Part shown: one piece after another, positions 1 to 37,077 of the stretch
Position numbering within the stretch: position 1 is the stretch's first letter
How the letters are laid out: each line of letters begins with the position of its first letter
Origin: Pseudomonadota bacterium
GTDB lineage: Bacteria > Pseudomonadota > Alphaproteobacteria > Acetobacterales > Acetobacteraceae
Direction of reading: 5' to 3'
Length of the DNA stretch: 37,077 nt
NCBI GenBank assembly: GCA_021781835.1
Contig: JAJXWD010000029.1
Coordinates: 1 to 37,077 of the forward strand
The notes under the pieces: model-generated
Seen by the model: the letters and a program-made list of their open reading frames with translations, nothing else
What the model was told of the DNA's origin: nothing
Databases searched by the model: none
Program-made: the position numbers and the translations under genes

Positions 1-96
1 AATGACGGGATCACTCCCGCCAACAAGGCAACCATCCTAGCCCCAGAACCGCTAACCGTCAACACAGTCAGCCACCCCGGTGGAGCGAGCGTTTAG
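1..96 (+). CDS. possible C-terminal end of a gene cut by the window edge
   Basis: Frame 1 is open from the first base to a TAG at 94-96 and would encode a 31-residue tail ending HPGGASV. No start is visible because the frame runs off the left edge. There is no recognisable motif and the stretch is too short to assign. An open frame of this length can occur by chance in GC-rich DNA, so this is only a possible gene end. The following 170 bases are more A/T-rich and show no gene. Confidence 0.25.
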   Translation, partial: NDGITPANKATILAPEPLTVNTVSHPGGASV

Positions 97-265
97 ATTA
101 TCAATCAAAATACGTCAACTCAGAGGACACCCCAAAAGCTATTTTTTTCCACCCCTCAGCTTCGCTGCCACGCAAAACCCTAAAGAAACAAAACATCAAC
201 ACATTGAAAAATAACGATAAAAATTTTTATGAATTTTCCCGCCGCGCCTTCCCCCATCACCTCCC

Positions 266-297
266 AAACAAAAACGGGCGGAGACAATCTCCGCCCG
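266..297 (-). terminator. Rho-independent terminator of the bauA-mmsA operon
   Basis: A perfect 10-bp inverted repeat (275-284 CGGGCGGAGA, 288-297 TCTCCGCCCG) has a 3-nt CAA loop. Read on the minus strand it is followed directly by a T-rich run (complement of the A-rich 266-274). It begins 13 bases past the mmsA stop codon. GC-rich stem plus T-tract is the standard intrinsic terminator design, and the T-tract is on the side expected for minus-strand transcription. Confidence 0.85.
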
Positions 298-310
298 CTC
301 CGCCCGCCAT

Positions 311-1807
311 TCAGGCCGGGAACGCGAATTGCGCCGTTTCCCTCACGCCGCCTGCGGGCCAGCGCTGGCTGACGGTTTTGCGCCGGGTATAAAACCGCAC
401 CGCATCCGGCCCATAGGCCGAGAGGTCCCCAAACAGCGAGCGTTTCCAGCCGCCAAAGCTGTGATACGAAACCGGCACCGGCAGCGGCACATTCACCCCC
501 ACCATGCCAACCCTGATATTATCGGTGAAATAACGCGCCGCCTCACCGTCGCGGGTGAAAATGCAGGTGCCATTGCCATATTCATGCGCATCAATCAGCG
601 CCATCGCCTCTTCCAGAGAATGCGCCCGCACCACGCACAGCACAGGGCCAAAAATCTCGTCGCGGTAAATGCTCATCTCAGGCGTCACATGGTCAAACAG
701 CGTGCCGCCCAGAAAATACCCGCCCTCATGGCCAGGCACATTCAGCCCACGCCCATCGACCGCCAGCTTCGCCCCCTCGGCAACACCAGCATCGACATAC
801 CCCCGCACCTTCTCAAAATGCGGCTTGCTGATCAGCGGCCCCATCTCGGCGCCGCGCACCGTTCCCGGCCCCACCTTCAGCTTGGCCAGCGCCGCGCCTA
901 ACCGCTCAACCAGCGCATCGCCAACCTCATTGCCAACCGCAACCGCCACCGAAATCGCCATGCAACGCTCGCCGCATGAGCCATAAGCCGCGCCCATCAG
1001 CGCGTTCACGGCATTCTCCAAATCAGCATCCGGCATCACCACCGCATGGTTCTTGGCCCCGCCCAAGGCCTGCACGCGTTTCCCGTGGGCGCTGGCCGTC
1101 GCATATATATACTCCGCGATCGGCGTGGAGCCGACAAAGCTCACCGCCTGCACGCGCTTATCCGTCAGCAGCGTATCCACGGCCTCTTTGTCGCCATTCA
1201 CCACATTCAGCACACCAGACGGAATTCCCGCCTCCAGCGCCAATTGCGCAATATAGAGCGCCGCGCTCGGATCCCGCTCGGAGGGTTTGAGTACAAACGT
1301 GTTCCCGCAGGCGATGGCCGCCGGGTACATCCATAGCGGTACCATGGCCGGAAAATTGAACGGGGTAATGCCCGCCACAACCCCGAGCGGCTGAAACTCC
1401 GACCAGCTGTCGATCTTGGGCCCAACATTCTTGCTGTGCTCGCCCTTGAGCAACTCAGGCATATAGGTGGCAAACTCAACATTCTCGATGCCCCGATGCA
1501 ATTCGCCGCGCGCATCGTCAAGCACCTTGCCATGCTCCAACGTGATTAGCGCACATATCTCATCCGCGCGCGCTTCCAACAATGCCATGAACCGCCCCAA
1601 AAGCCGGGCGCGCTTGGCCGGAAGTATCCCGCTCCAAGCCGGAAATGCCGCTTGCGCCGCCGCTATGGCCGCCTCAACCGTCGATCTGGCAGCCAGTTCC
1701 ACATGCCCCAGCACCTCGCCAGTGGCGGGATTGTATACATCCTGGAGCCGGGCATGGGCGCACGAAACCAGCTCGCCACCAATCAGATGGCCAATGGGAG
1801 ACTTCAT
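311..1807 (-). CDS. mmsA: CoA-acylating (methyl)malonate-semialdehyde dehydrogenase
   Basis: Aldehyde dehydrogenase superfamily, 498 residues, the usual MmsA length. It oxidises malonate or methylmalonate semialdehyde to acetyl- or propionyl-CoA with NAD and CoA in the cytosol. The catalytic cysteine is Cys282 in GSCGERCMA. The position that carries the general-base Glu in hydrolytic aldehyde dehydrogenases reads LGGAKNH, as in the CoA-acylating MMSDH family. The NAD-site lysine is in LKPSERDPS (about residue 174). The start at 1807 (MKSPIGHLIGG) was chosen because AAGGA lies 6 nt upstream and homologues begin here; the longer open frame runs into bauA. It is 11 bp downstream of the transaminase gene in the same operon, so malonate semialdehyde from beta-alanine is the likely substrate (BauC role). 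Confidence 0.93.
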   Translation of the reverse strand: MKSPIGHLIGGELVSCAHARLQDVYNPATGEVLGHVELAARSTVEAAIAAAQAAFPAWSGILPAKRARLLGRFMALLEARADEICALITLEHGKVLDDARGELHRGIENVEFATYMPELLKGEHSKNVGPKIDSWSEFQPLGVVAGITPFNFPAMVPLWMYPAAIACGNTFVLKPSERDPSAALYIAQLALEAGIPSGVLNVVNGDKEAVDTLLTDKRVQAVSFVGSTPIAEYIYATASAHGKRVQALGGAKNHAVVMPDADLENAVNALMGAAYGSCGERCMAISVAVAVGNEVGDALVERLGAALAKLKVGPGTVRGAEMGPLISKPHFEKVRGYVDAGVAEGAKLAVDGRGLNVPGHEGGYFLGGTLFDHVTPEMSIYRDEIFGPVLCVVRAHSLEEAMALIDAHEYGNGTCIFTRDGEAARYFTDNIRVGMVGVNVPLPVPVSYHSFGGWKRSLFGDLSAYGPDAVRFYTRRKTVSQRWPAGGVRETAQFAFPA

Positions 1808-1818
1808 GTAAAATCCTT

Positions 1819-3174
1819 TTACGAGAGCGAGGTAATGGCGTCGGAGACGGCGTTGAACAGCCCCTCGAGATCGCTCTTTTCCGAAATGAACGGCGGGCCG
1901 AATTGCAGCGTGTCGCCGCCATAGCGCACATAATATCCGGCCTTCCAGCATTTCATCGCGATCTCCCACGGCCGCCGCGCGGGCTCGCCGGGCGCCGCCT
2001 CGATTTGCACGGCCCCCGCCAAACCAAAATTGCGGATATCGGCGACATGTTTCAGCCCCTTGAGGCCATGAATAAGATCTTCAAACACTGGCGCCAGGGC
2101 ATTCACGCGCTCCACCATCTTGTCTTTCTCAAACACTTCCAAGGCGGCAAGCCCCGCCGCGCAGGCCACCGGGTGGCCCGAATAGGTGTAGCCATGGGCA
2201 AACTCGACCAGATAATCCGGCCCGCCCGCCCGCATGAAGCTGTCATATATCTCGCGTGAGGCAATCACCGCCCCCATCGGCACGGTGCCGTTGGTCAACC
2301 CCTTGGCGCAGGTGATCAGGTCTGGCGTCACGCCAAACACCTGCGCGGCAAAGCTGCCCCCCGCACGGCCAAAGCCGGTAATCACCTCATCGAAAATCAA
2401 CAATATATCATGCTTGGTGCACAGCTCGCGCAGGCGCTGCAAATAGCCCTTGGGCGGCACCACCATGCCCGCCGAACCCGAAAACGGCTCCACGATCACC
2501 GCCGCGATGTTCGAGGCATCGTGCAGATTGACAATCTCCTCCAGCGCGTCCGCCAGCCCGGCGCCATGCTCGGGCAACCCCCGCGAGAATCGATTTTCGG
2601 GCAGCAACGTGTGGGGCAGATGGTCGATATCCCCGAGCCCGCCAAAAATCTTGCGGTTGCCGACAATCCCGCCAACGCTGGTGCCGCCGAAATTAACCCC
2701 ATGATACCCCTTGGCCCGGCCTATCAGCTTGGTCTTGCTGGCCATGCCTTTCTGGCGCCAATAGCCGCGCGCCATTTTCAGCGCCGTATCGGCCGATTCG
2801 GAGCCCGAATTGGTGAAAAACACATGGTCGAGGCCCGCCGGCGCCATCTCCGCCACCTTGTGCGCCAGCTTGAAGGCCAGCGGGTGGCCGAACTGGAAAT
2901 TCGGCGCGAAATCCAGCGTGGCGATCTGCTCGGACACCGCCTTCACAATCTCGGGCCGCGCATGGCCAAAGCCGGTGCACCACAGGCCCGAGAGGCTGTC
3001 ATACACCCGGCGCCCCGCCGCATCGGTAAAATAAGCCCCCTCGGCCTTGGCGATCAGGCGCGGATTGGCCTTGAATTCGCGGTTGGCCGTAAATGGCATC
3101 CAGTAGGCGTTCAGCTCGGCCGCGGTCAAACCCGCCGCCAGGGCAATCGCGTCTTGCGAATCATAAGGGGCCAT
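1819..3174 (-). CDS. bauA: beta-alanine (omega-amino acid):pyruvate transaminase
   Basis: Class III PLP-dependent aminotransferase of 451 residues. It moves the amino group of beta-alanine or a related omega-amino acid to pyruvate, giving malonate semialdehyde and L-alanine. PLP contacts visible: NSGSESADTALK (about 122-133, phosphate cup), FDEVITGFGR (Asp262, pyridine nitrogen) and Lys291 in TCAKGLTNG (Schiff base). The N-terminal NAYWMPFTANREFK and LSGLWCTGFGHARPEI blocks are typical of the omega-APT subgroup. The start at 3174 has a GAGAG element 7 nt upstream. It is first in a two-gene operon with mmsA, whose product consumes the semialdehyde, and divergent from a LysR gene, the layout of bau loci in pseudomonads. 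Exact substrate preference among omega-amino acids cannot be read from sequence. Confidence 0.9.
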   Translation of the reverse strand: MAPYDSQDAIALAAGLTAAELNAYWMPFTANREFKANPRLIAKAEGAYFTDAAGRRVYDSLSGLWCTGFGHARPEIVKAVSEQIATLDFAPNFQFGHPLAFKLAHKVAEMAPAGLDHVFFTNSGSESADTALKMARGYWRQKGMASKTKLIGRAKGYHGVNFGGTSVGGIVGNRKIFGGLGDIDHLPHTLLPENRFSRGLPEHGAGLADALEEIVNLHDASNIAAVIVEPFSGSAGMVVPPKGYLQRLRELCTKHDILLIFDEVITGFGRAGGSFAAQVFGVTPDLITCAKGLTNGTVPMGAVIASREIYDSFMRAGGPDYLVEFAHGYTYSGHPVACAAGLAALEVFEKDKMVERVNALAPVFEDLIHGLKGLKHVADIRNFGLAGAVQIEAAPGEPARRPWEIAMKCWKAGYYVRYGGDTLQFGPPFISEKSDLEGLFNAVSDAITSLS

Positions 3175-3194
3175 GGGGCAACTCTCATATAAAG

Positions 3195-3209
3195 GGTCAA
3201 TGATTGACC
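3195..3209. promoter_or_regulatory. candidate operator between bauA and the LysR gene
   Basis: The 105-bp divergent region 3175-3279 is A/T-rich against a GC-rich background. It contains the perfect dyad GGTCAA-TGA-TTGACC, 21 bp upstream of the bauA start. A 15-bp interrupted dyad in a LysR-divergent promoter fits the general LysR target layout, but it is not a strict T-N11-A site. A second weaker A/T dyad (TTATCTTAACTTACAAATAA, 3251-3270) lies just before the LysR start. Binding by the adjacent regulator is inferred from position only. Confidence 0.45.
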
Positions 3210-3279
3210 AAAATTACGCCGCCCATTAGATAAATTAAATCCAAAGTTTTTTATCTTAACTTACAAATAAGCTTACCTA

Positions 3280-4167
3280 ATGAAGCCCCTCACCCGCCTC
3301 TCCGACCTCGATCTGAAATTGCTGCGGGTTTTCCACACCGTCGTGGCCTGCGGTGGCTTCAGCCCGGCCGAGGCCGAGCTCAACATCTCCCGCCCCGCCA
3401 TCAGCCAGCACATGGCCGAGCTCGAGGCCCGGCTCGGCCTCACGCTCTGCCAGCGTGGCCGGGCGGGGTTTCGCCTCACCGATGAGGGCGAGGCCGTCCA
3501 TGCCGCCCTCACCCGCCTGTTCGCGGCCATCGAAACCTTCCGCGGCGAGGTCAACGCCGCCCGCGCCGAGCTGCGGGGCGAATTGAACATCGGCATCACG
3601 GACAATCTCGTCACCTCCCCGCGCATGATCGTCACCCAGGCATTGCGCGCGCTCAAAACCAAGGCCCCCGCCGTGCGGGTCAATATCCGCATGATTCCCC
3701 CCGCCCAGATCGAGCGCGGCGTGCTCGAGGGCCAGCTTCATGTCGGCGTCACCCAGGCCGGGCGCACCCTGCCCGGCCTGCGCGGCCTCGCCCTCTACGA
3801 TGAAATCTCGCATCTCTATTGCTCTGCCGACCACCCGTTTCACGCCTTGGCCGACGCAACACTCACCGCCGCCGAGATTGCCGGAGCCGATGCCGTCTCC
3901 CCCTCCACCCCCTTGGCACCCGCCGGATTAAACGTGACCGCCACCGCCGCCGACCGCGAAGGCGTGGCGTTTCTCATCCTCACCGGCTGCTATATCGGGT
4001 TCCTGCCCACCCATTATGCCCGCCAATGGGTCGAGCGCGGGCAGATGCGCGCCCTCAAGCCCAAAACCTACCACCAAAGCGTGGAATACCAGGCCGTCAC
4101 GCTCAAAAGCGGCCACCCCAACCTCGTGCTTTCTGCCTTTCTGGGCCTGCTCTCGTCCGGCGGGTAA
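3280..4167 (+). CDS. LysR-family regulator, probably of the bauA-mmsA operon
   Basis: A 295-residue LysR-type transcriptional regulator. Residues about 8-67 form the winged helix-turn-helix, with FSPAEAELNISRPAISQHMAELE as the recognition region. A periplasmic-binding-protein-like effector domain follows from about residue 95 (GELNIGITDNLV). It is transcribed divergently from bauA across a 105-bp A/T-rich spacer, the usual arrangement for a LysR activator of the adjacent operon. A BauR-like role in beta-alanine catabolism is inferred from this. No good Shine-Dalgarno is seen before the ATG at 3280. The 3' end faces ppc with only 3 bp between stop codons, and a dyad spans both. Effector identity is unknown. 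Confidence 0.82.
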   Translation: MKPLTRLSDLDLKLLRVFHTVVACGGFSPAEAELNISRPAISQHMAELEARLGLTLCQRGRAGFRLTDEGEAVHAALTRLFAAIETFRGEVNAARAELRGELNIGITDNLVTSPRMIVTQALRALKTKAPAVRVNIRMIPPAQIERGVLEGQLHVGVTQAGRTLPGLRGLALYDEISHLYCSADHPFHALADATLTAAEIAGADAVSPSTPLAPAGLNVTATAADREGVAFLILTGCYIGFLPTHYARQWVERGQMRALKPKTYHQSVEYQAVTLKSGHPNLVLSAFLGLLSSGG

Positions 4168-4178
4168 GGCTTACCCGC
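4160..4178. terminator. bidirectional hairpin spanning the stop codons of two convergent genes
   Basis: GCGGGTAA-GGC-TTACCCGC is a perfect 8-bp inverted repeat with a 3-nt loop. The left arm contains the TAA of the LysR gene (4165-4167) and the right arm contains the TAA of ppc (complement of 4171-4173). There is no T-tract on either side, so it may stall polymerase or stabilise RNA ends rather than act as a full intrinsic terminator. Confidence 0.5.
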
Positions 4179-6921
4179 TATTCCTCAGCGCCGCCGCAAT
4201 GCCGTTGATCGAAATATGCACGCCGCGCCTGATCCGCTCCGAGTCCTCGCGCGCCCCTTCCTGCGCGGCGCGATAGCGGCGCAGCATCTCCACCTGCACA
4301 TGATTGAGCGGGTCGAGATACGGAAACCGGTTGACGATCGAGCGCCGCAGCACCGGGTTGCGCTCCAGCAGGGCGCGTTGGCCGGTAATGGCCAGCAAAT
4401 GCGCCTTCGTGCGCTCATATTCCTCGGCAATGCGCGGAAAAATCGTCCCCCGCAGCGCCTCATCCTCCACCAGCGCCGCATAGCGCGCGGCAATGCCCAT
4501 GTCGGCTTTGGCCATCACCATGTCCATGTTCATCAGCAGCGTGGTAAAAACCGGCCAGTCCTGAAACATGGATTGCAGCAGCCACATGCCACGCTCGGGC
4601 CCGCGCGCGGCCAGCAGCGCGTCAACGGCGGTGCCAAACCCATACCAGCCCGGCAGCATCACCCGGCATTGCGCCCACGAAAACACCCAGGGAATGGCGC
4701 GCAGATCCTCGATCGAACGGCCCTTGGCGCGCGAGGCCGGGCGCGAGCCGAGATTGAGCGAGGCGATTTCGGTAATCACGGTGGAGGCCCAGAAATACTC
4801 CTCAAACCCCTTGGTCTCGTAAACCAGCGCCCGGTAGGCGGCAAAGGCGGCATCGGAGAGCGTGCCCAGCGCCTCGGCGAAGCTGGGCGAGAGCGGCTCG
4901 GAGAGTGCCGGCTCGGCGGTGGCCACCAGCGTCGCCGAGACGATCACCTCGAGATTGCGCCGCCCCACCTCGGCATTGCCATATTTGGCGGCGATCACCT
5001 CGCCCTGCTCGGTCAAGCGGATCTGCCCCTCCACCGCGCCCTTGGGCTGGGCCAAAATGGCCTGGTAGCTCGGCCCGCCGCCCCGCCCAACCGAGCCGCC
5101 CCGGCCATGAAACAGCCGGATGCGCACCTCATGGCGGGCAAACACCTCCACCAGCCCCAGCTCGGCGCGGTAAAGCTCCCAGCCCGAGGTCAAAAACCCG
5201 CCATCCTTGTTGGAATCGGAATAGCCGAGCATCACCTCCTGCGTCTGGCCACGGCTGGCCAGCAGCGCGCGGTAGAGTGGAATTTCGAACATCCGCGCCA
5301 TGATCCCGGGCGCCGCGCGCAAATCGCCAATGGTCTCGAACAGCGGCACAATGTTCACATCCAGCCCACTCGCGCCCAAAAGCCCGGCCTCTTTCAACAG
5401 CACCGCCAACTCGAGCATGTCCGAGACCCCATCGGTCTTGGAAATGATCATGGTGCGGATGCAGCGTTTGCCGTAACGCTGGTGGGCTTCCCGGGCGGCA
5501 TCAAAAATCGCCAGCTCCTTGGCGGTCTCGGCGCTGTAGGCCACGTGGCGCGAGTAAAGCGGCCGGGGCGTGGCAAGTTCGGCCAGCAGCATGCCAATCC
5601 GCCCCTCCTCATCGCGCGCCAGATACCCCGTGCCCGGCGCCGCCACCTCCAGCAGTTCGGCCACCGTGCGCTCATGCACCGCCGAGTTCTGGCGCAAATC
5701 CAGGGGGGCGAGCGTCCAGCCAAACACCCGCGCGGCATGCAGCAGCTTGCCCAGCCGCCCCTGGGCCAGCAGCCCGGCACCATGCGAAAGCAACGAGCGC
5801 TCGATCACCTCCAGATCCGCGACAAACGCCTCCGGGCTGTCATAAGGCTCGGCGGCGCTTGCCCCCGCCGCCCGCTGGCCGGCCAGCCTCGCCTGCGTGC
5901 TGGCCAGGCGCGCTTGCACATAGGCCAGCGCCAGACGGTAAGGCTCATCGGCCCGGTGCGCCGAGCGGTCTGGCGAGCGCGCGGCCAAATCCAGCAGTTC
6001 GGGCGTCACCTCGGCCAGCAGCGCGGCCAATGAGAGTTCCTTGCGCAGCCGGCGCGCCTCGGCGCTGTAGAAGCCAAAGGCCCGCTCAGCCTGCAGACGC
6101 AAGGCAGTCTTGAGCACCTCGGCATCCACGAACGGGTTGCCATCGCGGTCACCGCCGATCCAGGTGCCGATTTCGAGAAACGAAGGCAACCGCCCGCCGC
6201 CGGTTTCACGCTCGATGGCGGCATAAAGCCTCGGCACTTCCGAGAAGAAGGTGGCATCGAAAAAGCTCAGCGCGTTCTCCACCTCATCGAGCACCGAGAG
6301 CTTCGAGGTGCGCAACATGCGGGTCTGCCACAGCGCCAGCACCAGGGCGCGCAGGCCGGTCTCTATCTCCTCATATTCCTCCGCCGTCTCGGCCAGCCGG
6401 TCACGGCGGACCATGAGCGCGGCGATGGCATCCAGCGCATCGAGGATCGAGCGCCGCTGCACCTCGGTCGGGTGGGCGGTGAGCACGGGGGCGATATAGG
6501 CGGTCTCAAAAAACGCCCGCAGGCTGGGCGTGTCGAACCCTTGCGCGCGGGCGGTCTTCAGGGCCGCGGCCAGCGAGCCCTCGCGCGGGGGCGAGCCCGC
6601 CACCTGATGCGCGCGCCAGCGCCGCGTATGGTGGTGGTCCTCGGCGATGTTGGCCAGCACCGAAAAATAGCCGAACGCGCGGGTGATCTTGTTGATCTCA
6701 TGGTCCGAGAGCGCGGCCAGTATCTCCTCCAGCTCGCGCTGCGCGGTCTGATCCCGGTCACGGTGAAACCGCACCGCCAGCTGGCGCAGCGTCTCAATCA
6801 GCCCGTAAATCTGCGGGCCATCCACGGCGCGCACCGTATCGCCCAAAATCCGCCCCAGCAGGCGGATATCGTCGCGGAGCGCATCATCGAGGGATTCAGG
6901 GCGGTGGGGCGGCTGGTTCAT
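4171..6921 (-). CDS. ppc: phosphoenolpyruvate carboxylase
   Basis: A 916-residue PEPC, full length for the bacterial family. It carboxylates PEP with bicarbonate to oxaloacetate, replenishing the TCA cycle. Signatures: catalytic His150 in LTAHPTEVQRRS, the RDGNPF block, MLGYSDSNKDGG, the glycine-rich loop FHGRGGSVGRGGGP, and the C-terminus RNSG (family end normally xNTG), which folds into the active site. The ATG at 6921 (MNQPPHRPESLDDALRDDIRLLG) is taken as the start because conserved PEPC sequence begins here; the open frame upstream overlaps the divergent acetyltransferase and has no family similarity. No strong ribosome site is visible. It stands alone on its strand, convergent with LysR and divergent from the GNAT gene. 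Confidence 0.96.
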   Translation of the reverse strand: MNQPPHRPESLDDALRDDIRLLGRILGDTVRAVDGPQIYGLIETLRQLAVRFHRDRDQTAQRELEEILAALSDHEINKITRAFGYFSVLANIAEDHHHTRRWRAHQVAGSPPREGSLAAALKTARAQGFDTPSLRAFFETAYIAPVLTAHPTEVQRRSILDALDAIAALMVRRDRLAETAEEYEEIETGLRALVLALWQTRMLRTSKLSVLDEVENALSFFDATFFSEVPRLYAAIERETGGGRLPSFLEIGTWIGGDRDGNPFVDAEVLKTALRLQAERAFGFYSAEARRLRKELSLAALLAEVTPELLDLAARSPDRSAHRADEPYRLALAYVQARLASTQARLAGQRAAGASAAEPYDSPEAFVADLEVIERSLLSHGAGLLAQGRLGKLLHAARVFGWTLAPLDLRQNSAVHERTVAELLEVAAPGTGYLARDEEGRIGMLLAELATPRPLYSRHVAYSAETAKELAIFDAAREAHQRYGKRCIRTMIISKTDGVSDMLELAVLLKEAGLLGASGLDVNIVPLFETIGDLRAAPGIMARMFEIPLYRALLASRGQTQEVMLGYSDSNKDGGFLTSGWELYRAELGLVEVFARHEVRIRLFHGRGGSVGRGGGPSYQAILAQPKGAVEGQIRLTEQGEVIAAKYGNAEVGRRNLEVIVSATLVATAEPALSEPLSPSFAEALGTLSDAAFAAYRALVYETKGFEEYFWASTVITEIASLNLGSRPASRAKGRSIEDLRAIPWVFSWAQCRVMLPGWYGFGTAVDALLAARGPERGMWLLQSMFQDWPVFTTLLMNMDMVMAKADMGIAARYAALVEDEALRGTIFPRIAEEYERTKAHLLAITGQRALLERNPVLRRSIVNRFPYLDPLNHVQVEMLRRYRAAQEGAREDSERIRRGVHISINGIAAALRNSG

Positions 6922-7026
6922 GGGCACATCAAACCATGTTGCCCAAACGGAGCAAGTGTTTTTTGCGCCGCAGCAGGCGCGCCCGCCCATCTGGCCAAGG
7001 GCGCCCGAGGGGCATAAACCCTCTCC

Positions 7027-7620
7027 ATGCGCCAAGCCCCCCATATCCGCCCCGCCACGCGGGCCGACGCCGCCAGCCTCGCCCTCTTGGGCGACATGGC
7101 GACCCGCCGGCTGTTTTCGCATCTCTGGAGCCAATCCGCCGCGCCCGGGCAGTCGCCCTTCGCGGTCGGGCGCGGCATCATCCGCGACAATGCCGCGCAT
7201 TTCTCCCATTTCAGCAACTGGCAGGTGGCCGAGCAGGAGGGCGAAATCGCCGGCGGCATGGATTGCTGCCGCCTGCCCGAAGGCGTCACCCCCGAGGCCA
7301 TCGCCCAAAGCCCGCCGGTCGTGCAGCCGCTCAACGCGCTCAAGGCCATCGCGGGGGGCACCTGGTACATTGTCGCCCTCGCCCTGTTCCCCGAGTTCCG
7401 CGCCCAGGGGCTGGGCTCGCGCCTGCTCGCCAAAGCCGAGGCGGATGCCCGCCAGCAGGGCATCAACCGCCTCACCCTCATGGTGGCGAGCTTCAACCCC
7501 GCCGCCCAGCGGCTCTACCAGCGCACCGGCTTTGGCGAATGGGCACGGCGCCCCTTCATGCCCTTCCCCGGCTCCGATCCGGCGGGCGCATGGATCTTGA
7601 TGGCCAAGGATGTCGGCTGA
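7027..7620 (+). CDS. GNAT-family N-acetyltransferase
   Basis: A 197-residue protein of the GCN5-related acetyltransferase fold. The opening HIRPATRADAASLALL is the usual first strand and helix. The acetyl-CoA pyrophosphate loop is FRAQGLGSRLL (near residue 126, the R/Q-x-x-G-x-G/A motif), preceded by the beta-4 strand WYIVALALFPE. NPAAQRLYQRTGF is motif B. The substrate cannot be told. It is divergent from ppc across about 105 bp and convergent with the next LysR gene. Its TGA (7618-7620) abuts that gene's stop with no base between, giving TGATCA. Confidence 0.85.
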   Translation: MRQAPHIRPATRADAASLALLGDMATRRLFSHLWSQSAAPGQSPFAVGRGIIRDNAAHFSHFSNWQVAEQEGEIAGGMDCCRLPEGVTPEAIAQSPPVVQPLNALKAIAGGTWYIVALALFPEFRAQGLGSRLLAKAEADARQQGINRLTLMVASFNPAAQRLYQRTGFGEWARRPFMPFPGSDPAGAWILMAKDVG

Positions 7621-8541
7621 TCATTCATCGATCCCCTTGGGCGCCGGCCAGCCCCATTCCCGGTAGGTCTCGATAATCACCCGCCCCATCAGCTTTACCC
7701 AGGGCGAGGTCTCACCCGCCCGCCGGCTCATGATGATCGGCGAGGTCACATCCGGGTCCGAAAGCTCGCGGAACACGATGTCCTCGCGCTTCGAGCGTTG
7801 CAGCGAGGTGGGCACAATGCACACCCCCTCCTCGGCGGCCACCAGCCCTATGGCGGTCTGCACCTCCTTGGCCTCATGCACCACCTCGGGCGCGTGGCCG
7901 CGGTCCTTGAAGAGCGAAATCACCTGGTCGGCATAGCTCGGCCGCGGCTCGCGCGGGTAGATGATCAACTTCTCCTCGGCCAGTTGGCTGAGCGGCAGGG
8001 GCCCGGTCTCGGCGGCGAGCCAATGGGCCACGGGCAAGGCCACCACCAGCCGCTCATGGCGCAGCACATCGCGCCGCACCGCCGGGTCATCCACCCGCAC
8101 GCGCCCAAACCCGACATCGATGCGCCCCTCTTTAAGCGCCGGCAGCTGCTCGAAACTGATCATCTCGACCAGCGACAGCTCCACCTCCGGCGCGCTGGCG
8201 CGAAACCGGCGGATGAGGTTGGGCAGCGCGGCATACATGGTGGAGGGCGCGAACCCGATGACAAAGCGCGGCCGCTTGCTGCCTTTCAGGCGCTTCATGC
8301 TGGTCTGCAACCCATCCAGCCGTTCGAGCAGCCCGGTCGCCTGCTCCACCAGCAGCCGCCCGCCCTCGGTCAGCTTCAAGGGGCGGGCTTCGCGGTCAAA
8401 CAACTCCAGCCCCAGCTCGGCCTCGAGCTGCTGGATCTGGCGCGAGAGCGGCGGCTGCGCGACATGCAAACGCTCCGCCGCGCGCGTGAAGGAGCGCTCC
8501 TGCGCGACCGCCAGAAAATAGCGCAGATGGCGGAGTTCCAT
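7621..8541 (-). CDS. LysR-family regulator, CatM/BenM-like, likely controlling the benzoate cluster
   Basis: A 306-residue LysR regulator. The N-terminus MELRHLRYFLAVAQERSFTRAAERLHVAQPPLSRQI is the form shared by CatR, CatM, BenM and ClcR, the aromatic-degradation subgroup. The effector domain starts near residue 92 (RPRFVIGFAPSTMYAALP) and includes AAEEGVCIVPTSLQ. It is the last gene of the minus-strand benzoate/catechol cluster, separated from the dioxygenase by a strong terminator, so it probably has its own promoter (TATAAG on the minus strand, about 27 bp upstream). An ATAC-N7-GTAT site, the BenM/CatM consensus, lies upstream of benA, so this protein is the obvious candidate to bind it. 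The muconate or benzoate effector assignment is inferred. Confidence 0.85.
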   Translation of the reverse strand: MELRHLRYFLAVAQERSFTRAAERLHVAQPPLSRQIQQLEAELGLELFDREARPLKLTEGGRLLVEQATGLLERLDGLQTSMKRLKGSKRPRFVIGFAPSTMYAALPNLIRRFRASAPEVELSLVEMISFEQLPALKEGRIDVGFGRVRVDDPAVRRDVLRHERLVVALPVAHWLAAETGPLPLSQLAEEKLIIYPREPRPSYADQVISLFKDRGHAPEVVHEAKEVQTAIGLVAAEEGVCIVPTSLQRSKREDIVFRELSDPDVTSPIIMSRRAGETSPWVKLMGRVIIETYREWGWPAPKGIDE

Positions 8542-8570
8542 GGCCTGTTTCCCTTCTGCCGCACTTATAG

Positions 8571-8605
8571 CAAAAGCCGGGGCCCAATCACATCGGGCCC
8601 CGGCT
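8571..8605 (-). terminator. Rho-independent terminator after the catechol dioxygenase gene
   Basis: Perfect 11-bp inverted repeat (8575-8585 AGCCGGGGCCC, 8595-8605 GGGCCCCGGCT) with a 9-nt loop, followed on the minus strand by TTTT. It lies 23-57 bases past the dioxygenase stop and 30 bases before the LysR start. It should end the ben operon transcript and largely uncouple the regulator gene. Confidence 0.85.
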
Positions 8606-8627
8606 CATGCTGGTCTCGCGCGCCGCC

Positions 8628-9548
8628 TCAGGTCACGACGCTGAGGAAATTCTCATTGAGCTGGCGCTCATAATAGAAAATGCTCTTGCCGATCTGGTTT
8701 ACATCCCAGGTGCGGGTCGGGCTGTCGGGATAATAGGTATAGCCGCCCGAGAACACCTCGTTGCGGTTGCCCGAGGGGTCGAAGAAATAAATCGTCTGCC
8801 CGCGGGTGATGCCATGGCGGGTCGGCCCGATATCGACCGAGATGTCATAGCGGGTGATGATATCGGCGGCATGGCCGACATCGTTCCAGCTCTCGAGGTT
8901 GAACGAGATGTGGTGCAACTTGCCGGGTTCGTCATGCTTCACAAACGCGATGTCATGCGCCTTCATGCCGCAGCTCAGGAAGGCGGCGAGCAGCCCATCG
9001 GGCGGATCAAGGCGTTCGGTGAGCTTGAAGTCGAGGCAATTCTCGAAGAACGCCACGGTCTCATCCACATTCGGGCCGTAAAGCAGCACATGGTCAAAGC
9101 GCGTGGCGCCCATGCCGTGGGGCTCGATGCTCCAGACATCCGGATTATGCACATCCGGCCCCGGCTCCGAGCGGTCGGCATGGGCGAACAGCTCAAAACG
9201 GTGGCCGGCCGGCACGGTAAAGCCGATGCGCCGCCCAATGCCCGGCTGCTCGCCGGCGGCCACATGGTCCACCGCCACGCCATGATCGGCGATGCGCTTG
9301 GCGAAGCTGTCGAGATCAGCCTCCGAGGCCACCTTATAAGCGACATAATCCATGCCCGCGCGGTCGGCCGGGCGCAGCACCACCGAGTGATGGTCAAACT
9401 CATCGCCGCATTTCAGGTAAACACGGCCATCGGCGCCGCGCGCCACCTCATGCATGCCGATGCGCTTGACATAATGCTCAACCGCCGCCGCCAAATCCAG
9501 CACCCGGACCTGCACAAACCCTGGACGCAATACACCAGTCATTGCCAT
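8628..9548 (-). CDS. xylE: catechol 2,3-dioxygenase (extradiol, XylE type)
   Basis: A 306-residue type I extradiol dioxygenase built from two vicinal-oxygen-chelate modules. It cleaves catechol next to the diol to 2-hydroxymuconic semialdehyde using Fe(II) and O2. The sequence follows Pseudomonas XylE closely: start MRPGHVQLRVLD-like (here LRPGFVQVRVLD), then FDHVLLYG with ligand His153, KLHHISFNLE with the second His (212/213), and DIGPTRHGITRGQTIYFFDP leading to SGNRNEVF with ligand Glu264. The start at 9548 was chosen because GGGGAG lies 9 nt upstream; an ATG 21 bp earlier would put that site inside the gene. It follows benD after 212 bp holding two copies of a near-palindrome. No hydroxymuconic-semialdehyde genes are in the window. 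Confidence 0.94.
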   Translation of the reverse strand: MAMTGVLRPGFVQVRVLDLAAAVEHYVKRIGMHEVARGADGRVYLKCGDEFDHHSVVLRPADRAGMDYVAYKVASEADLDSFAKRIADHGVAVDHVAAGEQPGIGRRIGFTVPAGHRFELFAHADRSEPGPDVHNPDVWSIEPHGMGATRFDHVLLYGPNVDETVAFFENCLDFKLTERLDPPDGLLAAFLSCGMKAHDIAFVKHDEPGKLHHISFNLESWNDVGHAADIITRYDISVDIGPTRHGITRGQTIYFFDPSGNRNEVFSGGYTYYPDSPTRTWDVNQIGKSIFYYERQLNENFLSVVT

Positions 9549-9673
9549 TGTCTTTGACTCCCCAGTCAAAAGGCCGCCATTTTCGGTCGGCCACCTTGTA
9601 AATGTTATCGTCGCTTATCGCCTGCCGAGACGTTTCCTGCACCCTGCCCGGACGGCCATTGCCGCTTTTTAGC

Positions 9674-9687
9674 AAAATGTCGAAATT
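9674..9687. promoter_or_regulatory. ben-cluster near-palindrome, copy 1 (dioxygenase leader)
   Basis: AAAATGTCGAAATT, a variant of the AAAATCTCGAAATT motif at 9749 and 13504. It lies 126 bp upstream of the catechol dioxygenase start in the benD-dioxygenase gap. The TCGA centre is conserved, but one arm position is changed (G for C). Function is inferred from repetition only. Confidence 0.4.
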
Positions 9688-9748
9688 CCCGCTCCTAACC
9701 TAATACGCCTGACGCGAGACGCAAGAGGCTGAGAGCCATTCGCAGTTA

Positions 9749-9762
9749 AAAATCTCGAAATT
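9749..9762. promoter_or_regulatory. ben-cluster near-palindrome, copy 2 (at the benD stop)
   Basis: AAAATCTCGAAATT is identical over 14 bases to the copy in front of benA. It overlaps the first two bases of the reversed benD stop codon (9761-9763) and stands at the upstream edge of the 212-bp gap before the dioxygenase gene. The start-to-start distance to copy 1 is 75 bp. It may be an operator for an internal promoter driving the dioxygenase. Confidence 0.45.
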
Positions 9763-10549
9763 ATTGCCCACCCTGATCCCCGCCGCCCACCGGCAGCACC
9801 GAGCCGGTGATGTAGGAGGCCTCATCGGACGCCAAAAACAAAATCGCCCCCACCTGCTCATCGAGCGTGCCATAGCGGCGCATGAAGCTCGCCTGCACGG
9901 TCTGATCGATGAGCGTCTGGTACCAGATCTTCTCCTGCGCGCTGCGGTCCTCGCCGCCGCGCGGAATCCGGCGCTCGGGCGCCTCGGTGCCACCCGTGGC
10001 CACCGCATTCACCCTTATTCCCTGTTCGGCATATTCCCAGGCCAGGTTGCGGGTCAGCGCGTTCACCCCCCCCTTGGCCGCGCCATAAGGCACGCGCATC
10101 AGCCCCTTGGTGGCAATGGAGGAGACATTGACAATTGCCCCCCCGCCCGAAGCCAGCAAATGCGGCAGCGCGGCATGGCACCCCCATAGCGTGGGAAACA
10201 GCGAGCGGCTGATCTCTTTCGAGATCTGCTCGGGCGTGTATTCGCCATAGGGCATGGCCCAGATGGTGCCGCCGACATTATTAATAACAATATCGAGCCG
10301 CCCGAACCGCTCCGCCGCCGCCGCCATCACCTTCGCGGCCCCATCATAGGTTTCCAAATCGGCGATCACCGCCACCGCGCCCTCACCCGCCTCGGCGCAC
10401 ACCTCGTGCACCAGCTCCGAGCGGTCCGCCAACACAACCCTCGCGCCCTCGGCGGCGAGCCGCAACGCCACCGCGCGCCCAATGCCCTGGGCCGCGCCCG
10501 TCACCACCGCCACCTTGGCCGCGAACCGGCCCTGCCACACCCCGCTCAT
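9761..10549 (-). CDS. benD: benzoate cis-diol dehydrogenase (SDR)
   Basis: A 262-residue short-chain dehydrogenase/reductase. It oxidises and decarboxylates 1,6-dihydroxycyclohexa-2,4-diene-1-carboxylate, the BenABC product, to catechol with NAD. The Rossmann motif is VTGAAQGIGRAVAL (near residue 17). NNVGGTIWAMPYGEY is diagnostic of the BenD/XylL group. The catalytic set is Ser in VNVSSIAT and Tyr-x-x-x-Lys in YGAAKGG. The ATG overlaps the benC stop (ATGA, 10546-10549), so the two are translationally coupled. The stop codon overlaps a copy of the AAAATCTCGAAATT motif. Confidence 0.94.
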   Translation of the reverse strand: MSGVWQGRFAAKVAVVTGAAQGIGRAVALRLAAEGARVVLADRSELVHEVCAEAGEGAVAVIADLETYDGAAKVMAAAAERFGRLDIVINNVGGTIWAMPYGEYTPEQISKEISRSLFPTLWGCHAALPHLLASGGGAIVNVSSIATKGLMRVPYGAAKGGVNALTRNLAWEYAEQGIRVNAVATGGTEAPERRIPRGGEDRSAQEKIWYQTLIDQTVQASFMRRYGTLDEQVGAILFLASDEASYITGSVLPVGGGDQGGQ

Positions 10550-11571
10550 GCCGCCTTGCCCGGCGCCGCGCTGGTGGGCGCGAATTTCTCGTAATAAAAG
10601 CTGGCCGGCATCACGCCAATATTGTGGAAATGGGTGCGCACGGCCTCAACCATCGGCGGCGGCCCGCACAGATACACATCGACATCGCCGCCATTGAGCG
10701 CTGACGCCGGAATATGCTGGGTCACGAAGCCCTTGTTCGGGTAGGAGCTCTCCGGGCTGGCCACGCAAGCCGACCATGAGAACCCCGCGATCTTGGCGCC
10801 ATAAGCCTCGATCTTCTCAACCTCGACCAGATCGGCGTCATGGGTAACGCCATAAATCAGGTGCACCGGCTGCCCGGGGTCCGTCCCGGCCATTTCCGCC
10901 AGCATGGAGAGCATGGGCGCCAGCCCCGTGCCACCGGCCAGCAACAGCAGCGGGCGCTTGGCCTCACGCAGAAAGAAACTGCCAGAAGGCCCGGTCAGGG
11001 TCAGTTCATCGCCCGGCTTGGCCTGGGTGGTGAGCCAGCGGCTCATCAGCCCGTTGGGGATGTTGCGGATCAAAAACCCCGCCTCGACATCGCCGGGCTT
11101 CGAGGAAAACGAATAAGCCCGCACCTGCCCGCCGGCGCCCGGCACCGCGATGTTGACATATTGCCCCGGCAAAAAGGCCAGGGCGTTGGCCAGGGTCACG
11201 TTCAACCCGATGGTGCTGGGTGAGAGCAGCTCAACCCCCGTCACCACCGCCTTGGTGGTGGTAATAGTGGTCTTGCAGGCGCTGGCGGGGGCGAGAACGC
11301 GCACCACGAGGTCGGTCTTGGGCTTCATCTGGCAGGCCAGGGCAAAGCCCGCCTTGGCCTCGTCATCCGAGAGCGCGTCCTCGATATAAGACCCGCCATC
11401 GAACGAACCAGACTCGCAAAACAGCTTGCACGTCCCGCAGGCGCCGTCACGGCAATCCAGCGGAATGTTGATCCCGGCCCGGTAGGCGGCATCGGCCACC
11501 GTGTCGGTCTCGTTGCAGGTGATGAAGCGGGTCACTCCATCCTCGAAATTCAATGCGACCTTGCAGCTCAT
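10546..11571 (-). CDS. benC: benzoate 1,2-dioxygenase reductase component
   Basis: A 341-residue one-polypeptide electron donor that passes electrons from NADH through FAD and a plant-type [2Fe-2S] cluster to the BenAB oxygenase. The N-terminal ferredoxin has Cys40, Cys45, Cys48 (CRDGACGTC) and Cys80. The FAD-binding RAYSFSS motif comes next, then the NAD-binding GGTGLAPMLSML, and CGPPPMVEAV near the C-terminus. The order ferredoxin-FAD-NAD is that of BenC/XylZ. It starts 22 bp after benB and overlaps benD by 4 bp. Confidence 0.95.
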   Translation of the reverse strand: MSCKVALNFEDGVTRFITCNETDTVADAAYRAGINIPLDCRDGACGTCKLFCESGSFDGGSYIEDALSDDEAKAGFALACQMKPKTDLVVRVLAPASACKTTITTTKAVVTGVELLSPSTIGLNVTLANALAFLPGQYVNIAVPGAGGQVRAYSFSSKPGDVEAGFLIRNIPNGLMSRWLTTQAKPGDELTLTGPSGSFFLREAKRPLLLLAGGTGLAPMLSMLAEMAGTDPGQPVHLIYGVTHDADLVEVEKIEAYGAKIAGFSWSACVASPESSYPNKGFVTQHIPASALNGGDVDVYLCGPPPMVEAVRTHFHNIGVMPASFYYEKFAPTSAAPGKAA

Positions 11572-11593
11572 TTCCGCTCCCCAATTCTTGTTT

Positions 11594-12079
11594 TTAGATG
11601 TGGTACACGTCGATGACGTGGCGGATATAGTCGTTCTTCAGCACCACCTTCTTGTCGGTGATCACCGGTGCCGCGCCCGCCACGTTCAGAGTATAAAACG
11701 ATGTGCCGAAAAACACATCCGTGGCCTTGTAACGGTGCGAATGGGTCACCCAGTTGAAGCGCAGCTTTACCGTCGCGCCGTCCTGCTCCAGAATTTCCAC
11801 ATTATTAATACTATGGCCGGTGCGCGGCTCGGGCATCGAGGCCGACGAGCGCTCGGTGCGGATGCGGAAAATCCGATCCTCCAGCCCGGCGCGCGAGGGA
11901 TAATAAATCAGCGAGATCTGGGTGTGCGGGTCGGTGACAAGCGTGTCATCCTCCTTCCACGCCGGCATCCAAAACGTCACGTCCGGGTCGTAAAAGCCCA
12001 GCCAGCTGTCCCAGTCGCGGTCATCGAGCGCCCGGGCCTCGCGGTACAAAAAGGCCTGCGCCTGTTCAATTGACAGCAT
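11594..12079 (-). CDS. benB: benzoate 1,2-dioxygenase, small (beta) subunit
   Basis: A 161-residue ring-hydroxylating dioxygenase beta subunit (SnoaL/NTF2-like fold). It is structural in the alpha3beta3 oxygenase and carries no metal. Conserved blocks are EQAQAFLYREARALDDRDWDSWL at the N-terminus, the WMPAWKEDD segment, and SLIYYPSRAGLEDRIFRI in the middle. It sits between benA (21 bp upstream) and benC (22 bp downstream), the canonical benABC order. Length is normal for the family. Confidence 0.94.
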   Translation of the reverse strand: MLSIEQAQAFLYREARALDDRDWDSWLGFYDPDVTFWMPAWKEDDTLVTDPHTQISLIYYPSRAGLEDRIFRIRTERSSASMPEPRTGHSINNVEILEQDGATVKLRFNWVTHSHRYKATDVFFGTSFYTLNVAGAAPVITDKKVVLKNDYIRHVIDVYHI

Positions 12080-12100
12080 TTCCGTTTCCTTCCCTAACTC

Positions 12101-13435
12101 TTACTTTTCGCCCAAGGCCTTTTGCATCACCTGCTGCCAATAGCGGTGCTGCTCGACATACAAGCCCTCATCCTCGGTGCGGATGCCCGAGAGCAGCGGG
12201 TTCAGGCCAATGGTCTTGGCGGTCTCGTCCGCGCCCTTGACCCAATGCTTGGCCCCACGGGAAATATCGTTCCACGCCGCCGCGCGGCCGCCATAGCCTT
12301 CCTGGCAGGCGCGGAATTCTTCCAGATCATCGGGCGTGGCCATGCCCGAGGCGTTGAAGAAATCCTCATACTGGCGGATGCGGTGGGCGCGCGCCTCGGC
12401 ATCCTCGCCCTTGGGCGCGATGCAATAAATGGTCACCTCGGTCTTGTTCACCGCCAGGGGCCGCAACACGCGGATCTGCGAGCTGAACTGGTCCATCAGG
12501 TAAACATTGGGATAAAGGCACAGATTGCGCGAGCGCAGCACCATCCAATCCGCCATGGCCTGGCCGAACTTGGCGGCATATTCCTCGCGCCGGTGCCAGT
12601 TGGGGCGGTCCTCGGGGTTCGCCCAGTTGGTCCAGAGCAGCATATGCCCATGCTCAAACGAATAAGACCCGCCGCCCTGCTTGGCCCAGCCGCCGGCCGA
12701 CATGGCGCGGATGCCGTCAGGCTGCTCCAGATCCTTGCGCCGTCCGGTGGTGGCGGCATAATTCCAGTGCGTGGCGGTCACATGGTAGCCATCCGCGCCA
12801 TTTTCGGCCTGCAGCTTCCAGTTGCCCTCAAACACATAGGTCGAGGCGCCATCGAGCACTTCCAGCCCCTCGGGCGACTGGTCGCAAATCATATCGATGA
12901 TCTTGGCGGCCTCGCCCAAATGCGCCGCCAGCGGCAGCACGTCTTCCTTCAGGCTGCCGAACAAAAACCCGCGATAATTCTCAAACCGCGCCACCTTGGT
13001 CAGGTTGTGCGAACCGTCCTTGTTGAAGCTCTCGGGATATTCCGCCCCCTCGGGATCCTTGATCTTGAGCAGCTTGCCCGAATTATTGAAGGTCCAGCCA
13101 TGAAAGGGGCAGGTATAGGTGCCCTGGTTGCCGCGCTTGCGCCGGCACAGCGTGGCGCCACGATGCGCGCAGGCATTGATGAAGGCATTCAACTCACCCT
13201 GGCGGTTACGCGCGATGACAACCGGCTGGCGGCCGATATAGGTGGTGAAGTAATCGTTATTGTTTGGAATCTGGCTCTCATGGGCCAGAAAAATCCAGTT
13301 CCCCTCGAAGATGGTCCGCATTTCCACGTCGAACATCTGCTCATCGGTGAAAATATCGCGCCGGCAGCGGAAATTGCCGGTGGCGGCATCGTCCTCCAGC
13401 GCGCTGGACAGATTTTTGGCGAGATCGTCGGGCAT
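12101..13435 (-). CDS. benA: benzoate 1,2-dioxygenase, large (alpha) subunit
   Basis: A 444-residue Rieske non-heme iron oxygenase alpha subunit. With NADH-derived electrons it adds O2 across C1-C2 of benzoate to give the cis-diol carboxylate. The Rieske centre is Cys89-x-His91 and Cys109-x-x-His112 (CAHRGATLC...CPFHGW). The mononuclear iron site is in [15 protein letters not shown] (His218 and His223; the third acidic ligand lies further on). Start 13435 has GGAGGA 5 nt upstream. It is first in the operon, with about 58 nt of predicted leader. The divergent control region holds a LysR-type site and a near-palindrome. Confidence 0.95.
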
Positions 13436-13499
13436 ATCGCTCCTCCAGAAGGGTTGTTGTGGCGGGCACCATCAGGTGGCGGCCCTTGTCTTGCCTCCT

Positions 13500-13528
13500 T
13501 TTTAAAATCTCGAAATTTTTAAGTCCAA
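13500..13528 (-). promoter_or_regulatory. predicted benA promoter with a near-palindrome filling its spacer
   Basis: On the minus strand TTGGAC (13528-13523) and TTAAAA (13505-13500) are 17 bp apart, a plausible sigma-70 -35/-10 pair with a weak -10, as expected for an activator-dependent promoter. The start would fall near 13493. The spacer is occupied by AAAATTTCGAGATTTT (forward 13504-13519), the third copy of the cluster motif, where a bound repressor would block polymerase. Promoter and operator are predictions. Confidence 0.45.
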
Positions 13529-13548
13529 GACTGTTTGGGTTTAACTCC

Positions 13549-13563
13549 ATACCCAAAAAGTAT
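13549..13563. promoter_or_regulatory. BenM/CatM-type LysR binding site in the benA-benE divergent region
   Basis: ATAC-CCAAAAA-GTAT matches exactly the ATAC-N7-GTAT consensus described for BenM and CatM in Acinetobacter. Its centre (13556) is about 63 bp upstream of the predicted benA start, the standard position of a LysR recognition site. It also touches a possible benE -10 (TATACG, 13561-13566), so it could affect both directions. A wider dyad, TTTGGGT (13534-13540) with ACCCAAA (13551-13557), overlaps it. Confidence 0.65.
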
Positions 13564-13620
13564 ACGGTTTTACCTTGCGCGCCGCGCCCCCCAGCCGCCA
13601 TTTAGGCCCCCATAACCAAG

Positions 13621-14865
13621 ATGAAACGGGGAGAAACGGTGATTTTATCACGCATCGAGCGGCCTGCCGCGCCGGCGCCGCGCATGGCCCAGATCAGATC
13701 GGATCTGGGGGCCACCTATATCGCGCATGGCTTTATCGGCTGGCTGTTCGCGGCCACGGGGCCGGTGGCGATCATCTTGTCGGTGGGCGTGCAAGGCGGG
13801 CTGAGCGAAGCCCAGATCGCCTCCTGGATTTTTGGCGTGTTCCTGGTCAACGGCCTCATCACCACCTTGCTGTCCTGGGTCTACCGCGCCCCGCTGGCGT
13901 TTTTCTGGACCATTCCGGGCACGGTGCTGGTCGGCCCGGCGCTCAAAACCCTCAGCTTCCCGGAAGTCATCGGCGCTTTTTATGCCACCGGCGCACTCAT
14001 TTTGCTGCTGGGCGCCACGGGCTGGGTCAAAAAACTGATGAACGCCATCCCCATGCCCATCGTCATGGGCATGGTGGCCGGCGTGTTCCTGCGCTTCGGC
14101 ACCGACCTCATCCAGGCCCTCAAAGCCGATGCCCCCATCGCCGGCCCCATGGTGCTCACCTGGCTGGCGCTCTCCACCTTCCGGCGCGTGGGCGAGATCC
14201 TGCCCCCCATCATCGGCGCGCTGCTCGTCGGGGCGGCCGCTTCGCTGCTTTCGGGGCAGTTCCATCTGGCGCCGGGCGGCGGCGCGGCGCTGGCCCAGCC
14301 CATCTTCACCGCGCCGCAATGGTCCTGGCCCGCCATGGTCGATCTGGTGATCCCCCTCGCGATCACGGTGCTGGTGGTGCAAAACGGCCAGGGCTTCGCG
14401 GTGCTCAAGGCCGCCGGGCACGAGGCGCCCATCGATTCGGTTACCTTCGCCTGCGGCATTGGCGGCCTGCTCTCGGCCATGGTCGGCGCGGTCAGCACCT
14501 GCCTGGCCGGCCCCACCAACGCCATCCTCACCTCCACTGGCGAGCGCCCGCGCCACTATACCGCGGCGCTCACCACGGGTCTGCTCTCCATCCTGTTCGG
14601 CCTGTTCGCCTCGGGCTTCACGCGCCTCATGCTGGCCGCTCCCAAGCCCTTCATCGCCACGCTGGCGGGGCTGGCCATGCTGCGCGTGCTGCAAGGCGCG
14701 TTCGCCGGCACATTCCGGGGCAAGCACACGCTGGGCGGGCTGGTCAGTTTTCTGGTCACCGTTTCGGGCATCGGCCTGTTCAATATCGGCGCAGCCTTCT
14801 GGGGGCTGGTGGCGGGCTATTGCCTCTCGCGCCTGCTCGAATCCCCAGATTTCCACGCTTCATGA
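13621..14865 (+). CDS. benE: benzoate/H+ symporter, BenE family
   Basis: A 414-residue polytopic inner-membrane transporter of the benzoate:H+ symporter (BenE) family, importing benzoate for the adjacent dioxygenase. It has about a dozen hydrophobic segments. Family landmarks are FFWTIPGTVLVGPAL, IPMPIVMGMVAGVFLRFG, VVQNGQGFAVLKAAGHEAPID and CLAGPTNAILTSTGERPRHY. The ATG at 13621 has no ribosome site. A GTG six codons later (13639) has GGGGAG 5 nt before it and may be the true start, removing MKRGET. It is divergent from benABCD across a shared regulatory region of about 185 bp. Confidence 0.92.
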   Translation: MKRGETVILSRIERPAAPAPRMAQIRSDLGATYIAHGFIGWLFAATGPVAIILSVGVQGGLSEAQIASWIFGVFLVNGLITTLLSWVYRAPLAFFWTIPGTVLVGPALKTLSFPEVIGAFYATGALILLLGATGWVKKLMNAIPMPIVMGMVAGVFLRFGTDLIQALKADAPIAGPMVLTWLALSTFRRVGEILPPIIGALLVGAAASLLSGQFHLAPGGGAALAQPIFTAPQWSWPAMVDLVIPLAITVLVVQNGQGFAVLKAAGHEAPIDSVTFACGIGGLLSAMVGAVSTCLAGPTNAILTSTGERPRHYTAALTTGLLSILFGLFASGFTRLMLAAPKPFIATLAGLAMLRVLQGAFAGTFRGKHTLGGLVSFLVTVSGIGLFNIGAAFWGLVAGYCLSRLLESPDFHAS

Positions 14866-14946
14866 AGCCCCCTCCATTTAGGCCGAATTGATCTTGCCAC
14901 GGGGCGCACTTGCTTCCATCCTGGGGGCGGGAAACAGCATCAGGCA

Positions 14947-15417
14947 GTGTCCATGACCGATAACTGGAGCCCCGAACGGGCCAAAGACATCATCTCCGCG
15001 CATCTGGGGCTCGAGGGGCCGTTGCTGCCCATCCTGCACGCGCTGCAGGATGAATTCGGCTATCTCCCGCGTGAGGCGCTGGTGCTGGCGGCCGAGGCCC
15101 TCAACATCACCCGCGCCGACGTGCATGGCGTGGCCTCCTTCTACCCCGATTTCCGCAGCCAGCCTCCCGGCCGCCATGTGCTCAAAATCTGCCGCGCCGA
15201 GGCCTGCCAGTCCATGGGCGGCGAGGAAAACGCCGAAGCCCTGCTCTCGCGGCTCGGCCTGTCCTGGGGCGCCACCAGCGCCAATGGCGCGCTCACCATC
15301 GAGCCGGTCTATTGCCTGGGGCTGTGCGCCACCGCCCCCAACGCCCAGCGCGACGGTCAGGCCTTCGCCCGGCTCGATGCCGAGCGCCTCGAAGCCCTGG
15401 CGCGGGAGGTGCTGTGA
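14947..15417 (+). CDS. fdsG: NAD-dependent formate dehydrogenase, gamma subunit (NuoE-like)
   Basis: A 156-residue thioredoxin-fold [2Fe-2S] protein, homologous to complex I NuoE. It works with FdsB to hand electrons from formate to NAD. Cluster ligands are Cys82 and Cys87 (CRAEAC) and Cys123 and Cys127 (CLGLC), with HGVASFYPDFR upstream. The start could be GTG 14947 or ATG 14953, and neither has a clear ribosome site. It is first in fdsGBA-fdhD-fdsD. Its stop overlaps the fdsB start by one base (TGATG). No LysR fdsR gene lies upstream; benE is the left neighbour. Confidence 0.92.
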   Translation: MSMTDNWSPERAKDIISAHLGLEGPLLPILHALQDEFGYLPREALVLAAEALNITRADVHGVASFYPDFRSQPPGRHVLKICRAEACQSMGGEENAEALLSRLGLSWGATSANGALTIEPVYCLGLCATAPNAQRDGQAFARLDAERLEALAREVL

Positions 15418-16925
15418 TGCGGCTCTATTTGCCCCGCGATTCCGTCACCCAGGCCCTGGGCGGCGAAAAGCTCGCCGCCGCCCTCAAGGCCGAGGCCGAA
15501 CGCCGCGGCGTTCCCCTCACCCTCACCCGCAACGGCTCACGCGGCCTGTTCTGGCTGGAGCCGCTGGTTGAGCTGGAAACCGTCGCCGGCCGCCTGGGCT
15601 TCGGGCCCTTCACCGAATCCGACATCCCCGCCCTGTTCGACAGCCCGTCCACCCACCCCAAGGCGCTCGGCCTGGTCTCCGAACTCCCCTTCCTCAAGCG
15701 CCAGCAGCGCCTCACCTTCGTGCGCGCCGGCCTCACCGACCCGCTCAGCCTCACCGATTACGCGGCCCATGGCGGCTGGGCGGGGCTGGCCAAGGCGCGC
15801 ACCCTCACAGGCGCCGAGATCTGCGCCGAGGTCACCAAATCCGGCCTGCGCGGCCGTGGCGGCGCGGGCTTTCCCACCGGCATCAAATGGGAAACGGTGC
15901 GCAAGGCCGAGGCCGGCCAGAAATACATCGTCTGCAATGCCGACGAGGGTGATTCCGGCTCCTACGCCGACCGTTTGCTCATCGAGGCCGACCCGTTCTG
16001 CCTCATCGAGGGCATGGCCATCGCGGCGCTGGCGGTGGGCGCCACGCGCGGCCATGTCTATCTGCGCTCCGAATACCCCAACGCCATCGCCATGCTCGGC
16101 CAGGCCATCGCCATCGCCACCCAGGCCGGCCATCTCGATGGGTTTCACCTCGAGGTGCGCGTCGGCGCCGGGTCTTATGTCTGCGGCGAGGAAACCGCCC
16201 TGCTCGAAAGCCTGGAAGGCAAGCGCGGCGTGGTGCGCGCCAAGCCGCCGGTGCCCGCGCTGGTCGGGCTGTTTGGCCGCCCCACGGTCATCAACAACGT
16301 CATCTCCCTGGCCACCATTCCCCACATCCTGGCCGATGGCGCCGAAGCCTACGCCGCCTTCGGGCTTGGCCATTCGCGCGGCACCATGCCCATCCAGCTT
16401 TCGGGCAACATCAAGCATGGCGGCCTGTTCGAGACGGCGTTCGGCATCACGCTGGGCGAGCTGGTCGAGGATATCGGCGGCGGCACGGCCTCGGGCCGGC
16501 CGCTGCGCGCGGTGCAGGCGGGCGGCCCGCTCGGCGCCTATTTCGCCCCCCATCAGTTCGACATTCTCTACGGCTACGAGGAATATGCCAAGGCCGGCGG
16601 GCTGATCGGCCATGGCGGGCTGGTGGTGTTCGATGACCGCGTGAACATGGCCCGCATGGCCCGCTTCGCCCTGGAATTCTGCGCCCACGAATCCTGCGGC
16701 AAATGCACGCCCTGTCGCATCGGCTCCACCCGCGGGCATGAGCTGCTCGGGCGCATCATGGCGGGCGGCGGCTCGCCCCAAGACCTCGCCTTGCTGCGCG
16801 AGCTGTGCGACACCATGAAATCCGCCTCGCTGTGCGCGCTGGGCGGCTTCACCCCCTACCCGGTCATGAGCGCGCTCACCCTCTTCCCCGAAGATTTCAC
16901 CGCCCTTCCGGCGGCGGCGGCGTAG
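15417..16925 (+). CDS. fdsB: NAD-dependent formate dehydrogenase, beta subunit (NuoF-like diaphorase)
   Basis: A 502-residue homologue of complex I NuoF with a short thioredoxin-like N-terminal part (about 1-100). It carries FMN and a [4Fe-4S] cluster and reduces NAD. Nucleotide sites are GLRGRGGAGFPTGIKWE and CNADEGDSGSYADR, with the FMN/NADH contact GSYVCGEETALLESLEG. Cluster ligands are in ESCGKCTPCRIG, with a fourth Cys near LCALGG. The start at 15417 overlaps the fdsG stop by one base, so the two are coupled. The longer open frame upstream overlaps fdsG and is rejected. Confidence 0.94.
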   Translation: MRLYLPRDSVTQALGGEKLAAALKAEAERRGVPLTLTRNGSRGLFWLEPLVELETVAGRLGFGPFTESDIPALFDSPSTHPKALGLVSELPFLKRQQRLTFVRAGLTDPLSLTDYAAHGGWAGLAKARTLTGAEICAEVTKSGLRGRGGAGFPTGIKWETVRKAEAGQKYIVCNADEGDSGSYADRLLIEADPFCLIEGMAIAALAVGATRGHVYLRSEYPNAIAMLGQAIAIATQAGHLDGFHLEVRVGAGSYVCGEETALLESLEGKRGVVRAKPPVPALVGLFGRPTVINNVISLATIPHILADGAEAYAAFGLGHSRGTMPIQLSGNIKHGGLFETAFGITLGELVEDIGGGTASGRPLRAVQAGGPLGAYFAPHQFDILYGYEEYAKAGGLIGHGGLVVFDDRVNMARMARFALEFCAHESCGKCTPCRIGSTRGHELLGRIMAGGGSPQDLALLRELCDTMKSASLCALGGFTPYPVMSALTLFPEDFTALPAAAA

Positions 16926-16935
16926 GAGCCACCCA

Positions 16936-19761
16936 ATGGGTCTGATCAAGGAAACCGATTTCGGCACCAAGCCCGCCACGGGCAAGCCCATCACCCTCAC
17001 CATAGACGGCCAGCCCGTCACCGTGCCCGAGGGCACCTCCCTCATGCGCGCGGCCGCCCTGCTCGGCACCCAAATCCCCAAACTCTGCGCGACCGACAGC
17101 CTCGATGCCTTCGGCTCCTGCCGCCTGTGCCTGGTCGAGATCGAAGGCCGCCCCGGCACGCCCGCCTCCTGCACCACCCCGGCGGCCGAGGGCCAGGTGG
17201 TGCATACCCAGACCGAGCGCCTGGCCAAGCTGCGCAAGGGGGTCATGGAGCTTTATATCTCCGACCACCCGCTCGATTGCCTGACCTGCGCCGCCAATGG
17301 CGATTGCGAATTGCAGGACATGGCCGGCGCGGTCGGCCTGCGTGAGGTGCGCTACGAGACCGGCGCCAACCATCTCAACGCCCATAAAGACCTTTCCAAC
17401 CCCTATTTCACCTTCGACCCCGCCAAATGCATCGTCTGCTCGCGCTGCGTGCGCGCCTGCGCCGAGGTCCAGGGCACGTTCGCCCTCACCATCGCGGGCG
17501 CGGGCTTTGGCTCGCATGTCGCGCCGGGCATGGATGAACCCTTCCTCGGCTCCGAATGTGTCTCCTGCGGCGCCTGCGTGCAGGCCTGCCCCACCGCCAC
17601 CCTCACCGAAAAATCGGTCATCGAGCACGGCCAGCCCGAACATTCCGCCATCACCACCTGCGCCTATTGCGGGGTCGGCTGCGCCTTCAAGGCCGAAATG
17701 CGGGGCGAGACCCTGGTGCGCATGGTGCCCTACAAGGATGGCCAGGCCAATCACGGCCATTCCTGCGTCAAGGGCCGGTTCGCCTGGGGCTATGCCACGC
17801 ACCGCGAGCGCATCACCAAGCCGATGATCCGCGCCGCCATCACCGATCCCTGGCGCGAGGTCTCGTGGACAGAGGCCCTCGCCCACACCGCCGCCGCGTT
17901 CAAGCGCATCCAGGCCAAATACGGGGCCGAGGCGATCGGCGGCATCACCTCCTCGCGCTGCACCAACGAGGAAACCTACCTGGTTCAAAAACTGGTGCGC
18001 GCGGGCTTTGGCAACAACAACGTCGATACCTGCGCCCGCGTCTGTCACTCCCCCACCGGCTACGGGCTCAAGCTCACGCTCGGCACCTCGGCCGGCACGC
18101 AGGATTTCGACAGTGTCGAGCAGGCCGACGTGGTGCTGGTGATCGGCGCCAACCCGACCGACGGCCACCCCGTCTTCGCCTCACGGCTCAAAAAACGCCT
18201 GCGCGAGGGCGCCAAGCTCATCGTCGCCGATCCGCGCCGCATAGATCTGGTGCACAGCCCCCACACCCAGGCCGCCTATCATCTGGCGCTGCGCCCGGGC
18301 ACCAATGTCGCGCTCGTCAACGCGCTGGCCCATGTCGTGGTTACCGAAAAACTCTACGACGAGGCCTTCATCCGCGCCCGCTGCGACTGGGATGAATTCT
18401 CCGAATGGGCCGAGTTCGTCGCCCAGCCCCGCCACAGCCCCGAAGCGACCCAAGCCCTCACCACCGTGCCGCCCCGCCTGGTGCGCGAGGCCGCGCGGCT
18501 CTACGCCACGGGGGGCAACGGCGCCATCTATTATGGGCTTGGCGTCACCGAGCACAGCCAGGGCTCCACCACGGTCATCTCCATCGCCAACCTCGCCATG
18601 GCCACGGGCAATATCGGCCGGCCGGGCGTCGGCATCAATCCGCTGCGCGGCCAAAACAACGTCCAGGGCAGTTGCGACATGGGCAGCTTCCCGCATGAAT
18701 TTCCCGGCTACCGCCACGTCGCGGACGATGCCACCCGCGCCATTTTCGAGACCGCCTGGGGCGTGAAACTCTCCAACGACCCCGGCCTGCGCATCCCCAA
18801 CATGCTCGATGCCGCCATGGACGGCACCTTCAAGGGCCTCTACATCCAGGGCGAGGACATCGCCCAATCCGACCCCGACACCAAACACATCACCGCCGGG
18901 CTCTCGGCCATGGAGTGCGTGGTCGTGCAGGATCTGTTCCTCAACGAAACCGCCTCCTTCGCCCATGTCTTCCTGCCCGGCTCCACCTTCCTCGAAAAAG
19001 ACGGCACCTTCACCAACGCCGAGCGCCGCATCCAGCGCGTGCGCAAGGTCATGACCCCGCGCAACGGTTTCCAGGACTGGGAGATCACCCAGCTGCTGGC
19101 CAACGAGATGGGCTATGCCATGCACTACGCCCATCCCGGCGAGATCATGGACGAAATCGCCCGCACCACCCCGTCCTTCGCCAATGTCTCCTACGCGCTG
19201 CTCGATGAGCAAGGCTCCGTGCAATGGCCCTGCAACCAGGCCGCGCCCACCGGCACGCCCACCATGCATGTCGAGGGGTTCGTGCGCGGCAAGGGCCGGT
19301 TCGTCATCACCGACTATGTGGCGACCGACGAAAAAACCGGCCCGCGCTTTCCGCTGCTGCTCACCACCGGGCGCATCCTCTCGCAATATAATGTCGGCGC
19401 GCAAACCCGGCGCACCGACAACACCATCTGGCACGAGGAGGACCTCCTCGAGATCCACCCGGTCGATGCCGAGGATCGCGGCGTCCAAAACGGCGACTGG
19501 GTCCGGCTGAAAAGCCGCGCGGGCGAGACCAGCCTGCGCGCCAAGATCACCGACCGCGTCTCGCCCGGCGTGGTCTACACCACTTTCCACCACCCCCAGA
19601 CCCAGGCCAACGTCATCACCACCGAGTACTCCGACTGGGCGACCAACTGCCCCGAATACAAGGTCACGGCGGTGCAGGTCGCACTCGCCAACGGCCCCTC
19701 GGAGTGGCAGCAGCAGCAGCGCGAGCACAATAGCTTGTCCCGGCGGATCGAGACGGCATGA
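16936..19761 (+). CDS. fdsA: NAD-dependent formate dehydrogenase, alpha (molybdopterin) subunit
   Basis: A 941-residue Mo-bis-MGD catalytic subunit that oxidises formate to CO2. The N-terminal [2Fe-2S] ferredoxin has Cys51, 62, 65 and 79. A His111-Cys115-Cys118-Cys124 site follows, then two [4Fe-4S] sets (Cys165-168-171-175 and Cys208-211-214-218). The catalytic domain opens with CAYCGVGC (242-249) and Cys277. The Mo ligand is Cys370 in CARVCHSPTGYG, so it is cysteine, not selenocysteine. The C-terminal dinucleotide-binding domain starts near LLLTTGR. GGAG precedes the ATG by 7 nt, and the stop overlaps fdhD (ATGA). The whole is the cytosolic oxygen-tolerant type known from Rhodobacter and Cupriavidus. 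Confidence 0.96.
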   Translation: MGLIKETDFGTKPATGKPITLTIDGQPVTVPEGTSLMRAAALLGTQIPKLCATDSLDAFGSCRLCLVEIEGRPGTPASCTTPAAEGQVVHTQTERLAKLRKGVMELYISDHPLDCLTCAANGDCELQDMAGAVGLREVRYETGANHLNAHKDLSNPYFTFDPAKCIVCSRCVRACAEVQGTFALTIAGAGFGSHVAPGMDEPFLGSECVSCGACVQACPTATLTEKSVIEHGQPEHSAITTCAYCGVGCAFKAEMRGETLVRMVPYKDGQANHGHSCVKGRFAWGYATHRERITKPMIRAAITDPWREVSWTEALAHTAAAFKRIQAKYGAEAIGGITSSRCTNEETYLVQKLVRAGFGNNNVDTCARVCHSPTGYGLKLTLGTSAGTQDFDSVEQADVVLVIGANPTDGHPVFASRLKKRLREGAKLIVADPRRIDLVHSPHTQAAYHLALRPGTNVALVNALAHVVVTEKLYDEAFIRARCDWDEFSEWAEFVAQPRHSPEATQALTTVPPRLVREAARLYATGGNGAIYYGLGVTEHSQGSTTVISIANLAMATGNIGRPGVGINPLRGQNNVQGSCDMGSFPHEFPGYRHVADDATRAIFETAWGVKLSNDPGLRIPNMLDAAMDGTFKGLYIQGEDIAQSDPDTKHITAGLSAMECVVVQDLFLNETASFAHVFLPGSTFLEKDGTFTNAERRIQRVRKVMTPRNGFQDWEITQLLANEMGYAMHYAHPGEIMDEIARTTPSFANVSYALLDEQGSVQWPCNQAAPTGTPTMHVEGFVRGKGRFVITDYVATDEKTGPRFPLLLTTGRILSQYNVGAQTRRTDNTIWHEEDLLEIHPVDAEDRGVQNGDWVRLKSRAGETSLRAKITDRVSPGVVYTTFHHPQTQANVITTEYSDWATNCPEYKVTAVQVALANGPSEWQQQQREHNSLSRRIETA

Positions 19762-20573
19762 GCGGCGCGGTGCGCGTTTCCTCGCTGGCCTGGCGGAGCG
19801 GCGGACCAGCCCCGGCCGGGCGCACCGTGCCCGAGGAAATGCCCATCGCCCTGTCCTATGACTTCACCCCCTTCGGCGTGATGATGGCCACCCCCGCCGA
19901 CCTCGAGGATTTCGCCCTCGGCTTCTCGCTCACCGAGGGCATCATCGGCGCGGCAGGCGACCTCGCCAGCCTCGAGATCATCCCCCAGCCCGGCGGCCAT
20001 GAATGCCGCATGATGCTGCGCCACGGCCTGCCCGAGGCGGTCAAGACCCGCCGGCGCATCGGCGCCGGTCCCGTCGGCTGCGGCCTGTGCGGCGTCGAGC
20101 AGATCGGGAGCGCCCTGCGCGGCCTGCCCCAAGCGCCCGCCGGCCTGCCCATCGCCCCGCTTGAGCTGCAAGCCGCCTTCGCCCGCCTGCCCGCGCTGCA
20201 AATCTTGAATACCGAAACCCGCGCCGTGCACGCCGCCGCTTTCTGGGTGCCCCAAACCGGCCAGCTTCTGCTGCGCGAAGATGTCGGGCGCCACAACGCG
20301 CTCGACAAGCTCGCCGGCGCCATGGCCAAAAACGCCCTCGCCGCCGCCAGCGGGGTGGTGCTGGTCACATCGCGCGTTTCCATCGAGCTGGTACAAAAAA
20401 CCGCCATGCTCGGCGCCCCCGCCATCGCCGCCATCTCGGCCCCCACCGCCCTGGCCATCCGCGCGGCCGAGACCGCCGGTCTCACCCTCATCGCCGTCGC
20501 CCGGCCCGACGGGTTCGAGATCTTCACCCACCCCGAGCGGGTTCTGACCGAGGCATCCCCCCATGTCGCATGA
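19758..20573 (+). CDS. fdhD: formate dehydrogenase sulfur-transfer chaperone
   Basis: A 271-residue FdhD (FdsC) homologue. It moves sulfur from a cysteine desulfurase onto the molybdenum cofactor before insertion into FdsA and is needed for formate dehydrogenase activity. The active CxxC is Cys108-Gly-Leu-Cys111 in GPVGCGLCGVEQ. Other family blocks are LEDFALGFSLTEGII and EDVGRHNALDKLAGAM. It overlaps fdsA by 4 bp and fdsD by 11 bp, so all three are tightly coupled. Confidence 0.95.
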   Translation: MSGAVRVSSLAWRSGGPAPAGRTVPEEMPIALSYDFTPFGVMMATPADLEDFALGFSLTEGIIGAAGDLASLEIIPQPGGHECRMMLRHGLPEAVKTRRRIGAGPVGCGLCGVEQIGSALRGLPQAPAGLPIAPLELQAAFARLPALQILNTETRAVHAAAFWVPQTGQLLLREDVGRHNALDKLAGAMAKNALAAASGVVLVTSRVSIELVQKTAMLGAPAIAAISAPTALAIRAAETAGLTLIAVARPDGFEIFTHPERVLTEASPHVA

Positions 20574-20775
20574 AAAACTGGTCTATATGGCCAACCAGAT
20601 CGGCCAATTCTTCCAAACCCAGCCCAACGCCCAGGCCGAAGCCGAAATCGCCGACCATATCAATGCTTTTTGGGAAAAACGCATGCGCGCGCAAATTCTC
20701 GCCCATCTGGCCTCTGGCGGCGCGGGGCTGGATGAGCGGGTGCGCGCCGCCCTCACCCACGTCAAGCCAGGATAA
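20563..20775 (+). CDS. fdsD: formate dehydrogenase, delta subunit
   Basis: A 70-residue FdsD-family protein, largely helical, with KLVYMANQIGQFFQTQP and INAFWEKRMRAQILAHL as conserved blocks and a GGAGLDERVRAAL end. In NAD-dependent formate dehydrogenases it is a small subunit needed for assembly or stability of the complex. It is the last gene of the operon, starting inside fdhD. Its TAA is only 3 bp from the stop codon of the convergent sensor-kinase gene. Confidence 0.9.
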   Translation: MSHEKLVYMANQIGQFFQTQPNAQAEAEIADHINAFWEKRMRAQILAHLASGGAGLDERVRAALTHVKPG

Positions 20776-20778
20776 GCT

Positions 20779-23700
20779 TCAGGCCGCGTCCCGCAACTGG
20801 CGCACCGTCTCGCGCGCGGCCTCGGCCAAGCCCTCCACAAACGCCTCATCGGCTTGGCGGCCCTCAAACCCTGCCAGCATCTCACCCAGCCCGGTCAGCC
20901 CCAAATTGGCGGCCGAACCTCTCAACGCCTGCACGATCTGGCCGGGCGCCACCGCCTCACCGCTCCGCAACGCCCCGCGCAACGTCTCGATCATGGGCGC
21001 CAGCGTCGCGCAAAAATGCCGGATCAGCTGGCCAAACCGTTCCACACCCAGCGTTTCGCGCAGCTCCGCCTGGGCCTGCCAGTCTATCAACCGGTCATCG
21101 CCCGCCCTCTGCCCGCCAATCTCGGGCAAACGCTTGAGCCGCATGGTGAACACAAACAAGCTGCCCGCGCCCTTGCTCGACACCACCTCAATGCCCCCGC
21201 CCATCCGCTCCACCAGCCGGTTGGCGATGGCCAGCCCCAGCCCAACCCCATCATGGCGGCGGGTGGTCGAGCCGTCTTCCTGCGAAAACTCGCCAAACAC
21301 CCGCGCCTGCTCCTCGGGTGCGATGCCGATGCCGGTATCTTGCACCGCGAACCGCACCACCACCTCCGTGCCCTCGGCCCGCGTCTCATCCACCAGCACG
21401 CGCACCGCCCCGGTTTCGGTAAATTTCACGGCATTGCCGATAATGGCCCTGGCCACCTGCGCGATGCGCGCGGCATCGCCCATAAACCGGCCGCGCAGTG
21501 CTGGCGCCACCCGCCAAGAAAACGCCACCCCCTTGGCCGCCGCGCGGGGCGCCAGCTCGGCAGCCACCCCCTGCATGATGGCCTCGATCTCGCACGGCGC
21601 CTCCTCCAGCCCAACCTCGTCCTTCTCCAGCTTCGAGAAATCCAAAATCCCGCAAATCACCCCGAGCAGCGCCTCTGATGAGGCCTGAATGGTCTCGGCG
21701 AACTGCCGCAGCCGTGGCGTCGCCGCCTCCTCGGCCAGCAGCCCGGCCATGCCGAGAATGCCGTTCATGGGCGTGCGCAGCTCATGCGACATATTGGCCA
21801 GAAACTCCGATTTCGCCCGGCTGGCCGCCAGCGCGGCATCGCGCGCCTCGCGCAGGGCCGCGCTCAAACGCCGCTCGGCCTCCACGGATTTGCGCAGTTC
21901 GGCATTGATCTCGGTCAGCCGGTCGCGGGCCGATTTCAACCCCTCTCGGGCATTGTCGAGCCCGCCGATCGCCCCGCCGATCCGCTCCTGCATCAGGTTG
22001 AAATTGGCCGCCATCAGGCCCAGCTCGTCTTGCGCGCGCACGGTCACGGGCTGAATGTCGAGCGTGACATGCGCGGCCTCCAGCTCGCCTTTGCCCAGCG
22101 CCTCCACCGCCTGGGCAAAATCGGCCAGCACCCCGCCAATCAGCCGGCTGGCGGCGCGGCTCACCTCGCGCGCGGCATGGCCGATCATGCCCGGCAGCAC
22201 AATGCCCACGGTCACGGTCAGCATCGCCACCGCCACGAAAATATCGTCGAGCATGGCGATATCGGCGGCACGCCCGGGCGGAATGAGGCCGACGGCGATC
22301 ATATAACCCGCCGCATCCAGCGCCAGCACCGCGAGCATGGCGCCGGTGAGCTTCATGTGCAGCGTCTGGCCAAAGCGTATCTGCCCTTGCAGCGCGCCAT
22401 CCTCCAGCCGCCGCCAGATATAGAAAATCCCCCCCGAATAGGCGAGCGCCATAGAGAGCACCACGGTTGGCAGACCGAACTGCTCAAACCCCAGCACGGT
22501 CGAGCCCCCCCACACCGCCGCCGCCGCCAGCCCCAGCCCCAAAGTCCCCCTGGGCGCGCGAAACGGCCTGGGCAGCCCGGGCGCATCGCGCCGCGCCAGC
22601 CACACCGCCACGTTGGGCAGCGCGATGCCGATGAGATACGAAAAATTCGCCGCCGCGATCAGCCACACCGGATCGCCGATCAGCATGAACAAAATCGCCA
22701 GCGCCGCCGTGGTCAGCGCCGCCACCCAGGGGGCATCGGTGCGGGCGCAGCGCTTGGCGAACATGCGCGGCAGCAGCCCGTCCTCGGAAAGCTGCGAGAG
22801 CACGCGCGCCGCCCCGGCAATCGGCTGCAACGTGCCGTGAAACATGTTGAAGATGACAAACCAAAGCGCCAGGTACCGCCCCGCCGCCCCAAAGAGTGGC
22901 GCGAACACCGGCCCCAGCGTCTGTGACAAATCGCCCCCCAGCGCCCCGCCGCCCAGCACCCCAAACCACACCACTGGCAGCACGCCAAAATACAGCCCCG
23001 CCAGCAGCGCATTGGCCAGCAGCGCGCGCGGCACGTTGCGGTTCTGGTCGATGGTTTCGCCCACATGGCACAAGGCCGCCTCAAAGGCCGGGGCGCCGAA
23101 CCCGATGAGGTAAAGCCCCGCCATGGCGCTGGTGATCTGCCCAAACAGCCCCGGAAACGGCGTGGCGAGCTGGTAGTCGAAAGCCGCGCGCCAGTTCACC
23201 GTACCCGCGAGCACCGGCACCAGCGCGGCCAGAAAGGCGATCGAGGTGGACAGGCAAGCCACCGCCACCGCCACGCGGGTGGTGAGCCTGATCCCCCCGA
23301 TATTAACCCCCAGAAACGCCAGAATAATGAAAACGGCGATCACCTCAACCGGCACGCCCGGCAGCCAATGCTGCAAGGCGCCGGCCGAAAACAAGGCCGT
23401 GACCCCGCAGGTCGGCACCCAGCCCCACCAATAGCACACGCCCGTGAGCACCGAGAGAATATCGCCATAAGGCCGGAAGGCGTCGGTGCAGGCGGCGGCA
23501 ATTCCGCCCACCCGGTTGGGATACATCAGCACCAGCTCCAGCCAGCCCGGCGCGGCCATGTAAGACAGCCCCAGCCCCAGCAGCAGCAGCGGCACGGCGG
23601 CGCTGCCCTGGCCGGGAATCGCCCCTTGCCCGGCAAACAGCGCGGCCAGCAGAAACAGGCTCTGGTTCGAGCCACCCACGGCCAGCGCGCTGGTGCCCAC

Positions 23701-23793
23701 CCAGCCAATCCGCCGCGGGTGCGGGCGTGTCGCGCCATCTACCACCTGCGCCGCCGCCTGCGCCGTCACGGGGGGTGGCGCCGTGCTCACCAC
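20779..23793 (-). CDS. amino-acid-permease-like transporter fused to a histidine kinase
   Basis: A 1004-residue membrane sensor. Residues about 28-460 look like an APC-superfamily amino acid/polyamine permease, with some 12 hydrophobic helices and blocks such as GLYLIGFGAPAFEAALCHVGETI and RYLALWFVIFNMFHG. Two more membrane helices (about 485-505 and 517-537) and a HAMP-like linker (540-600) follow, then a coiled coil (610-660). The kinase has His670 in SHELRTPMNG, N787, DTGIGIAP (819) and GVGLGLAI. A C-terminal HPt-like segment (about 905-1004, QALRGSAANLG) has Gln955 where the phospho-accepting His should be. The start is GTG 23793 or GTG 23790, the latter overlapping the upstream kinase stop (GTGA). 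There is no receiver domain. The layout resembles CbrA, but CbrA carries an SLC5 transporter. Ligand unknown. Confidence 0.85.
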   Translation of the reverse strand: MVSTAPPPVTAQAAAQVVDGATRPHPRRIGWVGTSALAVGGSNQSLFLLAALFAGQGAIPGQGSAAVPLLLLGLGLSYMAAPGWLELVLMYPNRVGGIAAACTDAFRPYGDILSVLTGVCYWWGWVPTCGVTALFSAGALQHWLPGVPVEVIAVFIILAFLGVNIGGIRLTTRVAVAVACLSTSIAFLAALVPVLAGTVNWRAAFDYQLATPFPGLFGQITSAMAGLYLIGFGAPAFEAALCHVGETIDQNRNVPRALLANALLAGLYFGVLPVVWFGVLGGGALGGDLSQTLGPVFAPLFGAAGRYLALWFVIFNMFHGTLQPIAGAARVLSQLSEDGLLPRMFAKRCARTDAPWVAALTTAALAILFMLIGDPVWLIAAANFSYLIGIALPNVAVWLARRDAPGLPRPFRAPRGTLGLGLAAAAVWGGSTVLGFEQFGLPTVVLSMALAYSGGIFYIWRRLEDGALQGQIRFGQTLHMKLTGAMLAVLALDAAGYMIAVGLIPPGRAADIAMLDDIFVAVAMLTVTVGIVLPGMIGHAAREVSRAASRLIGGVLADFAQAVEALGKGELEAAHVTLDIQPVTVRAQDELGLMAANFNLMQERIGGAIGGLDNAREGLKSARDRLTEINAELRKSVEAERRLSAALREARDAALAASRAKSEFLANMSHELRTPMNGILGMAGLLAEEAATPRLRQFAETIQASSEALLGVICGILDFSKLEKDEVGLEEAPCEIEAIMQGVAAELAPRAAAKGVAFSWRVAPALRGRFMGDAARIAQVARAIIGNAVKFTETGAVRVLVDETRAEGTEVVVRFAVQDTGIGIAPEEQARVFGEFSQEDGSTTRRHDGVGLGLAIANRLVERMGGGIEVVSSKGAGSLFVFTMRLKRLPEIGGQRAGDDRLIDWQAQAELRETLGVERFGQLIRHFCATLAPMIETLRGALRSGEAVAPGQIVQALRGSAANLGLTGLGEMLAGFEGRQADEAFVEGLAEAARETVRQLRDAA

Positions 23794-25928
23794 CCCTCCG
23801 GCAGCGCCACGGCGGCCAGCGGGGCGGCGCGCCCGGGCACGCGCCTGGCCTCGGCATACCGCGCCAGCGCCTCATCGAGCGCCCGGCGCGTCAGCGGTTT
23901 GGTGAGAAAATCATTCATGCCGGCCTGCAGGCATTGGGCGCGGTGGCGGGCATCGGCATTGGCGGTCACGGCGATGATATAAATCCCCGCCTCGCGCCCG
24001 CGCAGCTTGCGTATCGCGCGGGTGGCGGTCAACCCGTCAATATCGGGCATCATCATGTCCATCAGCACCAGATCATACTGCCCGGTGGCCACCGCCGAAA
24101 TCGCCTCGACACCGTTTTGCACCACCGCCAGCTCATGCCCCAGACTGCCCAGCATGGCCCTGGCCACCACTTGGTTGATCTCATTATCCTCGGCCAGCAA
24201 AATCCGCAGCCGGCCGGTGGCGGGCATCAGGCTGGCGGACGGGCTCACCTTTTCGGGCGGACGCACCTCGCGCGGGGCACCGAGCGCGCCGAGCAGCGCC
24301 GCCTCGCCGGCGGGCAGCCGCAGCGCCTCGCTTTTATGCGCGCCGCCGCGCGCCCGTGTACGCACCACGCGCAGCCCCGGCCCAAAGGGCTGGCCGCCAA
24401 GCTCAAGCCCCCCGTCCAATTCCAGCTGGGCGGCGAACTCACCGGCGATCAACAGCGCGTCATAAGGCTGGCCGCGCGCCCGCGCCGCCCCCAGCGAAGC
24501 GCCGACCAGGCTCGAATCATCCACCGCCAGCGCATCCGCCCCCAGGGCCATCGCCTGCGCGGCGAGCAGCGCGCCCGCCACGCCATTGGGTTCGGCCACC
24601 AGCACCCGCCGCCCACGCAGCGGCAGCGGCGCCGCGCACACGGCCTCGGCGCCCGGCTGCAATGGCACCGGCAAGCTGAAACTGAACACCGAGCCCTTGC
24701 CCGGCGCGCTGCTCACCACGATCTCCCCGCCCAGCAACCGCACCAGCTGGTGGCAAATGGCCAGCCCCAGCCCCGTACCCCCGGCCTTGCGCGCATTTCT
24801 GGCCGAGAGCTGGGTAAAACGCTGAAACAGCCGCGGCTGGTCGGCTTCTGGAATACCGATGCCGGTATCGCGCACCTCGAACCCGATCTCCGCCCGTCCC
24901 GCGCTCACCTCCCCAACCCGCCGCACCCGCACCGAGACGCCGCCGAAATTGGTGAATTTCACCCCATTGCCGATCAGGTTGAGCAGCACCTGGCGCAGGC
25001 GCACGGCGTCCAGGGCCACCAATCGCGGCACCCCCGCCTCAAACACCGCCCCCAGGGCCAAGCCCGCCTCCTCGGCGCTGGCCGCCATCACCGCCACCGC
25101 CTCCTCGACGATATTGGTCAGGTCGCAGGGCTGGGCCTCGGTTTCCAGCGCCCCGGCCTCGAGTTTCGAATAATCCAGCACGTCATTGACGATTTCGAGC
25201 AGATGCGCCGATGCCGCCTTGAGCGTGGCGGCATAATGCGCCTGATCGGGCCGCAGGCCCGAGCTGTCGAGCATCTCGCTCATGCCGATGATGCCGGTCA
25301 GCGGCGTGCGGATCTCGTGCGACATGGTCTCGGCAAAGGCCGCCTTCAGCGCCGCCGCCTCGTCGGCCTCGCGCTGGGCCGCCCGCGCCACCTCCGCCAG
25401 CCGCTTCAACTCCCGTTTTTGCGCGCGCAGCTCCAGCTCATCGGCCGCCACCGCGGCCAGGCGGGTCAACAGCCCGCTTTGCACCGCTCCAAACTCCGGC
25501 CGGGGCTTGAAATCGATCAGACACAGCGTGCCCACCACATGGCCATCGGCGGTCCTGAGCGGCGCCCCGGCATAAAACTGGATCCGTGGCCCGTCCACCA
25601 CCAGCGGGTTGCCGGCAAAGCGGACATCCTGGCGGGCATCGGGCACCAGGCACACCCCAGCGTCCAATATGGCATGGGCGCAAAACGAGACCTCGCGCGG
25701 CGTCTCGGTCACGGCCAAGCCACGCACCGCCTTGAACCATTGGCGCCGCGCATCCACCAGCGAGACCAGCGCCGCCGGCACGCCGAACATGGCCAGCGCC
25801 AGCTCCACCAGCCGCTCAAACGCCTCCTCCGGCCCGGTATCGAGAATATCGAGCCCCCGCAGCGCGGCCAGGCGCGCGGCCTCGTTTCCGGGCACAGGCG
25901 CGGACATGCCGCCCATGGCACCAATCAT
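23787..25928 (-). CDS. cytosolic GAF-domain hybrid histidine kinase
   Basis: A 713-residue hybrid kinase with no membrane segment. A GAF domain spans about 14-165 (NEAARLAALRGLDILDTGPE ... GTLCLIDFKPRPEF). The kinase has His204 in MSHEIRTPLTGIIGMSEML, an N-box near 321, DTGIGIP (354) and GGTGLGLAI. A pseudo-receiver at about 438-550 starts VLVAEPNG and lacks the aspartate. A true receiver at about 574-690 has EDN and phospho-acceptor Asp624 in LMDMMMPD. The start 25928 was chosen because GGAGG lies 8 nt upstream; the longer open frame adds about 70 non-conserved residues. It overlaps the permease-kinase gene by 4-7 bp, so the two are coupled and may share one phosphorelay. No HPt or output regulator is nearby. 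Confidence 0.86.
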   Translation of the reverse strand: MIGAMGGMSAPVPGNEAARLAALRGLDILDTGPEEAFERLVELALAMFGVPAALVSLVDARRQWFKAVRGLAVTETPREVSFCAHAILDAGVCLVPDARQDVRFAGNPLVVDGPRIQFYAGAPLRTADGHVVGTLCLIDFKPRPEFGAVQSGLLTRLAAVAADELELRAQKRELKRLAEVARAAQREADEAAALKAAFAETMSHEIRTPLTGIIGMSEMLDSSGLRPDQAHYAATLKAASAHLLEIVNDVLDYSKLEAGALETEAQPCDLTNIVEEAVAVMAASAEEAGLALGAVFEAGVPRLVALDAVRLRQVLLNLIGNGVKFTNFGGVSVRVRRVGEVSAGRAEIGFEVRDTGIGIPEADQPRLFQRFTQLSARNARKAGGTGLGLAICHQLVRLLGGEIVVSSAPGKGSVFSFSLPVPLQPGAEAVCAAPLPLRGRRVLVAEPNGVAGALLAAQAMALGADALAVDDSSLVGASLGAARARGQPYDALLIAGEFAAQLELDGGLELGGQPFGPGLRVVRTRARGGAHKSEALRLPAGEAALLGALGAPREVRPPEKVSPSASLMPATGRLRILLAEDNEINQVVARAMLGSLGHELAVVQNGVEAISAVATGQYDLVLMDMMMPDIDGLTATRAIRKLRGREAGIYIIAVTANADARHRAQCLQAGMNDFLTKPLTRRALDEALARYAEARRVPGRAAPLAAVALPEGW

Positions 25929-26141
25929 GGCGCCGCCCTCCGGGCCATCTGCCCCCGCCACACCGCCGCACTCCGCCATGCCCCAACCGCCCCTTGCCAT
26001 GCCAAAACCGGCCCGCAACGCGGCCCGCCGGCCTGTCATTATCAGCGCAAGGTAAACAATCTGGAACGAAAGCCCGGCGTGGCACATAAATTGGCCGCGC
26101 GGTGGGGGCAAAACCGGCGGGTTACCCCGCCGGGCCATGGT

Positions 26142-27368
26142 TCAGCTCCGGTAGGAGCCGTTAATGTCGATATAGCCGTGGGTCAGGTCGCAGGTCCACA
26201 CCACCGCGCGCCCCTCGCCCAGCCCGATATCGACGGTAATCTCGATCTCGCGGCCCTTCATATGCGCGACCACGGGGGTCTCGTCATAGCCCGGCACCAC
26301 GCCGCCGGCCTGGGCCATCCACACGCCGCCCACCGCCACGGCCAGCTTGTCGCGGTCGGCGGGTTCGCCGGCCTTGCCCACGGCCATCACAATGCGCCCC
26401 CAATTGGCATCCTCGCCGGCCACGGCGGTTTTCACCAGCGGCGAATTGGCGATCGCCATGGCGATGCGCTTGGCCGAATGGTGCGACACTGCCCCCTCGA
26501 CCGTGATCTGCACCAGCTTCTGGGCGCCTTCGCCATCGCGCGCCACCATCAAGGCGAGGTCGTGCATCACCTCATGCAGGGCGCGGCGGAAATCGGCCAG
26601 CTCGCCCGGATCCTCGGTGGGCGCGTTGCCCGCCTGGCCGGTGGCAAACGCCAGCACCGTGTCGGAGGTCGAGGTGTCCGAATCGATGGTCACGCTGTTG
26701 AAGGTCGGCTCGACCCCCTTGGCCAGCATGGCCTGCAGGGCGGGCGCGGGAATCGCGGCATCGGTGAAGATGAAACTCAGCATGGTCGCCATGTCGGGGG
26801 CGATCATGCCGCTGCCCTTGGCGATGCCGTTGATGCGCACACCCACCCCGCCGATCATCGCCGTGCGCGTGGCGCCCTTGGCGAAGGTATCGGTGGTCAT
26901 GATGGCATGGGCTGCCTGCGCGAACCTGTCGGCCTCCAGCCCGGCTTTGAGCCCGTCCAGCGCCGCGACAATCCGCGCCGCCGGCAGCTTCTCGCCGATC
27001 ACGCCGGTCGAGGCCAGAAAAATCCGGTCGGGCGAGGTGCCGAGCGTGGCGGCGGCGGCGGCGGCGGTTTCGGTCACCGCCTTCACCCCGGCCGCGCCGG
27101 TAAACACATTGGCATTGCCCGCATTCACCACCAGCCCGCGCGCCAGCCCGCCGCCCAGCACCTCGCGGCACCAGGTCACCGGCGCGCCGGGGCACAGGTT
27201 TTTGGTAAACACGCCGGCCACCGTGGTGCCCTCGGCAAACGCCGCCAGCAGCACATCGGTACGGCCTTTATAGCGAATCCCCGCTTCGGCCGTCGCCAGC
27301 TTCACGCCAGCAATGGCGGGGAGTTCGGGCAGCGGCAGCGCCAACGGCGAAACGGGGAGCTTCGCCAT
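26142..27368 (-). CDS. argJ: bifunctional glutamate N-acetyltransferase / N-acetylglutamate synthase
   Basis: A 408-residue ArgJ of the ornithine acetyltransferase family. It recycles the acetyl group from N-acetylornithine to glutamate and, in bifunctional forms, also uses acetyl-CoA, starting arginine synthesis. The precursor self-cleaves before Thr195 in [14 protein letters not shown], giving alpha and beta chains; that Thr is the nucleophile. Other blocks are [18 protein letters not shown] and GEDANWGRI. Whether it is mono- or bifunctional cannot be decided from sequence alone. It starts 2 bp after the parvulin gene, in one operon. About 210 bp without a gene (25929-26141) separate it from the two kinases. 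Confidence 0.95.
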
Positions 27369-27370
27369 GG

Positions 27371-28243
27371 TCAGTTGCCCGCGGCCGGCGCGGCGGCGGG
27401 CTGAACCGGCTTGCCGTTCTTGTCATACACCACCACCGTGGCCAGGGCGCGCGCGTCGTCGATCGCCTTCTCGCCCGCGGCATTGGCCAGCTTTTGCTTG
27501 ATCTGGTCAGCCACATCGGCCAGCTTCGGGGTCGGCGCGGTGCGCTTGCCCTCGCACAAAATCACATGCCAGCCGAACTGGGTATGCACCGGGGTTTCGG
27601 TATAATGGCCGGGCTGGAGGGCGAAGGCGGCATTGGCGAAGGCCGGCACCATCTCATCCTGGCTGAACCAGCCCAGCTCGCCGCCATTGGCGGCACCGGG
27701 GTCGATGGAGTATTTCTTGGCCAGCGTGGCGAAATCCGCGCCCTTGTTGAGCTGCTTGATGATGCTCTCGGCCTGGGCCTGGGTCTGCACCAGAATATGG
27801 CGCGCCTCGACCTGCTGAGGCCCCGGCTTGTTGGCATAATCGCGGTCATATTCGGCCTGCACGGCCGTATCGGTCACGGCGCTGGCCTCCTGCTCCTGCA
27901 CATAGGCCTTCTCGAGCCGGAAATTGGCGGCATCCTGCATGGCCTGCTGCACGGCGGGGTTGTTCTGGAGCCCTTCCTTATGGGCGGCCACCAGCAGGGC
28001 CTTGCCATCGATCAACTGGTTCAGCACCGCCTGAAACAGCTGATCGGGGGGCAGCTGCTGGGCCTCGGGCGGCAGGTTCTGCACGGCGGCCTGCATATCC
28101 GACAGGTGAATGGGCGAGCCGTTCACGGTCGCCACCACCGGGTCCTGCGCCGGGGCACCGGCGGGGGTGGACTGGGCAAACGCGGCCGGCGCCACCAGGG
28201 CGGCGGCCAGGGCCAGAACGGAAAGCGAGGCGAAACGGCGCAT
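27371..28243 (-). CDS. secreted parvulin-type peptidyl-prolyl isomerase
   Basis: A 290-residue exported folding catalyst of the SurA/PrsA/PpiD kind. The signal peptide is [23 protein letters not shown] with cleavage after AFA. A SurA-like helical N-domain covers about 30-140 ([15 protein letters not shown]). The rotamase domain covers about 145-240, with [43 protein letters not shown] and TQFGWHVI. The tail is proline/alanine-rich. The start at 28243 was chosen from the signal peptide and AGGAAGGG upstream. It is first in an operon with argJ. It is Sec-dependent, and secA lies about 1.1 kb away. Confidence 0.88.
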
Positions 28244-28273
28244 GGAACAAAACCCTTCCTGAATTTGTGCCAC

Positions 28274-28302
28274 CCTATGAACCAGCTTCCTGGCCCCGGC
28301 AA
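28274..28302 (-). promoter_or_regulatory. predicted promoter of the parvulin-argJ operon
   Basis: On the minus strand TTGCCG (28302-28297) and CATAGG (28279-28274) are separated by exactly 17 bp. Each box matches the sigma-70 consensus at 4 of 6 positions. The start would fall near 28267, leaving a leader of about 24 nt. This is a pattern match only. Confidence 0.35.
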
Positions 28303-28342
28303 GACTGGCCCCAGGCGCCGGGCTGCGTGTATGAGACGGGCC

Positions 28343-29254
28343 ATGATCGTCCGTCCCCGCCCCAACGGCCTTGTGCTGCTTTACGCCATGCGCGGCTCCG
28401 TGCTGCCCATCATCGCGCCCCGCCTGGCGCTTGTGCTGGCCATCGCCGTGGCCGCCGTGGCGCTGCACCAGCTCTGGCCCGGCCATTTTCCGCAAATCAG
28501 CCCCGCGCCCTTCACCCTGCTGGGGCTTGGCGTGTCAATTTTCTTAGGATTTCGTAACAATGCCTGTTACGAGCGCTGGTGGGAGGGGCGCAAGCAATGG
28601 GGGGCGCTGGTCAGCGTCAGCCGGGCCCTGCTGCGCGACATCGTCACCCTCCTCCCCGAGGCCGAAGCCGCCGCCAAGCGCCGCGCCGCCGCGCGGGTGG
28701 CGGCATTTGCCCACGCGCTGCGCGACCAGCTTCGCGGCGCGCCCCCCGCCCCCGCGGCCGACTGGCTGCCCGCCGGCGGGCAGGCCCGGCTCAATGCCCG
28801 GCGCAATCGCGGCCTGCTGGTGCAGGAGGTGCAGGCCGAGGAGTTCACCGCCCTCTACCGCCAGGGCGCCCTGTCCGACATTCTGCTCACCCGCCTGTGC
28901 GCGCATCTCGATGACATGACCGCCATCCAGACCGCCTGCGAGCGGCTGCACAACACCCCCCTGCCCTTCGCCTATTCGCTCATGCTGCACCGCTCGGTCT
29001 GGCTGTTTTGCCTGATCCTGCCATTTGCCATGGTCGATTCCCTCAACATCGTCACGCCGGTGCTCTCTCTGGTGCTGGCCTACGCCTTCCTCGGGCTCGA
29101 TGCCCTGGGCGAGGAACTCGAGGAGCCCTTCGCCCAGACCGACAACGCCCTGCCGCTCGACGCCATCGTGCGCGTCATCGAAATCAGCACCCAGGAGGCC
29201 CTGGGCGAGCCGCCGCCGCCGCCCCTCGCCCCCACGGATTTCTTGCTGCTCTAA
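28343..29254 (+). CDS. bestrophin-like chloride/anion channel family protein
   Basis: A 303-residue membrane protein of the bestrophin/UPF0187 family (YneE type). The N-terminus MIVRPRPN is the family start and sets 28343 as the initiation codon, not 28331. Helical hairpins surround LALVLAIAVAAVALHQLW, and FTLLGLGVSIFLGFRNNACYERWWEGRKQWG is the signature block. The C-terminal half has SVWLFCLILPFAMVDSLN and GLDALGEELEEPFAQTDNALPL. Bacterial members form pentameric cation- or anion-selective channels; the role here is unknown. It is divergent from the parvulin gene and 78 bp upstream of secA. Confidence 0.85.
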   Translation: MIVRPRPNGLVLLYAMRGSVLPIIAPRLALVLAIAVAAVALHQLWPGHFPQISPAPFTLLGLGVSIFLGFRNNACYERWWEGRKQWGALVSVSRALLRDIVTLLPEAEAAAKRRAAARVAAFAHALRDQLRGAPPAPAADWLPAGGQARLNARRNRGLLVQEVQAEEFTALYRQGALSDILLTRLCAHLDDMTAIQTACERLHNTPLPFAYSLMLHRSVWLFCLILPFAMVDSLNIVTPVLSLVLAYAFLGLDALGEELEEPFAQTDNALPLDAIVRVIEISTQEALGEPPPPPLAPTDFLLL

Positions 29255-29263
29255 GCCCCCGAT

Positions 29264-29292
29264 TTGACCCCGCCCCCCCCGGCGACTATGTG
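29264..29292 (+). promoter_or_regulatory. predicted secA promoter
   Basis: TTGACC (29264-29269) and TATGTG (29287-29292) are 17 bp apart, a good sigma-70 match (5 of 6 and 4 of 6). The start would be near 29299, giving a leader of about 34 nt before the secA ATG. Confidence 0.5.
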
Positions 29293-29332
29293 AACGCAGC
29301 CCTTTCTTTATCCAGCGGAACCCGCCCCCAAC

Positions 29333-32062
<2,730 letters not shown>

Positions 32063-32120
32063 AATATATAGGGCGAGGGTCTCAAGATGGACGCCGATTC
32101 AGCCGAAAAGCAATACAACC

Positions 32121-32149
32121 TTGAATCAATCAATCACCATTGATACCAT
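32121..32149 (+). promoter_or_regulatory. predicted promoter of the DUF2726 gene
   Basis: TTGAAT (32121-32126) and TACCAT (32144-32149) are separated by 17 bp, each matching consensus at 4 of 6 positions. They lie in A/T-rich DNA 30 bp before the ATG. Confidence 0.35.
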
Positions 32150-32178
32150 GGGAAAAATTGTAATTTTGGCTGGATAGC

Positions 32179-32850
32179 ATGGTAACCTTGCTTTTATTCA
32201 TTTCGTTTGGAGCCGGAATTTACTTTAGAGGCATTTTTACAAAAAAAGCATTGATGCTCGCCGAAAAGAAAGCAGCCGACCTTGGGGCATACAATGCTCA
32301 CCTCCTAAACGAGATCGCCGAAAAGAAGGCATCGGAAGAACGAAAATTAAACGATGCCGCTCGACGCAAGAAATATTTTGAAGAGAACGACTTAAAAGAC
32401 ACTGAAAACCAAATGAAATTCATCAATCAATGTGAATTGTATGCTGTCCGCCCGGTTAATACAGAAGCCGTTCAAGTCCTCTATGCTCTCGATGAATGGA
32501 TTCATATTTATGAGCCAACATGGCGTCTGTCATTCGAGGTCAGCATGGGAGCTTTCATCAAGACGTCAAATGAATATGAAGACCGACTGCGAGATGCCGC
32601 ATTTAGCTCATACAACAGCAAACGTGTGGATTTTCTCTTGATAGATCGTTTTGGCAAACCTCAGCTTGCGGTGGAATACCACGGAACAGGGCATGATCTT
32701 TCCGATGATGCGGCAGATCGAATGGCTGTTAAGCGCTTAGCCTTACAGAAAGCCGGCATCCCTTTAATCGAAATCTCCGCCAATACGCCTAAGACGGATA
32801 TCCTTCGCATGGCGTCAGAATTGCTCGGCTCCAGGGCGGCCTCCCTTTGA
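32179..32850 (+). CDS. membrane-anchored DUF2726 (nuclease-fold-like) protein
   Basis: A 223-residue protein with one N-terminal membrane helix (VTLLLFISFGAGIYF) and a charged coiled-coil region (about 25-80, rich in Ala/Lys/Glu). A DUF2726 domain covers about 85-215. The core VDFLLIDRFGKPQLAVEYHG, then KRLALQKAGIPLIEI, resembles the PD-(D/E)xK nuclease-like arrangement (D...ExH...K) seen in DUF2726 proteins. Whether it cuts nucleic acid is not known. Codons and base composition are clearly more A/T-rich than in secA next door, suggesting transfer. It lies between secA and tRNA-Arg, alone on its strand. Confidence 0.72.
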   Translation: MVTLLLFISFGAGIYFRGIFTKKALMLAEKKAADLGAYNAHLLNEIAEKKASEERKLNDAARRKKYFEENDLKDTENQMKFINQCELYAVRPVNTEAVQVLYALDEWIHIYEPTWRLSFEVSMGAFIKTSNEYEDRLRDAAFSSYNSKRVDFLLIDRFGKPQLAVEYHGTGHDLSDDAADRMAVKRLALQKAGIPLIEISANTPKTDILRMASELLGSRAASL

Positions 32851-32865
32851 CGGGCCGCGTTATTC
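32836..32865 (+). terminator. possible terminator of the DUF2726 gene
   Basis: GCGGCC (32836-32841) pairs with GGCCGC (32853-32858) around an 11-nt loop that contains the stop codon. GTTATTCT follows. The stem is short and the T-run broken, so the call is weak. Confidence 0.3.
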
Positions 32866-32937
32866 TCTATAACTCCCCTGTAATTACAAATAAAACCTGA
32901 TTACAAATACCGCCCCAGGAAGATGTGCCCCAGGCTG

Positions 32938-32966
32938 TTGCCTAGCGCACGCTTTTTCGGATAGAA
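32938..32966 (+). promoter_or_regulatory. predicted promoter of tRNA-Arg
   Basis: TTGCCT (32938-32943) and ATAGAA (32961-32966) have 17 bp between them (or GATAGA with 16). The start would be about 5 bases before the mature tRNA. Confidence 0.35.
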
Positions 32967-32977
32967 GGCAGCCACCA

Positions 32978-33054
32978 GGACCCGTAGCTCAGCTGGATAG
33001 AGCGTTGCCCTCCGAAGGCAAAGGTCACGCGTTCGAATCGCGTCGGGTCCGCCA
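32978..33054 (+). tRNA. tRNA-Arg (anticodon CCG)
   Basis: A complete 77-base cloverleaf. The acceptor is GGACCCG paired with CGGGTCC; the D-arm is GCTCAGCTGGATAGAGC. The anticodon stem TTGCC/GGCAA has loop CTCCGAA, giving anticodon CCG, which reads CGG. The T-arm is ACGCG-TTCGAAT-CGCGT, followed by discriminator G and an encoded CCA. Its 3' end is directly followed by a stretch that looks like mobile-element DNA, so it may be the integration site. Confidence 0.97.
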
Positions 33055-33353
33055 ATAAATCAATGAGTTATGAAGCACTCCAGCGCCCGGCCAGAAGGCG
33101 GGTAAGCAGGAGGTAAGCAAGCGGGAGCAAATTCGGGGCATCTCGGGTAAAGTGGCACGTTCGCATCTGGCGATGGAGTATTGAGGCAAACGGGCGTACG
33201 GGGCTCGCCAAAGCCTCCCGTAAAGGCTTAGCTCGCTTGTCCCCTTGGCGGGACACAAGAAAAAAACCGCCCCCCTTGAGAAGCAATTATAGACAAGAGA
33301 AAGAGTTTGGTGCACGATTATCGAATCGGGCAGCTTTTTCTGCTCAGCAAATG
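33055..33353 (+). other. 299-bp stretch without a credible gene, between tRNA-Arg and the repeat array
   Basis: Open frames here (112 and 72 residues on the minus strand) run into the tRNA or lack family features and ribosome sites. No integrase N- or C-terminus could be recognised in either strand. There is an imperfect hairpin, CTTGT-CCC...GGG-ACACAAG (about 33236-33259), followed by an A-run. This is the part of the element next to the attachment tRNA where an integrase gene would normally be expected. Confidence 0.5.
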
Positions 33354-33528
33354 AGTGGTTCACCCCACTCTATCAGCGAGTGGTTCAGGCCACTCAGCAA
33401 GCAGGTGGCTCAGGCCACCATACCAGCAGGTGGCTCAGGCCACCATACCAGCAGGTGGCTCACGCCACCATATCAGCGGGTGGTTCAGGCCACTCAGCAA
33501 GCGAGTGGCTTACGCCACTATATCTCCA
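33354..33528. repeat. seven tandem 25-bp repeats, each with a 16-bp hairpin
   Basis: Hairpin units start at 33354, 33379, 33404, 33429, 33454, 33479 and 33504, exactly 25 bp apart. The core is RGTGGY-TCAG-GCCACY (6-bp stem with one possible G-T pair, 4-nt loop); the first unit is the most diverged. The 9-bp linkers alternate between two kinds: ATAYCAGCR and CAGCAAGCR. Arms vary in matching pairs (AGTGG with CCACT, GGTGG with CCACC), which argues for selection on the dyad. There are no unique spacers. Its position, 66 bp before a small HTH gene followed by a Rep-type ATPase, fits replication iterons or a multi-site operator. Confidence 0.9.
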
Positions 33529-33529
33529 G

Positions 33530-33544
33530 CCCGCGTACAGCGGG
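33530..33544. repeat. short hairpin just after the repeat array
   Basis: CCCGC-GTACA-GCGGG, a 5-bp dyad of different sequence from the array units, 10 bp after the last one and 50 bp before the HTH gene. It could be part of the same control or origin region, or the leader of the HTH transcript. Confidence 0.35.
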
Positions 33545-33594
33545 ACATCACATCATGAATTATCTCAAGAAACCTTAGTGATTTGGAGGCAGAT

Positions 33595-33840
33595 TTGACG
33601 TTCGATAGATTGTTGAAGAGAAAAGAAGCCGCGAAGTATTGCCAAGATCGCGGTTGTCCTGTCGAGCCTTCGACGCTTGCGAAACTAGCTTGCGTTGGCG
33701 GTGGCCCGACCATGAGGAAATTTGGACGGAGGGTCCTCTACGAGCCCAAAGCGCTCGTGGACTGGATAGATTCAAAACTATCCGCACCCCGTAGTTCGAC
33801 TTCGGACGCGAATGATTCTGGTCGCCGGGGAGGTCGCTAA
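33595..33840 (+). CDS. small helix-turn-helix protein (AlpA/excisionase-like)
   Basis: An 81-residue DNA-binding protein with an HTH_17/MerR-like winged helix: LLKRKEAAKYC (helix 1), VEPSTLAKLACVGGGPTMRKFG (recognition helix and turn), RRVLYEPKALVDWIDSKL (wing and helix 3). The tail is Ser/Arg/Gly-rich. The TTG at 33595 is preferred because TTGGAGG stands 5 nt before it; a TTG at 33583 would place that site inside the gene. Such proteins act as excisionases or as activators of island excision and replication genes. It is 5 bp upstream of the Rep-type ATPase and just after the seven-hairpin array, so those dyads are natural candidates for its binding sites. Confidence 0.72.
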   Translation: MTFDRLLKRKEAAKYCQDRGCPVEPSTLAKLACVGGGPTMRKFGRRVLYEPKALVDWIDSKLSAPRSSTSDANDSGRRGGR

Positions 33841-33845
33841 TCGCC

Positions 33846-35942
33846 ATGGCTTCCGATAATTATCTGATTTCGCCAAAATACTTCCTGGACGACGACCTAA
33901 ACCCGCCAGGGCTTGGTAGACTGCGATGGCGGCCGGCCTGGGCATACCAGCCGCCGCATTGTTCAGACGAGGTCGCTCTCTGGTCAGCGGTACATCTTCA
34001 CGCTCTGGCCAACACGACGCAGATCGTACAAAAAATATTGCCTGAAGGACGGCGCCAGGACAACTTATGGCGAGACGGTTCTATTATCGTTGCGCTCAGG
34101 CGCGGCTATGTCCGCGAAGTAAATTGTATTCTTGATCGAGGGGCTTGGGGGTGCCTCAGCTCAGATTGGTGGGGGGGAAACATAGTGGAACTTTACGCCT
34201 ATGTAAACCGACGCAACTACCGGGAGGCCATTTATGCGCTCGCGAACGAGGGGAAGCTCACGGGATTGAATAATGAGAGCTACCCTAAAAATCAGATTAA
34301 CCAATGGCACCAAGTTCGAGATCCGCTCCATCCGGATTTCGAGAGTCACCTCTTGCCGTGGTGCTATCCACACGACAGCGATATCCTAGTCTATTACAAT
34401 GTTGATGGTCATCCCATCCTTCAGGTCATTCGCCATCGTCTGCCGAATGGTAAGACAATTTGTACGTATAGGTCACCTTGGAGTTATCGCGGGGGGCCGA
34501 TTAGTCAGTGGGTGGAGATTCTTCCCCAGCGACCTTTCCCAATTTATAATGCAAATATGATCCAGTCCGGGGGCGCCTCGGAAGTGTTCCTGGTCGAGAA
34601 TGAATTCCTGGCAAATGAACGGAGTAAAAATGAACGTCTGGCTCATATGTGGAACTGGGAAGAACCGAAGCGTGTCTTCATTGCGGTTCCGTGTGGCTTA
34701 AAGAATCTGCCCGAGGCAGATCTTGCTCCCTTGCGGGGTCAGAAAATTTTCGTAATTTTGGGCCAGAATGACTTGGAAGAAGGCTCTTGCATTCAACACG
34801 CCCTACAGAATGCGGGAGCCATCGAAGTTCATTTTTCCATTGACGGAGGAGAAACTTTCACATCTTTCGCGAATCTTGAGAAAATTGCCGAGCAACGGAA
34901 CATTATTCTGCGTTCGCCGCCGCTTAAACGAATTGTCTCGACAAAAACTCAATTTGTCATTCCTGCCGGAGAAAGAATTCCTGGCGGAGACGATGTCCGC
35001 CTCGATCTGATTTCTCCCATCATTCGTACAGGCGACATTATTTGGCTATATGCCGCCCCAAAGACAGGCAAAACTTGGATAGCCTTATCAATGGCTTATG
35101 CAGTCGCGCGGGGTAACTGCAATATTGCCTCATGGCATACCAATGATCCCGCAGGTGTCCTCTACGTTGATGGTGAAATGAAACCGGACCAACTTCAAGA
35201 GTCTATCTCCATGATAATGAACGGCGCAGGAGAGCTAACCCAGTCGGCGCCCTTTGATATCATTTGTGCACAGGCCCTCGACGACGGATTTGTTGACATC
35301 ACGTTGGAGGAAACGCAGGAGGAGATCGAAAAAACTTTAAGGGAGAAGAAATTCAAACTTTTGGTTCTGGATAATATCCAAGCTCTTTCGTCGAACAAAC
35401 CCAGCGCAGTTAACCAACTTTTTCCTTGGTTGAGGAAGCTCGCGCGGGCCGGAATCGCAGTGATAGTCGTCGACCACACAAACGGTGATGGAGAAGTTCA
35501 GGGCTCCAGCACGAAGGAACGCGTCCCGGACCTGCTGATCTATATCAGCTACCCAGATGCAAGCGCAAAGAGAGATGGGCGTATACTGGTCGAATTTCCC
35601 TATGCCCGACGGCTACACGGTACAAATGCCGAGCCTTTCCAGCTACACATGGTCTTTACCAAAAATACTTTCAGAGTCGAAGTTGTGTTGCCTGAGAGGA
35701 ACGATTGCGACGGTTTGCAGCCCAAGGCAATCGAGAGAGTGGTAAGAATCGCACAAGTGGTGTTCGCGAGAGATCATGAGAATTTGTCATTTCCAAAACT
35801 GCACAAAAAATATGGCATCTCGAAATCAACCGCGTACGGCGACTATCAGAATGCGAGTACACTCATTGGCGATAAGAAGACGGCCTTTGATAAAGAACTA
35901 CAGAGGCTGATAGGCGGGCAGTCACCATCTGAGTCGAATTAG
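33846..35942 (+). CDS. RepA-type P-loop ATPase with degenerate primase-like N-terminus
   Basis: A 698-residue replication-type protein. The C-terminal half is a RecA-fold helicase of the RSF1010 RepA/AAA_25 kind: Walker A AAPKTGKT (403-410), VLYVDGEM (438-445), Walker B LLVLDN (505-510), and DHTNGDGEVQGSSTKERVPDLLIYI (543-567), the sensor/His-loop block of this family. Residues about 246-325 (EVFLVENEF ... KIFVILGQND) look like a TOPRIM fold with lost acidic residues. A last helix-turn-helix, FPKLHKKYGISKSTAYGDY, lies near 653. GC content is lower than in host genes. It is directly downstream of the HTH gene in one transcription unit. Likely role: unwinding an element's own origin. Confidence 0.75.
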   Translation: MASDNYLISPKYFLDDDLNPPGLGRLRWRPAWAYQPPHCSDEVALWSAVHLHALANTTQIVQKILPEGRRQDNLWRDGSIIVALRRGYVREVNCILDRGAWGCLSSDWWGGNIVELYAYVNRRNYREAIYALANEGKLTGLNNESYPKNQINQWHQVRDPLHPDFESHLLPWCYPHDSDILVYYNVDGHPILQVIRHRLPNGKTICTYRSPWSYRGGPISQWVEILPQRPFPIYNANMIQSGGASEVFLVENEFLANERSKNERLAHMWNWEEPKRVFIAVPCGLKNLPEADLAPLRGQKIFVILGQNDLEEGSCIQHALQNAGAIEVHFSIDGGETFTSFANLEKIAEQRNIILRSPPLKRIVSTKTQFVIPAGERIPGGDDVRLDLISPIIRTGDIIWLYAAPKTGKTWIALSMAYAVARGNCNIASWHTNDPAGVLYVDGEMKPDQLQESISMIMNGAGELTQSAPFDIICAQALDDGFVDITLEETQEEIEKTLREKKFKLLVLDNIQALSSNKPSAVNQLFPWLRKLARAGIAVIVVDHTNGDGEVQGSSTKERVPDLLIYISYPDASAKRDGRILVEFPYARRLHGTNAEPFQLHMVFTKNTFRVEVVLPERNDCDGLQPKAIERVVRIAQVVFARDHENLSFPKLHKKYGISKSTAYGDYQNASTLIGDKKTAFDKELQRLIGGQSPSESN

Positions 35943-35972
35943 ACTTGGTCGTGTCCCCGTCCGTGATGTAGG

Positions 35973-35989
35973 AGGCCGGTAATCGGCCT
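35973..35989. repeat. hairpin 30 bp after the Rep gene
   Basis: AGGCCG-GTAAT-CGGCCT, a perfect 6-bp stem with a 5-nt loop. No T-tract follows. It may belong to the insertion sequence end, where hairpins can guard against read-through transcription, or may be a weak terminator of the Rep gene. Confidence 0.35.
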
Positions 35990-36101
35990 GCCGTAGCGAC
36001 CGCCGCGCGTCTGGCGGAGGCGGGCCGATTGGCGGCCATCGGGGCGGTTTTTGGGTAGCATTGGGTTGCTCCACGCAACGCAAACCCAAGGAACCATCCC
36101 G

Positions 36102-37077
36102 ATGACCGACGACAAGATCGCGCTTTCCACGCTTTTGGAGAAGTCCTCCGACGCCAGTTTTCTGCGCGAGATGATCGGCTTTGCCGCCGAGCGGCTGATG
36201 GCGCTGGAGACCGAGACGCTGTGCAACGCCGCCCCCGGCGCGCGCTCGGCTGAGCGTCTGAACCAACGCAACGGCTACCGTGACCGCGACTGGGAGACGC
36301 GGGCCGGTACGGTCGAGCTGCGCATCCCCAAACTGCGCCGCGGCAGCTACTTCCCGGCCTTCCTGGAACCGCGCCGGATGGCGGAGAAGGCGCTGACCGC
36401 GGTCATCCAGGAAGCCTATATCCAAGGCATATCAACGCGTTCCGTTGATGATCTGGTCAAGGCGATGGGCTGCGAGGGCGTCTCCAAAAGCCAGGTTTCG
36501 CGCCTGTGCGGGGAGATCGACGAGCGCGTGAACGCCTTCCTCACCCGCCCGATCGAGGGCGACTGGCCGTATGTTTGGCTGGATGCCACCTACATCAAGG
36601 TCCGGCGCGACCACCGCATTGTCTCCACCGCTGTCATCATCGCCGTGGGCGTGAACACCGACGGCAGGCGCGAGGTGCTCGGCATGACCACCGGCCATAG
36701 CGAGGCCGAGCCATTCTGGGTGGAGTTCCTGCGCAGCCTGGCCAGGCGCGGCCTGCGCGGCGTCAAGCTGGTCTGGTCATCTCCGACGCTCATGAGGGGC
36801 TGAAGGCCGCCATCTCCAAAGTGCTCAGCGCCACATGGCAGCGCTGCCGCGTGCATTTCATGCGCAACGCCCTGGCCTATGCCGGCAAAACCCAGAAGCG
36901 CGTCGTCTCCGCCTGGGTCGGCACCGCCTTCGCTCAAGACGATGCCGCGGCCGCCCACAAGCAATGGCGCAACGTCGCCGACCAGATGCGCCCGCGCGTA
37001 CCCAAGCTTGCCGCCCTGCTCGACAACGCTGAAAACGATGTCCTCGCCTACATGGGCTTCCCCGCCGCACACAGGGC
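36102..37077 (+). pseudogene. IS256-family transposase, frameshifted and cut by the window end
   Basis: The reading frame starts [15 protein letters not shown]. It carries the Mutator-type N-terminal block ([27 protein letters not shown]) and the first catalytic Asp in [12 protein letters not shown]. At 36768-36777 the pentamer CTGGT is doubled, which shifts the frame and stops it at 36801-36803. Removing one CTGGT restores [14 protein letters not shown] with the second catalytic Asp. The other frame then continues open (RVHFMRNALAYAGKTQKR) to the window edge. The original protein would be about 400 residues. As it stands it is inactive unless frameshifting or a sequencing error explains the duplication. 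Confidence 0.85.

Follow-up and report, generated by a model that had tools for sequence, protein, structure and literature searches.

The window, i.e. the whole stretch of 37,077 nucleotides that was analysed, is one whole contig (C19). The features considered here lie towards its right end:

32978..33054, + strand: tRNA-Arg (CCG), the integration target at the element edge (ARAGORN; Rfam tRNA, 68 bits)
33007..33059, + strand: attL core of 53 bp, with an identical second copy on contig C64 (about 1777-1829)
33101..33119, + strand: two copies of GGTAAGCA, an 8-mer that also occurs on C64 between the integrase and attR (L019 1335, 1346 and 1454)
33354..33528, + strand: palindromic repeat array, 7 x (16-bp dyad RGTGGY-TYAS-SCCACY + 9-bp linker), the innermost pair being broken in the first unit
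33545..33644, no strand: locally AT-rich stretch (39% GC), a candidate unwinding stretch and/or promoter region
33595..33840, + strand: 81-aa winged-HTH protein, RdfS-like, with a TTG start and GGAGG 5 nt before it
33846..35942, + strand: 698-aa Rep, toprim-like at about residues 178-310, AAA_25 ATPase at 385-548, HTH-like tail by eye
35947..37077, + strand: IS256-family insertion sequence, cut by the contig end; its left edge was inferred from the start of matches to other copies

The 53-bp copy of the tRNA end, a tyrosine recombinase and the common GGTAAGCA repeats on C64 together indicate that an integrative element has its left end in the window. The recombinase (433 aa, PF00589 catalytic and PF13356 arm-binding parts) lies just inside the C64 att copy, at which no complete tRNA gene was found. 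The GGTAAGCA repeats are present on the element side of both att cores and are probably integrase arm-type sites. The element is read as running from 33007 onwards, with attL at the tRNA, and attR and the integrase at its other end on C64. Direct att repeats thus flank it and an integrase sits inside one end, with the two ends on separate contigs. The integrative element postulated in the earlier note is hence supported and can be located. In the circular form, integrase, attP, array, HTH gene and rep would be neighbours. The middle of the element lies beyond this contig and may hold a relaxase, cargo, regulators or a second initiator.

The host part has a GC content of 65%, and the part from 33060 to the contig end one of 55%. 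A DUF2726 ORF (32179-32850) is located between secA and the tRNA gene, to the host side of attL. For the IS256 stretch, the best-covering match among those listed was an Acidisoma plasmid (98% covered, 79% identical), and two further matches at 95-99% identity were counted in the same search. Near 36800 the frame of the IS256-type transposase (36051-37077) appears to shift, which may reflect decay of this copy or an uncertain contig end.

The tRNA-Arg(CCG) gene is an integration hot spot in the genus, where several different islands with tyrosine recombinases are found. Its 29-bp 3' end (≤3 mismatches) was present in 27 of 38 genomes of the genus, own included, and integrase genes lay beside such copies in G006, G009, G017, G018 and G023. 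No palindromic array was seen in the stretches read of these five islands, one stretch (L225) carrying a short period-20 repeat. A BLASTN search of 33060-33600 against plasmids and phages gave no match.

Seven 16-bp dyads at an exact 25-bp period had been described at 33354-33528, and this description was confirmed. The seven units (u1-u7) start at 33354, 33379, 33404, 33429, 33454, 33479 and 33504 with no indels, and the dyad opens every unit. GTGG (positions 2-5), CCAC (12-15), T7, A9 and C24 were invariant in all seven. The centres of the GTGG and CCAC half-sites are 10 bp apart, i.e. one helical turn, which would be the layout expected for a symmetric-dimer site. The pattern RGTGGYTNNNNCCACY had seven exact matches in the 37-kb window, all of them inside the array (mean of 0.015 and maximum of 1 in 200 dinucleotide block shuffles). 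With up to two mismatches, 35 matches were found against 14.7 +/- 3.8 expected, and 14 of these 35 were the array itself on both strands. Upstream of the HTH gene, self-matching at 25 bp scored z = 73 against shuffles, and the pair pattern of the array was found in the 2.9-Mb assembly at the array only.

Two linker types exist, as had been claimed, but they do not alternate: their order is A B A A A B A, and the letters before u1 can be read as a remnant of a B-type linker. Units u3 and u4 are identical (25/25), and u2 and u6 nearly so (23/25). The array has therefore partly grown by duplication, and its units are not independent. A small inverted repeat (CCCGC-GTACA-GCGGG, 33530-33544) follows directly after the array.

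The claim that changes in the arms keep their pairing held in part. Across the six distinct units, pairing was kept in 97% of cells with G-U allowed, compared with 36-61% when the arms were slid against each other. Only one of the six dyad pairs, the outermost, changes on both sides (A-T to G-C, with one G-T), and four are constant. In u1 the innermost pair is broken, and in u2 and u6 it is T-G. The proposed check of arm covariation gave no signal beyond chance, as the observed score was reached in 93 of 500 shuffles in which the 3' letters were dealt out.

These data also bear on an RNA function, in which the leader of the operon transcript would form hairpins as an attenuator, an antisense target or a protein-binding leader. 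The + strand, on which the mismatches of u2 and u6 become G-U pairs, folded with z -6.8. A palindromic array folds anyway, however: the minus strand reached z -5.2 and the DNA z -6.4. In the best + strand RNA fold only u5 formed its own hairpin, and no Rfam family other than the tRNA was above threshold. Arm covariation as proof of RNA structure was rejected, since both strands and the DNA fold and the shuffles match the score. The RNA or hairpin function that the earlier note had kept in play thus found no specific support, and we regard an RNA function as the least probable of the readings considered.

A distance of 75 bp separates the last dyad from the HTH start, and 294 bp separate the array from the att core. 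The AT-rich stretch at 33545-33644 has the lowest GC content of any 100 bp in the interval 33060-34000 and belongs to the lowest 0.8% of the contig's 100-bp windows. As the most AT-rich 100 bp of the element it was ruled out by a spot of 37% GC inside rep, near 35323. This lower-GC spot lowers the weight of an origin at the array and raises that of an operator, and the AT-rich stretch could equally be promoter DNA. One DnaA box with one mismatch was found at 33287; the window total of 22 against 19.9 expected is at chance level. No sigma-70-like promoter was found in 33000-34000. Between attL and the array, a terminator-like hairpin with a T run lies on the minus strand (33265-33288), and the regional count of such structures was at chance level.

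The 81-aa protein has an alternative TTG start at 33583, which would give 85 aa. Its HTH_17 (PF12728) match of 16.2 bits remained below the gathering cut-off of 27, and at E 0.01 HTH_17 was matched by 4 of 18 aligned relatives, the window protein not among them. The best solved relative was RdfS, which acts in ICEMlSymR7A as recombination directionality factor (phmmer E 6.6e-5, with chance-looking antibody chains next at 3.5e-4). In a search with a profile of the 18 relatives, RdfS was the sole match up to E 0.1 (E 3.5e-8). A structure predicted from the sequence alone (mean pLDDT 64) showed the order alpha-alpha-beta-beta-alpha, and Foldseek placed RdfS at rank 1 with E 0.011, with no match at or below 0.001. 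An extra N-terminal oligomerisation helix as in RdfS was looked for; this low-confidence model had no helix before residue 13. The protein is accordingly a winged-HTH homologue of RdfS by sequence and, weakly, by fold, and it is probably the excision factor of the element.

Relatives of the HTH protein at E <=1e-6 were found in 48 of 397 family genomes, own included (50 places). The same query matched one phage record and 112 plasmid records, all below 60% identity, and none of the viral contigs.

RdfS is described as binding attP and its own promoter with no consensus motif and as oligomerising along the DNA (PMC11963761). Given this mode of binding, the 81-aa protein, being RdfS-like, is disfavoured as the symmetric reader of the dyads. 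Binding by the small HTH protein, one of the two options first offered, has therefore become less likely. A related reading is an accessory recombination region, in which the RdfS-like protein would coat the array and shape the excision complex near attL. The short distance of the array to the att core, the nearby putative integrase arm repeats and the homology to RdfS in sequence and fold would suit this. Against it, sites of such directionality factors are reported as direct repeats one turn apart (PMC7498355) and as lacking a consensus (PMC11963761), palindromic units are ill-suited to head-to-tail assembly, and the tested HTH relatives had no such arrays. This makes it an improbable reading, ranked just above an RNA function.

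The rep gene begins 5 bp after the stop of the HTH gene. Residues 385-548 of Rep matched AAA_25 (RepA/DnaB-like) with E 2e-22, and DnaB-like helicase and primase/helicase PHROGs covered this part too; residues 1-368, searched separately, had no PHROG match. A PADLOC model (mads_8, E 2e-8) covers the ATPase only, and we take it as a shared ATPase fold. The C-terminal tail aligned with the tails of seven RepA-like proteins and is HTH-like by eye. A structure model of Rep was discarded (mean pLDDT 33).

Parts of Rep matched ORFs that follow relatives of the HTH gene, so the order of an HTH gene and then a primase-like gene is shared. Residues 46-133 were 34% identical to a 160-aa ORF, itself lacking a Pfam match, directly after the relative in G153 (L187); such stretches are presumably CHC2-like. 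Residues 178-310 matched, at 27-29%, ORFs shortly after the relatives in G081 and G072 (L185, L186), which had DUF6371 above the cut-off, toprim models just below it, and no AAA_25. In the toprim-like part, EGEKAA/PDND, which we take to be the catalytic positions of toprim, reads ENEFLA/GQND. The motif looks degenerate, and if these positions are the catalytic ones, catalysis and hence priming by Rep would be doubtful.

The whole Rep was not found in any relative examined, and it had no match among named initiator families. A Pfam search at E 0.1 gave neither RepA_C (the SGI1 family) nor RepA_N. No PF10134 (RPA) match was obtained for Rep, and no RPA gene was present at the array. A lambda O-like Pfam match was absent for both the HTH and the Rep protein. 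With Rep as a query, no relative was found in plasmids and phages (tblastn) or in IMG/VR viral and GTDB genome contigs, where only close relatives are findable. Matches in family genomes (29-35%; 7 of 397 at E 1e-20) and in class genomes (13 of 385 at E 1e-12), own included in both counts, covered the ATPase region only. None of the collections searched yielded a close homologue of Rep, which leaves little against which to judge conservation of the array. The own genome carries a second AlpA-like HTH gene and a prim-pol-like ORF (both by eye) with an AAA_25-type ATPase on contig C55 (L017 7740-10050), with no such array.

A search for the repeats at homologous HTH-Rep loci had been proposed. 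No phased multi-copy array with a period of 15-40 was found in the ~640 bp (293 bp for one locus) before the HTH-relative match at any of 29 loci; with no close Rep homologue found, this is a weak test. The scan was measured from the match edge and not from the gene start, and it sees only repeats alike in sequence. Its loci are a subset of the 50 HTH places; 20 places were outside the scan, and one of these (G006 C87) was read separately. The window scored z 73; the one other outlier was L033, with two copies of 38 bp (z 22.6), followed by L046 (z 3.0). Likewise, none of 59 further loci, linked by the HTH gene, the Rep ATPase or the integration site, had such an array: six tandem arrays with at least 2.6 copies were present there, with no dyad arm longer than 4 bp. 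Four imperfect dyads spaced by about 22 bp (L045/L199) were rejected as an upstream array, because the HTH gene is on the minus strand and the dyads lie inside a downstream 293-aa ORF. These dyads (L045 916-996, G379 C62) are of the GGCAYC-GRTGCC type, one of the four units is weak, and their layout is like that of the lambda O gene.

A relaxed triplet pattern of the array occurred in one of 385 class genomes, the own one, and was absent from the other 384. The strict pair pattern occurred in one of 147 genomes (own) and in 0 viral contigs. In genome contigs and viral sequences, the relaxed pattern was found in at least 119 and in 7 stretches, respectively. Gene context was considered for 10 of the 119 genome-contig stretches: eight lay beside a replication-initiator-like gene and two (L096, L157) inside ORFs. 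The other 109 genome-contig and 7 viral stretches were judged from their repeat strings, and many look like coding repeats. PF10134 was found in all six stretches tested (L071, L074, L091, L092, L100, L117); judged by eye, L142 and L166 contain the same 316-aa ORF. From these searches, the array is confined to this element or to relatives outside the genomes sampled. No published description of it was met in the literature searched by titles and abstract beginnings, which is not proof that there is none.

A neutral tandem repeat, grown by slippage and unequal crossing over and serving no function, would agree with the duplication visible in the units and with the lack of the array in every examined relative. 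Slippage alone does not explain why the linkers and the centre vary but GTGG and CCAC stay unchanged in each of the seven units, and the placement between att and replication-type genes also argues against it. We consider a neutral repeat unlikely, although it ranks above a recombination region.

The array is thus real, so far lone, and situated in a well-defined integrative element, and an iteron origin or an operator beside an initiator operon, both of a known kind, is most likely. The earlier note had left the choice between origin and master operator, and these are still the two best readings. Our leading one, at a probability of roughly 45%, is an iteron-type replication origin (oriV) of the integrative element in tRNA-Arg(CCG). 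Iteron origins were taken to have three or more phased direct repeats; here there are seven, at exactly 25 bp.

The observed array, element ends, gene order, domain homologies and AT-rich neighbour would suit the following course. After excision, a single operon would supply the RdfS-like protein and Rep. The seven dyads would be bound, with one dimer per dyad, by Rep or by a dimeric partner of Rep. Binding would bend the DNA and melt the adjoining AT-rich stretch, where the Rep ATPase could load as a helicase, and the circular element would be copied. The same binding might also restrain the HTH-Rep operon, which starts 75 bp past the last dyad. Iterons often autoregulate their initiator gene, so that origin and operator can coexist.

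Several lines support the origin. The array lies beside a gene that combines a DnaB/RepA-like ATPase, a region matching toprim/DUF6371 ORFs of relatives and a tail that aligns with those of RepA-like proteins; the lowest-GC 100 bp of 33060-34000 abuts it; and the element ends, the integrase and the putative arm repeats are identified. Precedents exist in the layout (SGI1, PICMI), in the unit (lambda, RepA_N/PLE) and in the GTGG-N6-CCAC arrays of the RPA family. Many iterons run near two helical turns; the 25-bp period here amounts to 2.4 turns and is off-phase, which counts against an origin. So do the lack of an array at the 29 HTH relatives and 59 further loci, a Rep with no close homologue, the lowest-GC spot of the element lying inside rep and not at the array, the chance-level DnaA boxes, and the fact that the array is also placed where an operator would stand. 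The objection that palindromic units are unusual for iterons did not stand, as palindromic iterons are described for lambda (PMC7466680) and RepA_N/PLE (PMC7145576).

As an operator array and not an origin, the dyads would be bound by a dimeric regulator, supplied by the element itself, by its host or by a helper element, which would switch the HTH-Rep operon and so couple excision and replication. The position of the last dyad close before the HTH start fits this, half-site centres one turn apart would suit a dimeric HTH regulator, and the AT-rich stretch may simply be promoter DNA. Most operators need fewer than seven strictly phased copies, a need that the array exceeds. The lack of a sigma-70-like promoter in 33000-34000 also weakens an operator, as does the lack of a regulator gene visible on the contig, though most of the element lies off it. 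Precedents for such control are available. FseA activates the rdfS promoter of ICEMlSymR7A from an immediately upstream site, RdfS represses this promoter, and a figure legend also marks an inverted repeat there (PMC11963761). AcaCD drives the HTH_17-rep operon of SGI1 (PMC7433901). Overall, we hold the operator to be a tentative second choice, less probable than the origin.

A bolder proposal is a single switch, in which the C-terminal part of the orphan primase-helicase-like Rep would read the array, which might also open as cruciforms, while the operon-mate RdfS-like protein drives excision, the one array thus coupling excision to the start of replication. This would be an undescribed, probably alphaproteobacterial class of elements; we think it rather unlikely.

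If the array is an origin, the array, the HTH gene and rep would form a compact replicon of about 2.6 kb, built around a replication protein of the mobile element for which no close homologue turned up in the collections searched. The gene pair would then encode both a directionality factor and a replication initiator under one shared control array, and this would be added evidence for integrative elements that replicate after excision.

Among the closest known systems is SGI1, an integrative element in which the HTH_17 gene S004 is followed by rep and an iteron array with AT-rich flanks is present, its oriV being proved by deletion (PMC7433901). It differs in having four 17-bp iterons, not described there as palindromic, downstream of rep, with a putative DnaA box (PMC7433901), and in a Rep of another family. 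In PICMI, alpA and prim belong to one early regulon and prim is involved in replication (PMC10803314). The lambda origin likewise has several inverted-repeat iterons beside an AT-rich region and a dimeric initiator, but its iterons lie inside gene O (PMC7466680), and no O-like Pfam match was found here. PLE is an integrative satellite with its own RepA_N initiator and semi-palindromic direct repeats (PMC7145576), whereas the Rep of the window has no RepA_N match and its array no poly-A centre.

The RdfS of ICEMlSymR7A (8dgl) is a homologue of the 81-aa protein by sequence and, weakly, by fold. To our knowledge, no rep gene directly follows rdfS in ICEMlSymR7A. The description of the rdfS promoter mentions no such array (PMC11963761).

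Replicons of the RPA family (PF10134) also have tandem GTGG-N6-CCAC units beside a replication initiator. Such arrays were found on Komagataeibacter, Acetobacter, Sphingomonas and Aquamicrobium contigs (L071, L091, L117, L100, L142, L166, L074, L092). They differ in their period of 22-23 bp, in having 3-4 adjacent units plus outliers, and in being mostly GTGGTTTCACCCAC; we take these GTGGTTTCACCCAC-type arrays as analogues and not homologues of the array in the window. On the Komagataeibacter/Acetobacter contigs, near-identical GTGGTTTCACCCACC iterons lie next to RPA initiators, four together and a fifth farther off, and each of the five uncut stretches has an ORF of 67-70 aa that passes through the iterons:

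L071 7917-7998: GTGGTTTCACCCACC iterons
L091 1836-1917: GTGGTTTCACCCACC iterons
L117 4290-4371: GTGGTTTCACCCACC iterons
L100 1463-1544: GTGGTTTCACCCACC iterons
L142 869-950: GTGGTTTCACCCACC iterons
L166 3020-3101: GTGGTTTCACCCACC iterons

Finally, the alpha protein of phage P4 joins primase-like, helicase and DNA-binding parts in one protein of an integrative satellite. Its helicase is of another family, with no AAA_25.
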